A DNA stretch of 64,000 bases from an archaeon (lineage in GTDB: Archaea; Thermoproteota; Nitrososphaeria; Nitrososphaerales; Gagatemarchaeaceae): assembly GCA_021827865.1 (NCBI GenBank), contig JAKAUC010000013.1:186001-250000 (forward strand), given 5' to 3'. This document shows positions 1 to 64,000 of this stretch, piece after piece. The notes under the pieces were generated by a model. That model was not told the DNA's origin. It ran no database searches and saw nothing but the letters and a program-made list of their open reading frames with translations. The position numbers and the translations under genes are program-made. Every line of letters starts with the position of its first letter. The stretch's first letter is position 1.

Positions 1-1185
1 CCGCTGGGAGGCGGAGGCTGGACACCGAAATGGATAGCGTCCCAGCTCATCGGGCCCTACGCCGTCCCGAAGGCCTACGCCACCGCGAAGGCTGTCCTGA
101 CCAACAAAGTGAACCTCGGCCCCTACCGGGGCGCCGGGAGGCCGGAGGCCGCATTCTTCATGGAGAAGATGATGGACAGGGTCGCAGACGAGACCGGCCT
201 GGACGCGGCCGAGGTGAGGTTGAGGAACGCCACCCTGCGCAAGACGACGTCCCCCCTGGGCATGGAAGCACCGCCGTCGAAGAAGTTCTTCATGGAGGCG
301 CTGAGGGCTTTCCACTACTCGAGCCGGAAGAAGAAGGGGAAGCTGGGCCTGTCGTTCTTCATGCTGATCCCCGCCGCCTACGGAGGAGAGTCGGCGAAGC
401 TGGCGGTGCGCGGCGGCAGGGTCAAGGTGTGGATGGGGGGGAGCTCTCACGGTCAGAGGCACGACGTCTTCGCCAAGACCCTGATCAGCGGCGAGCTCGG
501 GATTCCACAGGATGTGATAGACTTCCAGCACGCGGACACCGCCGCGATCTCCGGGGGCGTCGGGAGCTGGGGGAGCAGGACCGCTCTCCTCGGCGGCGGA
601 GCCTTGGTCGAAGCAAGCAGGATGCTGAAGGCGAAGGCGAAGAAAGAGCTTGGGAAGCGCTACTCCCCCGCCCGCCTACTTGATGGTGAATACGAGGCCG
701 AGGCATTCTTCAAGCCGAAGGGCCTGCTCAACTCCCTCGGCGCCAACCTGGCGACCGCACGCATCACCAAGGACGGGAGCGCGGTCGTAGACGAGGTCCT
801 GTCGTTCTACGACGTGGGAAAGGTGCTGAACCCGGTCATGCTGGAGAGCCAGGTCACCGGAGGGGTCGCCCAGGGGATTGGGGAAGTGATGTACGAGCAG
901 GCCCTTTACAGCGAAGAAGGCCAGCTCCTGACCGCCTCCATAGCCGACGCCGGGGTCATTCACTCCACCGAGATGCCGAAGTCCGTGGTGATGACCGGGG
1001 CCCACAGGTCCGACCTCCCCCACGGGGCGAAGGGGGTCGGGGAGAGCCCCACCATAGGGGTCCCCCCTGCTGCTACGCGCGCCCTGGAGGTCCTCCTGGG
1101 ACGGAGGTTCACGACCCTCCCCATCGAGCCGGAGAAGCTCTGGGCGGTCAGGCTGACCGGGGCCGAGGAGAGGCGATCGAGATGA
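1..1185 (+). CDS. Molybdenum hydroxylase large subunit (CoxL/xanthine dehydrogenase family), 5'-truncated
   Basis: The reading frame is open from base 1, so the gene starts outside the window and only about the last 394 residues are seen. It matches the molybdopterin-binding subunit of the xanthine dehydrogenase/CO dehydrogenase family. The active-site loop reads PYRGAGR at about bases 121-141. That resembles the AYRGAGR loop of form II enzymes and lacks the Cys-containing AYxCSFR loop of true form I CO dehydrogenase. Further conserved stretches are GGVGSWGSR and, near the C-terminus, GAKGVGESPT, which carries the expected catalytic Glu. The gene overlaps the next one as ATGA, and the order L-M-S points to one enzyme. 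The substrate is unknown; an aldehyde or N-heterocycle is as likely as CO. Confidence 0.9.
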   Translation, partial: PLGGGGWTPKWIASQLIGPYAVPKAYATAKAVLTNKVNLGPYRGAGRPEAAFFMEKMMDRVADETGLDAAEVRLRNATLRKTTSPLGMEAPPSKKFFMEALRAFHYSSRKKKGKLGLSFFMLIPAAYGGESAKLAVRGGRVKVWMGGSSHGQRHDVFAKTLISGELGIPQDVIDFQHADTAAISGGVGSWGSRTALLGGGALVEASRMLKAKAKKELGKRYSPARLLDGEYEAEAFFKPKGLLNSLGANLATARITKDGSAVVDEVLSFYDVGKVLNPVMLESQVTGGVAQGIGEVMYEQALYSEEGQLLTASIADAGVIHSTEMPKSVVMTGAHRSDLPHGAKGVGESPTIGVPPAATRALEVLLGRRFTTLPIEPEKLWAVRLTGAEERRSR

Positions 1186-2060
1186 TTCCACCCAGGTTCG
1201 AGTACGCCGCACCGAAGAGCTTGCAGGAGGCAGTCGGCCTCCTGAACGGGAGGGGCGGGGACGCGAAGGTCCTCGCGGGCGGGCAGAGCATGATCCCCCT
1301 TCTCAAGCTGCGGCTGGCGGCTCCCGCGCTCCTCGTGGACATCAACCGGATCCCGGGGTTGGATTACCTCAGGGAGTCGGACGGTTTCCTCAGGATAGGT
1401 TCGCTGACGAGGGTCGCTGCCCTGGGCGGGTCGCGCCTGCTGCAGAAGAAGTACGGGGCGATCCATGACGCTTCGCTGGCCATCGCAGACCCCCTGGTCC
1501 GCAATCTCGGGACTGTCGGAGGCAACATCTCGCACGGCGACCCGTCGAACGACCTCCCCGCGGTAGCCCTGGCCATGGGAGCGCAGTTCGCGGCCACCGG
1601 GGCGTCTGGGGAGAGGTCGATACGGGCAGAAGACTTCTTCGTGGACACCTTCGCCACGGCTCTGGCCCACGACGAGATACTCACCGAGGTCCGGGTACCG
1701 GTCCCGCCCCCGCGCAGCGGTGGGGCCTACCTGAAGGTCGAGCAGAAGGTCGCCGACTTTGCGACAGCCGGTGTGGCGGTCCAGATCACCATGGGGAGGG
1801 GGTCAGAGTGCGAGAGGGTGGGCATAGGCATCACCGGCGCCGGCCCCACGGCCATCAAGGCGAAGAAGGCGGAGGAGGCTATGCTGGGGAAGAAGCCCAC
1901 CGACGCCAGCGCGGCTGCGGAGGCCGCTGAGCTGGCCGCAGGCGCGTCGTCGCCGACGTCGGACATCAGAGGGACCGTGGATTACAAGCGGGCGCTGATC
2001 AGGCTCCTCGTGACCAGAGGGCTGGCGAGGGCCAACGAGCGTGCGAGGAGGGGAGCCTAG
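1182..2060 (+). CDS. Molybdenum hydroxylase FAD-binding (medium, CoxM-like) subunit
   Basis: This 292-residue protein has the FAD-binding PCMH fold of CoxM/XdhB subunits. Two flavin-binding motifs are visible: AGGQSMIPLLK near residues 31-41 and TVGGNISHGDPSNDLP around residues 110-125. The C-terminal part matches the CO dehydrogenase flavoprotein C-terminal domain. It would pass electrons from the Fe-S subunit to FAD and then to an acceptor. The ATG overlaps the stop of the large subunit, and the stop directly abuts the ATG of the small subunit, so the three are translationally coupled. The size is normal for the family. Confidence 0.93.
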   Translation: MIPPRFEYAAPKSLQEAVGLLNGRGGDAKVLAGGQSMIPLLKLRLAAPALLVDINRIPGLDYLRESDGFLRIGSLTRVAALGGSRLLQKKYGAIHDASLAIADPLVRNLGTVGGNISHGDPSNDLPAVALAMGAQFAATGASGERSIRAEDFFVDTFATALAHDEILTEVRVPVPPPRSGGAYLKVEQKVADFATAGVAVQITMGRGSECERVGIGITGAGPTAIKAKKAEEAMLGKKPTDASAAAEAAELAAGASSPTSDIRGTVDYKRALIRLLVTRGLARANERARRGA

Positions 2061-2546
2061 ATGCCCCAGACAACCCACATAACGGTGGAGGTCAACGGCC
2101 GCAGGAAGGACGCCGACGTCGAGCCGCGTCTCCTTCTGGCGCACTTCATCAGGGAGAGCCTCGGGCTGACTGGTACCCACATCGGGTGCGACACCACCAA
2201 CTGCGGTGCATGCACGGTCCTCCTCGACGGGAGGGCGGTGAAGTCGTGCACGGTGCTGGCGGTCCAGGCCGACGGCAAGAAGGTCATGACGGTCGAAGGG
2301 CTGGCGAAAGACGGGAAGCTGGACCCGGTGCAGGAGGGCTTCGTCGCGAAGCACGGCCTGCAGTGCGGGTTCTGCACCCCCGGGATGCTGGTCTCGGCCT
2401 ACGCGCTCCTGAAGGAGAACCCCGACCCGACCGAAGAGGAGATCAGGACGGCGATCTCGGGCAACATCTGCAGGTGCACCGGCTACGCGAACATAGTAGA
2501 CGCGGTCAGGCACGCCGCCAAGGTCAGACGAAGGCGCAAGGCGTAG
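2061..2546 (+). CDS. Molybdenum hydroxylase [2Fe-2S] (small, CoxS-like) subunit
   Basis: This 161-residue protein contains two [2Fe-2S] clusters. The plant-type N-terminal cluster uses C43, C48, C51 and C63. The C-terminal four-helix cluster uses C102, C105, C137 and C139 in CGFC and CRCTGY motifs. All eight ligands are present. The start is immediately after the CoxM stop, with the purine-rich GAGGAGGGGAG just upstream as ribosome binding site. Function as the electron relay between molybdopterin and FAD follows from family knowledge. Confidence 0.95.
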
Positions 2547-2571
2547 TCGGGGCGGACCAGGGGGGTCCCGC

Positions 2572-3015
2572 TCAGCCCTGTTCGAACTTGGCCCGGAGGC
2601 AGGCGAACATCTCCCTGATTATCTTCTCAGCCTGGCCCTCCAGGAGCCGCTGGCCGAGGGAGGCGATCTTCCCCCCGACCTTCGCCTCGGCGTACCACCT
2701 CGTCGATGACCCGCCTCCGGCGGCTTCGGAGATGTCCATGGTCGCCTCTATGTCTACGACGCTCCCCATCCCCGACCCCCTCCCCACGAGCTTGGCGTGG
2801 GTCGGCGCCCGGGCTTCGACCAGGTCAAACTTGATGGTGAAATCCCCCCTGATGAAGGACACCCCCGCTTTCACCAACACCGTGAACTCTCTCGGAGACT
2901 TCACCTCTGCCCGCTGGAAGCCGGGGATGCAGGCGGAGAGCTGGTTGGGGTCCATCAGGGCGGCGTAGACCTTCGCGGCGGGAGCCCTGGCGTCGAAAGT
3001 CCCTTCGAAGTGCAC
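2572..3015 (-). CDS. CoxG-like SRPBCC family protein
   Basis: This 147-residue protein resembles carbon monoxide dehydrogenase subunit G (CoxG), a START/SRPBCC-fold protein thought to help recruit or mature molybdenum hydroxylases at the membrane. Typical CoxG features are the opening 'FEGTFDARAPAAKVYAAL', the stretch LMDPNQLSACIPG, and the C-terminal part with GGKIASLGQRLLEG. It lacks the long hydrophobic C-terminal tail of some CoxG proteins. The GTG start is preceded by GGGGAGGAAC. It lies tail-to-tail with coxS and is divergent from the xdhC-like gene, inside the hydroxylase cluster. Confidence 0.85.
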   Translation of the reverse strand: MHFEGTFDARAPAAKVYAALMDPNQLSACIPGFQRAEVKSPREFTVLVKAGVSFIRGDFTIKFDLVEARAPTHAKLVGRGSGMGSVVDIEATMDISEAAGGGSSTRWYAEAKVGGKIASLGQRLLEGQAEKIIREMFACLRAKFEQG

Positions 3016-3130
3016 TCCCGTTCCTCCCCCTGGACGCTCTGGGGGGACTGATGTAAGCCTCTCGGAGGAGCCTCTCCCCCCGCGGTCGGCTGCGGCCCGG
3101 TCGACCTGGCCTCCTTGGGGCTGCCGACAG

Positions 3131-3138
3131 TTATAAAG
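3131..3138 (+). promoter_or_regulatory. TATA box of the xdhC-like gene
   Basis: TTATAAAG lies about 30 nt upstream of the TTG start at 3164. With archaeal TATA-to-start-site spacing, transcription would begin only a few bases before the start codon. A leaderless or near-leaderless mRNA is inferred. Confidence 0.6.
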
Positions 3139-3163
3139 TCGGAAGGGGGCCGTCGGCCAGGAA

Positions 3164-4006
3164 TTGAATCAGTCCGAGTTCGCCAAGGTCATGGGGGAGC
3201 TTGCGGAAAGGGGGGAGCCCTTCGCCGTGGCCACGTTGGTGAAGACCGAGGGCCAGTCCCTGGTCAGGGCGGGCTCAAAGGTCGTCGTCTCGGGAGCCGG
3301 GCAGGTCGTCTACGGGACCTTTAGAGGGGCGTGCCCGGAGCCTGCCATCGTATCTTCCGCAAAGAAGGCCATGGGGGCGGGGGTCCCGAGGACGGTCAGG
3401 GTGTACCTCGAGCGGGTCGAGGGCCTGGATGCGGCGGTCCTGAAGAGCCAGAACGAAGAGGAGATCCACGCGGAGGCCGCCGTAGGAGGGACCCTGGACC
3501 TCTACATCGAGCCCTTCCTTCCCCCTCAGAGGCTGATACTGGTCGGCCAGGGAGGGAAGGACGACGTCGAGGACGCCCTGGTCAAGCTTGGCAGAGGGCT
3601 CGACTTCGAGGTGGTGGTGATCGACCACAGCCCGGTGCTGAGCGAGGAGCCGGACAGGCTGGTGAGCGACCCCGCCTTCGACCTTTCGAAGTTCGACTTC
3701 TCTCCCTCCGACTCGGTGGTGGTCCTGACCAAGGGGGAGAGGGACGCCGACGTCCTCCGCGCCCTCGCGAAGTTCAAGCTCAGGTACGTGGCCCTGGTGG
3801 CGAGCGCCAGGAGGGCGGAGGAGGACCGCGCCAAACTCAAGGGGATTGGGGTCGACGAGGGTTTCGTCTCGGCCCTCCGGTCCCCGGCCGGGGCGGACGT
3901 CGGGGCGATGACCCCAGCTGAGATAGCCCTCAGCATTATGGCCGAGGTCGTCGCCGTGAAGTATGGGAAGAAGGTCCCGGGCAAGGCTCGGGGTCCGGGC
4001 TCCTAG
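3164..4006 (+). CDS. XdhC/CoxF family molybdenum hydroxylase maturation factor
   Basis: This 280-residue protein has the two-part XdhC architecture. The N-terminal domain carries GEPFAVATLVKTEGQSLVRAG, and the C-terminal Rossmann-like domain carries RLILVGQGG and later VVVLTKGERDADVLRAL. XdhC/CoxF proteins bind and insert the (sulfurated) molybdenum cofactor into xanthine dehydrogenase-type enzymes. The TTG start is chosen because a stop lies close upstream and the TATA box at 3131 has the right spacing. The GxxS/C motif of bacterial XdhC is not exact here, so details of cofactor handling may differ. Confidence 0.85.
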   Translation: MNQSEFAKVMGELAERGEPFAVATLVKTEGQSLVRAGSKVVVSGAGQVVYGTFRGACPEPAIVSSAKKAMGAGVPRTVRVYLERVEGLDAAVLKSQNEEEIHAEAAVGGTLDLYIEPFLPPQRLILVGQGGKDDVEDALVKLGRGLDFEVVVIDHSPVLSEEPDRLVSDPAFDLSKFDFSPSDSVVVLTKGERDADVLRALAKFKLRYVALVASARRAEEDRAKLKGIGVDEGFVSALRSPAGADVGAMTPAEIALSIMAEVVAVKYGKKVPGKARGPGS

Positions 4007-4200
4007 GCCCCTTCTCTCAGGGGGGTGGGAGAGCGCGCCTCTCGGGATTGGTAGCGGCCCAGGGCATGGGAGCAGATATAACATGTCATCGGCGGAAGGG
4101 AGCCTGTGCCGCCCAAGCTTTTCGGCGCGTCTGCCTGTGCTTCGAAGGTAAGACGCCCCCCTGGCACCCATGAGGGACCGGTCCGCGGTGGGGGGGCATC

Positions 4201-4848
4201 GTGAAGCCGCACGAAGACCACAGGGCCCACGCCGGGAAGGGGCTGGCCGTCAGGGTCGTCACTGTCAGCTCCAGCAGGTTCGCCAAGAAGGAGGCGGGGG
4301 AGGGGTATACAGACGAGGCGGGGGACGCGGCCGTAGCCGAGGCGCTGAGGGCGGGGCACAGGGTGAACCGAAGGGCGCTGATCTCGGACGACGCCGCCAT
4401 GCTCCGGAGGGAGGTGGAAGGGTTCCTGGCAGGGGGGGAGGACGCCCTCCTGTTCACGGGTGGGACCGGGGTCTCCCCCAGGGACGTCACCATAGAGACG
4501 ATCAGGCCGTACTTCGAGAAGGAGCTGGACGGCTTCGGGGAGCTCCTGCGGAGGCTGAGCTATGACGAGATAGGGGCCGCCGGGGTCCTGTCCAGGGCGG
4601 CGGCCGGGGTCGCCGGGGGGAAGCTCATAGTGTGCATGCCAGGGTCGCCAGGGGCCGTAAGGACATTCCTCGGAGCCCTCGCTGGTGAGTTCGCCCACGT
4701 CGTGTACATAGCCGGGGGCCAGGGACCCCGAGGCTATGGCGCCGCTCGCCGTGAAGGGCGACCTGACCGGGTCCGCCAAGGGGATGGCCGCGGACCAGGC
4801 CGCCAGGGACGCCGCCCGGAAGCGCGGCGCTCAGTACACGGGGACTGA
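4201..4848 (+). CDS. MoaB/MogA family molybdenum cofactor biosynthesis protein
   Basis: The protein has the MoaB/MogA fold that adenylylates molybdopterin before molybdate insertion. Visible motifs are LLFTGGTGVSPRDVT (MPT-binding loop), a central SYDEIGAAGVLSRA stretch and VCMPGSPGAVRTFL near residue 145. GTG at 4201 is the only plausible start after an in-frame stop at 4171. Homology appears to end near HVVYIAGG (about residue 178). The remaining 35 or so residues are arginine-rich and look like run-on. A frameshift or an unusual tail is possible. It overlaps the 3' end of the convergent MoeB-like gene by 18 bp. Confidence 0.82.
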   Translation: MKPHEDHRAHAGKGLAVRVVTVSSSRFAKKEAGEGYTDEAGDAAVAEALRAGHRVNRRALISDDAAMLRREVEGFLAGGEDALLFTGGTGVSPRDVTIETIRPYFEKELDGFGELLRRLSYDEIGAAGVLSRAAAGVAGGKLIVCMPGSPGAVRTFLGALAGEFAHVVYIAGGQGPRGYGAARREGRPDRVRQGDGRGPGRQGRRPEARRSVHGD

Positions 4849-5979
4849 CGGGTCCACTTCCTCGGCCCAGGCCCTGATCCCGCCCGCCAGGCTCCTCGCC
4901 TTCCTGAACCCGAGGGACTTCAGCAGGCCGACCGCCGCCGCGCTCCTCACCCCCACGTGGCAGTAGACCACCAGCTCTTCCTCCCTGTCTAGCTCCCCGG
5001 CCCTCCGCGCCAGCTCTCCGATGGGTATGTGCTTCGAGCCTGCTATGCTGCACAGCTGGTGCTCGTACGGCTCCCGGACGTCGAGGAGGTAGACCTTCTC
5101 CCCGGCGTCGAGCAAGCGCTTGAGCTCGGAGGGCCCCAGCTCCTCCTGCCTCCCCCCCTCTCGCTTCAGTCCGCAGAACTCGTCGTAGTCGATGAGCTCC
5201 CTGATCCTCGGCGCCGTCGAGCAGACCGGACACTCGGGGTCCTTGCGCACCCTGACCTCTTCGAAGGTCATCTCCGACCCGTTGAAGAGCAGCAGCCTTC
5301 CGACCAGAGCCTTCCCGTTGCCCAGGAGGATGTTCAGCGCCTGGGCGGCCTGGACGGTCCCCATTAGCCCCGGGAGCACCCCCATCACCCCCGACTCGGC
5401 GCAGTCCTGGACCGCCCCGGGAGGGGGCGGGACCGGGAACAGGCACCGGTAGCACGGCCCCGACTCAGCAGCGAAGACCGATGACTGGCCGTCGAACCTG
5501 TAAACGCTGGCGTAGACGTCGGGCTTCCGCGCGATGACGCAGGCGTCGTTGACGAGATAGCGCGTGGGGAAGTTGTCCGTGCAGTCCAGGACGACGTCGT
5601 AGCCTCGGATGATGTCCAGCGCGTTCGACCTGTCCAGCCTGGCCCTGTGGGGGACCACGGACACGTTGGGGTTGGTCTCGTGCAGCCTCTCCAGCGCGAC
5701 GTCGACCTTCAGCCTCCCGGCGTCCCCCTCGGCGTAGAGGGGCTGCCTGTGGATGTTGCTCACCTCCACCCTGTCGTGGTCGACGATCCCCACCTCACCC
5801 ACCCCGGCTGCGGCCAGGTAAGTCGAGGCAGGAACGCCCAGCCCCCCGACCCCCACCACCAGCGCCCTCGAGGACTTTAGCCTGCGCTGGCCCTCGATGC
5901 CGACCTCGGGGAGGACCAGCTGCCTGCTGTACCTCTCCAGCTCCTTCTTGGAGAGAGCCTCGGATCCGTCAGTGGTCAA
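4831..5979 (-). CDS. ThiF/MoeB-type E1-like adenylyltransferase with C-terminal rhodanese domain
   Basis: This 382-residue, two-domain protein resembles MOCS3/MoeZ. Residues 1-250 form the E1-like adenylation domain, with the nucleotide loop VGVGGLGVPAS, DHDRVEVSNIHRQ, and two zinc CxxC pairs (CYRC and CPVC). Residues 285-382 form a rhodanese domain with VYCHVGVRS as the catalytic Cys loop. Such proteins activate the C-terminal Gly-Gly of MoaD/ThiS/SAMP proteins and transfer sulfur. A MoaD-like protein ending in GG is encoded at 21317. Clustering with xdhC and moaB fits molybdenum cofactor synthesis. A role in tRNA thiolation is an alternative. Confidence 0.9.
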   Translation of the reverse strand: MTTDGSEALSKKELERYSRQLVLPEVGIEGQRRLKSSRALVVGVGGLGVPASTYLAAAGVGEVGIVDHDRVEVSNIHRQPLYAEGDAGRLKVDVALERLHETNPNVSVVPHRARLDRSNALDIIRGYDVVLDCTDNFPTRYLVNDACVIARKPDVYASVYRFDGQSSVFAAESGPCYRCLFPVPPPPGAVQDCAESGVMGVLPGLMGTVQAAQALNILLGNGKALVGRLLLFNGSEMTFEEVRVRKDPECPVCSTAPRIRELIDYDEFCGLKREGGRQEELGPSELKRLLDAGEKVYLLDVREPYEHQLCSIAGSKHIPIGELARRAGELDREEELVVYCHVGVRSAAAVGLLKSLGFRKARSLAGGIRAWAEEVDPSVPVY

Positions 5980-6004
5980 CCTGGCAGCCGGACTCGGCCG
6001 GCAT

Positions 6005-6012
6005 GTCTTAAG
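6005..6012 (-). promoter_or_regulatory. TATA-like element of the MoeB-like gene
   Basis: The sequence CTTAAGA, read on the minus strand, is centred about 29 nt upstream of the start at 5979. It is short and self-complementary, so support is modest. Confidence 0.4.
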
Positions 6013-6036
6013 AGCAGCGCCCCGCCGCGCGGGGAG

Positions 6037-6044
6037 TCTTATAG
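6037..6044 (+). promoter_or_regulatory. TATA box of the GNAT gene at 6067
   Basis: TCTTATAG is centred 26 nt upstream of the GTG start at 6067, predicting a leaderless transcript. It faces away from the MoeB-like promoter, so this 88-bp gap is a divergent promoter region. Confidence 0.55.
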
Positions 6045-6066
6045 CCCGCCGATTGGGTGCGCCCCC

Positions 6067-6822
6067 GTGCTCGCCGGAGCGGCGATAAGGCGGCTCGAGG
6101 AGCTCTCGCAGAACGCCTGGCCTTCACTCCAGACCATGGCGCTGGACGGGTGGACACTCAGGTTCTCTGCTGGGTACACGAAGAGGGCCAACTCCGTGAG
6201 CCCGCTCTATCGGGGGGCAATCGGAGCTGAGAGGAAGGTCTCCATCTGCGAGGAGATATACTCGGCAAAAGGCCTGGACACGGTCTTCAAGCTCACCCCG
6301 GCCTCGGCGCCTGGGAGCCTCGACGGCGCGCTCTCCAAGCGTGGATACCGGTTCGTAGAAGGGGCGTCGGTTCAGACGGTTGGACTCGGCGAGATCGAGC
6401 GGCGAGAGCAGGAGGGGGTAGAGACCTCAGAAGAATTCTCCGAAGCCTGGCTCTCGGCATTCTTCGAGATGAGCGAAGTCGACCCCCTCAAGAGGGAGAC
6501 CGCCAGGCAGATGCTCCTGAACACCGTCCCCAGGAGGTGCTTCGCGTCTGCCTCGGTGGGGGGGAAGGCCGTCGCATGTGGGCTCGGTGTGGCGGAGGGG
6601 GGACACGTCGGAGTCTTCGACATCGTCACACGCCCCGGCTTTCGCCGCCGGGGACTGGCGCGCGCGGTCACGCTAAGCCTGCTCCGGTGGGGGGAGGGGA
6701 TGGGGGCTGAGACGGCCTACCTCCAGGTGGTCCCAGACAACCAGCCGGCCCTGGCTCTGTATCGCGGGCTGGGCTTCGCCGAAGGTTACCGTTACTGGTA
6801 CAGGATAAAGGGGCGGACCTAG
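6067..6822 (+). CDS. GNAT family N-acetyltransferase
   Basis: This 251-residue protein has a C-terminal GNAT domain. The acetyl-CoA loop is the RRRGLAR motif in GFRRRGLARAVTLSLL (about residues 198-213). It is followed by AYLQVVPDNQPALALYRGLGF, the typical last strand and helix. The N-terminal half (WPSLQTMALDGWTLRFSAGYT) matches a family of double-GNAT-like acetyltransferases annotated in many archaea and bacteria. The substrate cannot be told. The GTG start is supported by the TATA box at 6037. Confidence 0.85.
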   Translation: MLAGAAIRRLEELSQNAWPSLQTMALDGWTLRFSAGYTKRANSVSPLYRGAIGAERKVSICEEIYSAKGLDTVFKLTPASAPGSLDGALSKRGYRFVEGASVQTVGLGEIERREQEGVETSEEFSEAWLSAFFEMSEVDPLKRETARQMLLNTVPRRCFASASVGGKAVACGLGVAEGGHVGVFDIVTRPGFRRRGLARAVTLSLLRWGEGMGAETAYLQVVPDNQPALALYRGLGFAEGYRYWYRIKGRT

Positions 6823-6887
6823 CTCGGCGCTGGTGCAGGCATACCTTCGGGACGCACTCCGGTGAGGTTCGAGGGAGAGCGGCAGAG

Positions 6888-7679
6888 CTACGCCGGACCG
6901 GCTCCGTCGTATGGGATCCTGGAGATCGCGTCAGCTATCGAGGCAGTCACCTCGGCGCGCTCACTGACCAGGTCAGCTCTTTCGGTCCGCTCGTTCTCCA
7001 GCCCTTCCAGCCTCGCCTGAGCCGCCTCAAGGTCCCCCCACTCCTTCGCGAACGGGGAGCCTGGAGAGCGGAGGTCGATGTCTTTCAGCAGCTTCTGTTG
7101 AGCCAGCAGCTCCTCGGACAGGTCGGACTGCCTCGCCTCGAGCTCCCTGGCCTTGGCGTCGTGGTCATCAGACGGTGACCTCTTCCTGCCTAGGAGGCGG
7201 CCGAAAAAAGAGTCGGTCTTCTGCGCGCCGGCGGCTGAAGCCGCGCGGGCCCTCTCGGCGTCCAGCTCTGTGGAGCATCTGATGCGCTCGGCCTTGAGCT
7301 CTGAGATCTTCGTGGCCACCTTGCCGCTCTCGGCCGCCATCCTGCTCTTCATGGCCGCGACGCTTTCCCTGAGCCCGGCGATCTCTTCGTCGATTGAGGC
7401 GAGCGGGACGGGCCCTGAGACGAGGCGGCTCAGCTCCTGACGCCTGGCGCGGTAGTCCTGTGGGAGGTTCCCCTTCCCCGCCTTCTCTTCGAACTCGTCC
7501 AGCAGGACGCCCACCCCCCTGACCCAGTTCTCGAGCGAATAGCCCCCAGGCTCTGCGGAGAACTTCTGTCTCCCGAGGTTGTTCAGAGCGTTGACGGTCC
7601 GGTCCCTGAGCTCATGAAAGTCCAGGTCCTGGGACTCCTGAATCCTGGTCCTGTGCCTGTGATACGATTGGTTCTTCAT
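6888..7679 (-). CDS. Hypothetical coiled-coil protein
   Basis: The function of this 263-residue protein is not recognised. Residues 1-75 look globular (FHELRDRTVNALNNLG, GGYSLENWVRGVGVLLDEFE). Residues 95-150 and 170-255 are strongly heptad-like, rich in E, A, R, L and S, and are probably two coiled-coil segments joined by a basic linker with FFGRLLGRKR. There is no signal peptide or membrane segment. The ATG overlaps the end of a short upstream reading frame (MSEE, then stop) as ATGA, but I cannot tell whether that frame is translated. It is transcribed in the same direction as the Ehr-like operon but separated by 240 bp, so it may be its own unit. Confidence 0.7.
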   Translation of the reverse strand: MKNQSYHRHRTRIQESQDLDFHELRDRTVNALNNLGRQKFSAEPGGYSLENWVRGVGVLLDEFEEKAGKGNLPQDYRARRQELSRLVSGPVPLASIDEEIAGLRESVAAMKSRMAAESGKVATKISELKAERIRCSTELDAERARAASAAGAQKTDSFFGRLLGRKRSPSDDHDAKARELEARQSDLSEELLAQQKLLKDIDLRSPGSPFAKEWGDLEAAQARLEGLENERTERADLVSERAEVTASIADAISRIPYDGAGPA

Positions 7680-7920
7680 TCCTCGCTCATCTCGTGAGAG
7701 TCGACTTCAACTGGCAACCAGAGCCGAGCAGGGACGGGATTTAAGCGGTCCAGCTGGCTGCGCTCTCGTGGGGAGGCCAGGTCGCCGCGGCCGCGTTGAA
7801 GCCGGACCTGGTTGTCCTCGGGACCCTGCGGCACCCCGCTTCCAAGAGGAGGCTCGGGACGACGTCTTCGCATTTCCTGAAATCCAGGTCATGCCCTCTG
7901 CTCCTCGTGCCCTGACCCGG

Positions 7921-9975
7921 TCAGCCTGCGGCGAGCAGGATGTAGATCAGCACGAAGATGAGTGCGGCCATGATGTAGATGATGTAGAGGCCCAGTTTCC
8001 CAGACATCACCTTCTTGCTCGCATAGGCGGATAGCCCCAGGGCCCACTTGGCGAGGACGTCGTAGAACTTCTTGAACACGTCAAGCACCGCAAGGTCCAC
8101 CACATATTCCTCGGGGGAACTGACAACCAGCCGCTGCGCAGAGCCCACCTGGACCACGCTCTCCTTGGTCCTGAAGAGGAACCTCAGCATAATCCTGATC
8201 GGTGTGCTGTAGCCGAAGGAGTTGTACATGGCGGCTGAGTCGTCCGCCGGGGCCGCTCCCGCGAACCAGCCGGGGGTCCTCCTCACGCGGAAACCGAACC
8301 GAGGCGCGCGCGCTCGGACGGCGCCGGCGACGGTCAGGGTGACAAGCAGGATGGAGAAGAAAGCCAGGGCGGTGAAGGTGGGTGAGAAGCCGCCGAACGG
8401 GCTGCCTGAGAGAATCACGAACGGGGCGGGGACCCCCAGCAGCCCTGTGACGAACAGCCCATAGGGGCTCCCCCCCAGCATCCGTGATGCCGCCTGGGAG
8501 GCGAGGTAGAATACGCCAGGCGCCCCCGCCCCGACCGCGACGACGAGCGCTGCGAAGTAGGCGAGGCTCCCGCCGATGTACGCCCCTCCTTTTTCGCCCG
8601 GCCCGGCGGTCCTCCTCGGCCAGAGCGTTCCGAACCCATAGACTTTGGTCATGGCGACCACCATGATGCCTGCGGCCAGGGCGACCACCGCCCCCACCAG
8701 GGCCCCCAGGATCTGGCTGGTCAAGTCTCCGAACCTGAACGACTGGAACAGCGTCTCTAGGATCATCCACTCCGAGACGAATCCGGCGAGCGGGGGGACG
8801 GCCGCGAGCGAAAGGACGGTAAAGATCCCTAGGGAGCTCAGCCACCTCCCCCCAGCCGAGGGGATCGGGTGGGCGCTGCTCAGGTCGAATGTCCCCCTGA
8901 GCTTGCTCATCCACCCGTTCAACAGGAAGAGGGACGCCTTCGAGATGGAGTGAGAGAAAGCGTGGAACAGGGCTGCCACCAGAGCGAAGTCGGCCAGGAG
9001 GGTGAGGTTGTAGTGGGCGGCGATGAGATACGCCCCGATGGCGACAACTATCATCCCGTTGTTCTCTATGGTGCTGTACGCGGGGAGGCCCTTCGAGTGC
9101 TCGGAGACCGAGCTGAACAGGGCCCCCAGGAGGGCCGACACCCCACCGATGGTCAGGGCGAGCCAGCCCCACCACAGCTGATACCCCCCCAGGTGCGAGA
9201 CGACGTCGATGACGCCGTAGACACCCATGAGCGTGAGCGTCGAGGAGAGCAGGGCTGAGGCGTTCGAAGGGGCGCTCGAATGAGCGATCGGAAGCCATTC
9301 GTTCATGTGGAACGGGGCCAGCCCCATCTTCAGGCCGAAGCCCAGGAGGGCGGTGACGAAGATCCAGGGTCCCAGAGGCGTGACAATCCTGGCCGCGGCG
9401 GGGCCCATGAAGCTGAAGGTGCCGGCGGCGGAGAAGAGCCCGGCGAAGGAGAGCATGATGAGCACGCTGCTCCCCTCCCCGAAGGCCAGGAAGACGTAGG
9501 CCGCGTTCCTGACCCTGTCCTTGTCCCCCTTCCCTTCGAGGATCATGAAGAAGGAAGCAATGGTCATAGATTCCCAGCCGATGAGGAAAGTGAACGCGTC
9601 GCCGCTCACCAGCACGATGACCATGGACATGATGGTGAGAAGCATGAGCGAAGAGAGGGACCTGGGATAGTCGTCATCGTACCTCACCGAGTACAGGCAC
9701 GTCCCGAGCCAGACCAGCGAAGAGATCAGGAGGAAGTAGGCGTTGAGCGGGGAGACCTGGAGCTGGGCATAGCTCGCGGAGCTCACCAGCCAGAGGTCGA
9801 CGGCGACCGTCTTGCCCGACGTCAGGACGATGAGCGAGAGCACCGCGCCCAGGGCTGAACCCACGCCCCCCAGCATGTACGCGGCCTTCTTGGAGGACAG
9901 TCCTAGCACGAAACCTGCGCCGAGCGCCGCCAGGGTCCCGAAGAGGAGGCCTGATATCAGATATGCCGGGATCAT
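7921..9975 (-). CDS. Ehr-like complex, NuoL/HyfB-type proton-pumping membrane subunit
   Basis: This 684-residue integral membrane protein of the NuoL/MrpA/HyfB family has roughly 15 hydrophobic segments. The conserved antiporter Glu lies in GWESMTIASFFM, and the lysine-bearing region follows around AHSSAPSNASALLSSTLTLMG. The C-terminal part (after residue 540) has the extended helices typical of HyfB/NuoL. Start ATG at 9975 is chosen because upstream in-frame codons are arginine-rich shadow of the next gene and ATG overlaps that gene's stop. It is the last gene of the six-gene operon and would form the distal proton- or sodium-translocating arm. Confidence 0.92.
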   Translation of the reverse strand: MIPAYLISGLLFGTLAALGAGFVLGLSSKKAAYMLGGVGSALGAVLSLIVLTSGKTVAVDLWLVSSASYAQLQVSPLNAYFLLISSLVWLGTCLYSVRYDDDYPRSLSSLMLLTIMSMVIVLVSGDAFTFLIGWESMTIASFFMILEGKGDKDRVRNAAYVFLAFGEGSSVLIMLSFAGLFSAAGTFSFMGPAAARIVTPLGPWIFVTALLGFGLKMGLAPFHMNEWLPIAHSSAPSNASALLSSTLTLMGVYGVIDVVSHLGGYQLWWGWLALTIGGVSALLGALFSSVSEHSKGLPAYSTIENNGMIVVAIGAYLIAAHYNLTLLADFALVAALFHAFSHSISKASLFLLNGWMSKLRGTFDLSSAHPIPSAGGRWLSSLGIFTVLSLAAVPPLAGFVSEWMILETLFQSFRFGDLTSQILGALVGAVVALAAGIMVVAMTKVYGFGTLWPRRTAGPGEKGGAYIGGSLAYFAALVVAVGAGAPGVFYLASQAASRMLGGSPYGLFVTGLLGVPAPFVILSGSPFGGFSPTFTALAFFSILLVTLTVAGAVRARAPRFGFRVRRTPGWFAGAAPADDSAAMYNSFGYSTPIRIMLRFLFRTKESVVQVGSAQRLVVSSPEEYVVDLAVLDVFKKFYDVLAKWALGLSAYASKKVMSGKLGLYIIYIMAALIFVLIYILLAAG

Positions 9976-10715
9976 CGCCTCGCCCCCTCCTCCTTCAACC
10001 GGCCCGCGGCCAGCAGCAGCCCCTCCAGGATCTGAACAGGCGAAGGCGGACAACCGGGGACGACGACGTCTACGGGGATCGCGTCGCAGACGGGAGAGAC
10101 GAAGCCTTCCGCGCCCTTGAAGATTCCTCCGCTCACGGCGCAGGCGCCGACGGAGAGGACCAGCTTCGGCTCCGGCATGCTCTCGAAGGTCCTCTTGAGG
10201 ACGTCCACCATCGCCGGGTTGAGGGCGCCTACGACGATCAGGGCGTCCGCGTGCTTGGGAGAGTTCGTGAAGGCGATGCCGAGCCTCGAGACGTCGTAGT
10301 ACGGGTTCGAGAGGTTCAGCACCTCGAGGTTGCAGGCGTTGCACGACCCGACGTCGATCATCATGACGTGGAGCGACCGCCCGAAGATCTGTCGGGCTCC
10401 GGCGGCGCGGTTCCCTAGGAAGCTGGCCTGCAGGGCCCCTGTGCGACCTCCGGGCCCGTCCTCGAAGGAGAAACCAGCAGAGGAGCAGAGGCGGCAGTAG
10501 ACGCAGCGCCCCAGGTCCACCTTCTTGTCCGCTGAATCAATGGCGCCTGTTGGGCATCCCTTCTCTCCGGCGTGCCAGTCCGCGGCGTCGGTTGGCCTCG
10601 GCGGGAGCGAGCGCACCGGGACCTCTTCGGACGTCGGCTGAGACTTCGGATAGGATGTGGTGAGTATCCCCTTCTTCAGCCCGCGGATGACCCAGATCTT
10701 TGGCATGTTCCACAT
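9972..10715 (-). CDS. Ehr-like complex, NuoB/HycG-type Fe-S subunit fused to a one-cluster ferredoxin
   Basis: This 247-residue protein has two parts. Residues 45-80 are a shortened ferredoxin with C54 (GCPTGAI) and C71, C74 and C77 (CVYCRLC). Those are exactly the ligands of one [4Fe-4S] cluster of a two-cluster ferredoxin. Residues 110-247 are the NuoB/hydrogenase small-subunit fold, with C125, C128, C192 and C222 (GSCNAC, GAC, PGCP). The CxxC spacing resembles group 4 hydrogenases; NuoB has a CC pair. It would carry electrons to or from the large-subunit interface. It follows directly on the large-subunit stop. ATG at 10715 is used; ATG at 10704 is possible. Confidence 0.92.
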   Translation of the reverse strand: MWNMPKIWVIRGLKKGILTTSYPKSQPTSEEVPVRSLPPRPTDAADWHAGEKGCPTGAIDSADKKVDLGRCVYCRLCSSAGFSFEDGPGGRTGALQASFLGNRAAGARQIFGRSLHVMMIDVGSCNACNLEVLNLSNPYYDVSRLGIAFTNSPKHADALIVVGALNPAMVDVLKRTFESMPEPKLVLSVGACAVSGGIFKGAEGFVSPVCDAIPVDVVVPGCPPSPVQILEGLLLAAGRLKEEGARR

Positions 10716-12071
10716 TCACCTGTCTGAGTCCGCGAACGAGAGACCGAAGCTTTCGAAGGCGAATTGGAAGTCTGTGAAGACCGTGCCTTCGAGGCTCCGC
10801 GCGAATGGGAGCCAGTTCACCAGGGAAGGCGGCCGCACGTGCAGGTTCCTCACCCTCCCTCCGCCGTCGAGCTGGACCACCTGTATCAGGTCCCCGCTGG
10901 GGCTTTCCACCCTGCAGAAGGAGAACCCCGACCCGAGGACGTCGGCTCGCCGTCTATCGGTGCCGCTCTTCGTTCCGTCAGAAGGCATCCCGTCCAACAG
11001 CTCCCTCAGCGCGATGGTACTGGACTCGACTTCCCTCACCCTCACCATCGTCCTCGCCATGGTGTCCTCTCCATCATCGGTCTCCAGGTTGACGTAGATG
11101 TCGTCGTAGGGTTCCAAGGGGAAGGTCAGCCTGTCGTCCCACTGCACGCCCGACCCTCTGGCCGATGGGCCGACCGCGCCGAGGCCGAGGGCGTCCTTCT
11201 TCGTGAGCTTCGCGGTGCCCTGGAGCCTGTCGAGGAATATGCGCGAAGAAAGGAAGTACTGCACGATCTCCGAGAACTCCCTGGCTACCAGCCTGACCTC
11301 AGTCGTCAGGGCGCTCCGCTCGTCCTTGGGCAGGGCACGGCGCACTCCGCCGATCGAATTGATCCCGAAGAGGTACCTGTGCCCGAAGTGCCTGGAGTTC
11401 AATCTCAGCACCCTCTCCCGAAGCGCGTGCGTCTGGGTCGCCGCGACGTTCTGGGACGCCGCCTCCGCCAGGCGGCCGAAGGCGTACAGGTGGTTGTAGA
11501 TCCTTTCGAGCTCCAGGGCAACGGCCCTGGTCCACCTGGCCTCCGACGGGACCTCCAGTCCGAGAGAATCCTCCACCGCCGTCGCGAAACAGGTGGAGTA
11601 GGCTGCGGAGAAGTTGCCCGCCGACCTCTCGACGAAGAGGAGCGCATCCTCCGGAGCGCGCCCCAGGACCGCCCGCTCCACGCCGCGCTTCTTGAAATTG
11701 ACCCGGGGGACCACCTTGAGCACCCTCTCGCCATAGGTCATGAGGCCGAAGGCGCCCGCCTCGGGGACGCCCCAGCTGACCGGGCCGTAGGGGAACTCGA
11801 ACACGCCATAGCCCTCGACCCGGCCCCCGGCCTCGAGCGCCAGCGGGGACCCCGGCTCCGCGTCGCCGCCTCTGAGCAGTGCGCCGAACTCTTCGCCAGG
11901 GGCTGGCGGGAGCTCGCTGACGATTGTCCTGTTGGTCTCAGTATCGGAGATCAGCGCGTAGTTGAGGCCCCCGGCCTGGAAGACCGACGATAGCTGCATC
12001 TTCTCTCCGAGGCTCTCCAAGTTGTGCCTCTCTACGCGGCCGCCCCCCAGGATGCCGGGCCCGCCGCTCAA
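10716..12071 (-). CDS. Ehr-like complex, NuoD/HycE-type large subunit lacking Ni-Fe cysteines
   Basis: This 451-residue protein is homologous to NuoC/D and to group 4 [NiFe]-hydrogenase large subunits. Support comes from EFPYGPVSWGVPEAGAFGL, ALELERIYNHLYAFG and the C-terminal LPFARSLEGTVFTDFQFAFES. The four Ni-Fe ligands are gone. The L1 motif ERxCGxC reads ERSAGNF at residues 148-154, and the C-terminal DPCxxC reads GLSFAD at residues 443-448. The protein therefore cannot hold a standard Ni-Fe site. It resembles complex I and the Ehr class in this respect. TTG start overlaps the preceding stop as TTGA. An active-site quinone- or other-substrate role is inferred, not shown. Confidence 0.9.
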   Translation of the reverse strand: MSGGPGILGGGRVERHNLESLGEKMQLSSVFQAGGLNYALISDTETNRTIVSELPPAPGEEFGALLRGGDAEPGSPLALEAGGRVEGYGVFEFPYGPVSWGVPEAGAFGLMTYGERVLKVVPRVNFKKRGVERAVLGRAPEDALLFVERSAGNFSAAYSTCFATAVEDSLGLEVPSEARWTRAVALELERIYNHLYAFGRLAEAASQNVAATQTHALRERVLRLNSRHFGHRYLFGINSIGGVRRALPKDERSALTTEVRLVAREFSEIVQYFLSSRIFLDRLQGTAKLTKKDALGLGAVGPSARGSGVQWDDRLTFPLEPYDDIYVNLETDDGEDTMARTMVRVREVESSTIALRELLDGMPSDGTKSGTDRRRADVLGSGFSFCRVESPSGDLIQVVQLDGGGRVRNLHVRPPSLVNWLPFARSLEGTVFTDFQFAFESFGLSFADSDR

Positions 12072-13510
12072 GGCACCATCCCCTGGGCCGCCTGCAGAAG
12101 CAGTGGGCTCATGTACACGCCTATCACGAGGGCCACCGCCAGATTGGCCAGTGGGATCGCGACCGAGACCCAGTGTTCACTCTGGGGCGCGGCACGCGGG
12201 GCCGGCCCGGAGCCCATCCCCTCTCCCTGCTGCCCGGAGCTGCTCTGGCCGAACACCATCTTCACTGACTGCCTGTTCAGGCCGATGAACCCGTAGACGT
12301 AGACGGCTGCGAGCAGCAGGACGAGGGCGACGTTTCCCGTGCTCAGCGCCATGGCCAGTATCATGAATTCTCCCACGAAGACGCCGAAGGGCGGGGCGCC
12401 TGTCACGGCGAGGCAGGAGAGCGCGAAGAGATAGCCGCTGTACTTCAGCCTCCTCGCCACCCCCTGGACCTCGGCCATGCTCTTGCTTTCGTAGGCGACA
12501 AGTATGTTGCCAGATTCGTAGAAGGCTGAGGACTTCGCGAAGGCGTGGGCGACTATCTGGACGGCCGCGCCTACGACCCCGATGCCTCCGAGGGCGAAGC
12601 CGACCAGTATGATGCCCATGTTCTCCATGCTGGAGTAGGCGAGCATTCTCTTGTAGTTCCGCTGATGTCCCATTATGATGGCGGCGAGCAGAGCCGTGAA
12701 TACCCCAAACCCGATCAGAAGGTTCTGCATGGCCCCGAATGAAGCCAGCCCCTGCAGTAGGTTGAACGTCCTGACGAGGGCGTAGATCGACGTCGGAAGG
12801 AGGATGCCCGAGAACATGGCGCTTACCGGCGAGGGAGCTTCGCTGTGGGCGTCAGGGAGCCAGGCGTGCATGGGGGCGACGCCTGCCTTGGTCCCGTAGC
12901 CAACGAGGGCGAAGCCGACGGCAAGCGGCATGAGCAGCCCGGCGCGGATGGGAGACCCCATGAGGTTGGAGATCACGAGGGTGCCCTGGGAGTAGTAGAC
13001 GAAGACGACGGAAAGTAGCGAAGCCACGAGGCCCGCGGAGACGATGAGCGTGTAGCGCCAGGCCGCTTCTACGCTTGTCCTCTCGCGTTCCAGGGCGACG
13101 AGGAGGGCGCTGGTCACGGTCGTTGCCTCAATCGCGATCCACACGAAGCCGAGGTCGTTCACGGTGACGGCCAGGAGCATGGTGAAGGCGAAGAGGTCGA
13201 GCAGGGAGTAGTACCACCTGAAACGTATGAGGGGCTTGTTGATCCGCCTCACGTAGAACCACGAATAAGCCACGGAGGTGAAGAACACCGAAGAGATGGT
13301 GATCGCCATTATCCGCGTGAGGCCGTCTGAATAGAACAGGCCAAACGCCCCCGATGCCCCGGAGGCGAGCAGGAACAGAGAGACCAGGACGGCCGCTGCC
13401 GAGGAGGCCAGGGAAGCAGCGACCTCCACCCCGTCCCTGGGGACTAGCGAGACGGCCGCTCCGACGGCGGGGGCGGCAAGCAGCACGACAAAGATCAGGC
13501 TCGGGTCCAC
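12068..13510 (-). CDS. Ehr-like complex, NuoN/HyfF-type antiporter-like membrane subunit
   Basis: This 480-residue protein has about 14 hydrophobic segments and belongs to the NuoM/NuoN/HyfF family. Diagnostic stretches are FVWIAIEATTVTSALLV (conserved Glu in TM5) and GTKAGVAPMHAWLPDAHSEAPSPVSAMFSG (TM7 and TM8 with the key Lys). The latter begins with KAGVAPMHAWLPDAHSEAPS, a signature of the family. Start is GTG at 13510, seven bases after the preceding gene. Together with the subunit at 7921 this gives the complex two antiporter-like modules. Confidence 0.93.
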   Translation of the reverse strand: MDPSLIFVVLLAAPAVGAAVSLVPRDGVEVAASLASSAAAVLVSLFLLASGASGAFGLFYSDGLTRIMAITISSVFFTSVAYSWFYVRRINKPLIRFRWYYSLLDLFAFTMLLAVTVNDLGFVWIAIEATTVTSALLVALERERTSVEAAWRYTLIVSAGLVASLLSVVFVYYSQGTLVISNLMGSPIRAGLLMPLAVGFALVGYGTKAGVAPMHAWLPDAHSEAPSPVSAMFSGILLPTSIYALVRTFNLLQGLASFGAMQNLLIGFGVFTALLAAIIMGHQRNYKRMLAYSSMENMGIILVGFALGGIGVVGAAVQIVAHAFAKSSAFYESGNILVAYESKSMAEVQGVARRLKYSGYLFALSCLAVTGAPPFGVFVGEFMILAMALSTGNVALVLLLAAVYVYGFIGLNRQSVKMVFGQSSSGQQGEGMGSGPAPRAAPQSEHWVSVAIPLANLAVALVIGVYMSPLLLQAAQGMVP

Positions 13511-13516
13511 CAGATA

Positions 13517-14176
13517 TCACCCGGTGAGCTGCTCCAACTCTGGTTCCTCCAGCGTTCTCAGCACATCGCGGGTGGCGGACAGGATCACGCCCACCAGGAT
13601 GACCCCCAGGACGTCCAAGACCACCGCGAACTCGATCAGCAGTGGTATGGTCGGGGCGATGAGGGCTCCCGCATAGAGCACGGCGTTCTCCTCCTCAAGA
13701 AACCCGGTCATCTGGGTCAGGGCGTTCTTTCGAGTGGCTATGAGGAGGAAGCTGAGGAGCACCAGGACGAAGGGGACGGAAGCGGACGGGTTGGAAAGGT
13801 CGGGCAATAGAGCGGTCTTGAACAGCGCGTATCCTCCTATCACCACGATGATCCCGACTATCACCAGCGAAGGCACCCGCTGGCCGGGCCCGCTCTCCCT
13901 CAGGCTGTGCTTGAAGCGGCGCACCTGGTACAGCATCACAGCGGGGATGAGGAGCCCGCGTATCCCTGCGGTTATCGCTGCCAGGTAGAGGAGGTCCGCG
14001 TCTCCCGATCTCAGGAAGAGGACAACGAAGAGGATGGCGAGGAGCAGTGACTGGGCGGCCACCCCCCGTATCGCAGGGTCCACGAAGGTCTGGCTCTGAA
14101 GGTATAGGGCAGTCAGGAGCACCAGTATCCCGAGGAGCCCGGAGAGCTCGCCAAGGAGCGGCTGAGGGAGGATCAA
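13517..14176 (-). CDS. Ehr-like complex, HyfE-type small membrane subunit
   Basis: This 219-residue hydrophobic protein is of the HyfE type, which contains a NuoK-like portion. About seven membrane spans are seen, with Glu residues inside the hydrophobic region of FLEEENAVLYAGALIAP, as in NuoK/MrpC-related subunits. Start TTG at 14176 overlaps the stop of the preceding gene as TTGA. The frame remains open further upstream, but that part is arginine-rich and antisense to nothing useful. It sits between the NuoH-like and NuoN-like genes, as in hyf operons. Confidence 0.85.
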   Translation of the reverse strand: MILPQPLLGELSGLLGILVLLTALYLQSQTFVDPAIRGVAAQSLLLAILFVVLFLRSGDADLLYLAAITAGIRGLLIPAVMLYQVRRFKHSLRESGPGQRVPSLVIVGIIVVIGGYALFKTALLPDLSNPSASVPFVLVLLSFLLIATRKNALTQMTGFLEEENAVLYAGALIAPTIPLLIEFAVVLDVLGVILVGVILSATRDVLRTLEEPELEQLTG

Positions 14177-15144
14177 GGCGGCGGCCCGCCTCCGACCAGG
14201 AAGAACGCGATGACCGCGAGGAGCCCGAGGCTGAACGAGATAGTGAGGAAGTCGAGAATCTTGAAGAGTCGGAGCTTGGCGAAGGTCTCTTCTGTTATCA
14301 CTATCGCAGCGGCGAGGCCGAGCAGTTTGAGGACCAACGTCCCGACGGAGTAAAGCGCCCCCTGGACCGACACCGCTGTGGACATCCACCATGGGAGGAG
14401 GAAGACGTTGAGGAAAACCGACATGAGCATGAACTGCTTCATGTAGCCTCCCCACATGGACACCGCCAGGAGCCTTCCCGAATGCTCCATCACCTTGGCG
14501 TCGTCGAGCATCCCCAGCTCCATCAGCCCTGAGCTCTCCACCGGGAGGCGTCCGGTCTCCACAAGCAGGAGCATGAAGAAAGACGACAAGACGAGGATGT
14601 GGGTGGCCGAGAGGTACCAGGCCGTCGATGTGGCGAGGAGGTTGTTGGTCACGTAGGGGCTGTTTGTCCCGGTTATCAGGGCGACACCGAAGAAGACCAT
14701 TATCAGCGTAGGCTCAGCCAGGGCGGAGAAAGAGGCGCTCCTGCTCGCCCCGAGGGCTGTGTAGTTCGTGTGGGCATCAAGCGCCGCGATTATCCCGACG
14801 ACCCCGGCCAGGCCAAACATCAGTGCCCCGCCTAGCAGGTCGAGGAGGATCCCGTAGGGGAGCGGGTAGGGAGTCACGATTGGGATGACCAGCGAGATTA
14901 CGATGTATCCTGTGAACGAAAGGAAGGGCGCCAGCACGAAGAAGCCCGAAGCCCTTTCGGGGACGACAGTCTCCTTCCTGAAGAGCTTGGCAAGATCGTA
15001 GTAAGGCTGAAGGATGGGCGGCCCTCGCTTGGACTCTAGGAGCGCCTTCAGGCGGTTGATGACCCCGGCTATGAACGGCGAGAGGACAAGGACCGTCCCC
15101 ACCTGGATGGCGTTGATGGCCTGGAGCGCGAGCTGGTCAGACAA
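14173..15144 (-). CDS. Ehr-like complex, NuoH/HycD-type membrane anchor subunit
   Basis: This 323-residue protein has eight or so membrane spans. NuoH/HycD signatures are GVINRLKALLESKRGPPILQPYYDLAKLFRKE near the N-terminus (split here as ESKRGPPILQPYYDLAK) and RLPVESSGLMELGMLDDAK in the sixth loop. NuoH is the subunit that joins the membrane arm to the Fe-S modules and forms the quinone cavity in complex I. Start TTG at 15144 is the first gene of the operon. Its mRNA would carry a leader of about 135 nt if the TATA box at 15302 is used. Confidence 0.93.
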   Translation of the reverse strand: MSDQLALQAINAIQVGTVLVLSPFIAGVINRLKALLESKRGPPILQPYYDLAKLFRKETVVPERASGFFVLAPFLSFTGYIVISLVIPIVTPYPLPYGILLDLLGGALMFGLAGVVGIIAALDAHTNYTALGASRSASFSALAEPTLIMVFFGVALITGTNSPYVTNNLLATSTAWYLSATHILVLSSFFMLLLVETGRLPVESSGLMELGMLDDAKVMEHSGRLLAVSMWGGYMKQFMLMSVFLNVFLLPWWMSTAVSVQGALYSVGTLVLKLLGLAAAIVITEETFAKLRLFKILDFLTISFSLGLLAVIAFFLVGGGPPP

Positions 15145-15301
15145 TCTAGCGCAGCCCCGATGTGGTCAGCCTGAATTCCGCGCCGGGCCTCATGTCCCCC
15201 GCGGCGCCTTGGGCCTTTCTGCTGCCGGAGCTGCGTTGCATAGGGCGGCATTGGACGTGACGGTGCGCATGGGGAATTTACGTCGCCTCCCCGACGCTTG
15301 G

Positions 15302-15310
15302 TAATTAAAT
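15302..15310 (-). promoter_or_regulatory. Putative promoter of the Ehr-like operon
   Basis: TAATTAAAT (minus strand ATTTAATTA) is the best TATA-like element upstream of the operon and lies directly beside the palindrome at 15310. The predicted transcription start is near 15280, leaving a leader of about 135 nt. A weaker element, GTAAATT, at about 15274-15280 is an alternative. Confidence 0.45.
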
Positions 15311-15325
15311 GTAACTGCTGTTACA
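15310..15325. promoter_or_regulatory. Palindromic operator copy 1, TGTAAC-N4-GTTACA
   Basis: TGTAAC TGCT GTTACA is a perfect inverted repeat, extended by one more pair to ATGTAAC and GTTACAT. It abuts the TATA-like element of the Ehr-like operon and runs into the stop codon of the ChrB-domain gene. The identical arms recur at 15960-15975, which makes chance unlikely. Confidence 0.7.
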
Positions 15326-15883
15326 TCAGGGCTCTGGCTGCTTGTTTATCCCCCGGGGCTGCGCCTTCTCGGCGAAGCTCGCCAGGGCCCTCTTGCACCT
15401 CGACAGCATCGTCTCCAGTTTGGACGAGTCCTTGGCGCGGCCATATCCCTTCTCTCGCACGCTCTTGTACCACCTTTCCAGGGACTCCAGCGTCTGCTCA
15501 AGCTCGTCGGTCTCCTCGTAGGTGATCTTCTTGTTTACCAGGTTCTCGCTTATCTCGTCCAGGAACTCCTGGCACTCTTCGTAGATCTCTTCGAACTGCT
15601 TCCGTCGGTCCTCCTGGAACATCCTGGAGAGCACGCCCGAGTCCTGGCCGTCCAAGGCGTCGGCGCTCATCACCAAGACGGTCCCGTGCTCCTTGAATTC
15701 CGACCTGAACTGGCCGACCTCCTTCCTTGCCTGCGGGGTGTTGGGCAATATGCAGAGGGACACCGGCGGGTAGAGGGCGCCGAGCTTCTTGAGGTTCCTC
15801 CAGGCTCTGACTCGGAGCTTTGAAGGCTCGTTCGGGAGGTCGTAGGCCACCACGATCCACCTGTCGGCGGGCTTCCCGTTCAT
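15326..15883 (-). CDS. ChrB N-terminal-domain protein (possible regulator)
   Basis: This 185-residue protein opens with WIVVAYDLPNEPSKLRVRAW and continues LKKLGALYPPVSLCILPNT, the pattern of the ChrB N-terminal domain (a Cas2-like ferredoxin fold also seen in PaaX C-terminal regions). Residues 70-185 are helical and charged, with EEIYEECQEFLDEI. There is no obvious helix-turn-helix. ChrB proteins regulate chromate resistance in bacteria, but no chromate transporter is present here. ATG at 15883 fits a TATA-like TTAAAT centred 26 nt upstream (15907-15912). The gene is bracketed by two identical palindromes, suggesting a regulatory role for it or its neighbours. Confidence 0.72.
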   Translation of the reverse strand: MNGKPADRWIVVAYDLPNEPSKLRVRAWRNLKKLGALYPPVSLCILPNTPQARKEVGQFRSEFKEHGTVLVMSADALDGQDSGVLSRMFQEDRRKQFEEIYEECQEFLDEISENLVNKKITYEETDELEQTLESLERWYKSVREKGYGRAKDSSKLETMLSRCKRALASFAEKAQPRGINKQPEP

Positions 15884-15906
15884 TGGCAGAAACCTGCGAA
15901 CAGGCG

Positions 15907-15912
15907 ATTTAA
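15907..15912 (-). promoter_or_regulatory. TATA-like element of the ChrB-domain gene
   Basis: TTAAAT on the minus strand is centred about 26 nt before the ATG at 15883, predicting a leaderless mRNA and supporting that start over in-frame codons further upstream. Confidence 0.5.
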
Positions 15913-15944
15913 GCCTGCCATGGCGGGACTCGCCGAGAGAGCCA

Positions 15945-15954
15945 GTTATATATT
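15945..15954 (+). promoter_or_regulatory. TATA box of the ribbon-helix-helix-like operon
   Basis: GTTATATATT lies 36 nt before the TTG start at 15986. The predicted transcription start (about 15975) falls at the end of the palindrome 15960-15975, so a protein bound there would block transcription. Confidence 0.6.
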
Positions 15955-15959
15955 GCACG

Positions 15960-15975
15960 TGTAACCGCAGTTACA
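15960..15975. promoter_or_regulatory. Palindromic operator copy 2, TGTAAC-N4-GTTACA
   Basis: TGTAAC CGCA GTTACA has arms identical to copy 1 at 15310 but a different spacer. It lies between the TATA box and the start codon of the gene at 15986, the usual place for an archaeal repressor site. Confidence 0.75.
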
Positions 15976-15985
15976 GTCTTCGGGT

Positions 15986-16303
15986 TTGCGTCACAAGGGA
16001 AAAGGCAAGGCAGCCGCGGAAGTCGTGGAATTCTCCGTAGAAATCGAGGACTACGAGCGCTTCGTGCGGCTCTCGACTTCCCGCCATCTCGGCAGGGACG
16101 ACGCGCTGAGGGTAGCCCTCACTCAGGGCATCGACAGGTACTGGCCCATGCAGCTCGCCTTCATGGAGAAAGACTACGCTGAGCTGAAGAAGAGCTTCGG
16201 AGAATACAGCAGAGACAACGAGGCTCTGAGGAGGATATACTCGCAGAACAACGAGCTCAGGAGACTGCTGGAGCCGGCGAAGCATCCTGGGAGTGGGAGG
16301 TAA
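15986..16303 (+). CDS. Small ribbon-helix-helix-like protein with C-terminal helix (paralogue 1)
   Basis: This 105-residue protein is not a recognised family member. After a basic N-terminus (MRHKGKGK), residues 12-50 read as a strand (VVEFSVEIE) and two helices, a ribbon-helix-helix-like pattern. Residues 60-98 form a charged coiled coil ending in NNELRRLLEP. The same layout recurs in the next gene, including a DNxAL then LRRL pattern near the C-terminus, so the two look like paralogues. The TTG start is set by the TATA box and operator just upstream. A DNA-binding role is inferred from the fold guess and position. Confidence 0.65.
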   Translation: MRHKGKGKAAAEVVEFSVEIEDYERFVRLSTSRHLGRDDALRVALTQGIDRYWPMQLAFMEKDYAELKKSFGEYSRDNEALRRIYSQNNELRRLLEPAKHPGSGR

Positions 16304-16307
16304 GCGA

Positions 16308-16796
16308 GTGCCCCGCTTTTTCGGCGCCGCCCGGGGGAGGCAGCCTGGCGAGGAGGTCGACGCTCACTCTATCCTCGAGGCGCGCACCTCGGGGGGGTCG
16401 GTCAGGATCACGGCGAGGTTCGAAGGCAGGACATGGCAGCAGGCGGTCGGCTTCGCCCGACGGATGGGGTACTCCGACATGAAGGAGCTGCTCCCGATGC
16501 TCTTCTCGTATGGAGTCTCGGACGAAGAAGGCGCAGACATCGAGGGGCGCCGCCCGGAACTGTACGCCCTGGGTCGCAAATACGCGGCGATGAAGTTTGA
16601 GGCGTACCGGTTGTTCAATGACAACCGGGCGCTGTCGATGGCCCTGTCTACTTTGCTCCCGGAGAACAGGAGGCTCAGGAGGCTCGCTGCCGAGAGAGGG
16701 CTCCTCCCCCAGACACGCGAAGAGTGGGACGAATGGGCGCAGGAAGACGTCGACAGGTTCTACCAGAAGTACGTCTACAGCCTCAAGGGAGGCTAG
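16308..16796 (+). CDS. Ribbon-helix-helix-like protein (paralogue 2)
   Basis: This 162-residue protein has unknown function. Residues 30-65 (SVRITARFEGRTWQQAVGFA) look like a strand followed by helices, as in the preceding protein. Residues 95-130 contain DNRALSMALSTLLPENRRLR, parallel to the DNEALRRIYSQNNELRRL stretch of the first. An acidic, aromatic C-terminal tail (EEWDEWAQEDVDRFYQKYV) is extra. GTG at 16308 is chosen because GGAGGT lies six bases before it; GTG at 16293 is also in frame. The five-base gap to the previous gene indicates one operon. Confidence 0.65.
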   Translation: MPRFFGAARGRQPGEEVDAHSILEARTSGGSVRITARFEGRTWQQAVGFARRMGYSDMKELLPMLFSYGVSDEEGADIEGRRPELYALGRKYAAMKFEAYRLFNDNRALSMALSTLLPENRRLRRLAAERGLLPQTREEWDEWAQEDVDRFYQKYVYSLKGG

Positions 16797-16843
16797 GCGT
16801 CCCCAGGCGCGATTGACGGTCCCGCCCAGACAGCGGCCGACCG

Positions 16844-16858
16844 GTACAGAATTTGTAC
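16844..16858. promoter_or_regulatory. Palindrome GTACA-N5-TGTAC upstream of the 48-residue membrane peptide
   Basis: GTACA GAATT TGTAC is a perfect inverted repeat just upstream of a TATA-like TTTAGTAT (16871-16878). It could be an operator for the small gene at 16918. No second copy was noticed. Confidence 0.4.
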
Positions 16859-16917
16859 GCATCGAACTGCTTTAGTATCACATTGCCCAAGAACGGCCAT
16901 GGAGCTGACCTAGCGCG

Positions 16918-17064
16918 ATGGCTATCATTACTACTGACAAGGTCGTCCTGATTGTCGTTGTCACCGCAATCGTGATCGTCCTAGCCTACGTCTTCCGCTT
17001 CGGGAGATTCTCCCGGCCGAAGCAGGCGGGATCCGTCTCCGACAGGGGCCAGCCGAGCCCCTAG
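16918..17064 (+). CDS. 48-residue single-span membrane peptide
   Basis: ATG to TAG encodes 48 residues. Residues 9-25 are almost purely V, I, L, T and A (VVLIVVVTAIVIVLAYVF), giving one membrane helix. A basic tail follows (RFGRFSRPK) and then a polar C-terminus. This charge pattern suggests an N-out, C-in small membrane protein. A TATA-like TTTAGTAT and a palindrome lie upstream. The strongly hydrophobic run in an otherwise GC-rich region argues that it is real, but there is no homology I can recognise. Confidence 0.5.
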   Translation: MAIITTDKVVLIVVVTAIVIVLAYVFRFGRFSRPKQAGSVSDRGQPSP

Positions 17065-17073
17065 AACCCATCC

Positions 17074-17101
17074 AGGGCTGCACAATGAGGGCTGCACAAT
17101 G
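17074..17101 (+). repeat. Tandem 14-bp direct repeat
   Basis: AGGGCTGCACAATG occurs twice in immediate succession in the gap before the ABC transporter genes. It is probably a recent slippage duplication. Confidence 0.7.
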
Positions 17102-17150
17102 CGGAGCAACGTGAAATGGCTTCGATGAGAGAAGGAGGAGGGTCGACCAA

Positions 17151-18083
17151 GTGAGCAAGACAAGCATGATCGATACAGAGAACCTGACGAAGAAGTTCGG
17201 CGACAGCATCGCCGTTGACTCCGTAACGCTGCATGTGGGCAGGGGAGAGGTGTTTGGATTCCTGGGACCCAACGGCGCGGGCAAGACGACCACCGTCAGG
17301 ATGCTGGCGTGCCTGGTCTCCAAGAGCTCCGGCAGCGCTACGATAGGGGACTACGAGATCGCCGACAGGGCGGACCAGCCAAAGATAAGGAAGATGATCG
17401 GGCTGCTCACGGAGAACGTCGGGCTCTACGAGGAGCTGAGCGCCTACGACAACCTGGACTTCTACGGGCGGTACTACAAACTCGGAGAGCAGGAGAGGAA
17501 GGAGAGGATTCAGTACCTCCTCAAGCTGCTCGAGCTCTGGGACAGGAAAGACTCCGCAGCGGGGACGTTCTCGAAGGGGATGAAACAGAAGCTAGCGATC
17601 GCGAGGGCTCTGGTGCACGACCCGGAGGTCCTCTTTCTGGACGAACCAACGGCAAACCTGGACCCAGAGGCTTCGAAGACAGTTAGAGACTTCATCCTTG
17701 AGCTCAAGAAGGAGAAGAGGACGATCTTCCTAAACACGCACCTGCTGGACGAAGCGGAAAGGGTCTGCGACCGCGTGGCGATACTCAAGACGAGGCTGAT
17801 CACTACGGGCAGCCCGCAGGACCTGAGGCGGTCGCTTACAGCCAGGAAGGTGAAGATTCAGCTTCAACGCCTGGATGGAGCCGTGATTTCCTCTGTGAAG
17901 GAGATGGGATATCAGGTAGGGGAGGCGACGGCGAACAGCATCGTCGTCACCCTGAAGGACCCTGAGGTGGACAACCCTGCGATCTTGCGGGCGGTGCAGA
18001 AGGCCGGAGGGAACGTGGTCTTCGTCTCCGAGGTGGGCTCGAGCCTGGAGGACGTGTACCTGAAGCTCGTGAGGGAGGACTAG
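17151..18083 (+). CDS. ABC-2 type transporter ATP-binding protein
   Basis: This 310-residue ATPase is of the DrrA/CcmA class. Walker A is GPNGAGKTT (about residue 40), the signature is FSKGMKQKLAIARAL, and Walker B is VLFLDEPTANLD with the catalytic Glu. The C-terminal 80 residues form the regulatory extension common in DrrA-like ATPases. The GTG start follows the purine-rich GAGAAGGAGGAGGG. It is paired with the permease six bases downstream. The exported substrate is unknown. Confidence 0.92.
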   Translation: MSKTSMIDTENLTKKFGDSIAVDSVTLHVGRGEVFGFLGPNGAGKTTTVRMLACLVSKSSGSATIGDYEIADRADQPKIRKMIGLLTENVGLYEELSAYDNLDFYGRYYKLGEQERKERIQYLLKLLELWDRKDSAAGTFSKGMKQKLAIARALVHDPEVLFLDEPTANLDPEASKTVRDFILELKKEKRTIFLNTHLLDEAERVCDRVAILKTRLITTGSPQDLRRSLTARKVKIQLQRLDGAVISSVKEMGYQVGEATANSIVVTLKDPEVDNPAILRAVQKAGGNVVFVSEVGSSLEDVYLKLVRED

Positions 18084-18089
18084 GATAGC

Positions 18090-18827
18090 GTGGACCCACA
18101 GAACGTCTGGAACGTCGCCCTAAAGGACCTCAAGATATACGCGAAGAAGACCTCCGTCATTTACGCTACGGTCGCCATGCCGCTCATCGTAGGAGTTGGA
18201 TTTCCGCTCATCGTCAACTACTCCCTCCACCGCTCCGCCAAGGCGCTCACCGCAGCCGCTGCCCCCGGATTGATGGATTCGTTCTCAATCTGGTTCATCG
18301 TCGCGGCGGCCGTGATTCCAACAGCCATCGCCTCGTACAGCCTTGTGGGGGAGAAGATTCAGAAGAGCCTGGAACCAATGCTCGCCACGCCGATGTCGGA
18401 CGGCGACATCCTGCTGGGCAAGACCCTGTCCGCACTCATAATCCCCATGGGGGCTCTCTACGCCGGCGCCGCGGCGTTCATGGGGCTGATGGATCACTTC
18501 ACCTACAGTCTGCTGGGATACTACTACTACCCGAACTGGGATATCGGAGCCATCCTCATCGCCGTCCCCTTTGCAGCATTGCTCAGCGTGGAAGTGAATG
18601 TGATCATCTCCTCTAGGATGACCGACGTGCGCAGCGCGCAGCAGTCTGGAGCGTTGCTCATGCTCCCGTTCATCGGGGTGTTTCTTGCCTCCGAGCTCGG
18701 CTTCTTCGTGCTGAATGACACCAACCTTCTCATAATCGCCGGCGCCCTCGCCGCCTTCAGCGCCGCCATGTTCGCTGTGGCGAAGGCGACGTTCCAAAGA
18801 GAAGAGATACTGACGCGGTGGAGGTAG
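18090..18827 (+). CDS. ABC-2 type transporter permease
   Basis: This 245-residue membrane protein has six hydrophobic segments. The first (VIYATVAMPLIVGVGFPLIV) follows a short amphipathic start. The stretch EKIQKSLEPMLATPMSDGDILLGK is the typical ABC-2 motif after TM2. It is the membrane partner of the ATPase directly upstream (GTG start, gap of six bases). Inverted-repeat sequence after the stop (GTCAGA...TCTGAC near 18845-18862) could end the transcript. Confidence 0.88.
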   Translation: MDPQNVWNVALKDLKIYAKKTSVIYATVAMPLIVGVGFPLIVNYSLHRSAKALTAAAAPGLMDSFSIWFIVAAAVIPTAIASYSLVGEKIQKSLEPMLATPMSDGDILLGKTLSALIIPMGALYAGAAAFMGLMDHFTYSLLGYYYYPNWDIGAILIAVPFAALLSVEVNVIISSRMTDVRSAQQSGALLMLPFIGVFLASELGFFVLNDTNLLIIAGALAAFSAAMFAVAKATFQREEILTRWR

Positions 18828-18914
18828 GTGGTCCGGGCCGCGTCAGACAGGCTCTGACCACGGGGGTCGACGGCTGCGACTTTAGACCACCCTGTTGCAC
18901 CCATTGCGAGATTA

Positions 18915-18989
18915 TGCCCCGGGCGAGATTTGAACTCGCGTCGCTACCTCGAGAGGGTAACATGCTTGACCGGGCTACACCACCGGGGC
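18915..18989 (-). tRNA. tRNA-Glu (CTC)
   Basis: The cloverleaf is complete. Acceptor GCCCCGG pairs with CCGGGGC, anticodon stem TTACC pairs with GGTAG, and the loop CTCTCGA gives anticodon CTC. The T arm is GCGAG-TTCAAAT-CTCGC and the discriminator base is A. There is no intron and no encoded CCA. A TATA-like CTATATCC lies about 28 nt upstream (19012-19020). Confidence 0.93.
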
Positions 18990-19070
18990 CCGGCGTGCCT
19001 TCCGAAGGTGCGGATATAGCGGTTGCTGGTGCAAACCGGGGGTTTCCATCAGGGAGAGCGACTGGGGCCC

Positions 19071-19298
19071 TCAGATGTTGGGCTTTAGGATCTCTTCGGA
19101 CGCCAGCTTGATGTCCGCCGGCTTCACGGTCTTCCTCCCCGCGTGGGCCGCTAGGGTCACAGCCCGCTTGGATATCTGGACGCCCAGCGCCTCAAGCTCA
19201 GACCTGAGCTCGATGGCAGCGTCGTCCCCTACTCTCTCGGCCCCCGCCTTCTTTATCACCCTATACACGGCTGCGAGACCGAACTCCGAACTGGACAT
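19071..19298 (-). CDS. Archaeal histone
   Basis: This 75-residue, single histone-fold protein contains GLAAVYRVIKKAGAERVGDDA, ELRSELEALGVQISKRAVTLAAHAGRKTVKPADIKLA (split by the helix-strand-helix pattern) and a short tail. The RKTVKPADI loop before the last helix is diagnostic. ATG at 19298 is chosen because a TATA-like TTTTTAACA (19322-19330) sits 29 nt upstream and the upstream in-frame residues are not histone-like. It packages chromosomal DNA as dimers or larger assemblies. Confidence 0.93.
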   Translation of the reverse strand: MSSSEFGLAAVYRVIKKAGAERVGDDAAIELRSELEALGVQISKRAVTLAAHAGRKTVKPADIKLASEEILKPNI

Positions 19299-19321
19299 GC
19301 GCCTTTGAGATGTATGGGGTG

Positions 19322-19330
19322 TGTTAAAAA
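19322..19330 (-). promoter_or_regulatory. TATA box of the histone gene
   Basis: The A-rich run (minus strand TTTTTAACA) is centred 29 nt upstream of the histone ATG, consistent with a leaderless transcript. Confidence 0.55.
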
Positions 19331-19499
19331 ACTTTTGGCACGTTTTGCCCCTTCTGCTGTCCGTTTTAGGCTCAGAAGCGTTCAACTTCACCCCTATTCG
19401 GGAAATAGGTAAGAAAATCACGGTCTGTCGTTCCTGCGTCAGTGTTTAGGACATTGGGAGATGAAGTGCCCTGAAATACCTCTCTGCCCAAGGCAGCGC

Positions 19500-20237
19500 G
19501 TGCGTTTCGTCGATTCGCACCTCCACCTGGACGCCTCGGACTCACCCCTGGCCGTAGCCAGCGCCAGGGCGGCCGGGGTCGTCCTCCTCGCCTGCGGCGT
19601 CGACCGCGAGACGTCAGAGAGGGTCATCTCCTTCGCCACCGGCGCCCCGGGGACGGTGGAGGCGTTCGTAGGGGTCCACCCCTCCGAGGCTGAGAAGGAG
19701 CGGGATCTGTCCTGGTTCCCGCAGTCGCTGGAGCGAGCAAGGGGGGCAGGTGAGGTGGGTCTGGACCCGACCTACTCCTCCACCGGGGAGGGGAGCGCCC
19801 AGCTTGTGGCGTTTACGGCGCAGCTCGGGGCCGCTGAGAGGCAGGGGGCGCCGGTGCAAGTCCACTCCAGGGGGGCCGAATCCCAGGTCCTGGACGTGCT
19901 TGGGTCGTTCAGGACGGGCCCCCTGCTCATGCACTGGCTCGAGCGTGAGGACGTCCTCCCGGCTGTCCTTCAGAGAGGGTATTACGTCTCGTTCAGTCCG
20001 GCACTCCTCTACTCGAAGAAGCTGCAGCGCCTGGCCCGGCGGTGCGACCCGGCTCTGACCCTGGTCGAGTCGGACTCCCCAGTGTCCTACGGCCCCCTTG
20101 GAGGGGTCCACGGCCCCGCGCTGGTCCCTTCGGTCGCGTTCAGGCTGGCCGAGCTCTGGGGGCTGCCACCCCGGGAGGTCCTGGCCCAGACCGCCCGGAA
20201 CGCGCTCCGCTTCCTGGGGGGAGACTCGAAAGGTTAA
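19500..20237 (+). CDS. TatD family metal-dependent hydrolase
   Basis: This 245-residue TIM-barrel hydrolase has the TatD metal ligands: VDSHLHLD at the N-terminus, GEVGLDPT (Glu ligand), PVQVHSRGAE and LLMHW (His ligands), and LVESDSP (Asp ligand). TatD proteins are deoxyribonucleases or exonucleases with a two-metal centre. GTG at 19500 is preferred because a TATA-like TGAAATAC is centred 25 nt upstream; an ATG at 19461 is in frame. It precedes the ribosomal protein gene eS17. Confidence 0.88.
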   Translation: MRFVDSHLHLDASDSPLAVASARAAGVVLLACGVDRETSERVISFATGAPGTVEAFVGVHPSEAEKERDLSWFPQSLERARGAGEVGLDPTYSSTGEGSAQLVAFTAQLGAAERQGAPVQVHSRGAESQVLDVLGSFRTGPLLMHWLEREDVLPAVLQRGYYVSFSPALLYSKKLQRLARRCDPALTLVESDSPVSYGPLGGVHGPALVPSVAFRLAELWGLPPREVLAQTARNALRFLGGDSKG

Positions 20238-20266
20238 TGACGCCACTCGGGCGGGCTTGACAGAAG

Positions 20267-20497
20267 TTGGACAGGACACGGAGGCTCTCGGAGGAGGTCA
20301 TGCAGAGGCACCCCGAGGTCTTCGGCTCAGACTTCGAAGAGAACAAGAAGACGCTCATAGAGCTGGCCCTGATACCGTCCAAGCAGCTCAGGAACCGCAT
20401 CGCGGGCTACATCACGAAGAAGATGGAGGCGGAATCAGAAGATTCCGAAGCCTCGGACGATTCCGAAGGACCAGCCGTCGTAGAAGCGAAGGAGTAG
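20267..20497 (+). CDS. rps17e: Ribosomal protein eS17
   Basis: This 76-residue protein carries the conserved eS17 core (FEENKKTLIELALIPSKQLR, then NRIAGYITKKM). An acidic C-terminal tail (EDSEASDDSEG) follows. It is a small-subunit ribosomal protein found only in archaea and eukaryotes. TTG at 20267 is forced by an in-frame stop nine bases upstream. The N-terminus is slightly shorter than usual. It begins a run of co-directed genes (SerK-like, MoaD-like, Cgi121-like). Confidence 0.88.
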   Translation: MDRTRRLSEEVMQRHPEVFGSDFEENKKTLIELALIPSKQLRNRIAGYITKKMEAESEDSEASDDSEGPAVVEAKE

Positions 20498-20501
20498 AGC
20501 C

Positions 20502-21320
20502 TTGGCGGCGGCGACGGCGGGGTTCACCCTGGGAATCCGGCCGGTGAGCTCCCTTCGCCCCCATGAGATGACCATCCAGCGCCACGTCAAGGAGCTTGTG
20601 CAGGAGATCCTCCGCGACGGCGTGCAGAAGGACCCGATAATCATAGACAGGGAGACGGCCACGGTCCTTGACGGCATGCACAGGCTAGCCGCCTTCCAGG
20701 AGCTCGGGGTGGAGAACGCAGTCTGCTGTGCGGTGGACTACAGCTCCCGGGCCATCGCCCTGGGGAGGTGGGCCCGGGCCTACACGCCGAGCCAGGCGGG
20801 GAGCATCCACGACGTCCTCGGAAGCGTGGAGAGCGCGAGGAGGACCACCCTGGCGGAGGCCTTCTCCGCGCTGGAGAGGAGGGAGGCCGCCGTCGCGGTG
20901 CTGACTAGCGATGTGGCGTACATCGTAGGCAGGCCGCCTCAGGAGGAGGTCGGAGCAGTCATGCTCGCGTTCGACAGGATCGCAGAGCAGCTGGGATGGG
21001 AGAGGCGGTTCGTCCCCGAAGACGACATCGACATAGAGCTTCAGGAGAGGAGGAGGGTCGTACTGCTCCCGCGGAAGCTCATGAAGGACGACGTGGTAGC
21101 GGCCGCGCGGTCCGGGAAGCTCTTCCCCTGCAAGACGTCGATGCACGCGATTGACCCGAGGCCTGTCTCCGTCCAGTTCCCGGTCAGCGAGCTCGGCAGG
21201 GCGACCAGTGAGGGGCTCAGGGTCAGACTGAAAGGGGGGGAGGGGCGCCTGTCGCCGCCTGGCTCCATGTACGAAGGAAGAAGGTATAAGGAAAGGCTGC
21301 TCTTCCTGGACCAGAGATGA
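20502..21320 (+). CDS. ParB/SbnI-fold protein, SerK-like (free serine kinase family)
   Basis: This 272-residue protein starts with a ParB N-terminal-like domain (VSSLRPHEMTIQRHVKELVQ) and the active-site loop VLDGMHRLAAFQELG near residue 55, as in SbnI and the archaeal ADP-dependent serine kinase SerK. SerK makes O-phosphoserine from serine. The C-terminal 170 residues match the SerK-type extension rather than ParB. TTG start is four bases after the eS17 stop, and the stop overlaps the next start as ATGA. A DNA-binding ParB role is less likely given length and context. Confidence 0.72.
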   Translation: MAAATAGFTLGIRPVSSLRPHEMTIQRHVKELVQEILRDGVQKDPIIIDRETATVLDGMHRLAAFQELGVENAVCCAVDYSSRAIALGRWARAYTPSQAGSIHDVLGSVESARRTTLAEAFSALERREAAVAVLTSDVAYIVGRPPQEEVGAVMLAFDRIAEQLGWERRFVPEDDIDIELQERRRVVLLPRKLMKDDVVAAARSGKLFPCKTSMHAIDPRPVSVQFPVSELGRATSEGLRVRLKGGEGRLSPPGSMYEGRRYKERLLFLDQR

Positions 21321-21574
21321 TCCAAGTCAGGTGTCTGGGCCACATAGGCACCGCCGTGGGGGCGACGGAGATCACCATCCAAGACGCCTGGCTCGAAGCG
21401 TCCGAGCTCGTCGACCGGGTGAGGGCGATGACGGGGCTCCCGGACCCTGGGTTCAGCAAGTACAACACCCTGGTCATGGTCGAAGACGGCGAAGCCTTCG
21501 TCCCGGCTGGGAGGTCTGTCCGCATATCTGACGGCGCGAGGGTGGCTCTCCTGCCGTTCTCTCATGGTGGATGA
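21317..21574 (+). CDS. MoaD/ThiS/SAMP-like ubiquitin-fold protein
   Basis: This 85-residue beta-grasp protein ends in FSHGG. The C-terminal di-glycine is what E1-like enzymes adenylylate. The middle has GFSKYNTLVMVEDGEAF and the closing GARVALLPF is typical of MoaD. It could carry sulfur for molybdopterin synthesis (the MoeB-like enzyme is at 4831) or act as a protein modifier. It is coupled to the SerK-like gene by an ATGA overlap and overlaps the next gene by 11 bases. Confidence 0.82.
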   Translation: MIQVRCLGHIGTAVGATEITIQDAWLEASELVDRVRAMTGLPDPGFSKYNTLVMVEDGEAFVPAGRSVRISDGARVALLPFSHGG

Positions 21575-22001
21575 GATGGCGAACGCGGTGGCTAGGGCCT
21601 ACCTCTGCGAAGGGATGGACCCGGACGAAACGAAGCGTGGCCTGGCCCTGGTCAACCCCGGAGCCGTGGTACAGACGGTGAGGGCGGGGTCCGTGAAGAA
21701 CGAGTTCCTGGTGGAGATGGTCGCCGCCCAGACCCTTCAGGCGGAGGCGTCAGGGAGCCTCCTGGCCAAGAAGCCTGAGATCGACCTCCTGCTGAGGCTC
21801 GCCGGGACCACCCAGATTTCAAGGGCCATCGGTCAGGAGGGGGCGAAGAAAGGGGAGCCTTTCCTTGCGATCGTGGCCGGGCGCGCTCCCCCTAGCCGGC
21901 CGCCGGGCTTCAAGGGGGTCGAGCTCCCCAGGAAGGCCCTCTCGCGGACCGAGCTCGCCAGGGTGGAGGCCGCGGCGCTCCTCGGCGCAGAGAAGCCCTA
22001 G
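21564..22001 (+). CDS. Cgi121-like KEOPS complex subunit
   Basis: This 145-residue protein contains DLLLRLAGTTQISRAI, the hallmark of Cgi121/TPRKB, and a preceding VVAAQTLQAEASGSLLAKKP region with the expected helix. Cgi121 is the KEOPS subunit that binds the tRNA 3' end during threonylcarbamoyl-adenosine (t6A) formation. The Sua5 enzyme for the same pathway is encoded 0.5 kb away at 22518. The ATG at 21564 overlaps the MoaD-like gene; an ATG at 21576 is an alternative. Confidence 0.85.
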   Translation: MVDEMANAVARAYLCEGMDPDETKRGLALVNPGAVVQTVRAGSVKNEFLVEMVAAQTLQAEASGSLLAKKPEIDLLLRLAGTTQISRAIGQEGAKKGEPFLAIVAGRAPPSRPPGFKGVELPRKALSRTELARVEAAALLGAEKP

Positions 22002-22504
22002 ACAGCCCGCTTGAGCTTCTGGATGCTGACTATATCGTTCGGGGAGATGACGGATATCCCGGCGTACTCGCCGAAGATCTCCAGGAGGACTACCTTGTCC
22101 GGGGAGTCCAGGTCCACATCCCGGTCAACGGCGTCGGCCAGCGCGTCTATCAGCTGCTTGTCCGAGTAGGGGGATTCTCTCGCTTCTATCGTGATCCTGA
22201 ACGTCTCGCCGGGGCCGATGGCCTCGGAGAGCTCCTTCACCGCCTTCGCTATGTCCTCCAGCTTGGTGTCAACCACGCGGTTGACCGGGATTATCCTCAG
22301 GATGTACCTGACCCTGAAGGGCTCGGAACGGACGTAGTCAGTGATGAAAGAAAGCAGGGCCTTGGGGTCTTCGACGTCCACCTCTACGACGCCGTCGTAG
22401 GCCGACCTGTCTATGACCAGCTTCCTGATCCCAGACAGGAGGGCGATTTCCTTGAACTCGGCCGAGGCCCTCGCCTCTAGACCCTTGGCTGATGTGACTA
22501 TCAG
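21998..22504 (-). CDS. THUMP-domain protein (Tan1-like), probable non-canonical start
   Basis: The conserved THUMP-protein N-terminus (LIVTSAKGLEARASAEFKE, then GIRKLVIDRSAYDGVVEV) lies upstream of the first GTG at 22381. The frame is open back to 22552 with no ATG, GTG or TTG there. CTG at 22504, five bases after GAAGGA and just past the Sua5 stop, is the best guess for the start, giving 168 residues. The C-terminal half (RYILRIIPVNRVV, LLEIFGEYAGISVISPNDI) is typical THUMP. Such proteins bind tRNA; yeast Tan1 is needed for ac4C12. It is convergent with and overlaps the Cgi121-like gene by four bases. Confidence 0.75.
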   Translation of the reverse strand: MIVTSAKGLEARASAEFKEIALLSGIRKLVIDRSAYDGVVEVDVEDPKALLSFITDYVRSEPFRVRYILRIIPVNRVVDTKLEDIAKAVKELSEAIGPGETFRITIEARESPYSDKQLIDALADAVDRDVDLDSPDKVVLLEIFGEYAGISVISPNDIVSIQKLKRAV

Positions 22505-22517
22505 GTTCGTCCTTCGC

Positions 22518-23108
22518 TCAGCTCGTTTCGACCCCGATTTGACCGGTTCTTAAGAGTGTGACCACCCCCCCCACCACGCTCACCACGGTCGACCCGGCCC
22601 CTGCCGAGGGCCCGCCGTCGAGGATCAGGTCCACCGTGTCACCGAGCTGCTTCAGCGCGTCCGCGGCGCTCCTGGCCGAGGGGGCCCCCGAGACGTTGGC
22701 GCTGGTCCCCGCGAGCCACCCCCCGCAGGAGGAGATGAGTTCGAGGCACAGCGAGTGGTCCGGCACCCTGACGCCGAGGTTGGGGCCCTGGCTGAGCATT
22801 TGGGGGACCCGCATCCTGAGCGGAGCGACGATGGTGAGGGCCCCCGGCCAGTGGCGCCTCGCCAGCTCCTCCCCCTTCTCCCCGAGATCGACCAGGTCCG
22901 CGGCTTTCTGGTGGGTGCTGCACAGGACCGGGACCGCCTTGGCCCCCCTCCCCTTCGCCGCGAAGAGCCTCCGCACCGCCTCCTCGTTGAACGGGTCGCA
23001 GCCGAGCCCGTAGACCGTGTCAGTAGGGTAGACCACGAGGCCGCCCCTGAGCACCGCCTCGGCCGCCCTCGACAAGGACCTCCCGTCCAACTTCAGGACC
23101 TGGCCCAT
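22518..23108 (-). CDS. L-threonylcarbamoyladenylate synthase (Sua5/YrdC)
   Basis: This 196-residue protein is a YrdC-domain enzyme making threonylcarbamoyl-AMP from threonine, bicarbonate and ATP for t6A synthesis. Motifs are VVYPTDTVYGLGCDP, RGAKAVPVL (cognate of KxR...P), WPGALTIV and GTSANVSG. It is short (YrdC domain only, no Sua5 C-terminal domain). ATG at 23108 is preferred because an ATTAAAT element is centred 26 nt upstream; ATG at 23132 is in frame and would overlap that element. The THUMP gene follows with its start beside this stop, so the two are likely one transcript. Confidence 0.9.
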   Translation of the reverse strand: MGQVLKLDGRSLSRAAEAVLRGGLVVYPTDTVYGLGCDPFNEEAVRRLFAAKGRGAKAVPVLCSTHQKAADLVDLGEKGEELARRHWPGALTIVAPLRMRVPQMLSQGPNLGVRVPDHSLCLELISSCGGWLAGTSANVSGAPSARSAADALKQLGDTVDLILDGGPSAGAGSTVVSVVGGVVTLLRTGQIGVETS

Positions 23109-23130
23109 GGCCTCCCCTGCGCACCGCGAC

Positions 23131-23138
23131 ATTTAATA
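23131..23138 (-). promoter_or_regulatory. TATA-like element between Sua5 and the acidic peptide gene
   Basis: ATTTAATA reads as TATTAAAT on the minus strand, 26 nt before the Sua5 ATG at 23108. On the plus strand it lies about 32 nt before the ATG at 23166, so it may serve both directions. An AACTAAAATC at 23143-23152 is a second candidate. Confidence 0.45.
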
Positions 23139-23165
23139 GTGGAACTAAAATCGCGGGGGCGACAT

Positions 23166-23258
23166 ATGTCCGAAGAGGACCAGGAACTCGACGAGGACCT
23201 AGACGAAGACTTGGATGAAGACGGCTGGGAAGAAGACTCGGACGAGGAAGGGTTCTAG
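23166..23258 (+). CDS. 30-residue highly acidic peptide
   Basis: ATG to TAG encodes 30 residues, of which 19 are D or E; the core repeats LDEDLDEDLDEDGWEED. There are no basic residues at all. The codons alternate GAC, GAA, GAT and GAG, so this is not a simple triplet repeat, which argues for selection on the peptide. A TATA-like element lies upstream and the triosephosphate isomerase gene downstream. Function is unknown. Possible roles are a histone or DNA mimic, or a cation-binding peptide. Confidence 0.55.
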   Translation: MSEEDQELDEDLDEDLDEDGWEEDSDEEGF

Positions 23259-23341
23259 CAGAGCCTTCCTGCACCGAAACCACCACCTTCCACCGCGCCA
23301 TCCTTTTAGACACCCAGCGCAGGCTGTGGCGAGAAGACCGT

Positions 23342-24007
23342 TTGCGGACCATCATAGTCAACTTCAAGAACTACCCGGAGGTCATGGGGGAAGGGGCGGT
23401 CAGGCTGGCCCGGGCAGTCAAGGAGGTATCCGACGACCTCGGAGTGGACGGCGTGGTCGCGCCACCCACGCCGATGCTGGCCCTGGTCGCGTCGACCACC
23501 GGGGCGAAGGTATACAGCCAGGCTGTGAGCGGAGAGGGAGGGGACAGGACGACCGGGGCGGTCATACCGGAGGCCGTGAAGGCCGCAGGGGCGTCAGGGA
23601 CCATACTCAACCACAGCGAAGCCCGCGTCCCTCCAGGGACCCTCGCGAAGCTGGTCCCCAGGCTCGCCGGGGTCGGCCTGGATGTCTGTCTCTGCGCTCA
23701 GACGAGCCAGGAGGCCGCCGAGCTAGCCCTCCTTGGGCCGAAGTACGTGGCCATAGAGCCGCCTGAGCTGATAGGCAGCGGGGTGGCGGTGTCCAGGGCC
23801 AGGCCCGAGCTCGTGGAGAGGACCGTCTCGGCCGTCCGCGGGACCGGATTCAGGGGGAGGATACTCTGTGGCGCAGGGATAGTCACCGGCGAGGACGTGG
23901 AGAGGGCGGTGAGCCTCGGCGCCGATGGGGTGCTGGCGGCGAGCAGCGTGGTGAAGGCCCGGGACTGGGAGTCCAAGGTCCGCGAGCTCGCTCGTTCTCT
24001 GAGTTGA
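23342..24007 (+). CDS. tpiA: Triosephosphate isomerase (archaeal type)
   Basis: This 221-residue TIM barrel shows the short archaeal form. NFKNYPEVMG carries the substrate-binding Asn and Lys, ILNHSEAR the catalytic His, KYVAIEPPELIGSG the catalytic Glu, and CGAGI and GADGVLAASSVVKA the phosphate loops. It interconverts dihydroxyacetone phosphate and glyceraldehyde 3-phosphate. The TTG start lies 36 nt after CTTTTAGA (23303-23310). Fructose bisphosphatase and aldolase genes lie 2 kb downstream, so gluconeogenic enzymes cluster here. Confidence 0.95.
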   Translation: MRTIIVNFKNYPEVMGEGAVRLARAVKEVSDDLGVDGVVAPPTPMLALVASTTGAKVYSQAVSGEGGDRTTGAVIPEAVKAAGASGTILNHSEARVPPGTLAKLVPRLAGVGLDVCLCAQTSQEAAELALLGPKYVAIEPPELIGSGVAVSRARPELVERTVSAVRGTGFRGRILCGAGIVTGEDVERAVSLGADGVLAASSVVKARDWESKVRELARSLS

Positions 24008-24023
24008 GAACCGGCGGCCCCCG

Positions 24024-24030
24024 TTATATA
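24024..24030 (+). promoter_or_regulatory. TATA box of glutamate dehydrogenase
   Basis: TTATATA is centred 26 nt before the ATG at 24053, giving a predicted leaderless mRNA. It is the best-conserved TATA box in this part of the window. Confidence 0.65.
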
Positions 24031-24052
24031 GAATGTTAAAAGGGCCCGATTT

Positions 24053-25345
24053 ATGGCTCAAAAATACGAAGTGAAACAGTTGCAACAGACAAAGCAACAG
24101 TCCAAACCAAATCCGTTTGAGAACGCACTTGAGCAGCTGAGGATCGCTGCAGAGTACCTCAAGCTGGACGAAGGCATCCACCAGATGCTGGCTCACCCCA
24201 AGAGACAGCTCACAGTCTCCTTGCCCGTCAAGATGGACAATGGGACAACCAAGGTGTTCACAGGTTTCAGGGTCCAATACAACGATGCGAGGGGCCCATT
24301 CAAGGGAGGGATCAGGTACCACCCGGGAGTAACGCTCGACGAAGTCAAAGCGCTGTCCGCATGGATGACGTGGAAGACCAGCGTCGCCGACATACCCTAC
24401 GGGGGCGCCAAGGGAGGGATCATCTGCGACCCCAAGCACCTGTCGGCCGGGGAGAACGAGCGGCTGACCCGCCGCTTCGCGGCGGCCATCGCCCCCATCA
24501 TCGGGCCCTACCAGGACATACCCGCTCCTGACGTCTATACCAACTCCCAGACCATGGCCTGGATACTCGACACCTACAACACCCTCGAAGGGTTCATGTC
24601 GCCTGCGGTGATCACCGGCAAGCCCATCTCCCTCGGCGGCTCTCTAGGACGGGACAAGGCCACCGGACGCGGGGCCGTGTACACCACGGTCGAGGCGGCC
24701 AAGGCGAACAAGGTCAACCTGAAGGGCGCCACCTTCGCCGTTCAGGGGTTCGGTAACGCGGGCTCCAACTACGCGGAGATCCTCCAGACCTACGGCCCCA
24801 AGCTGATGGGGGCCAGCGACTCCAAGGGCTCCATCATGAGCAAGGCCGGCATGGACGCCGGAAAGCTCATCGCATACAAGGAGAAGACCGGCTCAGTCGT
24901 CGGCTTCCCAGGTAGCCAGGAGATCTCGGAGAAGGAGCTCCTGCAGCTGGACGTGGACATCCTCAGCCCGGCGGCCCTCGAGAACGCGATACTCCCAGAC
25001 ACCGCCAAGGGGATCAAGGCCAAGATAATCGCGGAGTGCGCCAACGGGCCGACGACCCCGGAGGCTGACAAGATCCTGCACGCGAACAAGGTCTTCATGA
25101 TCCCAGACATCCTCGCCAACTCTGGGGGCGTCATCGTCAGCTACCTTGAGTGGGTCCAGAACCTCGAGAGGAATTACTGGACCGAGGACGAGGTCAACGC
25201 GATGCTGGAGAAGAAGATCACCTCCGCCTTCCGCGGCGTGCACGCGGCCAGCCTGAAGTACGACGTTGACATGAGGGCAGGCGCCATGATAGTCGGCGTC
25301 GGAAGGGTGGCGGAAGCGGTCAAGACCCTCGGCGTCTTCCCATAG
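24053..25345 (+). CDS. gdhA: Glutamate dehydrogenase
   Basis: This 430-residue protein spans a full hexameric GDH. The N-terminal domain has PFKGGIRYHPGVTLDEVKAL and PYGGAKGGI with the glutamate-binding and catalytic lysines. The Rossmann domain has VQGFGNAGSNYAE, and ANSGGVIVSYLEWVQNL near the C-terminus. It interconverts glutamate and 2-oxoglutarate plus ammonium; NAD versus NADP use cannot be fixed by eye. The AT-richer 5' codons (KYEVKQLQQTKQQSKPN) form an unusual Gln/Lys-rich N-terminal extension of about 20 residues. A hairpin and T-run follow the stop. Confidence 0.97.
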   Translation: MAQKYEVKQLQQTKQQSKPNPFENALEQLRIAAEYLKLDEGIHQMLAHPKRQLTVSLPVKMDNGTTKVFTGFRVQYNDARGPFKGGIRYHPGVTLDEVKALSAWMTWKTSVADIPYGGAKGGIICDPKHLSAGENERLTRRFAAAIAPIIGPYQDIPAPDVYTNSQTMAWILDTYNTLEGFMSPAVITGKPISLGGSLGRDKATGRGAVYTTVEAAKANKVNLKGATFAVQGFGNAGSNYAEILQTYGPKLMGASDSKGSIMSKAGMDAGKLIAYKEKTGSVVGFPGSQEISEKELLQLDVDILSPAALENAILPDTAKGIKAKIIAECANGPTTPEADKILHANKVFMIPDILANSGGVIVSYLEWVQNLERNYWTEDEVNAMLEKKITSAFRGVHAASLKYDVDMRAGAMIVGVGRVAEAVKTLGVFP

Positions 25346-25365
25346 TCGCGGCATGTTCGGACGCC

Positions 25366-25402
25366 CCGGCTTCGAGCCGGCGGCGCCCGCCCCCGGTTTT
25401 TT
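25366..25402 (+). terminator. Hairpin plus T-run downstream of gdhA
   Basis: CCGGC-TTCGA-GCCGG forms a perfect five-pair stem, and TTTTTT follows at 25397-25402. It sits between the convergent gdhA and fructose bisphosphatase genes, so it probably ends the gdhA transcript. The T-run is 16 bases past the stem, so the T-run itself may be the archaeal signal. Confidence 0.5.
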
Positions 25403-25422
25403 GAAATCGAACAGACGCGTCT

Positions 25423-26316
25423 CTAGGAGGACGCGAGGCTCCCCTCGACCTCGCGGACCAGGCTGGCGCTCCCTATGTAGAGCGGCGACGTCTCAGCCAG
25501 TCCTGACGGGGCTAGATCCAGCACGTTGGTTGAGCCGTCGCTGGCGTACCCCCCGGCCTGCTCGTTGATGAAGGCCATGGGGGCGCACTCGTAGAGGACC
25601 CGCAGCTTCCCCCTGGGCTTCTTCACCAGCGCCGGGTAGGAGAAGATCCCGCCCTTGGCGAGCACCTGGTTGTAGTCTCCTATGAAGGTCCCGCAGTACC
25701 TGTTCCTGAGACCCCTGCCGTCGAGGGATTCCCAGAACCTGGCGACGCCGTGGACCCACTCCTTCCTCGAGCCCCCGAAGCCGTAGACCTCGGGCTTGTC
25801 TGGGAGCTTGAGGTTCACGCCGAGGAGCTGGAAGGACATCCCGTCCCCCTCTCTCAGGGCCACGAAGCGGTGGACCCCCTTCCCGAAGGAGAAGGTCAGC
25901 GTGAGCATGGTCCCGTAGGTGACGTAGAGGGCGCCGACGAGGCTCCTCCCGGACGCCGGCAGCCTGTGAGAGTAGAAGCCGAAGATGCTCCCCAGGGGGT
26001 TGTTGGTCTCGACGTTTGAGCTCCCGTCGAGCGGGTCCATGGCTACGCTGACGCCCCCCCTGGACTCCACGGGCTCCTCCATCTCCTCCGACGCGACCTC
26101 CGCGGCGTGCCCCGTGGACGTGAGCGCTTCGACGAAGAGGTCGTTGGAGAAGACGTCGATGGCCTTCTGCGTCTCGCCGGAAGGGTTGGTCTCGGTGAGG
26201 AGCCCGGTCTTGAACGGTATGCTGTCCCAGACGTCTACGCTGGACTTCGCGATGGCGGAGGTGAGCGCCCCGAGGTCGTCGGGGGCGTTGAGCCTCAGGA
26301 ACTCGTCCAGCTTCAA
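25423..26316 (-). CDS. fbp: Class I fructose-1,6-bisphosphatase
   Basis: This 297-residue protein has the class I FBPase signatures: MDPLDGSSNVETNNPLGSIF (metal site), GDYNQVLAKGGIFSYPA, GKLRVLYECAPMAFI and EQAGGYASDGS. It hydrolyses fructose 1,6-bisphosphate to fructose 6-phosphate, the gluconeogenic step. Many archaea use only the bifunctional class V aldolase/phosphatase, so a separate class I enzyme beside a class I aldolase is notable. A TATA-like CTAAAAG (minus strand, 26341-26347) sits 28 nt upstream. It is divergent from the aldolase gene. Confidence 0.93.
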   Translation of the reverse strand: MKLDEFLRLNAPDDLGALTSAIAKSSVDVWDSIPFKTGLLTETNPSGETQKAIDVFSNDLFVEALTSTGHAAEVASEEMEEPVESRGGVSVAMDPLDGSSNVETNNPLGSIFGFYSHRLPASGRSLVGALYVTYGTMLTLTFSFGKGVHRFVALREGDGMSFQLLGVNLKLPDKPEVYGFGGSRKEWVHGVARFWESLDGRGLRNRYCGTFIGDYNQVLAKGGIFSYPALVKKPRGKLRVLYECAPMAFINEQAGGYASDGSTNVLDLAPSGLAETSPLYIGSASLVREVEGSLASS

Positions 26317-26387
26317 TGGCTCCCGCTCGCTGGGGGCGGGCTTTTAGGCGTATTGAGACGCCGGCCCGTGAGGCAGGGGGTGAGACC

Positions 26388-26395
26388 GTTAAATA
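26388..26395 (+). promoter_or_regulatory. TATA box of fructose-bisphosphate aldolase
   Basis: GTTAAATA is centred 27 nt upstream of the ATG at 26419, predicting a leaderless transcript. The divergent fbp promoter (CTAAAAG, minus strand) is 45 bp away. Confidence 0.6.
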
Positions 26396-26418
26396 GTCCG
26401 GGACGCGATTCGCCCCCA

Positions 26419-27168
26419 ATGAAGCGCGACCTGATGGAGAGGTTCCTCACCGGCGGGAAGAGCATGCTCCTCGCCTACGACCAGGGGCTGGAGCACGGTC
26501 CCTCGTCAGACTTTACCGAGAGGAACGTCGACCCGGCCTACATCATGGAGATCGCAGCCAAGGGAGGGTTCAACGGGGTGGTGTTCCAGAAGGGGGTCGC
26601 AGAGAGGTTCTACGACGGGAAGGTCCCTCTGATAGTCAAGCTCAACGGCAAGTCCAGCCTCCCGAAGGGCGAGCCCGTCTCACGGCAGGTGTGCAGCGTC
26701 GAGCAGGCGGTGTCCCTGGGGGCGAAGGGGGTCGGGTACACCATCTATCTGGGGAGCGAGCACGAGCCGAAGATGTTCAGGGAGTTCGGGAAGATACAGG
26801 AAGAAGCCCACTCCAGGGGGATACCGGCGATAGCGTGGATCTACCCGCGGGGCGCCGCCGTCCAGAACGACACTTCGAAGGAGACGGTGGCCTACGCGGC
26901 CAGGGCTGGGCTGGAGCTCGGCGCGGACGCCGTGAAGATCAAATACACCGGGGACCCTGGGAGCTTTTCCTGGGCAGTGAAGGCGGCCGCGGGGGTCAGG
27001 GTGTTCATGAGCGGAGGGCCGAAGGCGCCCACCGACGACGACTTCCTCCGCCAGGTGGAGGGGGTCATGCAGGCCGGGGGGACGGGCCTCGCCGTAGGGA
27101 GGAACGTCTGGCAGAACCAGGACCCTCTCGCCATGGCAGGGAAGCTCAGAAAAGCGATCTTCGGCTAA
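26419..27168 (+). CDS. Archaeal class I fructose-bisphosphate aldolase (DhnA/LacD-like)
   Basis: This 249-residue TIM barrel is of the archaeal class IA aldolase family. LLAYDQGLEHGPSSDF is the conserved start, LIVKLNGKSSL carries a conserved lysine, AVKIKYTGDPGSFSW contains the probable Schiff-base lysine, and VFMSGGPKAPTDDDF and GLAVGRNVWQ are the phosphate loops. It condenses two triose phosphates to fructose 1,6-bisphosphate. The frame is open much further upstream, but ATG at 26419 is set by the TATA box and by where homology begins. Confidence 0.94.
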   Translation: MKRDLMERFLTGGKSMLLAYDQGLEHGPSSDFTERNVDPAYIMEIAAKGGFNGVVFQKGVAERFYDGKVPLIVKLNGKSSLPKGEPVSRQVCSVEQAVSLGAKGVGYTIYLGSEHEPKMFREFGKIQEEAHSRGIPAIAWIYPRGAAVQNDTSKETVAYAARAGLELGADAVKIKYTGDPGSFSWAVKAAAGVRVFMSGGPKAPTDDDFLRQVEGVMQAGGTGLAVGRNVWQNQDPLAMAGKLRKAIFG

Positions 27169-27175
27169 CCCCAAG

Positions 27176-28126
27176 CTACTGGGAGAGCAGTCTCCACGAG
27201 AGGATTATCCCGAGTATCCCCAGCAGCGCGGCGAAGCCGGTCAGGACCGCGAAGTCGACCCAAAGCGGCGCCAGGACGGAGAACCCGGTGGCGGAAGCGG
27301 TCCCCAGCAGCATCTGCCTCACCCCGTCGACCGCGTAGCTCACCGGATTGTACTGGATGACGGACTGGAGCCACCCGGGCATGATCTTGACCGGGAGCAT
27401 CGCGTTGCTGGCGAACAGCAGAGGCAGGTTGAGGAGGTTGATGATCGCCATCTGGGTCTGCCAGTCGCTGGACCTCAGCGCGAGCATCACGAACAGTGAC
27501 GACAGGCCGAAGGCCATGAGGAACAGTATGACGAAGGACCCTGCTATCGAGAGGACGGTGAAGCTGGCAGTGTCCATGCCGAGGACCACGGCGATGACCA
27601 GCACGATGGCCGCCTGGATCAGCGAGCGGACGACGCTCTGCAGCACCTTGCCTGTGACTATGGCCCCCCGGCCCACCGGGGTGCTGAGCGCCTTGTTCAT
27701 GAAGCCGAACCGCCTGTCCCACACGACGGACATGCCGGAGAAGGCGGCCGTGAACAGGATGATGAACGCGAGCATCCCCGCCCCCAGGTAGGAGAAGTAG
27801 CTGGTGGTCCCGAAGGTCGCCAGGTTGACCGCGTTGACTTCGGCGGGGGTGACCCCCGGCTGGCTTGCGAAGAGCGCGCCGATGTTGAAGGCCTTGCCGA
27901 AGAGGCCCAGCCACACCACGGGCTGGACCAGGGATATGATCAGCTGGATGGGGTTCTTGTACCACTTGACAAGGTCCCTGTTGGTGAGAGCCCACAGCCC
28001 GTGCAGGTGGCTCTTGTTCAGCTTGGGAGCGGCCCTGAAGGACTTCTCCATCTCCCTTTCTCGCTCGCTTTCGATGGCCTGCTCCTGGGCAGTCGCCGCC
28101 GACCTGGCAGGGATGTCTTCGGCCAT
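27176..28126 (-). CDS. ABC-2 type transporter permease
   Basis: This 316-residue membrane protein has a charged cytoplasmic N-terminus of about 60 residues, then six hydrophobic segments. LVKWYKNPIQLIISLVQPVVW starts the ABC-2 permease region and FGFMNKALSTPVGRGAIVTGKVL is the conserved loop. It is the membrane partner of the ATPase encoded three bases upstream in the operon. Family members export drugs, lipids or peptides; the substrate here is unknown. Control by the adjacent PadR regulator suggests a response to a toxic compound. Confidence 0.9.
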   Translation of the reverse strand: MAEDIPARSAATAQEQAIESEREREMEKSFRAAPKLNKSHLHGLWALTNRDLVKWYKNPIQLIISLVQPVVWLGLFGKAFNIGALFASQPGVTPAEVNAVNLATFGTTSYFSYLGAGMLAFIILFTAAFSGMSVVWDRRFGFMNKALSTPVGRGAIVTGKVLQSVVRSLIQAAIVLVIAVVLGMDTASFTVLSIAGSFVILFLMAFGLSSLFVMLALRSSDWQTQMAIINLLNLPLLFASNAMLPVKIMPGWLQSVIQYNPVSYAVDGVRQMLLGTASATGFSVLAPLWVDFAVLTGFAALLGILGIILSWRLLSQ

Positions 28127-28129
28127 GGC

Positions 28130-29134
28130 CTAGCGCCTCGCCCTCATCAGGGTGACCCTCTGCTTGAACGCGTCCATCTTCCCCGCCTCCTCCTCCCTGA
28201 GGCTCCTCCCTGTGAACTCGAGGTACGCCTCGTCGAGGCTGGGCTTGGTCAGCGAGATCTTCGTCACGTGGAGCCCCTTGGACCTGACGAGGTCTATCAC
28301 CTTAATCGAAGACTCCTCCCCGACCTCCGACTTTATCCTGTACTCCTGGCCCGCCTTCTTCACGTCCTTCACCAGGGGTATCTTCTTGATGTCCTCGGAG
28401 ATGTCGGGCTCGGCCTCCGCGACCCCTACGACAATGACGTCCCCCCCTATGCTCGCCTTCAGCTCGTCTGGGGTCCCCACCTTCACTATGTGCCCGTGGT
28501 CTACGATCGCTATCCTGTCGCAGAGTGAGTCCGCCTCCTCCAGGTAGTGGGTGGTGAGGAAGAGGGTCATCTTGTACTCTACCTTCAGCATCCTGATGTA
28601 GCTCCACACGGCTGCCCTGGTCTGGACGTCGAGGCCGAGGGTCGGTTCGTCGAGGAAGAGCAGCTTGGGGTAGTTTATCAGCCCGCTGGCGAGCTCCAGC
28701 CTCCGCCTCATGCCTCCGGAGTAGGTGCTGACCTTCCTGTTTGCCGCGTCCTGCAGCTCGACGAGCTTCAGGAGATCCATGGCGTGGGGCTTGGAGTTGC
28801 TCCGGGGGATGCCATAGAGGTCCGCGCACAGGACTATGTTCTGCAGCCCCGTGAGGTCCTCGTCGGCTGTGTACTCCTGAGGGACCACCCCGACGACCCT
28901 TCTCACCTCGTTGGGGTGCTTGTGGATGTCAAGGCCGGCGATCTCCGCCTTCCCCCCCGACGGCTTCAGCAGCGTTGTGAGCATGCTTATCGTCGTCGTC
29001 TTCCCTGCGCCGTTCGGACCGAGGAAGCCGAAGATCTCCCCCTCTTTGATCTCGAACGAGACGCCGTCGACCGCCTTCAGGCTCCCGAAGTTCTTCGACA
29101 ACCCCTCCGCCTTGACTATGGGCTGCTGGCTCAT
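28130..29134 (-). CDS. ABC transporter ATP-binding protein, DrrA-like
   Basis: This 334-residue ATPase has Walker A GPNGAGKTT, signature YSGGMRRRLELASGL, Walker B LLFLDEPTLGLD and switch TTHYLEEAD. A C-terminal domain of about 110 residues follows, as in daunorubicin-resistance DrrA. The ATG overlaps the stop of the PadR gene (ATGA), and the permease follows three bases later. The three genes form one PadR-ATPase-permease operon. Confidence 0.94.
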   Translation of the reverse strand: MSQQPIVKAEGLSKNFGSLKAVDGVSFEIKEGEIFGFLGPNGAGKTTTISMLTTLLKPSGGKAEIAGLDIHKHPNEVRRVVGVVPQEYTADEDLTGLQNIVLCADLYGIPRSNSKPHAMDLLKLVELQDAANRKVSTYSGGMRRRLELASGLINYPKLLFLDEPTLGLDVQTRAAVWSYIRMLKVEYKMTLFLTTHYLEEADSLCDRIAIVDHGHIVKVGTPDELKASIGGDVIVVGVAEAEPDISEDIKKIPLVKDVKKAGQEYRIKSEVGEESSIKVIDLVRSKGLHVTKISLTKPSLDEAYLEFTGRSLREEEAGKMDAFKQRVTLMRARR

Positions 29135-29568
29135 GACTCTCCCCCGATCTTTGAAAGCCTCTCGGCGAGCCCCCTCAGTTCCCCGCTCGCTTTCACGAGC
29201 GATTGGTCCCTGGACCGCGACAGGTCCTCCAGGTATGACGTGTAGCTGGAGATCACTTCTATGGCGTCCTCCACCGAGCGCGGTGCGTGCTCGTGCTGGT
29301 CCGCCCAGGGCCAGGGGTGGTCGACCTCTTCTCTTCCGCTGCTCGTAAGAGAGTACTTGTCTTCCTCCGAGCGGGTCAGGACCCCCTCCTCAACCATGCG
29401 TTTCAGGAGAGGGTAGACGGAGCCGGGGGAGGGCCTCCACCATCCCTGAAGGTTCGCCTCCATCACGTCCATGATCTCTGCGCCAGACTTTGGGGTGTCG
29501 CGGACGATGTAGAGGACCCATCGGCGCAGGCCCTTGTGAGTGCGTTTGGCCCAGTCAAAGTTGAACAA
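29131..29568 (-). CDS. PadR family transcriptional regulator
   Basis: This 145-residue protein has an N-terminal winged helix of the PadR type. RRWVLYIVRDTPKSGAEIMD, WWRPSPGSVYPLLKRMVEEG and KYSLTSSGREEV are the usual helix, recognition helix and wing. The C-terminal helix (IEVISSYTSYLEDL) would dimerise. PadR proteins repress neighbouring exporter genes until a small molecule binds. The TTG start sits just downstream of two tandem palindromes that occupy the TATA position, so autoregulation is likely. Confidence 0.92.
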   Translation of the reverse strand: MFNFDWAKRTHKGLRRWVLYIVRDTPKSGAEIMDVMEANLQGWWRPSPGSVYPLLKRMVEEGVLTRSEEDKYSLTSSGREEVDHPWPWADQHEHAPRSVEDAIEVISSYTSYLEDLSRSRDQSLVKASGELRGLAERLSKIGGES

Positions 29569-29578
29569 ATTCTAGACG

Positions 29579-29603
29579 TTCCGATATCGGAATCCCGATA
29601 TCG
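29579..29603. promoter_or_regulatory. Tandem palindromic operator of the PadR operon
   Basis: TTCCGATATCGGAA (29579-29592) is a perfect 14-bp palindrome. CGATATCG (29596-29603) repeats its core with centres 14 bp apart. The site begins 11 bases before the PadR start codon and covers the expected TATA position (about 29594), so a bound dimer would block the promoter. Confidence 0.7.
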
Positions 29604-29706
29604 ACAGTATTTGAATCTATCTGAGCGCACTTTGGTGGAGGCGTCAGGACCGAGTCCATGGTGGTGCCGAGGGCATCGCTCGACCCCTCTCAATACCTCC
29701 CCGGGA

Positions 29707-29735
29707 CGCCCCCAGACCCGAGTCTGGCGGGGGCG
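29707..29735. other. GC-rich hairpin in the gap between the PadR and antiporter genes
   Basis: CGCCCCCAGAC-CCGA-GTCTGGCGGGGGCG folds into a long stem with a three-base bulge. It could be a terminator or RNA leader element. The divergent 281-bp gap otherwise shows only a TATA-like CTCAAATACC near 29741-29750. Confidence 0.4.
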
Positions 29736-29849
29736 CCTGTGCTCAAATACCTATCCTCCGGTGCCCCAGGTGGCTTGACGGCGTCATGCCAGCTCGGCAG
29801 GTCAGGAAGCCGTGGAAGGCTGCAGCGAAGGTCATGGAGTTGACCCCTG

Positions 29850-31394
29850 TTGGCCCTGTCTCCTGAGACTTTCCTGCTGGTGCTGTCCTCTATAATCTTC
29901 ATAGGGTTCGTGGGGAACCTTCTCCTGAACAAGAAGGGGATACCCCAGACCCTGTTCCTCATAGCCGCGGGCATCGCGACCCGGGCCTTCGCGGTCCTCC
30001 CCACGTCCACGGTCAACGCGATGCTCCCCCTCCTGTCCCAGGTCACCCTGGCCATGGTGGTCTTCGACATAGGCATGAGCATGAAGGTCAGGGAGGTGAT
30101 TTCGGAGGGGAGGTCGGCGATCACCCGCTCGAGCATCTACATGCTGCTCTCGATCCTGGTTACAGCCTTCCTTTTCACCTCGATCCTGCACTGGAGCCTG
30201 TACCAGTCTCTCTTCCTCGGGTCGGTCATCGGCGGAGAGATCTCGATGATCATAGTGCCCTACATGGGGCGCAGGATCTCCCAGCAGGGGCTGGTGTCGA
30301 ACCTGTCCATGGAGTCAGTCTACGACTCGCTCGTCCTGATCATACTGTTCACCGTCCTCCTGAACGGGTACAACCAGAACGCCCCCCTGGACTACAGCGG
30401 GTTGTCCCTCATCTCCTCGAGCTTCTTCCAGCAGCTGTCCATAGGCCTGGTAGGCGGGGTCCTCCTCGGGTTCGCCTGGGTAAGGGTCACCAAGGCGGTG
30501 GGGCAGTCGGACTACTTCTACGTCGCGACCGTGGGCTACGTTATCCTCGCCTACGTGCTGATCGGCGACATAGGCGGGAGCGGGGTGATCACGGTCCTGG
30601 CCATCGGCCTCGTGATGAAGAACCTCACGGACCTCCCCGCTTCGCTGGGCCTCGGAGTGGCAATGCCCGCCGTCTCGCTGAACTACATCTCGGCCTTCCA
30701 GACGGAGATCTCCTTCTTCTTGAGGACCTTCTTCCTCTTCTTCCTCGGGTTCTCTCTCCCCCTCGGGGTGCTCACGTCGCCACAGGTCTACATCGAGTCC
30801 CTGGCCGTCGTGGGGGTCCTCGTAGGGACCCGGGTGCTCAGCACCGAAGCGGTCGACTGGAAGAAGTCGGCGAAGGACAGGAGGATCATAGAATCGATGA
30901 TGGCCCAGGGGCTGACGCCGGCCCTCCTGGCCACGACCCTGATCGCGGACTCGGTGGCTGGCTCCAGCCAGATCCTCCCCATTGCCGCCCTGGTGATCAT
31001 AGTCACCAATGTGATCTCTGCGGGAGGGGCGAGGCTCTTCTCAAGTCCGAGCGAGGGGCTCGACCTGGGCTCGCTCGCCACCATGGGGCCCCTGGTCAAG
31101 GAGCTCAGCGGGATGGTCGACGGGCTGGACCAGAACCAGCTGGAGAATTGGGTTGAGAAGGTCGAGGGAGACGCGAAAGAGGCGGCCCCCGCTGACGTGA
31201 GAGGCAGGGTCAGCGTCCCCAGGCCCAGCAGGGGCGGAGAAAAACGGGTGGAGCTGAAAGTCTCCGCCAGCGCGGTCCCCTTCATCATAGAAGCGATCAG
31301 GAAGAACAAGGACTCGATGCCGCAGGGCACGAGGTCGTACTTCGAGGCGCTGGAAGAAGTCCTCGCCAAGGAACTAGGGTCCCGCAACCCCTGA
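29850..31394 (+). CDS. Cation/proton antiporter (CPA-type)
   Basis: This 514-residue membrane protein has about 12 hydrophobic segments over residues 5-390. Conserved transport-site features are GGEISMIIVPYMGRR and LSMESVYDSLVLIILF, which holds the ES-x2-D motif of Na+/H+ or K+/H+ antiporters. The last 125 residues are cytosolic and end in a domain with SASAVPFIIEAIRKNKDS. TTG at 29850 begins just before the first span. It is followed by a second antiporter gene, so ion homeostasis is the theme. Ion specificity is unknown. Confidence 0.85.
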   Translation: MALSPETFLLVLSSIIFIGFVGNLLLNKKGIPQTLFLIAAGIATRAFAVLPTSTVNAMLPLLSQVTLAMVVFDIGMSMKVREVISEGRSAITRSSIYMLLSILVTAFLFTSILHWSLYQSLFLGSVIGGEISMIIVPYMGRRISQQGLVSNLSMESVYDSLVLIILFTVLLNGYNQNAPLDYSGLSLISSSFFQQLSIGLVGGVLLGFAWVRVTKAVGQSDYFYVATVGYVILAYVLIGDIGGSGVITVLAIGLVMKNLTDLPASLGLGVAMPAVSLNYISAFQTEISFFLRTFFLFFLGFSLPLGVLTSPQVYIESLAVVGVLVGTRVLSTEAVDWKKSAKDRRIIESMMAQGLTPALLATTLIADSVAGSSQILPIAALVIIVTNVISAGGARLFSSPSEGLDLGSLATMGPLVKELSGMVDGLDQNQLENWVEKVEGDAKEAAPADVRGRVSVPRPSRGGEKRVELKVSASAVPFIIEAIRKNKDSMPQGTRSYFEALEEVLAKELGSRNP

Positions 31395-31501
31395 CAATCC
31401 ACAGCGACCCGGGCGGATCGCATGGATATCCCCTGACCGAGGATACCCGATGGATGCCAGTTAAATGCCCACCAAGACAGACAGTGGCTCAGGTCTGAAG
31501 C

Positions 31502-33148
31502 ATGGCGATATTCTCCGCCCTCCCCGTGGAGGTGGCGTCGCTCGCATACCTTGGGATCCTGCTCGTGGGCGCCAAGTTGGGGGAGGAGACCTTCCGCAAG
31601 CTAGGCCTGATCCCCTTCGTCGGGGCGATCATCGTTGGCATCTTCCTTGGTCCAGGGGTCTTCGACGTCGTCCAGGTGCTGCCCACCATCGCGCTCTTCG
31701 TCACCATCGGGATTGACTTCCTCCTGTTTGTGAGCGGAGCCGAAGAGTTCGAGGCGGACAGGCTCAGGGGTGTCCTGGCTAAGAGGACGTCCGTCGTGGT
31801 CTCCCTGGCTCAGTTCTCGGTCCGTTTCCTCGCTGTCACGGCCGCGTCCTACCTCGTGTTCCACCAGGTGGTGACAGCGGTGGTCATCGGGATAGTGGCC
31901 GGGATGAGCAGCGCCGGGCCGCTGTCGAGGCTGCTCACGGACACGGGCCTAGCCAGGACCGCCGACGGGACGGCCATCTTCTCCCAGGTCCTGGTCATAG
32001 AGGTCGCGGCCGTGGTCGTCTACTCCTTCGTCTCCGACCTCGCGGGCAAGGTGGTGTCTCTGGCCACCCTCGCGCTGACCGCGGCAGAACTAGGGGGAGC
32101 CATCCTGGGCATCGTGGTCTTCGGGAGGTACGTCATGGTCCCGCTTCTGGAGAGGGTCGAAGCCCGCTTCAAGAGCAGAGAGGCTGTGTTTGCGATAATC
32201 ATCACCATCCTCCTCATCGCAGGGTTCGTAGGGGAGGTCACGGGGTTCAACGCGGCCATTGTGGCCCTCTTCCTCGGGCTCCTGATGCAGAAATTCCTCG
32301 CCGCCAGGCCGGTCCTTATGGAGAAGCTCCGGTCCTTCACCTATGGGTTCTTCGAGCCGCTGTTCTTCGCCGGGATAGGGCTGTACTTCGTGCGGGTCAC
32401 CCCGGCCCTCGTCGTGGCCGCGCTTGCGATATTCGGGGTCGCCTTGGCCTCGGGAGCCACGGTGGGCGGGGCTTCTGCGGGGTTCTTTGGGATCGACCGG
32501 TGGAGGAACGCCTTCGGTACATGCGTCAAAGGGGGGGTCGACGCCGCCCTCCTGGTGTCTGCCTTCGCTGCCGGGACGGTGCTGATAGGGGGATTCGCCT
32601 ATTCGGCGACCGCCATAGCAATCGCGCTGCTAGCGCTCACAGCGCCGTTGCTCTTCAAAGGCCGAGCCCCGCTTGTTCCGATCGACCACCAGGCGGGGAC
32701 AGAGAAGCAGGTTGTCAAGCAGCGCCTTAGGTCCATGACCGCCGCCGAGATCTGCAAGACCCTGCCCACCATCACTGTCTCCTATTACGAGCCAGCCAAG
32801 GACGCCCTGAAGAAGCTCTCCGCCCTCGATGCCAGAGCAGCCGTGGTGGTAGACAGCGAGGACAGGCCGGTCGCCACGCTGCTGATGCATGACATCATCG
32901 GCCTCTCCCGGAGAGAGATGGCGACAATGAACGTCTCCGACGCCCCTCTCGCAGACGTGGTGAGGGTGAGGGAGGATGAGCCCGGTCTCAACCTGACGAC
33001 CACGTTCAGGGAGACCAACGTCCCCATAGTTGCCGTCATAGACGATGAAGGGAGGATGCTTGGGACCATCCTGGAAAGAGAGATCCTCAGGAGGCTGGTC
33101 GAGTCCCTCGAGGAGGGGGGCACGTCGGCCCGCGAGCCTGAAACCTAA
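31502..33148 (+). CDS. Kef-type cation/proton antiporter with CBS domain pair
   Basis: This 548-residue protein has 12 to 13 membrane segments (residues 10-390) of the CPA2/KefB type, including GLIPFVGAIIVGIFLGPGVF and GIVAGMSSAGPLSRLL. Residues 415-540 form two CBS domains (MTAAEICKTLPTITVSYYEP; then a second half ending in GTILEREILRRLVE). CBS pairs usually sense adenine nucleotides and gate the transporter. The gene is 107 bp after the first antiporter. The partner ion (Na+ or K+) is not evident. Confidence 0.87.
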   Translation: MAIFSALPVEVASLAYLGILLVGAKLGEETFRKLGLIPFVGAIIVGIFLGPGVFDVVQVLPTIALFVTIGIDFLLFVSGAEEFEADRLRGVLAKRTSVVVSLAQFSVRFLAVTAASYLVFHQVVTAVVIGIVAGMSSAGPLSRLLTDTGLARTADGTAIFSQVLVIEVAAVVVYSFVSDLAGKVVSLATLALTAAELGGAILGIVVFGRYVMVPLLERVEARFKSREAVFAIIITILLIAGFVGEVTGFNAAIVALFLGLLMQKFLAARPVLMEKLRSFTYGFFEPLFFAGIGLYFVRVTPALVVAALAIFGVALASGATVGGASAGFFGIDRWRNAFGTCVKGGVDAALLVSAFAAGTVLIGGFAYSATAIAIALLALTAPLLFKGRAPLVPIDHQAGTEKQVVKQRLRSMTAAEICKTLPTITVSYYEPAKDALKKLSALDARAAVVVDSEDRPVATLLMHDIIGLSRREMATMNVSDAPLADVVRVREDEPGLNLTTTFRETNVPIVAVIDDEGRMLGTILEREILRRLVESLEEGGTSAREPET

Positions 33149-33225
33149 GCCAGCGCGGGCGGGACCCAAGAAGCTGAGACGCCCGCCGAGGCGTGGGGCC
33201 GACTGTCCGGGCGGAACGGTAGGCA

Positions 33226-34344
33226 TCAGTTGCACGACGTCCTTCCTTCGAATCCAAGGCCCTTCAGCGCGAGCTTGAGCGCCCGCATGGCCCTCTTCGC
33301 CTTCTGGGGCCTGGCGTTGTACCCCATGTTCCCCAACCTCAGGACCTTACCAGCCAACTTCCCCCAGGACCCCGCGATCATGACCCCGTAGCGCTCCTCC
33401 ATCAGCCTCAGCAGCTCGGTCTCGGGGACCTGGGCCGGGCGCTTGACCGCGGTCACGGTCGGGGAGTGGAAGGCGTCGCTCCTCGGGTAGGGCTCGAGGC
33501 CGAGCTCCCTGCAGCCGGAGAGGACAAGCCCTGAGACCTGCCTGTGGCGTTCGAAGGACCGCGGGAGCCCCTCCTCGAGGACGATGTCCAGGGCCTCGTC
33601 CAAGCCGCCGATGTCCGAGATAGAGGGGGTGTATGGGAACAGCCTCCTCTTGTTCCACCACGACTCCCACTGCCAGAGGCTCGCGTAGTACGACGGGATG
33701 CTGTCGCCCCGCCGCCTCACGACCTCCCAGGCCCTCTCGCTCACCGAGACCATGGCAAGGCCCGGGGGGGCGCTCAGGCACTTCTGGCTCCCCCCGAGGC
33801 AGACGTCGACCCCCCAGGAGTCGGTCTCCACGGGGGTCCCCCCGAGGGAGGAAACGGCGTCGGCGATGAGCAGGACGCCGCGCTTCCGGCAGGCGGCGGC
33901 GACCTCCCGCAGAGGGTTAAGGACCCCGCTGGGGGTCTCGCAGTGGACGAAGGTAGCCACTTCGATGTCTCTGTCGACGTCGAGGGCGGCGGACACGGAC
34001 TCGGGGTCCACAGGCCTGTCGTAGGCCCCCCTGACAACCTCAGGGACGCCCCCGTACATCTTCACGAAGTCGATGAAGCCGTCGCCGAAGACGCCGTTGG
34101 TGACAGTCAGCACCTTCTGTCCCCGGGTGACCAGCGACGCGACAGCGGCCTCCAGGCCCAGGAGCCCCTCGCCTGACATGATCAGGACGTCGTTCCTGGT
34201 CCTCATCAGCCGCCCCAGCTTCGCCTGGGTCGACTCGTAGAGCTTCGCGAAGGCCGGGTCCAGGTCTGGGTTGGTTATGGGCCGGGCCATCCTCCTCAGC
34301 ACTCTTGGGGGGACGTCCGTCGGACCTGGGGTGTAGATCATCAA
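33226..34344 (-). CDS. Class V aminotransferase (alanine/serine-glyoxylate type), copy 1
   Basis: This 372-residue PLP enzyme has YTPGPTDVPPRVL at the N-terminus, MSGEGLLGLEAAVASL, LIADAVSSLGGTPV (PLP Asp) and GGSQKCLSAPPGLAM with the Schiff-base lysine. It belongs to the alanine-glyoxylate/serine-pyruvate aminotransferase group; (S)-ureidoglycine transaminase is a close alternative. It is divergent from an APC amino-acid permease, which hints at amino-acid catabolism. A second, different class V enzyme lies at 37969. Confidence 0.92.
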   Translation of the reverse strand: MMIYTPGPTDVPPRVLRRMARPITNPDLDPAFAKLYESTQAKLGRLMRTRNDVLIMSGEGLLGLEAAVASLVTRGQKVLTVTNGVFGDGFIDFVKMYGGVPEVVRGAYDRPVDPESVSAALDVDRDIEVATFVHCETPSGVLNPLREVAAACRKRGVLLIADAVSSLGGTPVETDSWGVDVCLGGSQKCLSAPPGLAMVSVSERAWEVVRRRGDSIPSYYASLWQWESWWNKRRLFPYTPSISDIGGLDEALDIVLEEGLPRSFERHRQVSGLVLSGCRELGLEPYPRSDAFHSPTVTAVKRPAQVPETELLRLMEERYGVMIAGSWGKLAGKVLRLGNMGYNARPQKAKRAMRALKLALKGLGFEGRTSCN

Positions 34345-34384
34345 TACCTTGGTGCGCCCGAATGTCGGGTGGGGGGCGTGAATC

Positions 34385-34392
34385 GTTTATAC
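34385..34392 (+). promoter_or_regulatory. TATA box of the APC permease
   Basis: GTTTATAC is centred 29 nt upstream of TTG at 34417. This supports that start over the GTG at 34369, which lies upstream of the TATA box. Confidence 0.6.
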
Positions 34393-34416
34393 ATTGTCTC
34401 TTATTCCGAGCCCCGT

Positions 34417-36069
34417 TTGGCCGAAGAGAAGGTCTTCGTCAGGGAGTCGACCGGCCTTGTGAAGGCTATGTCCCCGCACCACGCTTTCATCTACAACATG
34501 ATGGCGGTGGGGCTGACCGGTTTCACCGAAGCGGTCCTCTTCAGCTACGGGCCCGCCGTCCTCCCCGGCGGGGACGTCGGCATCGGGATTCTTACCACTG
34601 TCCTGGCAGCCGTCCCGTTCTACGTCGTCGTCTCCATGCTCGCGTCGTCGATGCCAAGGGCGGGCGGGGACTACGTGTGGCAGAGCAGGATCCTGAACCC
34701 CGCGGTCGGGTTTGCCGCGACGTTCAGCGCCTGGTCGGTATGGCAGTGGTTCTTCTCAGCGTTCCTCGGGTCCGTGATGGTGACCCTCTGCCTCCAGCCC
34801 CTCTTCGCGGGGCTCGCTCATGCCACCGGGGTCGCCGGATACGCCTCGCTGGCCACGGAGCTCCAGGCTCCCGCGGCGACCTTTGTGATCACCGCCGCCA
34901 TCCTCCTGCTGGGGCTCCTCGTGGCGGCCAGGGGGGTGAGGTTCTACGTGAAGGTCCAGTACGTCCTCTTCGGGGGCGCGCTCCTCTCGCTCCTGACAAT
35001 GCTGGGCCTGCTCCTGGCGAGCACCCACCAAGACTTCGTCAGCAGCTTCAACGCCGCGGTGTACTCTTACAACAGCACGATCGGGCCCGACGCCTACCAG
35101 ACCATCATCAGCGCCGCCCAGGGGAGCGGAGTAGCACTGGGGCAGAAGTTCAGCGCCTATGAGACGATCACCCTCTGGGCCATCGCCTGGCTGTCGCTGG
35201 GGTACGCGGGATGGTCCATCTACAGCCTCGGCGAGATCAAGCGCGCCGGGAACTTCAGGCTGCAGCTCTTCCAGATAGTGGGGTCCTACCTTGCCATAGG
35301 CGCCCTCTGGGCCGTCACCTGGTACGCCTATTCCGGGACCGTCGGCCTCACGTTCATCCACGCATTCAACGGGCTCTGGTTCGGGAGCAACCCCGGTCCA
35401 GTAGGGGCGGTCCTGAGCGTGGTCCCCGACCCGTTCTTCCCGTACATCATCAGCCTTCTGTCAGGGAACCCCCTCGTCCTCGCGGTGATCTTCATCGGGA
35501 TGATGATGGGGATATTCCAGGTGGTGCTGATAGTCTACTTCGCCAGCACGAGGATCATGCTTGGGGCCGCCATGGACAGGGTGCTTCCGAGCAGGGTGTC
35601 GTCGGTCAGTCCCAGGTCGGGCGCCCCGCTGGTGGCCCTGCTGGTGTCCTTCGCCGGGAGCATGGTCTGGCTGTACTTCGTGGTCTACCAGTTCAACGCC
35701 ATAGGGTCCTACGTCGCGTCGGCGGGTTTCGGGACCGAGGTCGCATACCTGCTCATCTGCGTCACCGCCATTGTGTTCCCGTTCAGGCTGAAGGACGTGT
35801 ACGAAGCTTCCCCGGTAAGCAGGTACAAGGTCTGGAAGATCCCTGCGGTCTCGGTGGCGGGAGCCCTCGCCCTGGCGTTCAACCTCTTCCTCGCCTACGA
35901 GTACGTGGCGGGGCCCAACCTCTTCCTGACCTACCCCCTTCTGCAGTCGGATGAGTTCGTCCTCGGACTTTTCGTCGCCTGCCTCGTTGTCTACCTCGTC
36001 GCCAGGGCGGTCAGAAGGAGGCAGGGGATGGAGCTGGGCCTCTCTTACAGGCAGATCCCGCCCGAGTGA
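34417..36069 (+). CDS. APC family amino acid permease
   Basis: This 550-residue protein has 12 to 13 hydrophobic segments. MAVGLTGFTEAVLFSYGPAV and SSMPRAGGDYVWQSRILNPAVGF match the first two spans and the GGxY loop of APC transporters, and TRIMLGAAMDRVLPSRVSSV is the conserved late cytosolic loop. It probably imports amino acids by ion symport or exchange. The start is TTG at 34417, giving a charged N-terminus. It is divergently paired with an aminotransferase gene. Confidence 0.9.
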   Translation: MAEEKVFVRESTGLVKAMSPHHAFIYNMMAVGLTGFTEAVLFSYGPAVLPGGDVGIGILTTVLAAVPFYVVVSMLASSMPRAGGDYVWQSRILNPAVGFAATFSAWSVWQWFFSAFLGSVMVTLCLQPLFAGLAHATGVAGYASLATELQAPAATFVITAAILLLGLLVAARGVRFYVKVQYVLFGGALLSLLTMLGLLLASTHQDFVSSFNAAVYSYNSTIGPDAYQTIISAAQGSGVALGQKFSAYETITLWAIAWLSLGYAGWSIYSLGEIKRAGNFRLQLFQIVGSYLAIGALWAVTWYAYSGTVGLTFIHAFNGLWFGSNPGPVGAVLSVVPDPFFPYIISLLSGNPLVLAVIFIGMMMGIFQVVLIVYFASTRIMLGAAMDRVLPSRVSSVSPRSGAPLVALLVSFAGSMVWLYFVVYQFNAIGSYVASAGFGTEVAYLLICVTAIVFPFRLKDVYEASPVSRYKVWKIPAVSVAGALALAFNLFLAYEYVAGPNLFLTYPLLQSDEFVLGLFVACLVVYLVARAVRRRQGMELGLSYRQIPPE

Positions 36070-36086
36070 GCATGGGTGGAAGCGGC

Positions 36087-36404
36087 TCAGCGGGGTGATT
36101 CGAACGCGCCCAGCATCAGATTGACGAATCTGTAGCACTGGAGCTTGGCGGCGAAGAAGCCCAAGAGGATGAGCATGACGAGCTCCAGGGTGGCGAAAGA
36201 GAATGAAGACGCGAAGACCAGGAGAGGAATGAATGCGACCCTCTCCCGCCTGGACGAGGTGAGCAGCCGAGCCGCCAGGTAGAGGGTCCAGTCTCGGGAC
36301 TTCCTGGCCTGGGCTTTGGCCCGGGCCCGCCATGCGTCCATCGCCCGCCTGGTGGACGTGGTCTTGACTCTCACGCGCTGACTCGCCCGTGGCTGATATG
36401 GCAT
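36087..36404 (-). CDS. Small hypothetical membrane protein
   Basis: The 105-residue frame has a very basic N-terminal half (about residues 8-54) and a hydrophobic stretch around residues 56-90 (FIPLLVFASSFSF, LVMLILLGFFAAK) that could form one hairpin or two spans. The true start may be a later GTG or ATG, because the TATA-like element (about 36410-36418) is only ten bases before the first ATG. No family is recognised. Confidence 0.5.
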   Translation of the reverse strand: MPYQPRASQRVRVKTTSTRRAMDAWRARAKAQARKSRDWTLYLAARLLTSSRRERVAFIPLLVFASSFSFATLELVMLILLGFFAAKLQCYRFVNLMLGAFESPR

Positions 36405-36788
36405 CGAAGCAATACTTTACCTCTTCGGCTGCCCAAATCCGAAGCTGCTCAGGCTACCGCCATCTAGTCTCCAGCCAAACCCACCATGGTGGCTTGCATG
36501 GATAGCACTGTCATGTGGGTCGATAACCATGGTACGGCCCGTACGCTCGCCGCGGTGGATGAGAGCTTCAACTCGGAGAACTTTGACCCTGGCCGGGCCC
36601 AGTACCAAGCATTCACGCAGCCCATGGACCGCGATTTCTACTGCCCCTGTCATCCGTGGGCGGAGGGAAGTCGTCGCCCAGGCCGGGCCCCGCTGAGCCG
36701 ACAGGGCCGAAGCGCATGCAATCCGGTGAAGGGCAGCCTGAACCGCCTTGCCAACCCTTAGATAATGAGGAAGGGCCCAGCCAGCTCA
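36405..36788. other. Gap without a convincing gene
   Basis: Two overlapping open frames exist (36486-36761 plus, 36417-36653 minus), but neither has a plausible start signal, a recognisable fold or hydrophobic pattern. The only clear element is the TATA-like CTTAGATA at 36757-36764 that serves the next gene. Confidence 0.5.
36757..36764 (+). promoter_or_regulatory. TATA-like element of the GNAT gene at 36789
   Basis: CTTAGATA is centred 28 nt before the ATG at 36789, which supports this start over the upstream in-frame ATG at 36765. Confidence 0.5.
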
Positions 36789-37388
36789 ATGGCCCGTGGA
36801 CACGAGGACTACTCCACAGGGGAGCTGTCTTCTGAGACCTGGGGAGACTTTGAGAGGCTCTTTCGGAAGCCGGGCGAGTGGTCCAGCTGTCAGTGCATGT
36901 GGTTCCATCGCCCGGGGCCGCGGCCAAGGGAGGAGGTCGAGGGACTGACTTCGAAGGAGCGGAATGAGAAGAACTTCAGGAATCAAAGGGAGCTCGTGAA
37001 GAGTGGGGTCTCGCATGGGATCCTGGTCTACGCGGATGGCGACCCGGTGGGATGGTGCCAGTACGGCGTCAGCGGAGAGTTTCCCCGGATCGACAACGCC
37101 GCCAAGTACCGGAACGTGCCGCCTGCGGACGCGGGCGCTGAACTCTGGAGGATCACCTGCTTCTGCGTCGACAAGAAGTTCCGCCGAAAGGGCGCAGCAA
37201 AGGCGGGGCTTCAGGCCGCGATGAGTTCGATAAGGAAGAAGGGGGGCGGGACTGTGGAGGCATACCCGACCACCCTCAAGGAGGGCTTGGCCCTGCACCG
37301 CGGAACCGTGTCGATGTTCAAGAAGGAGGGGTTTACGGTCGTAGCACCGCTGGGGACCAGCAACAAGGTGGTCAGAAAGAAGGTCTGA
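36789..37388 (+). CDS. GNAT family N-acetyltransferase
   Basis: This 199-residue protein is GNAT-like. LVYADGDPVGWCQYG is the central strand pair, LWRITCFCVDKKFRRKGAAKAGL contains strand 4 and the acetyl-CoA RRKGAAK loop, and YPTT...GTVSMFKKEGF closes the fold. A Cys/His/Trp-rich N-terminal part (WSSCQCMWFHRPG) is unusual and occurs in a group of uncharacterised GNAT enzymes. The substrate is unknown. Confidence 0.82.
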   Translation: MARGHEDYSTGELSSETWGDFERLFRKPGEWSSCQCMWFHRPGPRPREEVEGLTSKERNEKNFRNQRELVKSGVSHGILVYADGDPVGWCQYGVSGEFPRIDNAAKYRNVPPADAGAELWRITCFCVDKKFRRKGAAKAGLQAAMSSIRKKGGGTVEAYPTTLKEGLALHRGTVSMFKKEGFTVVAPLGTSNKVVRKKV

Positions 37389-37856
37389 CGTGGCTCCCCG
37401 CGCTGACAATGGACGGCTTCGGTCGAGGCGGTAAACCTCAATGAGAACCAGGACTCAGCAGCCTACCGACCCTGTCGGCGTTCGCCATTGCCAAGCGCTC
37501 GAGGAATATCCGACAGTGTGGGTCGCCGCTCTTTTGATGGCCAACCACGGCCTTTGAGCCAGCCCTCGATCACATGAGGGTGCGCAATCTTCATCCTCTC
37601 TGTCCCCTTCATACACTCAAGCCATTGGGCAGGGTCCGTCGAGAGACCCGCCAAACGCCCGTACCCCACAAGAGAGGCAAACCTGTACGGCATCGTAACC
37701 TTCGACTCCTTGGAATCATACCACTTCTTGACAGGAGGCTACTGAAGAACCGTCTCCGGATGGACCCTTCGTGTCAGTTCTCTGATGTAAGCTTCTTCCA
37801 AGCAGTATTCCCGCGGAGGATAATCAGAACTAGGATAAATTAAACCAGGCGCAAAG
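37389..37856. other. 468-bp gap next to tRNA-Gln, with a possible gene remnant
   Basis: The minus-strand frame 37463-37738 is open and starts with VKKWYDSKESKVTMPYRFAS (ATG at 37693, 76 residues onward). It reads like protein but has no promoter, no family match and a degenerate C-terminus. The stretch is less GC-rich than its neighbours. I read it as decayed foreign DNA beside a tRNA gene. Confidence 0.35.
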
Positions 37857-37929
37857 TAGCCCGGCTAGGATTCGAACCTAGGTCGAAGGCTCCAGAGGCC
37901 CCCATCCTTGACCACTAGACGACCGGGCT
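37857..37929 (-). tRNA. tRNA-Gln (CTG)
   Basis: Acceptor AGCCCGG pairs with CCGGGCT, anticodon stem GGGGC pairs with GCCTT (two G-T pairs), and the loop CTCTGGA... read as C-T-CTG-G-A gives anticodon CTG. The T arm is CTAGG-TTCGAAT-CCTAG and the discriminator base is A. There is no intron. A TATA-like CTTTTATC lies about 31 nt upstream (37957-37964). Confidence 0.92.
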
Positions 37930-37968
37930 GCAGTTCGGGGGTGCGACCCCGGTGCCGATAAAAGGGTT

Positions 37969-39105
37969 CTACCTCTGTTTACGTCGTTTAGCCACTGCCA
38001 CCGGCCGAGCTGACATGCCGAGCTCCTGCATGACATCCCCCATGGAGCCCAGCGCCCTCCCGAGGACCTCCGGCTGGAGTATTCCGAAGTGGCCTACCCT
38101 GATCATCCTGTCCTTGTCGTCGTAGATCCCCCTCGACACCATCACGTGGTGCTCGCTCTCCAGCGTCTTCTGTATAGGGCCCGCCTTCCCATCCTCCACC
38201 CAGAAGGACGTGACAGTGTCCGCCCTGTGGCCCTCCTCCGCCACGAACCTCTGGCCCCATTCCTCGACGGCCCCCCTTGTGAGCTCCCCCAACTTCCTGT
38301 GCCTTTCCCACCTGTTTTCGATCCCCTCCTCCTTCACTTCCAGGAGCGCCTCCCTCAGCGCCAGCAAGACCTGGGTGGCTGGCGTGGCCAGGTACATCTT
38401 CGGGTCGTCCATCACAGGCTTCCACTTTAGGAGGTTCATGTAATAGCTCTCTATCGGGCTCTTGCGCTTCTCCATTCGCTCCATGGCGCGCTTGGACACG
38501 GCCAGAAGCACCGCCCCCGGGGCCCCGGCGAGGGCCTTCTGTGAGGCCGTGAACACCACATCCGCCCCGAGCCTGTCGAAGTCCAGCGGAACGCCCCCTA
38601 TGGAGCAGACCGAGTCGACCACCGCCATCGTCCCGGCCTTCGCGCATTCGTCGACCAGCTCATGGACAGGGTTCAGGACCGAGCTGGAGGTGTCGACGTG
38701 GGTGATGAACACCGTCGAGTATTTCGTCTTGCGAAGCCGCCTCCTCAGGGCGTCGGGGTCGGCCGCCTTCCCTCCGGTGAACTCGAGCTTGTCGGCCTTC
38801 GCGCCATGGACCTGGTTGAGCATGAGCATCCTTCGGCCGAAGTAGCCGTTGATGAGCGTCAGCGTCCGGTCCCCCCGCGACACCAGGCTGACCACCGACG
38901 ACTCCATCCCGATGGTGCCGGAGCCGGTGAACACGAACTGCTCCCCCTTCTCGTTCTTGAAGACGTACCTTGCCAGGCCTACGGTCTCCTTGAACATCGA
39001 ATAGAACTCTGAGCCGACGTGCGGGAGCTGGGGGCCCGCCATGGCGTCCCTCACCCGCTCAGACAGGTTTGTCGGACCGGGTATCAGCAGAAGGGTGTCG
39101 TCCAA
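37969..39105 (-). CDS. Class V aminotransferase, copy 2
   Basis: This 378-residue PLP enzyme has LLIPGPTNLSERVRDAM, FTGSGTIGMESSVVSLVSRGD, VVDSVCSIGGVPLDFD and FTASQKALAGAPG with the PLP lysine. It belongs to the serine/alanine-glyoxylate aminotransferase group. It follows a HAD phosphatase and ArgRS in the same direction. Together with the SerK-like gene at 20502 this suggests serine synthesis or breakdown, with this enzyme acting on 3-phosphohydroxypyruvate, hydroxypyruvate or glyoxylate. TTG start lies downstream of a TATA-like TTTTTACG (about 39135-39142). Confidence 0.92.
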   Translation of the reverse strand: MDDTLLLIPGPTNLSERVRDAMAGPQLPHVGSEFYSMFKETVGLARYVFKNEKGEQFVFTGSGTIGMESSVVSLVSRGDRTLTLINGYFGRRMLMLNQVHGAKADKLEFTGGKAADPDALRRRLRKTKYSTVFITHVDTSSSVLNPVHELVDECAKAGTMAVVDSVCSIGGVPLDFDRLGADVVFTASQKALAGAPGAVLLAVSKRAMERMEKRKSPIESYYMNLLKWKPVMDDPKMYLATPATQVLLALREALLEVKEEGIENRWERHRKLGELTRGAVEEWGQRFVAEEGHRADTVTSFWVEDGKAGPIQKTLESEHHVMVSRGIYDDKDRMIRVGHFGILQPEVLGRALGSMGDVMQELGMSARPVAVAKRRKQR

Positions 39106-39154
39106 GTCAGAATCGCCTCCTTCGTCTTCACCCCGGAGCGTAAAAACCCTCCCC

Positions 39155-39787
39155 CTATCTGATGTGGTCGAGGACCTCCGTGAGAGAGTCGATGTGTATG
39201 ATCTCCGGGTCAGGGACCCTGGTGGTGTGGGCGAGCATGAATCCGAGCCCCGCCGACTTCAGGAAGGCGAGGTCGTAGATGGTGTCCCCGACGGCTATGG
39301 TCCGCTTGGCCGGGATCCCGACCTTCTTCAGGAGCTTGGCGTAGGCGAGGTCCTTCCTGGTCGGGTCGACCCGGCCCACCCCCATAGGGAGCAGCTTCCC
39401 TGCCCGGTCGAACTTCAGCCCGTTGGCCACCCAGTGGTCGATCCCTAGCGCCTCAGCGACCTCCTTGGCCAGGATGTCGATCCCGGCCGTAACCAGCGCG
39501 GTCTCCATCCCCCGCGCCCTGAGGCCCTCGAAGAGCCGCGGGGCCTCCTTCCTTATCCTGTACCCGGACAGTATCTCTGCCACACGGTCCCGGGTGACCC
39601 CCTTGGGCCAGCAGGCGATGTCCCTGCGCATGAACTCGTTGTAGTCAATCTTCCCCTCCGTGTAGAGCCTCAGTGACGCCTCGCCAAGGTGCTCGGTCCC
39701 GAAGGCCCTGTGCAGGGCCACCCAGCTGCTGTTGTGCTCGAGGACCGTCCCGTCAAGGTCGAAGGCGGCCAGCCTGAACTGCGTCAT
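39155..39787 (-). CDS. HAD family phosphatase, phosphoserine phosphatase-like
   Basis: This 210-residue HAD hydrolase has motif I AFDLDGTVLE with the nucleophile Asp, motif II ALVTAGID, a lysine in the RKDLAYAKLLKK region, and motif IV AVGDTIYDLAFLKSAG. The small helical cap (residues 20-90) matches SerB-type phosphatases. The substrate is probably phosphoserine or a similar small phosphate; this is inference from fold and the aminotransferase next to it. ATG overlaps the ArgRS stop as ATGA. Confidence 0.85.
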   Translation of the reverse strand: MTQFRLAAFDLDGTVLEHNSSWVALHRAFGTEHLGEASLRLYTEGKIDYNEFMRRDIACWPKGVTRDRVAEILSGYRIRKEAPRLFEGLRARGMETALVTAGIDILAKEVAEALGIDHWVANGLKFDRAGKLLPMGVGRVDPTRKDLAYAKLLKKVGIPAKRTIAVGDTIYDLAFLKSAGLGFMLAHTTRVPDPEIIHIDSLTEVLDHIR

Positions 39788-41679
39788 ATCCTGTCCTTGA
39801 CCGGAACGCCCATCAGGTTCATCGCCTCCGCGAGCACCCTGCTCGCCGCGTCCACGAGGGCGAGGCGCGCATCCCTGGTGTCCGGGTCGGGCTCCTGGTT
39901 GACCGGGACGCTCTCGTAGAAGTCGTTGAAGGCCATGGCGAGTTCGTGGGCGAACTTTGCTATCTCCCTCGGTGAGAGAAACTCCCCTGCTGTCTCGGCG
40001 GCGAGGTCGAGGGTCGACATCTTCTTCGCTAGCTTCGCCTCCTGCGGCTTGGCCAGCTTGGCGGCTGCCTCGAGGGAGATCCGTGGGCTCCCTTCGGTCT
40101 TGCCGAGGATTCTCCTCGCCCTGGCGTAGGTGTAGATGAGGTAGGGGCCCGTGTCCCCCTGGAACTGGAGGGCGTCGTCCATGTCGAACACTATCATCTT
40201 GTCCGGGTCCTGCTTGAGTAGCTCGTACCGCAGCGCCGCCACCGCCACCGCTTCGGCTACCCCTTCCACCCACTCCTCCGCCTCCGATATGTTGCGCTTC
40301 CGAGTCTCCGCCTTCGCCTTATCCTTCAGGCGCTCGAGGACAGTGTCGACGTTTACGTACAGCCCCTTCCTCCCTGACATGTGCACGAACTCCCTGTCAA
40401 TCCCGAATCCCAGCTGTGAGGCGGTCTTCTTCGACAGGGCGACCACTTCGTAGCTCCTGTGCATGTACCTCCTTGACGCCCCTTCCCTGAACCTGTCGAG
40501 GACCTTCGACACGATCTTCTGCAGGTAACTCTGTCGGGTGTCGATCACAGAGACCGCGAGCTCCGCCCCCCCGAAGTGGACCTTTGCCTTCCCGCCGCTC
40601 AGCGTCGTGGAGTAGAGCTCCCGCCCCGGCTGCTCTTCGGAGTATACCTCGTATCCGAAGGGGTCGCCTATCAGGCCTATCTTCCAGGCCGCGTAGGGTA
40701 TGTCCTTGGCGACGTACACCGCGGTCCCGTCGGACCTCACGACCACCTTCTCCTCCCCGGTGTCCGGGTCAGGAATGACCCAGCACCCCTTGTTCTCCCC
40801 CTCCGTCTGGAACCTGACGTACCCGATCTTCTTCAGCGACTCGAAGATCTTCTCCCACATCCCCGAATGGACCAGCTGCGACTCCCAGTTGAGCAGGTCG
40901 TAGGTCGCACCCAGCCTCCAGCACGTGGCGAGCTGGGCGGCGAGTATATTCCTTACAATTCCCCTGGTGTACTCTGCGATCTCGCCCTCGCCCTTCTCGA
41001 TCTCCTTCAGCACCAGGGACTGCTTCTCCTTCAAGGACGGGTTTGTCTGGTACTCCCTGGTCACCCTGGTGTAGACGTTGTCGCCGCAGTAAACGTCGTA
41101 CTTCGACCCCGGGGGCGCCTGGTCAGGGAGGTCCAGGAACTTGAAACCGACTATGATGTCCGCCACCTGGGCTCCCGAGTCGTCAACGTAGTTGAGCGCC
41201 TGGACCCTCTGGCCGAGGTACCGCAACACCCGTACCAGCGAGTCGCCGAGCACGAGGTTGCGGGCGTGCCCGATGTGCAGGGCCTTGTTAGGGTTGACGT
41301 TGGTGTGTTCGACGGCCACCAGCTCCCCCTTCTCCTTCGTTGCCCCCAGGTCCCCTGCCAAGATCCCCTCGACGGCGTCGTGGATGAACCTGGGGCCCTT
41401 GATGCCGAAGTTGACGAAGCCCCCCCTGTGCGGGGATACGCCCCCGATGTACTTCGAGCGCTTCGCCAGCTCCATGGCCTTGGCGCCGATCTCGACGGCT
41501 AGGTCCCCGGGCTTCTTCCCGGACTCCTTTGCCAGCCTGATGGGGACGGCGCTGGCCAGGTCCCCATAGCTGTCGTTGGGGGGGAGGGAGACGTCGACCT
41601 CGGCGTCCTTGTACCCCAGGGCCCTGCAGGCGTCGGCGAGGACCTCCTCGACCTCGGCCTGGAATTCGAGGAACTTCAA
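39784..41679 (-). CDS. argS: Arginyl-tRNA synthetase
   Basis: This 631-residue class I synthetase has an N-terminal Add-1 domain, the HIGH motif as PNKALHIGHARN, the MSGRKG form of KMSKS, and the C-terminal DALR anticodon-binding domain with GDTGPYLIYTYARARRIL just before it. It charges tRNA-Arg; a tRNA-Arg gene lies at 47146. It heads a three-gene run with the HAD phosphatase and the aminotransferase. Confidence 0.97.
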   Translation of the reverse strand: MKFLEFQAEVEEVLADACRALGYKDAEVDVSLPPNDSYGDLASAVPIRLAKESGKKPGDLAVEIGAKAMELAKRSKYIGGVSPHRGGFVNFGIKGPRFIHDAVEGILAGDLGATKEKGELVAVEHTNVNPNKALHIGHARNLVLGDSLVRVLRYLGQRVQALNYVDDSGAQVADIIVGFKFLDLPDQAPPGSKYDVYCGDNVYTRVTREYQTNPSLKEKQSLVLKEIEKGEGEIAEYTRGIVRNILAAQLATCWRLGATYDLLNWESQLVHSGMWEKIFESLKKIGYVRFQTEGENKGCWVIPDPDTGEEKVVVRSDGTAVYVAKDIPYAAWKIGLIGDPFGYEVYSEEQPGRELYSTTLSGGKAKVHFGGAELAVSVIDTRQSYLQKIVSKVLDRFREGASRRYMHRSYEVVALSKKTASQLGFGIDREFVHMSGRKGLYVNVDTVLERLKDKAKAETRKRNISEAEEWVEGVAEAVAVAALRYELLKQDPDKMIVFDMDDALQFQGDTGPYLIYTYARARRILGKTEGSPRISLEAAAKLAKPQEAKLAKKMSTLDLAAETAGEFLSPREIAKFAHELAMAFNDFYESVPVNQEPDPDTRDARLALVDAASRVLAEAMNLMGVPVKDRI

Positions 41680-41749
41680 GGTCGGTGCGTCCCTCCGCCC
41701 GTCACGATAAAGCTATCTCGGCCGCTCCGGCTCGACCGGACTGGAGGAC

Positions 41750-42229
41750 TTGGAAGAGGTCGAAGGGCTGAATCGGAGGTACGGCGTATTCAGGGCCGCC
41801 GAGTTCGGGATAGCTGGAGCTGTGGGGTTCCTGGTCGCCGAGGGAATCACGGTGGCCGGGCTCTACGCGATCTACGGAGGCGCGGAAGTGCCTGGGGGAG
41901 TCTACGGCTCTCCAGTCCTGCTCGCCCTCGACGTGGTCGCCTTCGTGGTGGGGGTGACCGTGGGGTTTGTCGTGAACGAAAGGACGACGGTGAGGAGGAC
42001 GGTCGAGGGCGAGAGGGGCGGCGTCAGGAGAGCTCTCGTCCGCCTGGCGAAGTTCCAAGGCGTCTACGCCGTGGGGAACGCGATTACCATCGGAGTGCAA
42101 CTGATCCTGCTGGCCGAGTTGGCGCTCTCCCCCGCGGTCGGGAACATAGTAGGGGCCGTGGCCGCCTTCCCGGTGAGCTACCTCATCTCCATGAGGGTGG
42201 TATGGAAGCCTTCCGGGGCAAGCAGCTAG
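41750..42229 (+). CDS. GtrA-like membrane protein
   Basis: This 159-residue protein has four hydrophobic segments with FGIAGAVGFLVAEGITVAGLY and KFQGVYAVGNAITIGVQL, the pattern of the GtrA family. GtrA-like proteins are thought to help move polyprenyl-linked sugars across the membrane. The TTG start follows TGGAGGA. A TATA-like ACGATAAAG is at about 41704-41712. It overlaps the convergent ABC exporter gene by four bases. Confidence 0.8.
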   Translation: MEEVEGLNRRYGVFRAAEFGIAGAVGFLVAEGITVAGLYAIYGGAEVPGGVYGSPVLLALDVVAFVVGVTVGFVVNERTTVRRTVEGERGGVRRALVRLAKFQGVYAVGNAITIGVQLILLAELALSPAVGNIVGAVAAFPVSYLISMRVVWKPSGASS

Positions 42230-44022
42230 GCCTGCTTTGACTGAAGCGCGTACATCTCGGCGAATCTCCCCCCCGGGACTGAAACGAGCTGATCGAAGGC
42301 CCCCTCCTCCACCACCCGCCCAGCCTCAAGGACCACTATCCTGTCCGCCAGCCTGATGGTGGAGAGCCTGTGGGCCACCATGATGGTGGTCCTGCCTTCA
42401 ATCATGGTCGCGAGGGACCGCTGTACCTTCAGCTCGGTAAAGGGGTCGAGCCCCGACGTCGCCTCGTCCAGGATGAGGACCTTGGGCTCCCTCAAGATCG
42501 CCCTGGCGAAGCAGATCAGTTGCTTCTGGCCCATGGAAAGGTTTGTGGCTCCCTCGGCTAGCATGGTGTCGTACCCGTCGGGGAGGGAGGAGACGAACTC
42601 GTCCACCCCCAGCGCCAGGGAAACAGCCTTGACCTCCTCAAGGGAGGCGCCAGGCCTCCCGTACCTGATGTTGTCCGCGATGCTGGAGGTGAACAAGACC
42701 GGGTCCTGTGGGACGACGCTCATACGCGCCCTGAAGTCCCTGAACCTGAGCTTCCTCAGGTCGACCCCTCCTACCAGGACCGATCCCCGCTGAGGGTCGT
42801 AGAAGCGCTGGACGAGGCTGACTATGCTCGACTTCCCTGCTCCTGTCGCGCCGACGATGGCCACCACCTCCCTCGGGGCGACATTCAGGTCCACGTCGGT
42901 GAGGACCTGGACTCCCTGGGCGTATCCGAAGGTCACCCCTCTGAGCTCGACCCCCCAGTCGGACTGTGGGTCTATTGGGGAGGGGTCAGCGGGCTCCTTG
43001 ACCTCCACCTCCGTGTTGGCGAGCTGCGTCACCCTGTCGAGCCCCGCAACCGCCGACTGGAAGGAGTTGTAGAACGTGGTGAGCTGGATGATCGGGTTGA
43101 AGAAGGCGTTCACATAGAGCATGAAGGTCACCAGGGTCCCCACCAGGAGGTGGCCGGCGAGTATCTCCGTGGCGCCGTACCAGATGACGAGGGCCAAGCC
43201 CACCGCCTCTATCACCTGCACTATGGAGTTGAAGGCGGACGTGTACCTGTTGGCCCTCAGGTTTGCCTGCATGTTCTCGTTGTTCACAGCGTCAAAGTTC
43301 TCCGAGACCCGCTCTTCGCTGACGAAAGCCTGGGTCACCCTCACCCCGCTTATCCCTTCCTGGAGCTTCGCCGTCACCGCGGCGATCTTCTTCCTGGTCT
43401 CCACGAAGTTCCTGGAGATCCGCCCCTGGAAGACGAAGGTGGTCACGACGAGCGCGGGGATGACCACGAAAGAGACTAGGCTGAGGTCGACGTTGAAGAA
43501 GAGCATTATGACCACTATGGACGCGATGGTCAGGAAGCCCGAGAGGACCTGCGGGAGCTGGAAGGTGACGAAGTCCTCCACCGCATCCACGTCGTTCATG
43601 ATGTACGACATTATACGGCCGGTCTCTTTGGAGGAGAAGTAGGACGGGGAGAGGCGCTGGAGGTGGTCGAAGGCGTCTCTCCTGATGTCCCTGAGCGAGT
43701 TCTGGCCGACCACCTGCATGGTGTAGGTCCGCCTGTTGTCAGCCACGTAGTTGGCGGCGTAGAGCAACGCGTAGGACCCTGTCAGGATGGCTACCGCGCC
43801 GTAGTTGGCGGCCAGCATGTCGTCGACCGCGAAGCCAAGGAGGATGGGGCCGACTATGCCTGCGCCTGCTATGAAGAGCAGCCCCGCCAAAGTTATGGTG
43901 AGATCCCTGCGATACCCCATGACGTACCTCACCAGCCTCCGGATGAGGTAGCCGTCGCTGTACTTCCTGTCCTTCCGCACGTCGGGGTCGTCGTCGCTGA
44001 TGTACATTCCGCGCGTGGCCAC
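42226..44022 (-). CDS. ABC exporter half-transporter with canonical ATPase site
   Basis: This 598-residue fused exporter has an N-terminal six-span domain (residues 30-330) and a C-terminal ATPase. Walker A is VGATGAGKSS, Walker B is KVLILDEATSGLD with the catalytic Glu, and the signature is degenerate, NLSMGQKQL (LSGGQ expected). It is the second gene of a pair; the two products complement each other as in the heterodimeric TM287/288 type. The substrate is unknown, often drugs or lipids. Confidence 0.92.
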   Translation of the reverse strand: MATRGMYISDDDPDVRKDRKYSDGYLIRRLVRYVMGYRRDLTITLAGLLFIAGAGIVGPILLGFAVDDMLAANYGAVAILTGSYALLYAANYVADNRRTYTMQVVGQNSLRDIRRDAFDHLQRLSPSYFSSKETGRIMSYIMNDVDAVEDFVTFQLPQVLSGFLTIASIVVIMLFFNVDLSLVSFVVIPALVVTTFVFQGRISRNFVETRKKIAAVTAKLQEGISGVRVTQAFVSEERVSENFDAVNNENMQANLRANRYTSAFNSIVQVIEAVGLALVIWYGATEILAGHLLVGTLVTFMLYVNAFFNPIIQLTTFYNSFQSAVAGLDRVTQLANTEVEVKEPADPSPIDPQSDWGVELRGVTFGYAQGVQVLTDVDLNVAPREVVAIVGATGAGKSSIVSLVQRFYDPQRGSVLVGGVDLRKLRFRDFRARMSVVPQDPVLFTSSIADNIRYGRPGASLEEVKAVSLALGVDEFVSSLPDGYDTMLAEGATNLSMGQKQLICFARAILREPKVLILDEATSGLDPFTELKVQRSLATMIEGRTTIMVAHRLSTIRLADRIVVLEAGRVVEEGAFDQLVSVPGGRFAEMYALQSKQA

Positions 44023-45776
44023 TAGCGGTCGGCCTCCGTTGACGGGACGTCCTGAGGGGCGTACTGAGACTGATACAGCTTGGCGTAGGTCCCGTTGTGC
44101 GCCAGCAGCTCCTCGTGGACCCCGTCCTCCACGACCCTGCCGCCGTCGAACACGACGATCCGCTGGGCCAGCCTGAGGGTCGAGAGCCTCTGAGTTATGA
44201 TGATCGTCGTCCTCTGCTTGACCACCTCCTTCAGTGCGTCTGAGATGGCGTACTCGGTCCCCGCGTCGACGCTGGAAAGGGAGTCGTCGAGGATGAGGAT
44301 TCTGGGGTCGGTCAGGAGCGTCCTGGCTATGGCGATCCTCTGCTTCTGGCCTCCTGAGAGGGTGACCCCCCTCTCCCCCACCCGGGTCTCGTATCGGTCG
44401 GGGAACCGCTCGACGAATTCATCCGCTCGGGCGAGCCTACAGACCCTCTCCACATCATCCTGGCTGGCGTCGGTCCTCCCATAGCAGACGTTCTCCCTGA
44501 TTGTGGCCGAGAAGAGGAAGATGTCCTGGCTCACCAGCCCCACGGACCCCCGAAGCGACTTCAGGGTCACGTCCCTGACGTCCATCCCGTCTAGCTTCAC
44601 TGCCCCGCCGGTCACGTCGTAGAACCTCGGGATGAGGTTGGCCATGGTGGTCTTCCCCGAACCTGAGAGCCCGACGAAGGCGACCACCTGGCCGGGGGGG
44701 ATTTCGAGGTCGACCCCCTTCAGCACATCCCGCCCGGCGCGGTAGCCGAACCTCACATTCTCGAACCGTATCTCGCCCTTGACCTCCCCGAGCTGCGCCG
44801 CCCCGGGCTTGTCCTTCACATCCGCCTTCGCGTCAATCACCTCGAGTATGCGGTCGAAGCCGGCCATGCCGTTCTGCCCGATGAGGATGAGCTGCCCCAG
44901 GAACCTGCTGGGCCCGGACAGCAGGGCGAGGAGGTTCGCTGCAGCCACCAGTTCCCCAAGAGTGATCGTGCCCGCTATGACGCGGCCGCCCCCCAGGTAG
45001 TACAGGGCAGCCAGGTCGAGGCTGATGACGAGGCTCAGGAGCGGGACATACACCGCCCTGATTGCGGACGAGCCCACTATTCCGTCCCTGTACGCCTGGT
45101 TGGTGGCCGCGAAGCGAGAGACCTCCCCCTCTTCGGCTGTGAACGACCTCACGATCCTGGCGCCGGTGACGTTCTGCTGGAGCACCGAGTTCATCGCGCC
45201 GTAGTTCCTGCGGGTGAGCCGCCAGAAGGGTCCCTGGGTCTGGCTGAACTTCCAACTGAGGAAGAGGATCACTGGGAAGACCACGGTGACGATGGCGGCG
45301 AGGTAGAGGTTGAGGTAGAACAGGGACAGGATAACGCCCCCGACGAGGAAGGTGTTCGACAGGAGCTGCCCGAGCCCGAACGCGACGAACCTGCGGACGG
45401 CCTCCACGTCCCCCGTCGCCCTTGACATCAGCTGGCCGGTCTCGTTGCGGTCGTAGAAGCTGAATGACTGTGACTGGATCGAGGTAAAGATAGTGTTCCT
45501 AATGTCGTAGATCAGCTTCTGGCCCAGGGCCTGACCTCCGTAGCTCAGCCCGAAGCTGAAGGCCGCGGACGCCGCGCTGACGGCGACGATCTCTACCGCG
45601 AGGTAGGCCACGGACGAGACGGGAGACTTCGCCACTATGTCGTTGACCGCTGCGCCTGTGAGGAACGGTACGAGCACCCTGAATCCTGTGAGGGCGGTGA
45701 CACAGACGCCCATCACGGTGGCTATCTGCCAGTGCCTCTTCACATAGACGAGGAGACGTAAGTACTTCTCGAGCAT
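44022..45776 (-). CDS. ABC exporter half-transporter with degenerate Walker B
   Basis: This 584-residue fused exporter has six membrane spans and a C-terminal ATPase. Walker A is VGLSGSGKTT and the signature is a perfect LSGGQKQR. Walker B reads RILILDDSLSSVD, with Asp replacing the catalytic Glu. That pairs with the degenerate signature in the downstream subunit to make one inactive ATP site and one active one. Start ATG at 45776; a TATA-like TTTTTAAG lies about 40 nt upstream. Confidence 0.93.
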   Translation of the reverse strand: MLEKYLRLLVYVKRHWQIATVMGVCVTALTGFRVLVPFLTGAAVNDIVAKSPVSSVAYLAVEIVAVSAASAAFSFGLSYGGQALGQKLIYDIRNTIFTSIQSQSFSFYDRNETGQLMSRATGDVEAVRRFVAFGLGQLLSNTFLVGGVILSLFYLNLYLAAIVTVVFPVILFLSWKFSQTQGPFWRLTRRNYGAMNSVLQQNVTGARIVRSFTAEEGEVSRFAATNQAYRDGIVGSSAIRAVYVPLLSLVISLDLAALYYLGGGRVIAGTITLGELVAAANLLALLSGPSRFLGQLILIGQNGMAGFDRILEVIDAKADVKDKPGAAQLGEVKGEIRFENVRFGYRAGRDVLKGVDLEIPPGQVVAFVGLSGSGKTTMANLIPRFYDVTGGAVKLDGMDVRDVTLKSLRGSVGLVSQDIFLFSATIRENVCYGRTDASQDDVERVCRLARADEFVERFPDRYETRVGERGVTLSGGQKQRIAIARTLLTDPRILILDDSLSSVDAGTEYAISDALKEVVKQRTTIIITQRLSTLRLAQRIVVFDGGRVVEDGVHEELLAHNGTYAKLYQSQYAPQDVPSTEADR

Positions 45777-45872
45777 TCCAGGGACCGTTGGCTTGCTCCC
45801 CTCTCGACTCTTCTTAAAAACGGCGAAAGTCCCGATTTAAAGCGGGCAGGCCGGGTGGGGCGACATCAAGAC

Positions 45873-47102
45873 TTGAACGGGGACCAGGCAATTTCGAACG
45901 GCCGACCGACCGACACTCGCTCCCTGACCTACCTCGCAGTGCTCCGGGCCCTCAGGAGCGTCGCCGCGGGGATGGTCAACGTCGCGTTCCCGTTCTTGGT
46001 GCTAACAGAGCTGCACCTGGGGACGCTTCTCCTCGGGTTGATGTACGCCGCCGCGACCGTCGCGACCGCCCTACTGGGGCTCGGGATAGGGATTGCCGCG
46101 GACCTGGTGGGGAGGCGGATATCGTTCGTTGTAGCCGTAGTACTCCTCCCGCTGTCTGCTTTCCTGGTGGTGGCGAGCACCAGCGTCCCCTCGCTCTTCG
46201 TCGCGGCAGTCATCGGCGGGATCTCAGCCACGGGCTCCCTCCCCGGAGGGGGCGTGGGAGGGGCGGCCCAGCCCATACAGTCCATACTCACCACGGAGCT
46301 CACATCGAGGAAGGACAGGACGAGGTACTTCTCGCTCATGGCGTTCATATCCGGCATGGCCTCCGCCGCCGGGGCCTACCTCGGCGGCTTCGGGGCAATC
46401 CAGGACGTGTTCGCGGTCGCCGCTGTCCTTGGCGCTGCCTCGGTGCTGTTCATCCCGCTGGTGAGGGTGGAGAAGTCGGCCCGGCGCCCGTTCAGCATGA
46501 AGTCGAGGCGCGCCATAGGCAAGTTCAGCCTCACGGGCATGTTGAACGGCCTTAGCCAGGGCCTGGTCACGCCCTTCCTGATCCCGTTCTTCATCGTCCT
46601 CTACTCAGTTACCAGACAGGAGATGAACGTCTTCGCCGCAGCCTCCGGGCTCACAGGCTCCTTCGCCCTCCTCCTCGCCCCCAAGATAGAGAGGAGGCTC
46701 GGCTTCCTCCGGGGGATGGTGGCGACCCGCGGGGTTTCAGTCGTCCTGTCCGTCCTGATGCCCCTGGTCCGCCTACTCCCGGTGTCCCTCGCGATATACC
46801 TGCTCTTGCCCGCCACCAGGGTGATGGCGCTCCCCGTCCAGCAGGCGGCCATGATGGACATGGTCTCGGAGAACGAGAGAGGGACGGCGTTCGGGATAAA
46901 CCAGACGACCAGGCTGGTGGCGTCGTCGGGCGGGACTTACTTCTCCGGGTTCGAATTCGCGGCAGGGGAGACCGACCCGGTGGCCATAGACTATCCATTC
47001 GCGCTGTACGCGGTTGTGCTGGCTCTCAACCTGGGCCTCTACTGGTGGTTCTTCAGGCGGTATAGGCCCCCGTCGGGGGTTAGAGCTGAACCCGGTAAGT
47101 GA
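45873..47102 (+). CDS. Major facilitator superfamily transporter
   Basis: This 409-residue protein has 12 hydrophobic segments. LRSVAAGMVNVAFPFLVLTEL starts TM1, GIAADLVGRRISFVVAVVLL matches the MFS loop 2-3 motif (D-x-x-GRR), and a second half follows after residue 215. TTG at 45873 is preferred since TTTAAAG (45836-45842) would start transcription near 45865; GTG at 45855 is also in frame. Substrate unknown; multidrug or metabolite export is likely. Confidence 0.88.
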   Translation: MNGDQAISNGRPTDTRSLTYLAVLRALRSVAAGMVNVAFPFLVLTELHLGTLLLGLMYAAATVATALLGLGIGIAADLVGRRISFVVAVVLLPLSAFLVVASTSVPSLFVAAVIGGISATGSLPGGGVGGAAQPIQSILTTELTSRKDRTRYFSLMAFISGMASAAGAYLGGFGAIQDVFAVAAVLGAASVLFIPLVRVEKSARRPFSMKSRRAIGKFSLTGMLNGLSQGLVTPFLIPFFIVLYSVTRQEMNVFAAASGLTGSFALLLAPKIERRLGFLRGMVATRGVSVVLSVLMPLVRLLPVSLAIYLLLPATRVMALPVQQAAMMDMVSENERGTAFGINQTTRLVASSGGTYFSGFEFAAGETDPVAIDYPFALYAVVLALNLGLYWWFFRRYRPPSGVRAEPGK

Positions 47103-47145
47103 GGAAGGGCGCGTGCTTAACTCACCGGTTTCGGTGGGGTGGGGT

Positions 47146-47235
47146 GGGCCCGTAGCCCAGCACGGACAGGGCGTCAGCCTCCGAAGCTGAAGTGCGAAAG
47201 CTCAGAGACCGTGGGTTCGAATCCCACCGGGCCCG
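47146..47235 (+). tRNA. tRNA-Arg (CCG) with a ~15-nt insertion
   Basis: GGGCCCG pairs with CGGGCCC, the D stem is GCCC/GGGC, and the anticodon stem TCAGC/GCTGA encloses loop CTCCGAA, anticodon CCG. The T arm is GTGGG-TTCGAAT-CCCAC. Between the anticodon stem and the T stem there are about 20 bases where five are normal. Removing AGTGCGAAAGCTCAG (47191-47205) leaves a normal AGACC variable loop. A non-canonical intron is likely; a long variable arm is the alternative. TATA-like GCTTAACT lies 28 nt upstream. Confidence 0.85.
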
Positions 47236-47403
47236 GATTGAATTGAGCCTTTGCAAGCTCCATTCGACCAACGGGACTGGATTCTATCATAGAACCGGCC
47301 CGGCTGGGCCAGCCTGGCACCCATAGTTCGATCCCTTGGACGGCATGCTCTCGAAAGTGCGGTGAGCCCTAGGCGCGGCTAGAAGCTCGAAGCGGAGGAG
47401 TAA

Positions 47404-47411
47404 TTTATAAC
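47404..47411 (+). promoter_or_regulatory. TATA box of the RibD-like gene
   Basis: TTTATAAC is centred 26 nt upstream of the GTG at 47433, predicting a leaderless mRNA. Confidence 0.6.
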
Positions 47412-47432
47412 GCGTCGGGCGTCTATTGGGCC

Positions 47433-48014
47433 GTGACGCGCAGAATCACAGCCAACCTGTACATGACCCTCGACGGCTACGGCGAATTTCCCAAATATCC
47501 CGGCTCAGACTTCGTCCCCGCGGAACCTGACGAGCTGTGGAAGGGGTGGTGGTCCGACCGCTACAGCTCGGTGGACACTGTCATCATGGGGCGGCGCTCG
47601 TTCGAAGGGCACCGAGATGTCCATTCGGAGAAGGCCAGGAAACCCGACGACCCATGGTACATGTTCGACTACTCGCGATGGCTCGACCGGGTCCAGAAGG
47701 TCGTATTGTCGCGCACCATGAAGGAGACTGGATGGCAGAACTCGAGGATATTGTCAGGTAACCTGAATGAGGTCGTTGCCAAGCTGAGAGCGGAACCAGG
47801 GAAGGACATCATCGTCGAGGGCGGGCCGGCGCTGGTGCATGACTTCATCGCGGCCGGCCTCGTCGACGACTATCGGATGGGCGTCTGGCCAGTCATCCTC
47901 GGAAAGGGCAACCATTACTGGGGCCCGTTGCTGGCCCAGCAGACCCTGAAGCTGGTCGACATGAAGGCGCTCCCCTACGGTGAGCTCTTCCTACACTACG
48001 AAGCGGTGCGGTAG
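47433..48014 (+). CDS. RibD C-terminal / dihydrofolate reductase-like protein
   Basis: This 193-residue protein has the DHFR/RibD-C fold: RRITANLYMTLDGYGE at the N-terminus, VDTVIMGRRSFEGH, DIIVEGGPALVHDFIAAGLV and WPVILGKGNHYW. Such proteins bind NADPH; most lone ones are uncharacterised reductases rather than true riboflavin enzymes. It is a common horizontally moving gene and opens a loosely packed region of the window. Confidence 0.85.
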   Translation: MTRRITANLYMTLDGYGEFPKYPGSDFVPAEPDELWKGWWSDRYSSVDTVIMGRRSFEGHRDVHSEKARKPDDPWYMFDYSRWLDRVQKVVLSRTMKETGWQNSRILSGNLNEVVAKLRAEPGKDIIVEGGPALVHDFIAAGLVDDYRMGVWPVILGKGNHYWGPLLAQQTLKLVDMKALPYGELFLHYEAVR

Positions 48015-48338
48015 CGGTGCGACCATCGGCAGACTTGGGCCGCTGTGCGTCAAACGAACTTTGGTTGTAACCAGACTGTTCGACTCCAGGCCCGCGAGCT
48101 TTGGTCCTGGAAAACTTGGAGCCCAACAATGATCAACCTGTTCCTCGGCTGCGCTCCCTCTGCCTCTCTCGGTCCCATCAGGCATCACGAGCCGGCTAAA
48201 CGCCTTGTGCGGGGTGGTGAATCTCTCCGCCCCGTGTTAGGGTGGGCTCTCATCTCCCGACTGGATCCAGGGCAGAATCACGCACATACAGGGCTTGGTC
48301 GAGCCTGCGATTCGCCTTGCCAGCACGCGACCTGCGCC
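48015..48338. other. Gap without a recognised gene (324 bp)
   Basis: There are no promoter-supported reading frames or RNA structures I can defend. A small palindrome TGGTTGTAACCA is seen near 48060-48072. Confidence 0.5.
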
Positions 48339-48983
48339 CTAAAGCTTGCTCGCTCGCGCCTGCAGGTTTCCGATTATGTCGTGCCCGTGAGACGCCAAGA
48401 GAGAGCCTGCCCGGGTTCTCTTGACCAGGGCTTTGAACGCCTCCTTGATCTCCTTCCTCTCAGAATCTTTGAGCTCTTTAGAATAGGCATCGTACGGCGG
48501 TCCCTGGGTGTACCAGTCCGGCCACAGCAGCAGATTTCCCTTTCTGTCCCCCGCCGCGATGTCCCCGGTCAGGAGCTCTTTCTCCTCGGTCAGGAGGACA
48601 TGCTCTGACCCGGATTTGTAGGCCCGGAACCCCAGGACGCTGCCGGCCCTGTAGATCTCGAAGTCGCCTATGCCCTTCACCTTGACGGCCTCCCTCGGAT
48701 CCACCGAGTTCGGGTCCTGCTCAGGTAGATACGCGGGTATGCCAGCCCTTTTGCGCAGGAACGCCGCCGCCCTCGTGTGGTTTTGGGTGGTCAGAAGCAC
48801 GGCTTCGGGTTTGCCGAATTTGGCCGCTGCGTCGATGAGCCCCGGAACGAGCGGCGGGTCCACAAACACGACGCCTGTCTTTCTGACGAAAAGATGGCCC
48901 ACCATCACCCAGTCGTCGGCAGGGTCCGTGGTGGACCAACTGAAGGCCCCATCTCTTATGGATGTGAACATAGGTTCAGGCAT
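48339..48983 (-). CDS. Metallo-beta-lactamase-fold protein with degenerate metal site
   Basis: This 214-residue protein has the MBL-fold outline: GHLFVRKTGVVFVDPPLVPG, AVLLTTQNHTRAAAFLRK, LTEEKELLTGDIAAGD and LLASHGHDII. The HxHxDH zinc motif is reduced to QNHTRAA, so most first-site ligands are missing, while the GD and the final H remain. It may be a non-hydrolytic relative. Start ATG at 48983. No operon partner. Confidence 0.7.
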   Translation of the reverse strand: MPEPMFTSIRDGAFSWSTTDPADDWVMVGHLFVRKTGVVFVDPPLVPGLIDAAAKFGKPEAVLLTTQNHTRAAAFLRKRAGIPAYLPEQDPNSVDPREAVKVKGIGDFEIYRAGSVLGFRAYKSGSEHVLLTEEKELLTGDIAAGDRKGNLLLWPDWYTQGPPYDAYSKELKDSERKEIKEAFKALVKRTRAGSLLASHGHDIIGNLQARASKL

Positions 48984-49102
48984 CGGCCGGAGGGCAGCGT
49001 TGCAAGCTTAAGGTTTGAGGCGTCACCCGAGTAGTTCGGCCCTATGCGCTCAGAACCGAATGAAGCCGAACCCCATCGCCCCGCATGAGGTCCGTCGCAC
49101 CC

Positions 49103-49351
49103 TCAACGAGTTGCTAGCGCGGCTTCGGTCTCAAAGAAATTTCCATAGCTCTCGACCTGTTCCCTGACTTCGGCCATTTGGCTTGCACTGAGCTTGCGGA
49201 AAGGAGACAGGGTGATGACTAGCCCCGCCTTGGCGCGCGCCCGCTTCCAGACGCCCGCGACGGTCCCGTCGACAACCAGGGTCGGAAGGAAGATTCCGTT
49301 GCTGTGCACGACCACGTCGGCGTTGCGGTTCCGCCGGGAGAGTGTGGGATC
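49103..49351 (-). pseudogene. Fragment of a winged-helix (HTH_42-type) DNA-binding protein
   Basis: The open frame encodes only the C-terminal end of the family annotated as winged helix DNA-binding domain protein. It reads RNADVVVHSNGIFLPTLVVD, then GTVAGVWKRARAKAGLVITL and a closing helix. Full members have about 350-400 residues; here an in-frame stop at 49352-49354 cuts it to about 82 and no upstream part is seen. I read it as a decayed remnant. Confidence 0.6.
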
Positions 49352-49618
49352 TCAGGTTAACACTTGGCATGCGATTGGTCAGCGGGCCCCCAGTAACGTC
49401 CTCGCGCTCTCCAACTTTAGGGACCCGGGCGTAAACGTGATGAGCCTCGGTCAGCCGCTTCGGTGATTCGGCTCGCGCGATTCAAAGAGAGCGGCCCGAC
49501 TCCGTCCCGTCCTCGACGCATTTGGAAGAAGTACGGGTCGGGGCAACAAAGGACAGTTAGGGCGTGGCGAGGGCAGAGTCGTCGCCGGACTTCTTATGTC
49601 CTGAGCGCTCGCCATTCG
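49352..49618. other. Gap with no recognised gene (267 bp)
   Basis: Nothing defensible is seen; the missing 5' portion of the winged-helix gene is not recognisable here. Confidence 0.4.
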
Positions 49619-50566
49619 CTAGGCCACCCGCCTGGCGAATATCTCCATCCGCTCAGCAATCCTGCCGACAGAATTAGGCAGAATAATAGGAGAGAATTCG
49701 GAGAATCCAGCCTCAGCGTACTTTTCGTATTCATCCTGGACCTCGTCTGCAGTCCCGATGATTGCTTCAGGGCTCTCCCTCCTCATCCTCTCGACGAATT
49801 CTTCCTTGCTCTCCCCTTCTTTCCTTCCGTCCGAGCGCTCCAACTCGTCCACCAGTGAGTCTTCATCCCCTGCCATCACGACGAAGTGCTTGAGAACTGG
49901 CGTCACGGCTTCTCTGTCTCTGCCCGCCCTCGCGGCCGCTTCCCGGGCGATTTCGAGTTTCGCCTGAGCCTGCGCTGGGTTCGCGCAATGGATGTTAATC
50001 ACGTCCGCGTATCTTCCAGCTAGCTCTAGAAGTCGCCTTGATTTTCGCTCTCCAACCCAGATTTGTGGGAACGCGTCAGAGAGGTTGAGGGTTGAGCCGT
50101 TCAATGTATAGAACCTCCCCCGATACGAGAACCCTTTCCTGTCCCTGCTCAGCCCGCTGATGATTTTGAGCGCCTCTTCGAAGGCGTCAAGGCGTTCCGG
50201 CTTTGTGATGAATCTGAAGCCGTGTGACGAATACTCGGTCTCCGCTCCGCTTCCTACCCCCAGGCAAAGGAACGACCGTCCGCCGCTGAGGGCATCCAAA
50301 GAGAGGGCGGTGTTTGCCAACACCGCAGGGTGTCTGACGGTGGCGCTCGAAGCCATGGTCCCGAGATGAATCCGTGAAGTCGTTGGGACGAGCATTGAAA
50401 GCACCACGAATGGGTCCGGCCGACCGTTTGACTCACCGGGGCTGGAGTAATGTTCCCCTATACCGATGCCGTAGTATCCCAATTCCTCCGCCCTCCGCAC
50501 GATCTTCGACGTTGCGGCAAAGTCATTCATATCGACAACGAGCGGAAGATAGTACCTTGCCTTCAA
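49619..50566 (-). CDS. LLM-class F420/flavin-dependent oxidoreductase
   Basis: This 315-residue TIM-barrel enzyme is of the luciferase-like family, probably the F420-dependent branch. YYLPLVVDMNDFAATSKIVR and RAEELGYYGIGIGEHYSSPG open it, then LVPTTSRIHLGTMASSATVR, GGRSFLCLGVGSGAE and FPQIWVGERKSRRLLELAG. The frame is open to 51640, but homology begins at the TTG at 50566. Proteins of this group act as dehydrogenases or reductases on alcohols or methylene-tetrahydromethanopterin; the substrate here is unknown. Confidence 0.87.
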   Translation of the reverse strand: MKARYYLPLVVDMNDFAATSKIVRRAEELGYYGIGIGEHYSSPGESNGRPDPFVVLSMLVPTTSRIHLGTMASSATVRHPAVLANTALSLDALSGGRSFLCLGVGSGAETEYSSHGFRFITKPERLDAFEEALKIISGLSRDRKGFSYRGRFYTLNGSTLNLSDAFPQIWVGERKSRRLLELAGRYADVINIHCANPAQAQAKLEIAREAAARAGRDREAVTPVLKHFVVMAGDEDSLVDELERSDGRKEGESKEEFVERMRRESPEAIIGTADEVQDEYEKYAEAGFSEFSPIILPNSVGRIAERMEIFARRVA

Positions 50567-50743
50567 AGTCGCCTCGTCGTGCGTTCGGGACGCTTTTGGC
50601 TTTTTCTCCACCCAAGTAAGATACGCAAACGAATCAAACTCGCGGGCCGGGAAGCACGCGCGCATGGTCGAATGGCATCTTCCACACACGGAGTGGGCGG
50701 CTTTCAAATACGCGCACGCCAAAGCCTGAGCACAGCGATAGGA

Positions 50744-51187
50744 GTGGGTAGCGACTGTTCGATCTGCACCGGAAAGGCCGACCAGGACTTCCGTCGAATC
50801 GAAGTTTGGTCTAATGAGAGGTGGAGGCTGACGATGAGCACCTATAGGATGGTGAGGGGGTTCTGCTATCTCGAGCCGATCAAGCACGTCCCGCAGGTCG
50901 CCGACCTCGAAGGAAAAGAGGCTGAGGAGTTTGGCCCTGTGATATCCCGCACTGCGAGGGCGATCAAGGCAGCGACGGGGGCGAAGCTGGTCTACGTCTA
51001 CATTTTTGGGGACCACATCCCTCACCTCCACGTACACCTGGCTCCTCACGCCGACGGAGACGTGTTCGTGGACGACGTCATCAAAGCCGGCGTCAAGCCG
51101 GACGAGCGCACAATGGGACAGGAAGAGCTCATCCCGCTGTCGAAAGCGATAAGCGACGGCATGGACACGCTTCCGAAAGGTCCCTGA
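50744..51187 (+). CDS. HIT family protein
   Basis: This 147-residue protein has an N-terminal zinc-like DCSICTG pair and the histidine triad HIPHLHVHLAPH near residue 103. YIFGDHIPHLHVHLAPH is the active-site strand. HIT proteins hydrolyse or transfer nucleotides. The first histidine of HxHxH is spaced H-L-H-V-H as expected. GTG at 50744 is inferred from a TATA-like TTCAAATA (50703-50710) and homology; the frame is open further upstream. Confidence 0.8.
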   Translation: MGSDCSICTGKADQDFRRIEVWSNERWRLTMSTYRMVRGFCYLEPIKHVPQVADLEGKEAEEFGPVISRTARAIKAATGAKLVYVYIFGDHIPHLHVHLAPHADGDVFVDDVIKAGVKPDERTMGQEELIPLSKAISDGMDTLPKGP

Positions 51188-51736
51188 CGCCGAAGGCCTT
51201 GCCACCAGGCGCCTGCGGGCCGTCATACACAACGCTAACGTCGGCCTGGGACCTGCGATGAGACATCTGACGTCGAGTGGCCCAGGCAGCCGGAGCCCCT
51301 CGCAGGCGACCTGGGGGGTGGGCCAGGCACAACCGCCCGTCGGACTAGTTCTGAATCCCAGATTGTCCCATCTGCGCCGACCCCCCGTAGTCCGAGCTCC
51401 CAACCTCGACGGAGCGACCATGATGCCCAGCCTCACGGAGCGCGAGGTGCCTTGGGGCACCCAGGAACTATATTCAGGCCGGGGCCGCAGTCCAAGGCGG
51501 CCAGGAGCCGAGATGTGGCATAACCGGTGTCGGTCCTCCATGACGTTCATCGGGCCCGGGGAGGAGACCTGCCATTCGACCAGATGTGCACGGGATATGA
51601 TGGGTGGATACAACTTGGCTGTGCCCAGGATCCGTTGCACCTCCTTTTTCTAGCCCCGATCCGAGCAACCCGAGAGGCTTTGAGCGAAGAAGGGAGAGCG
51701 CCTGCGCTGGAGCCAATTGTGGCTCACGGGTCAAGG
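51188..51736. other. 549-bp gap with no recognised gene
   Basis: Open frames on both strands run through it because of high GC, but none shows a family motif or start signals. The only structured element is the palindrome at 51710-51725. Confidence 0.5.
51710..51725. promoter_or_regulatory. Perfect palindrome GAGCCA-ATTG-TGGCTC
   Basis: GAGCCA ATTG TGGCTC is a 16-bp perfect palindrome ending 11 bases before the ATG at 51737. Placement suggests an operator or a 5' hairpin for the gene downstream. Confidence 0.45.
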
Positions 51737-52555
51737 ATGAGCTGGGCAGGGATCATGCGTCCAGGGGACGAATTCAGCCCCGCGTACCGGTCCAGGCTGG
51801 CGGTGCTCACTGCAAACTCCGGGATGCGCCTCGGGCGGTATTACGGCGCCTGGTCTAGCAGGTATCGCCGGTTCACCACCAACCTGAGCACTCCTCAGAT
51901 TTTCGCCCGCGCTCTCAAGCCGGGCGACAGGCCGGGCGAGGGAGTCCAGTGTATCCTTCACTGGGTGAGCCGAGAGGATATGATCCGAATAGGGAGCGGC
52001 AGCGTCAGCCACGGGGACGGTTGGCCTGAGGACCTGTGGAAGATTTTCACGTCAGAGCTTGAAAACCTTCCCCCCGGCTCAGTCTGCGAGAAGCTCCGCA
52101 GCTTCGCCGACTCCCGCATGAGGGAAGACGAGCCAATCGTCGCAGAGTGGCGCGCTCTTCTGCAAGGGGCGTCGGGCATTGGAGGGGCTTCGTTGGTCGG
52201 GAGGGGTTGGATCCCAGTCCCGGCAAAGCTCGACGCCCAGCAGGGGCCAAGGGCTTGCGTGGTTTCCTGGTCTCCTAGCGGTCTCTCGTTCAGGTCGCTC
52301 CAAGAAGCGCTCGATTCAAACGACCCAGAACTCGGCCGCCCAGACCTGAGGAGCCAGGCGAAGTATTATCTCGAATGCATGCTGGCAAAGCTGCACGGGG
52401 TGGCGTTCGGTCGAGAGGACGCCATTGAAGATGCCAACTTCGAAAAATCACCGGCGTTCGCCGACCTGGTAGGCAGATACATGGCTAATGAGAGAGACCT
52501 GATCTCGAATCCCGAGTTTGGCCGCCTCGACAGGTACGACAGGCCACCGGCCTGA
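51737..52555 (+). CDS. Hypothetical protein
   Basis: The 272-residue frame has no recognised family. Segments such as SWAGIMRPGDEFSPAYRSRL, FARALKPGDRPGEGVQCILH and GASLVGRGWIPVPAKLDAQQ read as globular protein, and it is soluble by composition. The frame is open upstream to 51527, but ATG at 51737 follows a palindrome and is the better start. It sits alone in a loosely packed region, so it may be acquired DNA. Confidence 0.6.
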   Translation: MSWAGIMRPGDEFSPAYRSRLAVLTANSGMRLGRYYGAWSSRYRRFTTNLSTPQIFARALKPGDRPGEGVQCILHWVSREDMIRIGSGSVSHGDGWPEDLWKIFTSELENLPPGSVCEKLRSFADSRMREDEPIVAEWRALLQGASGIGGASLVGRGWIPVPAKLDAQQGPRACVVSWSPSGLSFRSLQEALDSNDPELGRPDLRSQAKYYLECMLAKLHGVAFGREDAIEDANFEKSPAFADLVGRYMANERDLISNPEFGRLDRYDRPPA

Positions 52556-52871
52556 CGAAGTCCTGCATCATGGAAAAGACTGCTGCTGCGTCCATGGTCC
52601 AATGCGTCACTGCCGAGAGCCGGCATTCTCCTATTCAACAACTCGCCCAGGACGATGAACGAGAGGCATGCGGACGTTTGCTTCCCCGACCTGATGGGGA
52701 GGCCTGACTTCGCAGGGTTCAACGGCAGGGAAGAACATTCCACGAAGTGAGGGACCGTTTCGAGCACCATTGGACGCGCAGGGCAAAATGCCATCTTCTC
52801 AGCGCCGTCGTTGAGACTTCAATGGTCCCGTTGAAGGCCTTTAATCTTCGTCCTGGTGTTGACCCCGCCTC
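52556..52871. other. 316-bp gap with no recognised gene
   Basis: No convincing frame. A TATA-like CTTTAAT at 52839-52845 lies 30 nt before the ATG at 52872 and serves the next gene. Confidence 0.5.
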
Positions 52872-53249
52872 ATGGAGTCTGACAATTCCAGAGAACAGGA
52901 GACCAAAAGGTTGCTGACGAGCTACTACGAAGGGCTGGCGAAGAAAGAAGGCTGGGGCCGACTTCTGTCCGACGGATTCCTGCTCAGCGGGACGGTGGCG
53001 AAGGAGTCAAGAGGAAGAGAGGAGTATGTGGCCAACGCCTTCTTCAAGGCCGTCCAAAGCCTCGATGTGAAACAGCTCATTGCGGAAGGCCATCATGGCT
53101 TCGCGGTTGTGAGTTACAAGTTGAAGTCCTCCAGAGGCACCCCCTTTACATGTGATGTCGCAGAATACTGGACAGCCAAGAACGGCAGGCTCGACTCTGT
53201 CGCAATATACTTCGACACAGCCGCATTCTCTAAATCGATGGCACAATAG
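52872..53249 (+). CDS. SnoaL-like / NTF2-fold protein
   Basis: This 125-residue protein matches the small alpha/beta-barrel SnoaL/NTF2-like fold. RLLTSYYEGLAKKEGWGRLL opens it with the first helix, SGTVAKESRGREEYVANAFF includes the conserved loop, and DVAEYWTAKNGRLDSVAIYF closes it. The group includes isomerases, hydrolases and proteins of unknown role. Start ATG at 52872 is supported by a TATA-like element. Confidence 0.8.
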   Translation: MESDNSREQETKRLLTSYYEGLAKKEGWGRLLSDGFLLSGTVAKESRGREEYVANAFFKAVQSLDVKQLIAEGHHGFAVVSYKLKSSRGTPFTCDVAEYWTAKNGRLDSVAIYFDTAAFSKSMAQ

Positions 53250-53582
53250 GGAGCGTGGAAGGATTGGCAGAGTCGCGCTCAGACTCTCGCGCCAGCTAGT
53301 TCGGACCCGCGTCCGGGCATGAGGCCCGTGGCTTGAAGCCCAGGCAGACCGACCCCCGCGCCTCCGATGTCGACAGGAGAGAGCCGAAACCTGGCGAAGA
53401 GCGCGATGCCAGCTCCCCCCAGATGCTAGGGCACAGGAACGGCTTGGACAGGCGCATCGGCGGGGACCGAACTCCTCCCCCTCTCCGGACGCGGCATTTC
53501 GTCCTCTCTGGCGCCCTAATGTTTTCAATTCTGAGAATCGACCTGATGTCTTATAACGCCGCGGCGGGCCGGGTTTAGGCAG
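53250..53582. other. 333-bp gap upstream of the cytochrome b operon
   Basis: No convincing gene is seen. A hairpin CGGAC-CCGC-GTCCG (about 53304-53317) and the TATA box CTTATAACG (53550-53558) of the cupredoxin gene are the visible elements. Confidence 0.5.
53550..53558 (+). promoter_or_regulatory. TATA box of the cupredoxin gene
   Basis: CTTATAACG is centred 29 nt before the TTG at 53583; the predicted mRNA starts a few bases before the start codon. A second TATA-like element (GAAATACTTA, 54268-54277) precedes the Rieske gene. Confidence 0.6.
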
Positions 53583-54269
53583 TTGAGCACGAGGACTACC
53601 CTAATCGGAGGGCTCACCGTGGCGGTGCTCGCGGTGGCTCTTATCCTGTCAGGCTTCGGCGCTGCCCTCGCGGTGGGGGGCGTAGGGTCCAAGGCGGCGT
53701 CTACCACCACGGCGACGACAGCGGGGAACTCCACGTCGGCCGCCCCCTATGTCCTGACGCTGGTGTTAACCACGAACAGCGTCTTCAACTCCACGGTCCA
53801 GAGCCAGCCTGCGTTCTTCGTCCTGGGTCCGAACGGCCTGCAGTCAGCGGCTAACTTCACCCTACCCGCGAACCGCCTGATCAAGATGGTGATAATCAAC
53901 TACGACGACGGCAACGCGTCCCTGGTCATCCCTGGCGACAACGTCGTGTCCGGGACCACTGGGAACAGCATCTTCGTGGCATCCAACGATAACGTCAACG
54001 CCAGCCAGGGCCCGTCCGGGATAGCCCTAAAGGGCGGAGAGAACCTGACCTCTGTCCCCTCCTCAGAGATAGCCCACACCTTCACCGTTCCCGCGCTGAA
54101 CCTCAACATCCCCATTCCCCTGAGCTCGACCGTCGTCGCTTACTTCAGGGTGGGCCAGGCGGGGACCTACTTCTGGTTCTGCGAGACCCGCTGCGGGTTC
54201 GGCCCCGCTGGGACCCTCGGAGCCATGTCAACCCCTGGCTGGATGACGGGCTCGATGGTGGCGAGCTGA
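53583..54269 (+). CDS. Membrane-anchored cupredoxin with modified CuA-like motif
   Basis: This 228-residue protein has an N-terminal hydrophobic signal/anchor (residues 8-33), a Thr/Ala linker, and a cupredoxin domain. H165 (AHTF), C200 and C204 (FCETRCGFG) and M215 resemble the CuA/SoxH pattern C-x3-C-x3-H...M. The His expected at 208 is Pro and Met is displaced, so the copper site is altered or mononuclear. It starts the operon with the Rieske and cytochrome b genes and is likely the periplasmic electron acceptor of that complex. Alternative: a non-redox structural subunit. Confidence 0.82.
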   Translation: MSTRTTLIGGLTVAVLAVALILSGFGAALAVGGVGSKAASTTTATTAGNSTSAAPYVLTLVLTTNSVFNSTVQSQPAFFVLGPNGLQSAANFTLPANRLIKMVIINYDDGNASLVIPGDNVVSGTTGNSIFVASNDNVNASQGPSGIALKGGENLTSVPSSEIAHTFTVPALNLNIPIPLSSTVVAYFRVGQAGTYFWFCETRCGFGPAGTLGAMSTPGWMTGSMVAS

Positions 54270-54311
54270 AATACTTACCAGGCCGCTCCTTGGAGCTGTG
54301 GTCGATTCAAG

Positions 54312-54959
54312 GTGAGCTCGGAGCAGATCGGGGGCCCCCCCTTCGAGAGAGAAGAGGACGAGTCCAGGCGCGAGTTCCTAAAGATAGCTGCCGCGATCTC
54401 TGGCGCCCTGGCGCTGGCCGGGATTGCCTCGGTGATGAAGTCGGTCGTGATCCCCGCGGTCCCTGGAGCGTCGAGTACGCCGACGGAGTTCCCACGGGTC
54501 AAGGTTTCCAGCGTGTCGGAGCTCTCGACCGGGACGGCCGTTATCTTCAACTACCCGCTCAGCAACGAACCGAACATCCTCGTGAAGCTCGGCCAGAAGG
54601 CCGAAGGGGGGGTCGGCCCCGACGGTGACATAGTCGCGTTCAGCCAGATCTGCCAGCACCTGGGGTGCATATGGGGGTTCGTCGCCCAGGGAAAGTCCCC
54701 CACCGTGAACCCCTCTTTCGTCGCGCCTGGCCCGGTGGGGTACTGCCCGTGCCACGGGAGCGTCTACGACCTGCTCGAGGCAGGGAAGGTCATCGGGGGG
54801 CCTGCCCCGAGGCCCGCGCCCCAGGTGCAGCTCCAGGTCGACTCAGCGGGTGACGTCTACGCCGCCGGCATGGGACCGCCCACGATATTCGGCCACGACA
54901 CTGGGTCTGCCAACGTGAGCGATGACCTCCAGGGCGGGACCCTGGTCACTTCAGCTTAG
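54312..54959 (+). CDS. Rieske iron-sulfur protein
   Basis: This 215-residue protein has a twin-arginine-type N-terminus (DESRREFLKIAAAISG) that forms the membrane anchor. The Rieske domain has C114-x-H116 with C119, and C145-x-C147-H148 (CQHLGC and CPCHGS), so all cluster ligands and the disulfide pair are present. It accepts electrons from quinol in the Rieske/cytochrome b complex outside the membrane. GTG start, 42 bases after the cupredoxin gene; cytochrome b follows 13 bases later. Confidence 0.95.
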   Translation: MSSEQIGGPPFEREEDESRREFLKIAAAISGALALAGIASVMKSVVIPAVPGASSTPTEFPRVKVSSVSELSTGTAVIFNYPLSNEPNILVKLGQKAEGGVGPDGDIVAFSQICQHLGCIWGFVAQGKSPTVNPSFVAPGPVGYCPCHGSVYDLLEAGKVIGGPAPRPAPQVQLQVDSAGDVYAAGMGPPTIFGHDTGSANVSDDLQGGTLVTSA

Positions 54960-54972
54960 ACAGGTGGGTGCC

Positions 54973-56448
54973 ATGACAGAGAAATCGGGTCCATTTCAGC
55001 GGCTGGCGGGATGGTTCGACTCGAGGTTCGGACTGAGCTACCCCCTCCTCCGCCCGGTGCCGCGCTACGCCATGAACCCGTTCTACTGGCTGGGCGCCCT
55101 GGCGGTGGTAGCCTTCGTCATCCAGGGGGTTACTGGGGCGATCATGATGCTCTACTACATCCCCAGCCCGACCCAGGCGTACTCGTCCACCCAGTACATC
55201 TTCCAGAGCGTCTTCAATGGCAGGTTCCTGGAGACCATCCACCTCTACACGGCCTATGCCATGATCATGCTGGCGTTCATGCACATGATGAGGGGGTACT
55301 TCGTGTCCGTCCACAAGAAGCCCAGGGAAGCGATGTGGATCATAGGTATGCTGATGGGATTCGTGACCCTGGGGTTCGGATTCACCGGATACCTGCTTCC
55401 ATGGACGGTCGTCTCAAAGTCCGCCACCGACGTCGGGATAGGGATGGTCACCGCCCTCCCCCAGCCGATCTCTTCCCTCCTCACATTCCTTATAGTGGGG
55501 AACGGAGGAGACTCGGCGGAGCTCCTCAGGTTCTTCGACCTCCACGTCATGCTCCTCCCTGCGGCGCTGCTGATACTCCTGGTGGCGAAGATGTACATGC
55601 TCGAGGCCCACGGGGTGGCCGACCCGACGAGCGGGCCCCCCGCCGAACCCAAGCCGAAGCTCTCTCCGATCTTCCCGGACGTCACCATGTACCTCTTCGA
55701 GCTTTCCCTGCTCTTCGGGGCCGGGATGCTGCTGATATCCGCCCTGTTCCCGCTCAACCTCCCGCCCCAGTACACCCCCGCGGCTGCTTCGCAGTACATC
55801 CCCCAGCCCGACTGGTACTTCCTCTGGATCTATCAGGTCCTCAAGATCAAGATATTCGAGGGCTCCACGGGCCTCGCCATGGCTCTGACCCTTGTGTCAG
55901 CGATCTTTGTCCTCCTGATCGTCCTCCCGTTCATCGACCGCGGCAAGAACAGAGAGGCATCCAAGAGGCCGGTCTACACCACCCTGGGAGCCATATTCGT
56001 GACCGAGGTGGTGGCACTTTCCTACTGGGGGCTGGTGACGCCGGGAAAGATAATCCCCGTGGAGCAGGCGGCGCTGGTGGTGGGCGGCACCGCCCTCCTG
56101 GTGGCCGTGGGCTCGGCTCTGATCTACAGGCTGATGTATTCCAGGGCCAAGGGGAGGCTCGCCCTGGCGCCCGCGAAGAGCATACCTTCCTCGGAGCTGA
56201 AGAGCGGGCTCGCTTTCACGGGGCTGGTCGCCCTGGGCGCCTTCGCAGTTGGGACGCTGGTGAACGGCCTCGCGGGGCTCATCGTCGGCGGCGCCTCTCT
56301 CTTCGGCCTGGAGGTGGTGGGCGCCTCCGCCGTGCTGCTCGGCCTCGACCTGCTCGGGAGCGCCTTCCTCATCTACAGGCTTGACCTCAGGACTGGGAAC
56401 ATCAGGCGGAGGGTCAGGGTCCTCGAAGCGGGATGGAGGGGCGATTGA
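54973..56448 (+). CDS. Cytochrome b (fused b6/subunit IV type) with Lys at a heme ligand position
   Basis: This 491-residue membrane protein has a b6-like N-half (residues 30-215) and a subunit-IV-like C-half (235-480). H90 and H104 (x13) are the first heme-ligand pair. H191 is present, but the partner 15 residues on is K206 (LLVAKMYML). The quinol-site motif is PDWY at 279-282 (PEWY elsewhere). ATG at 54973 follows GGTGGGTG; the frame is open upstream to 54922. It forms the core of the quinol-oxidising complex with the Rieske protein and the cupredoxin. Confidence 0.94.
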   Translation: MTEKSGPFQRLAGWFDSRFGLSYPLLRPVPRYAMNPFYWLGALAVVAFVIQGVTGAIMMLYYIPSPTQAYSSTQYIFQSVFNGRFLETIHLYTAYAMIMLAFMHMMRGYFVSVHKKPREAMWIIGMLMGFVTLGFGFTGYLLPWTVVSKSATDVGIGMVTALPQPISSLLTFLIVGNGGDSAELLRFFDLHVMLLPAALLILLVAKMYMLEAHGVADPTSGPPAEPKPKLSPIFPDVTMYLFELSLLFGAGMLLISALFPLNLPPQYTPAAASQYIPQPDWYFLWIYQVLKIKIFEGSTGLAMALTLVSAIFVLLIVLPFIDRGKNREASKRPVYTTLGAIFVTEVVALSYWGLVTPGKIIPVEQAALVVGGTALLVAVGSALIYRLMYSRAKGRLALAPAKSIPSSELKSGLAFTGLVALGAFAVGTLVNGLAGLIVGGASLFGLEVVGASAVLLGLDLLGSAFLIYRLDLRTGNIRRRVRVLEAGWRGD

Positions 56449-56717
56449 GGATCGCGGCGACCCTGACGGCCATCCAGGTGGTCTTCCTCATAGCCCTGCA
56501 GGGGACCTCCATCGTGGTCCTCTGGCTGCTCAACCCCCTCACGCAGTCTGCGACAGACACCTTCGCGCTCTTCCTCAGCGTCGACCTGCTCGCCTTCGCC
56601 ATGATGTCCTACCTGTACAGGTCGAGGCGCTCCGGTGTGGAGGCCAGCTCCGCCTGGCTCGCCGTCGGCTATCTCGCGCTGATCGTGCTCCTTGTGTCGA
56701 ATCTGCTGATGGCCTAG
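56445..56717 (+). CDS. Small membrane protein of the cytochrome b operon
   Basis: This 90-residue protein has three hydrophobic segments (IAATLTAIQVVFLIALQG, FALFLSVDLLAFAMMSYL, WLAVGYLALIVLLVSNLLM). TTG at 56445 overlaps the cytochrome b stop (TTGA) and follows GGAGGGG; an ATG at 56433 is also in frame. Position suggests an accessory subunit of the Rieske/cytochrome b complex. No family is recognised. Confidence 0.75.
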   Translation: MRIAATLTAIQVVFLIALQGTSIVVLWLLNPLTQSATDTFALFLSVDLLAFAMMSYLYRSRRSGVEASSAWLAVGYLALIVLLVSNLLMA

Positions 56718-57727
56718 CCCTCGGAAGCCGCGGCTCTCTTCTCCTCCTTGTGGTAGAGGAAGCAGGCCACCTCCCTCCCCCCCGCGGCCGCCAGGGCGGG
56801 CTCCTTCTCCCTGCAGAGGTCGAAGGCGTGCTTGCACCTGTTGCTGTACCTGCACCCCCGGGGGAGGTCCGCGAAGCTCGGGGGGTCTCCAGAGATCTCC
56901 ACTTCGGTGACCTTCCTAGAGATGTCCATGGTTGGCACGCAGCTGAGCAGGTCCTGGGTGTACGGATGCATAGGCTCACCGATCACGTCCTTGGAGGACC
57001 CCCGCTCGACCACCTCCCCGGCGTACATCACAGCGACGCGGTCGGAGACGTACTGGGCGACCGCCATGTTGTGGCTGATGAAGAGGTAGGATGCCCCCGA
57101 CTTCGACTGGAGGTCCAGGAGCAGGTTCAGGATCTGGGCCTGAATCGAGACGTCCAGATTGGACGTAGGCTCGTCCAGGACGACGAACTGCGGGTCCCCG
57201 ACTATTGCCCTGGCGATCCCGATCCGCTGCCTCTGCCCCCCGGAGAACTCGTGGACGTACTTCGTCTTCGCCGACGGGTCGAGGCCCACCATGGACATGG
57301 CGCGGCTGGTCCTCTCGTCGATCTCGCCCGGGTCCTTCATCCCCGACCCGATCAACGGCTCTGACACTATGTCCTTCACGTGCAAGCGCGGGTCAAGGCT
57401 GGAGTAGGGGTCCTGGAAGACGATCTGCATCCGCCTCCGGAGCGCCCGCAGCTCGGAGCCCCTGGCCTCGTTGATGTCCTCCCCGTAGAACAGCACCCGC
57501 CCGGCGCTCGGTTTGACGAGCCTCAGAAGCGCGAAACCTAGGGTCGACTTGCCGCTCCCCGACTCCCCTATCACAGTCATCACCTCCCCCTTCCTGACGG
57601 AGAGGTCGACGCCGTCGACGGGCTTGATCACCCTGCGGGTGCTCCCGAGGAACCCCGTCCTGACCGCATAGGTGACGCTGAGCGCCTCAGCGCTCACCGC
57701 GTCCTCAGTAGAGGTGGCACGCGACAA
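56714..57727 (-). CDS. Peptide ABC importer ATP-binding protein (OppF/DppF)
   Basis: This 337-residue ATPase has Walker A GESGSGKSTLG, signature FSGGQRQRIGIARAI, Walker B FVVLDEPTSNLD, and the peptide-importer C-terminal cysteine region (RGCRYSNRCKHAFDLC). It is the last gene of a five-gene importer operon transcribed from 62625 down and overlaps the OppD gene by 23 bases. Confidence 0.95.
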   Translation of the reverse strand: MSRATSTEDAVSAEALSVTYAVRTGFLGSTRRVIKPVDGVDLSVRKGEVMTVIGESGSGKSTLGFALLRLVKPSAGRVLFYGEDINEARGSELRALRRRMQIVFQDPYSSLDPRLHVKDIVSEPLIGSGMKDPGEIDERTSRAMSMVGLDPSAKTKYVHEFSGGQRQRIGIARAIVGDPQFVVLDEPTSNLDVSIQAQILNLLLDLQSKSGASYLFISHNMAVAQYVSDRVAVMYAGEVVERGSSKDVIGEPMHPYTQDLLSCVPTMDISRKVTEVEISGDPPSFADLPRGCRYSNRCKHAFDLCREKEPALAAAGGREVACFLYHKEEKRAAASEG

Positions 57728-58739
57728 AGTGATCCTTCTCCATCTCCTTCATAGACGTCTCTTCGGTCCTGCACCTCTCCATCGCGAACTTGCAGCGGGG
57801 GTTGAACTTGCACCCTGACGGCAGCGCCAAGATGTCAGGAGGGGACCCAGGGATCTGCTCTATGCGCTTCCCCCCCTTGAACCCGCTGGGAATCGAGCCT
57901 ATCAGCCCCTTGGTGTACGGGTGGAGGGGGTTCTTGAGCACCGCCTCGGTCGGCCCGAGCTCCACCACCTCCCCGGCGTACATCACCGCGACCCTCTGCG
58001 CCACCTGCCCCACCACCAGGATGTCGTGGGAGACGAATATGACCGAGGTGCCTTCGTCCCTGCTGAGCCCCAGCAGGAGGGAAAGGACCTGAGCCTGGGT
58101 GGTGACGTCGAGAGCCGTGGTGGGCTCGTCGGCGACGAGGACCCGGGGGCGGAGCAGGAATGACATGGCGATCATCACCCTCTGCCTCTCGCCCCCCGAG
58201 AGCTCATGGGGATACTTCGACGCGGTCCTTTCCGGGTCGCTTATCCTCACCTGGCGGAGGGCATCCACCGCTTCCTTCGAGGGTGGCGCCGACCTCTCCG
58301 GCCCCAGGGCGAACCTCGGGTCGCGGCCGCCGGGGACAATCAAGGAGTCGGCCCGGTACATCTCGAGCTTGTGGTGCTCTCCCCTGGACCTGACCGCCTC
58401 GGACAGCTGCTCCGACACCCGCATGACCGGGTTGAGGCTGGTCATGGGCTCCTGGAATATCATGGTCATCCCTGCCCCTCGGTAGCGGTGGGCCTCCCTG
58501 GAGGGGAGCCCCACCATGTCCCTGCCGAGGACCTCGATCCTCCCCCTCGCCTTCGCGTTGGCCGGGAGGAGCTTCATGATCGCCAGCGCCAGGCTGCTCT
58601 TCCCCGAGCCGCTCTCACCGACGACGCCTATCACCTCGCCCGCCCCCACCGTCAGGTCGACCCCGCGGACGGCGCTGGCCCAGGTCGCCTTCGTCCGATA
58701 GTCCACCCACAGCCCCGACACCTTCAGCGCGTCTGTCAT
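57705..58739 (-). CDS. Peptide ABC importer ATP-binding protein (OppD/DppD)
   Basis: This 344-residue ATPase has Walker A GESGSGKSSLA, signature LSGGERQRVMIAMSF, Walker B VLVADEPTTALD and a C-terminal cysteine cluster (GCKFNPRCKFAMERC). An insertion of about 40 residues lies between the Q-loop and the signature (YRADSLIVPGGRDPRFALGP). ATG at 58739 overlaps the permease stop (ATGA). It pairs with OppF as the energising heterodimer. Confidence 0.95.
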   Translation of the reverse strand: MTDALKVSGLWVDYRTKATWASAVRGVDLTVGAGEVIGVVGESGSGKSSLALAIMKLLPANAKARGRIEVLGRDMVGLPSREAHRYRGAGMTMIFQEPMTSLNPVMRVSEQLSEAVRSRGEHHKLEMYRADSLIVPGGRDPRFALGPERSAPPSKEAVDALRQVRISDPERTASKYPHELSGGERQRVMIAMSFLLRPRVLVADEPTTALDVTTQAQVLSLLLGLSRDEGTSVIFVSHDILVVGQVAQRVAVMYAGEVVELGPTEAVLKNPLHPYTKGLIGSIPSGFKGGKRIEQIPGSPPDILALPSGCKFNPRCKFAMERCRTEETSMKEMEKDHFVACHLY

Positions 58740-59620
58740 CTCTGTCCCCTCAGCCTGGGGTCGAACACGTCCCTCAGCCCCTCGCCCGCCAGCGAGAACC
58801 CCAGCGCGAGCAGCATCAGGATGAGCCCCGGAAAGAAGGACCACCACCAGTTCCCCGGGAGCGCGGTCAGGCCGTCGTAGACCATCCTTCCAAGCTCCGG
58901 GGTCGGTGGAGCCACCCCCAGCCCGAAGAAGGCGAACACAGAGTACAGAAGCAGCGTGGTCCCCATGTCGAGGGTCGCATAGACCGCCATGACCGAGGCC
59001 AGATGAGGGATCACGTGCATCCTTATGATCCTGAGCTTTCCGAGACCGGAGGCCTCGGCCGCGCGGACGAAGGGCATCTGCTTGATCGTGATCACCTGCG
59101 CCCGGGCGAGCCTCGTGTAGAAGGGCCACCCTACGACTATCAACGCCAGCTCGGTGAAGACGACGCGGAGGCCCTCATCCGTCGCACCCAGGACGGCGGC
59201 TATCGTGAGGGCAAGGACCACGGTAGGGAACGCGAAGAAGAGGTCGGCGACCCTCAGCACGAGCTCCTCGACCCACCCCCCGAGGTATCCGGCGAAGGTC
59301 CCCAGGAGCAGCCCGATGGCGACGCTCGCACCGACCACTTCGAACGGGATGACGATGTCGATGGGGAGGGCGGCGATCACCCTGGCGAAGATGTCCCTCC
59401 CCTCGGCGTCGGTACCGAAAAAGTGCGCCAGTGACGGGGGGGCGTTGGAGCTGCCGAAGTTGAGGGCGTTGGGCGGGTATCTGGCTATGAGGTGGTAGGT
59501 CGGGGGCCAGGCGGCCAAGACGGAAAGGAACAGGAATGCCACCAGTATGCCCACCCCGACGAGGGTGGCCCAGTTCCCGAAGATTATCTCCAGAGTAACG
59601 GACGAGCCGCTCTTGCTCAA
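58736..59620 (-). CDS. Peptide ABC importer permease (OppC/DppC)
   Basis: This 294-residue inner membrane protein has six hydrophobic segments. HFFGTDAEGRDIFARVIAAL is the N-terminal OppC signature and RAAEASGLGKLRIIRMHVIP is the EAA loop that contacts the ATPases. Start ATG overlaps the stop of the DppB gene. It forms the channel with DppB. Confidence 0.95.
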   Translation of the reverse strand: MSKSGSSVTLEIIFGNWATLVGVGILVAFLFLSVLAAWPPTYHLIARYPPNALNFGSSNAPPSLAHFFGTDAEGRDIFARVIAALPIDIVIPFEVVGASVAIGLLLGTFAGYLGGWVEELVLRVADLFFAFPTVVLALTIAAVLGATDEGLRVVFTELALIVVGWPFYTRLARAQVITIKQMPFVRAAEASGLGKLRIIRMHVIPHLASVMAVYATLDMGTTLLLYSVFAFFGLGVAPPTPELGRMVYDGLTALPGNWWWSFFPGLILMLLALGFSLAGEGLRDVFDPRLRGQR

Positions 59621-60684
59621 TAGCCCACCCTGGTCCTTGGGTCGAGGAAGCCGTACCCGATGTCGACCACCAGGTTGCTGATGATGATCACCACCGTGAT
59701 GAGTATGAGGGTCCCAATCAACGAGGGGGTGTCGAAGGTGATGAGGCTCTCGGCGACGTAGTATCCCAGCCCATAGTAGCCATAGATCGTCTCGACGACC
59801 AGGCTGCCGGTCACAAGGCCAGCGAACACCACCCCCATCAGTGTGAACGCTGGGAGGAGGGAGTTCCTGAGGGCGTGCTTGAATATCACCGCGCTCTCCC
59901 TGAGCCCCTTGGCCCTGGCCGTGCGGACGTAGTCCTGGTCGAGGACCTCGAGCATGGACACCTTGACTAGCCTGACGATCCCGCCGAACCCGAATAGGAT
60001 CAGGGTCACGGTGGGGAGGACCGCGTGGGACACCGCAGAGGAGAAGGCGGCCCAGTCTCCGACGAGGAGGGCGTTCAGTATGGGCATGTTATCCACCAGC
60101 CAGAACCCGGTCACCCTGCCCGCGATGGGATTGTAGAACTGGAACTTGGGGACAGTCGCCCCCAGTATGGGGTCGATGGGCTGCGAAGAGGGGAAGGTGT
60201 GTGTCCCGTAGGCGAAGAGGAGGAGGAGGCCGAGGGCGACCAGGAAGGGGGGCGCGCTCCGGACGGTGGTGTAGGTCACCTTGATCACGTTGTCCACGGC
60301 CCCGTTGGGCCGCATGGCGGACACCACCCCAAGGGCCATCTCGAGGCCTATCTTGAAGACGAAGGCAATGATGGTCAGCTCGAGGGTGACAGGGAGGTAC
60401 TCTTCGATGAGCGAGATCACAGGCTGCTGGTAGAGGGGCGAAATCCCCCAGTTACCGGTGAAGACGTTGATCATGTAGTAGTAGAACTGCACGTACCACG
60501 GGCTGTTCAGATGGTACATCTGCGCCACGAGGGCGACCTGGGCCTTGGTGGACTCCGGGCCCGCCCAGATCACGGCCGGGTTGGGCGCGGCTATGTTGGT
60601 GAGATAGAATATTATGAGGAGCTCCCCGATGATGACAAAGAAGGAAAACAGCACCCTTCGGGCTATGTAGGTAGCTAGCCCCAA
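59617..60684 (-). CDS. Peptide ABC importer permease (OppB/DppB)
   Basis: This 355-residue protein has six or so membrane segments. The start (MGLATYIARRVLFSFFVIIGELL) and RTARAKGLRESAVIFKHALRNSLLP (the EAA loop) mark OppB. A long periplasmic segment after TM1 is present (PAVIWAGPESTKAQVALVAQ). It is nine bases after the substrate-binding protein gene. Confidence 0.95.
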   Translation of the reverse strand: MGLATYIARRVLFSFFVIIGELLIIFYLTNIAAPNPAVIWAGPESTKAQVALVAQMYHLNSPWYVQFYYYMINVFTGNWGISPLYQQPVISLIEEYLPVTLELTIIAFVFKIGLEMALGVVSAMRPNGAVDNVIKVTYTTVRSAPPFLVALGLLLLFAYGTHTFPSSQPIDPILGATVPKFQFYNPIAGRVTGFWLVDNMPILNALLVGDWAAFSSAVSHAVLPTVTLILFGFGGIVRLVKVSMLEVLDQDYVRTARAKGLRESAVIFKHALRNSLLPAFTLMGVVFAGLVTGSLVVETIYGYYGLGYYVAESLITFDTPSLIGTLILITVVIIISNLVVDIGYGFLDPRTRVGY

Positions 60685-60693
60685 CGCTTCTTC

Positions 60694-62625
60694 CTAATAG
60701 AGAGTCGCGTAGAAGGTCCCTAGCAGGGCTGCGTTCCAGGCGAAGCCGTGGAGGCTCGACGAGGATACGGTGTAGGCGGTGAAGTCGTCCAGCCAGACGT
60801 ACTGCGCCTGTTGCTTGTAGATGTTGGTCATGTTGTTGTAGTACTGCTGCAGCAGAGTCGGATTGGAGGTGTGAATCGCCTCGTTGATGAGCTGCACCAC
60901 CTGGGTGTTGTTGAAGTAGGCGGGGTCGCCGTGGTGGCACCTCGCGGGGCAGTTGCCGAGGTATGCCGACGGGTCGGATGGCCCGACGAAGACCACAGAG
61001 TTTGCAGCGATTTGGAACGCTGGATAGTTCGACGACGTCGCGGGGTTCAGCATGTCTTCGATGATGGTCGTGAAAGCCTCTGGGGCGAGATTAACGGTGA
61101 CGCCTATCGCGGCGAGCTGCGACTGGATCACCGTCGCCTCCTCCTGGTCGGCCGCGCTCCCCGCGGTGTAGATCAGGTTGAGGGCCGGGAGGGTTCTACC
61201 GCCGCTGTTGATCACGGTCCCGTTCGGCAGGCTCACCTTGAAGCCAGCCTGGGAAAGCTGCTGAATCGCCGTGTTGGCGTTGTAGGCGTACCCTGGAATC
61301 GAGGGGTTGTAGTAAGCCATGGCAGGGTCGAGGGGTCCGACGTACGGCTGGCTGTATCCTGAGTAGACTTGCTGTTGGATCTGAGTCGGGTTGACCCCGT
61401 ACTCCAGCGCCATCCTCACCCCCGTGATGTTGTACGGGTACTGGTAAGCGTCGATGGCCAGGAAGTCTATGGTCGGTGTCGGCCCCCAGTTGTATATCGT
61501 GACCCCGGAGTAGTTGGTCACCTCGTGCAAGTCCGGTATCTCCACCTGGGAGATCTGGGCATGGCCCGACTGGATGTCGGCCACCCTAGTCGCCTCGCTC
61601 GACTGGTAGTCTATCACTACGGTCTTGATCGCCGGAGGGGTGAGCCACACGCTGCGCTGCGACGCTGGAATCTGGGAGGCCCAGTAGTTCGAGTTTGCCA
61701 CCAGGACGACGTTGGAGCCGCCCAGGGGGGTGGTGAGGGTGTACGGCCCCGACCCCAGCGCGTTCTTTGTGGTGTAGGAGTTCGCGGTGTCGATCTGCAC
61801 TCCGCCGTTGGCGTCGACGAAGACAGGGCTGACGGCGTCGCCGAGCCCGCCGGAAATCACCTGGAGGAAGTCAGCGTAGGGGAAGTCGAGGTTGATCTTC
61901 ACCTGGTCGGTCCCCGAGACAGACACAGCCTGGTTAGAGTATGACATTATGGTCCCGATGGTGGAGTTCGCCGCGTTGAAGTGCGAAAGTATCGAAGCGA
62001 GGTCCTCGGACGCCTGCTGGTCCGCCTTCAGCTGGTTCGAAGAGAAAGTGTAGCCGCCAGCGGCCAGGGCCTGCTCAGCCCCGAATGGGAGCCTGATGTT
62101 CCCCTTAGTCGTGGCTGTCACGTTCCCGGTGAAGCCTCCCCCTCCGTTTATCGCAAGGACCTGGCTCACATACGAGGAGATGCCGAGGTTCAGGATCATG
62201 GTCCTGTAGAACGAGTACCAGATCGTGCTAGCGTTGAGCGGCGTCCCGTTGCTGAACGACTCGGACGGCCAGAGGTTGAAGGTGTAGTTCAACCCGTTCG
62301 AAGATACCGACCAGTTCTCGGCGAGCACGCCTACGAAGCTCGAGCCGCTCCTGCCGTTGTAGAACACCAGTCCTTGGTACACGTTCTGCATTATCTCTCC
62401 GCCAGGGACGTCATAGCTGGAAGCGGGGTCCACGCTCACAGGAGCGGGGATTTCGTCGACGGTGACGGAGGCCGGCGCCTGCACCGCGGACGTCGTGCTG
62501 CTGGTGTGGCTCGGGGGCAAGACTACGAAGAAGTACGCGGCCCCTGCTACCACGAGGATGACAACGACGATGACTGCAACGACTACCCGGGCGATGCCTG
62601 AGTGGCGATTACGCAACCAGTCCAC
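60694..62625 (-). CDS. Peptide ABC importer substrate-binding protein (SBP_bac_5), membrane-anchored
   Basis: This 643-residue protein has one N-terminal span (VVVAVIVVVILVVAGAAYFF) as anchor and a Ser/Thr linker. The family-5 binding domain follows with DPASSYDVPGGEIMQNVYQG, SSNGLNYTFNLWPSESFSNG and repeated extracellular-type Asn-x-Ser/Thr sites. It binds oligopeptides or similar solutes outside the cell and feeds DppBC. GTG start at 62625; a TATA-like TTATATG (62643-62649) is 22 nt upstream. Two TGTACA boxes lie just beyond. Confidence 0.92.
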   Translation of the reverse strand: MDWLRNRHSGIARVVVAVIVVVILVVAGAAYFFVVLPPSHTSSTTSAVQAPASVTVDEIPAPVSVDPASSYDVPGGEIMQNVYQGLVFYNGRSGSSFVGVLAENWSVSSNGLNYTFNLWPSESFSNGTPLNASTIWYSFYRTMILNLGISSYVSQVLAINGGGGFTGNVTATTKGNIRLPFGAEQALAAGGYTFSSNQLKADQQASEDLASILSHFNAANSTIGTIMSYSNQAVSVSGTDQVKINLDFPYADFLQVISGGLGDAVSPVFVDANGGVQIDTANSYTTKNALGSGPYTLTTPLGGSNVVLVANSNYWASQIPASQRSVWLTPPAIKTVVIDYQSSEATRVADIQSGHAQISQVEIPDLHEVTNYSGVTIYNWGPTPTIDFLAIDAYQYPYNITGVRMALEYGVNPTQIQQQVYSGYSQPYVGPLDPAMAYYNPSIPGYAYNANTAIQQLSQAGFKVSLPNGTVINSGGRTLPALNLIYTAGSAADQEEATVIQSQLAAIGVTVNLAPEAFTTIIEDMLNPATSSNYPAFQIAANSVVFVGPSDPSAYLGNCPARCHHGDPAYFNNTQVVQLINEAIHTSNPTLLQQYYNNMTNIYKQQAQYVWLDDFTAYTVSSSSLHGFAWNAALLGTFYATLY

Positions 62626-62661
62626 CCCTACCGCGTCGGCAACATATAAGCAAGATTAGCG

Positions 62662-62677
62662 TGTACAGAAGTGTACA
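62662..62677. promoter_or_regulatory. Paired TGTACA boxes upstream of the peptide importer
   Basis: TGTACA-GAAG-TGTACA is a direct repeat of a palindromic hexamer. Its outer layout, TGTA-N8-TACA, is the same as in the operators at 15310 and 15960. It lies 13 bases beyond the TATA-like element of the substrate-binding protein gene. Confidence 0.4.
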
Positions 62678-62720
62678 TTCAGCTGGCGCTCGCGGGAGCT
62701 GCCCTGCTCGACCCGGCCGG

Positions 62721-63854
62721 TCAGGCTGTCTGAGCCCGGAGCAACCCGGATATCCTCGACACCCCTTCCTTGATCCTGGGCCCCTCTTCGGCGCAGAAGA
62801 CCAGCCGGATGTGCCCTTCGCCGCTGGGGCCGTACTTGGCCCCTGGCATGGTCTTGACCCCGGCCTTCTTCTCGAGGTCCGAGGAGAGATTGACCGAGTC
62901 CCGGGAATAGGCAGAGAAGTTCGGGAACACCTCGAAACCCGCATTCGGGGTGTCGCAAGCTACATCCTTGATCTGGGCCAGCGCCTCCAGCATCACCCGA
63001 CGTCTCCCTTCCAGTTCCACCACCATGGCCCGAACCGACTCCGAGCACTGAGCCAGGGCTGCCGCGCCCGCGTACCGCACGGCGTAGCTGACTCCGCCGT
63101 TGTACTCCTCCGAAAGCCGCTTAATCCTTTCAGCGTTCTCCTTCCCCGTCACCACGTAGCCAAGCCGCCAGCCCGTCATGGCGTAGGTCTTGGAGAAGCT
63201 GCTCACGACGTACACCTGGCCGAGGAGAGCCCTGTCGTCGAGGATCGAGTGGTGAGAAGACCCGTCGAAGAGAACCCTGGAGTAGCACTCGTCGAGCAGT
63301 AGCGAGACCCCCCTGTTCTCCTTGAGCAGTTCGCCGAGGGCGTCCAGCTCGGCCCGGCTGCACACGGTGCCGGTCGGATTGTTCGGGTCGCAGAGGTAGA
63401 CCATCCTGGTCTTCTTGGTCAACGCAGACTTGACGGCGTCCACATCCAGCCGCCAGTGCTCCTCCTCGAGGAGGGGGACGAAGACCGGCCTCAGGCCGAA
63501 CACGCCAAGCTTCTCTATGAGGGCGCTGTAGGTCGGCTCTGGGACGACCATCTCATCACCGGGCCTGGCGCAGACCTGGATCGAGAGGGAGAGCGCTTCC
63601 TGGGCCCCGTGGGTCGGACAGACTTCGTTCATGGGGTCGACCTGGACGCCCTGCTCCTCCTGATAATATCGGGCCAGCGCCTTTTCGAGGACGTGTTCGT
63701 CAAACCCCGGGGCAGGAAAATAGTGAGTGCAACCATTGCTCACAGCGAAGTTGAAGGCGTCGACGATCTTTGGGTCGGTCCTGAAGCCCGGGTCGGCGAC
63801 CCACATGTTGATCGGCCCCCCTCGGTCGCTCTCGTGGTCTTCGGCGCCTGCCAT
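62721..63854 (-). CDS. Class I/II aminotransferase
   Basis: This 377-residue PLP enzyme of the aspartate aminotransferase family has LCDPNNPTGTVCSRAELDAL, SLLLDECYS (PLP Asp/Tyr region), SSFSKTYAMTGWRLGYVV with the Schiff-base lysine, and GHIRLVFCAEE with the substrate Arg. The N-terminus is short. Specificity (Asp, aromatic or Ala) is not evident. It is 95 bp upstream of, and codirectional with, the peptide importer, which fits amino-acid use after peptide uptake. Confidence 0.93.
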   Translation of the reverse strand: MAGAEDHESDRGGPINMWVADPGFRTDPKIVDAFNFAVSNGCTHYFPAPGFDEHVLEKALARYYQEEQGVQVDPMNEVCPTHGAQEALSLSIQVCARPGDEMVVPEPTYSALIEKLGVFGLRPVFVPLLEEEHWRLDVDAVKSALTKKTRMVYLCDPNNPTGTVCSRAELDALGELLKENRGVSLLLDECYSRVLFDGSSHHSILDDRALLGQVYVVSSFSKTYAMTGWRLGYVVTGKENAERIKRLSEEYNGGVSYAVRYAGAAALAQCSESVRAMVVELEGRRRVMLEALAQIKDVACDTPNAGFEVFPNFSAYSRDSVNLSSDLEKKAGVKTMPGAKYGPSGEGHIRLVFCAEEGPRIKEGVSRISGLLRAQTA

Positions 63855-64000
63855 GGCGGGCCCCCGGAGCCGGGCGCTCTATTTCTTCCTTCGGCCCGTG
63901 CTGGTCATGGGGGAGGCCGCAGGCGCCCGGCAGGTCTAGCAGGCTGGCAGGACCGCGCGTTATGGCCGGCCTTCGCCCCCCCATCAGATGCTGCGCCTTG
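63855..64000. other. Window end, no gene seen
   Basis: The last 146 bases show no supported gene; the short open frames are GC-driven. Confidence 0.4.

Follow-up and report, generated by a model that had tools for sequence, protein, structure and literature searches.

What an Ehr complex does has remained a question ever since these complexes were first noticed. Among aerobic soil microbes, Ehr complexes (Coppi 2005 and Marreiros 2013, as cited in PMC4378227) occur widely; they have been reported from ammonia-oxidising archaea (PMC10432482), and their reaction is unresolved. The question is raised again by an operon in a stretch of 64,000 nucleotides (hereafter the window) from an archaeon of the Gagatemarchaeaceae that lives in soil or mine water, in which the DNA switch of the operon, common with genes induced against fluoride elsewhere, provides a first testable clue to the role of Ehr.

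Based on Pfam and NCBIfam matches, the minus strand at positions 7921-15144 encodes a small, a large, a NuoH-like and antiporter-like subunits as a six-subunit set in a single operon with the gene order H-E-F-L-S-B (Table 1). An earlier sequence-only reading of this DNA had given the same six subunit types and position, and this held, while the gene limits had to be corrected and the genes it had described as overlapping do so at only three of five junctions (H/E, F/L and S/B, by 4 bases each); L and S abut, and E and F are separated by a gap of 6 bases. At the H/E junction, which was inspected, EhrE starts with a TTG codon and overlaps the EhrH stop. In alignments with HyfB, HyfF and HycC, the pump residues E128, K208, H322, K326 and E381 are conserved in EhrF, and the corresponding alignment of EhrB gave E135, K216, H342, K346 and E402. 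EhrH shares the acidic and basic E-channel residues common to HyfC and HycD. Gene content and pump residues are both shown at the level of the sequence.

Table 1. Coordinates (positions in the window) of the Ehr operon and the adjacent regulatory region.
Feature	Position	Strand	Evidence or remark
EhrB, HyfB/NuoL-like antiporter subunit	7921..9975	-	PF00361 E=6e-31
EhrS, NuoB/HycG-like small subunit	9972..10715	-	PF01058 E=3e-26
EhrL, NuoD/HycE-like large subunit	10716..12071	-	PF00346 E=1e-35, PF00374 E=5e-8
EhrF, antiporter-like subunit, HyfF/NuoN family	12068..13510	-	PF00361 E=8e-49
EhrE, HyfE-like small membrane subunit	13517..14176	-	NF008556 hydrogenase 4 membrane subunit E=4e-14
EhrH, NuoH/HyfC-like membrane anchor subunit	14173..15144	-	PF00146 E=9e-30
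TATA-like box TTTAATTA, after operator	15302..15309	-	spacing conserved in orthologous loci
Operator palindrome TGTAACTGCTGTTACA (plus strand)	15310..15325	.	immediately upstream of the TATA-like box of the Ehr operon
ChrB_N (PF20229) protein, candidate trans-acting repressor	15326..15883	-	PF20229 E=3e-29
Second operator palindrome TGTAACCGCAGTTACA	15960..15975	.	between chrB and divergent 105-aa gene
105-aa small protein, ribbon-helix-helix-like	15986..16303	+	no Pfam match
167-aa protein, unknown family, cotranscribed with 105-aa gene	16293..16796	+	

The large subunit has lost the Ni-Fe site. When mapped against E. coli HycE and HyfG, the four Ni-Fe ligand columns of EhrL are occupied by A, F, S and D, at residues Ala151, Phe154, Ser444 and Asp447 when the initiator Met is counted, so the loss of all four cysteines that the sequence-only reading had claimed is shown, and the protein ends at ADSDR-stop without a C-terminal maturation tail. 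Across 11 aligned EhrL orthologues from independent assemblies, ERSAGNFS and ADSDR-stop do not vary, and sequencing errors hiding the cysteines, one of two findings that would have refuted the earlier reading, are therefore excluded. No Hyp gene was found, in line with the lack of hydrogenase maturation genes previously noted for the window, and HypD was detected neither in the whole source genome (1.94 Mb, 99% complete) nor in any of the 36 other genomes of the same family that were searched. EhrL is also the sole PF00374 match in the source genome. The closest solved large subunits are those of MBH (6cfw, 140 bits) and of FHL-1, HycE (7z0s, 116 bits), and Glu103 of EhrL, which aligns with E21 of MbhL, is retained; unlike both, EhrL has no Ni-Fe ligands and no maturation. 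At the positions of the complex I quinone head-group residues H38 and Y87 (Nqo4), EhrL has P and G. The archaeal NuoD encoded in the same genome likewise lacks Y87. Modelling of the former Ni-Fe pocket, as had been proposed earlier, gave no usable view, since the EhrL model reached a pLDDT of only 46.

The small subunit EhrS contains a hydrogenase-type CxxC..C..C proximal cluster motif and is fused to an N-terminal half-ferredoxin with one 4Cys site, which the sequence-only reading did not mention. The conservation of these clusters is shown, with all eight FeS cysteines invariant over 11 archaeal class II sequences. Two Ehr small subunits, from Mycobacterium branderi (L046), where the Ehr is under a fluoride riboswitch, and from Allomeiothermus (L044), have lost all proximal-cluster cysteines, and redox coupling is therefore not universal in the Ehr family.

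The phylogeny, also shown by sequence, places EhrL within one cysteine-less Ehr clade (support 100/100) that is sister to HycE/HyfG and lies outside complex I, with the complex I of its own genome in another fully supported clade. Two further NuoD genes belong to two separate complex I loci elsewhere in the source genome, and the second refuting outcome, a position firmly inside standard NuoD with nuo genes elsewhere, did not occur. Considering the cysteine-less large subunit, the lack of HypD and the tree, the earlier assignment is supported and the six-subunit complex is almost certainly of the Ehr type, its lack of hydrogenase activity being inferred. Like known Ehr complexes, it combines a NuoH/HyfE/HyfF/HycE/HycG/HyfB set with the absence of CxxC Ni-Fe motifs and an unresolved function. 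The clade splits into class I and class II, and the window EhrL falls in class II. The Ehr large subunits of Nitrososphaeraceae-like and AOA-like genomes analysed here mostly belong to class I, with the motifs ERISGDE and SLDLSYSGNDL and the order B-H-E-F-L-S, whereas the window Ehr has ERSAGNF and SFGLSFADSDR, the order H-E-F-L-S-B and the half-ferredoxin fused to EhrS. The class II clade (support 100/99) unites the window EhrL with bacterial Ehr under fluoride riboswitches, a kinship that the sequence-only reading missed, as it did the operator palindrome and the ChrB_N gene just beyond the operon.

The perfect palindrome TGTAAC-N4-GTTACA occurs in exactly 2 copies in the 1.94 Mb genome (~0.03 expected); both flank the ChrB_N gene, the open frame of which extends to 15958, beside the Ehr operon. 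The operator is found at the equivalent place in seven further loci (L009, L010, L012, L013, L017, L019 and L100). All nine genomes with a window-type Ehr contain a ChrB_N gene, compared to 4 of 52 others, and the tie between ChrB and the palindrome rests on co-occurrence only (p=2.5e-4), without binding data. A fold search with ChrB gave PaaX as the nearest match (E=1.5e-3, TM below 0.5), which is marginal and merely suggestive. Like the chromate-responsive ChrB of Ochrobactrum tritici (PMC3817168), the window protein is of the ChrB_N family, adjoins the genes it would control and is accompanied by an inverted repeat at the promoter. It differs in consisting of a 180-aa N-terminal domain only, in its operator sequence, and in its putative targets, which are Ehr and fluoride-type genes instead of the chromate exporter ChrA. 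The known role of ChrB is chromate regulation, and ChrB also adjoins mcr-5 and PAP2 genes; its signal may therefore be other than fluoride.

Several observations in relatives and in bacteria connect this operator to fluoride. In related archaea the palindrome precedes an enolase, a MutS pair, dynamin, Usp, NUDIX and MFS genes, all of them gene types of bacterial fluoride islands, with identities to the island homologues of 46/45% for the MutS pair, 54% for MFS and 43% for enolase. An RHH-p167-PLD-X233-MFS operon is preceded by the palindrome in one genome (L100) and by a riboswitch next to crcB in another (G023, L163), and a related RHH-p162-MFS operon in G007 (L096), which neighbours chrB and Ehr genes, is preceded by a riboswitch-like element. 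In G007 and G023, the operon under a fluoride riboswitch begins with a homologue of the 105-aa protein and also contains one of the 167-aa protein. The regulatory element is thus common to homologues of fluoride-island genes and interchangeable with riboswitches in sibling operons, although three of these riboswitch matches (G007, G023-RHH and G023-MFS) reach only 24-28 bits against a curated cut-off of 34. Besides, in Agrobacterium (L168) and in a Burkholderia island (L057), bacterial ChrB genes with the exact palindrome are neighbours of CLC-CrcB.

Among bacterial loci, the fluoride riboswitch RF01734 immediately precedes the Ehr operon or large subunit in 5/5 of class II and 0/10 of class I (Fisher p=3e-4); three of the five are closely related Burkholderiaceae, so the count represents about three lineages. 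Complete class II loci have the gene order of the window. 'Formate hydrogenlyase' has been named as a common fluoride riboswitch target (PMC11139923), and these operons agree with the window in clade, gene order and subunit fusion, whereas the window has the operator palindrome and a ChrB_N gene in place of the riboswitch. None of the four Ni-Fe ligands is present in the 'hydrogenlyase' large subunit of the five class II loci tested, which rules out a hydrogenase there.

Considering these results, the window Ehr operon is likely linked to fluoride. The operator and the common targets are shown by sequence, and ChrB as the binder and fluoride as the signal are inferred. Against the fluoride reading, the source genome lacks a fluoride riboswitch and CrcB, and no CLC-F could be recognised in it: RF01734 was not detected in the genome, nor in the window even at a permissive threshold, and its CLC carries the canonical GREGPT motif and cannot be called CLC-F. 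At the permissive threshold, mir-207 was the sole extra match, by chance. CrcB and class II Ehr do not significantly exclude each other (p=0.19).

We propose that the complex is a group-4-hydrogenase-derived, redox-driven ion pump that would neither make nor use H2. Electrons would enter from a soluble donor of low potential, with reduced ferredoxin as the most likely one, at the single [4Fe-4S] cluster of the EhrS half-ferredoxin part, and pass to the proximal [4Fe-4S] cluster and then to an acceptor, as yet unidentified, where EhrL and EhrS meet at the former Ni-Fe site. The potential drop may be coupled via EhrH to the expulsion of protons or sodium by EhrF and EhrB. A ChrB-family repressor on TGTAACN4GTTACA operators would keep the operon off, placing the complex in an HF/fluoride (acid-anion) stress regulon; when derepressed under fluoride stress, it would expel HF-borne protons and sustain the membrane energy for anion export and ATP synthesis. 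We consider this proposal of a ferredoxin-fed, ChrB-repressed class II pump as likely to fail as to hold, its donor, acceptor, ion, ChrB binding and fluoride signal all being inferred. In a bolder version, which we consider possible but less likely than not, class II Ehr would be a dedicated fluoride/HF-stress machine, a redox-powered pump standing in for fluoride defence, or powering it, in CrcB-less archaea, with ChrB as a protein sensor of fluoride (or HF stress) in the riboswitch's stead.

Ehr complexes and, separately, 'formate hydrogenlyase' under fluoride riboswitches were already known, but neither the link between the two nor the ChrB operator was found in the literature searched. If one Ehr class is indeed a fluoride/HF-stress complex, the question of Ehr function would become directly testable, the name 'formate hydrogenlyase', often given to operons under fluoride riboswitches, would not be correct for the loci tested, and a protein-based fluoride regulon would exist in archaea, centred on ChrB, so far known as a chromate regulator.

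The rival that survives best, and that remains possible, is a housekeeping Ehr acting as a ferredoxin:quinone-type oxidoreductase for energy conservation in ordinary metabolism. ChrB and the palindrome would then answer to chromate, metals or another stress, and the resemblance to fluoride islands would reflect no more than stress genes in common. This rival is favoured by the chromate response of Ochrobactrum ChrB, by class I Ehr operons without fluoride signals and by the lack of CrcB in the source genome. On the other hand, the palindrome targets match fluoride-island genes one by one, some sibling operons have fluoride riboswitches instead of the palindrome, and the quinone pair H38/Y87 is not conserved in EhrL. 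A machine without redox chemistry is unlikely; it would be an Mrp-like cation/proton antiporter, or else a transporter coupled to fluoride/HF, and its EhrL/EhrS arm would serve structure or regulation alone. Such a machine would agree with the two small subunits lacking any proximal-cluster cysteine, one of them under a fluoride riboswitch, and with the Na+/H+ antiporters that occur under archaeal fluoride riboswitches, but the eight invariant EhrS cysteines argue for retained electron transfer.

An enzyme like the membrane-bound sulfane reductase MBS/Mbx, reducing polysulfide or disulfide at the proximal cluster, is very unlikely. MBS, which is likewise without the Ni-Fe site and H38/Y87, works with ferredoxin (PMC7684303), but it keeps two large-subunit cysteines, the E21 glutamate is missing and its shortened motif yields a three-Cys cluster, whereas EhrL has no ligand cysteine and keeps the E21 equivalent, and EhrS has the hydrogenase-type CxxC; MbsL, moreover, groups with complex I and not with Ehr in the tree, and we rejected this candidate on both the cluster motif and the tree. 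Two last candidates, a genuine [NiFe] group 4 hydrogenase and a fragment of complex I with its other subunits elsewhere, have only the overall subunit likeness in their favour and are all but excluded, the former by the missing ligands and maturation tail, the absence of HypD and EhrL as the only PF00374 match, and the latter by the tree and by the two complex I loci of this genome, which are separate and fall in a different, fully supported clade.

The six minus-strand genes of the window (EhrH, EhrE, EhrF, EhrL, EhrS and EhrB) very likely, indeed almost certainly, constitute an Ehr operon, i.e., one encoding a group 4 hydrogenase/complex I-like complex without Ni-Fe ligand cysteines. The order H-E-F-L-S-B is common to every long-enough relative (L009-L019), the large subunit EhrL being 60-91% identical to that of the window. 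In the alignment, the window EhrL has Ala, Phe, Ser and Asp at the four columns occupied by the Ni-Fe cysteines of HycE/HyfG; columns 1, 2 and 4 are identical across 11/11 window-type sequences (archaeal class II Ehr like the window's), and column 3 is Ser, Thr or Asn. A maturation protease cuts off the C-terminal tail of hydrogenases. As read from the sequence, the window EhrL ends where mature hydrogenases do, with no tail for this protease, and a genome-wide search detected no HypD in the window's genome. Four genomes of the same genus (G003, G001, G016, G021) also yielded no HypD, although their group 4 large subunits (L030, L032, L033, L035) have the full set of four Ni-Fe cysteines plus a C-terminal tail. 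One related MAG, G004, carries three class II Ehr operons (L009, L012 and L013, on contigs C33, C68 and C69), each accompanied by a ChrB_N gene of its own; on C69, the large-subunit match contains one internal stop.

In a maximum likelihood tree of 63 large subunits, all cysteine-less Ehr sequences formed one clade (100/100) with HycE/HyfG as sister (100/99), apart from the complex I/MbsL clade (100/100) that holds both NuoD of the window's genome. Class I (99/94) comprises Nitrososphaeria, both AOA-like and others, along with most of the bacterial operons carried on plasmids; class II (100/99) comprises the window-type archaea (100/99), family f35 (100/100), which we take to be the Sulfolobaceae, and loci of Burkholderia, Caballeronia, Mycobacterium and Alicyclobacillus. 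The bacterial branches include several long ones, and the tree leaves unresolved whether the bacterial members make up a single group within class II. Window-type Ehr is rare (2 of 398 genomes, sampled evenly across the phylum).

The bacterial class II loci sit among crcB, DUF190, pyrophosphatase, enolase, CLC, MutS, dynamin, Usp and MFS genes, and 5/5 contain fluoride riboswitches (RF01734), of which one per locus stands directly upstream of the Ehr operon, of the NUDIX gene heading it or of a lone EhrL, as opposed to 0/10 class I loci in the same Rfam search (p=3e-4; the three Burkholderiaceae loci are not independent). A hydrogenase identity was rejected for these five loci, as none of the four Ni-Fe cysteines is in place in their large subunits; they are thus Ehr. 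Formate hydrogenlyase genes under fluoride riboswitches, and Ehr in Thaumarchaeota (PMC10432482), have already been published; neither the equation of the former with class II Ehr nor a ChrB operator regulon was found in the literature searched, the coverage of which was limited. The Alicyclobacillus large-subunit gene with its own riboswitch lies on a plasmid, with no further Ehr genes within 9 kb. Archaea elsewhere in the order (L158, L160, L161, L162) have a fluoride riboswitch ahead of a 368-aa Na+/H+ antiporter-like membrane protein, and in three of the four Usp follows.

Coordinates of the features discussed (window positions unless a locus is given)
Feature	Locus	Position	Strand	Search
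Molybdenum hydroxylase genes	window	109-2060		
Palindrome	window	15310		
Palindrome	window	15960		
Riboswitch directly upstream of Ehr operon	L043	5194-5264		Rfam
Riboswitch directly upstream of Ehr operon	L057	5336-5406		Rfam
Riboswitch directly upstream of Ehr operon	L111	5584-5654		Rfam
Riboswitch upstream of NUDIX gene heading Ehr operon	L046	4845-4918		Rfam
Riboswitch upstream of lone EhrL	L041	8561-8621		Rfam
Lone EhrL gene	L041	8767-10263		
Ehr small subunit, Mycobacterium branderi	L046	10093-10887		
Ehr small subunit, Allomeiothermus silvanus	L044	10083-10955		
chrB, Cupriavidus gilardii	L166	3059-3654		
NuoB with intein	L007	9816-11477	-	
NuoB with intein	L008	11034-12788	-	

No fluoride riboswitch was detected in the window. 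The palindrome TGTAAC-N4-GTTACA occurs there twice, on either side of a ChrB_N gene, where about 0.03 exact sites would be expected by chance in the whole genome, and no further copies were found in that genome with up to one mismatch allowed. TATA-like boxes abut both sites, with a spacing conserved in orthologous loci. Among 61 relatives, ChrB_N is present in 9/9 genomes with window-type Ehr vs 4/52 others (p=4e-8). Palindromes occur in 10/10 genomes with ChrB_N vs 6/21 without (p=2.5e-4). Both tests are uncorrected for kinship. In bacteria, exact palindromes lie upstream of a ChrB as short as the archaeal form in Agrobacterium (L168), adjoining a riboswitch-CLC-CrcB operon, and of a ChrB of the same form in Burkholderia (L057); weaker versions occur at short-form ChrB beside PAP2 and mcr-5 genes. 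Based on the archaeal co-occurrence and these bacterial sites, ChrB_N is the probable binder of the palindrome, a good inference but not proof in the absence of binding data. On a Cupriavidus gilardii plasmid, chrB heads mcr-5.1 and has a weak palindrome (two mismatches) upstream of it; the signal to which this ChrB responds may bear on mcr-5 regulation.

Apart from chrB, the Ehr operon and a 105/167-aa gene pair, no palindrome target is confirmed in the window's genome. Among relatives, the palindrome stands ahead of enolase (L015, L094), a MutS2-MutS1 pair (L094, L106) 46/45% identical to that of an Alicyclobacillus fluoride island, dynamin (L013, L094, L101), Usp (L105, L098), NUDIX (L015), two MFS families, a calcineurin-type phosphoesterase accompanied by chrB, and Ehr. 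Some of these operon types stand under fluoride riboswitches in sibling species, three of the matches scoring below the Rfam curated cut-off. The RHH-p167-PLD-X233-MFS operon (RHH, a ribbon-helix-helix-like small protein; p167 and X233, protein handles) has the palindrome in L100 and is divergent from riboswitch-crcB in G023 (L163), where an MFS gene also lies under a riboswitch match (L159). In G035 (L164) the MutS pair adjoins riboswitch-crcB, and in G007 (L096) a 24.3-bit match stands at RHH-p162-MFS (p162, another protein handle), adjoining chrB and Ehr genes; its loop AGAAGC has its complement, GCUUCU, at the pseudoknot position, the alignment being read by eye. We consider it likely that the Ehr operon is a member of a fluoride/HF (acid-anion) stress regulon.

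The small subunit EhrS has kept the hydrogenase-type CxxC...C...C set for the proximal [4Fe-4S] cluster, and its N-terminal half-ferredoxin adds one 4Cys site, both sets being invariant in 11/11 archaeal sequences. EhrF and EhrB retain the glutamate of TM5, the lysine of TM7 and, further along, the His/Lys/Glu positions common to HyfB, HyfF and HycC, and EhrH the charged residues common to HyfC/HycD. From this conservation it is inferred, without a 3D model of usable quality, that electrons can still reach the interface and ions can still be pumped; only the final acceptor is unknown. Ferredoxin would feed electrons through the EhrS clusters to this acceptor while the membrane subunits pump ions, a best guess that, taken as one joint claim, may as well prove wrong as right. 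Mycobacterium branderi and Allomeiothermus silvanus have Ehr small subunits from which all proximal-cluster cysteines are lost, so that in these complexes the usual route of electrons to the large subunit is closed.

The window's contig (527 kb) belongs to an archaeal MAG of 1.94 Mb (99% complete, 7.5% contamination), with the Nitrososphaerota MAGs FK2_bin.84 and MAS4_bin.35 as close relatives. Its contigs C9 and C13 each hold a complex I locus; the two loci are near-identical and share their neighbours, and either a duplication or two mixed strains is possible. Both NuoB genes of these loci (L007 on C9, L008 on C13) carry LAGLIDADG inteins at different insertion sites, each at an FeS-ligand cysteine (after ETACC and after MGAC). 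The left end of the window encodes a CO-dehydrogenase-like molybdenum hydroxylase, with a molybdopterin-binding large subunit (motif PYRGAGR) and a FAD subunit.
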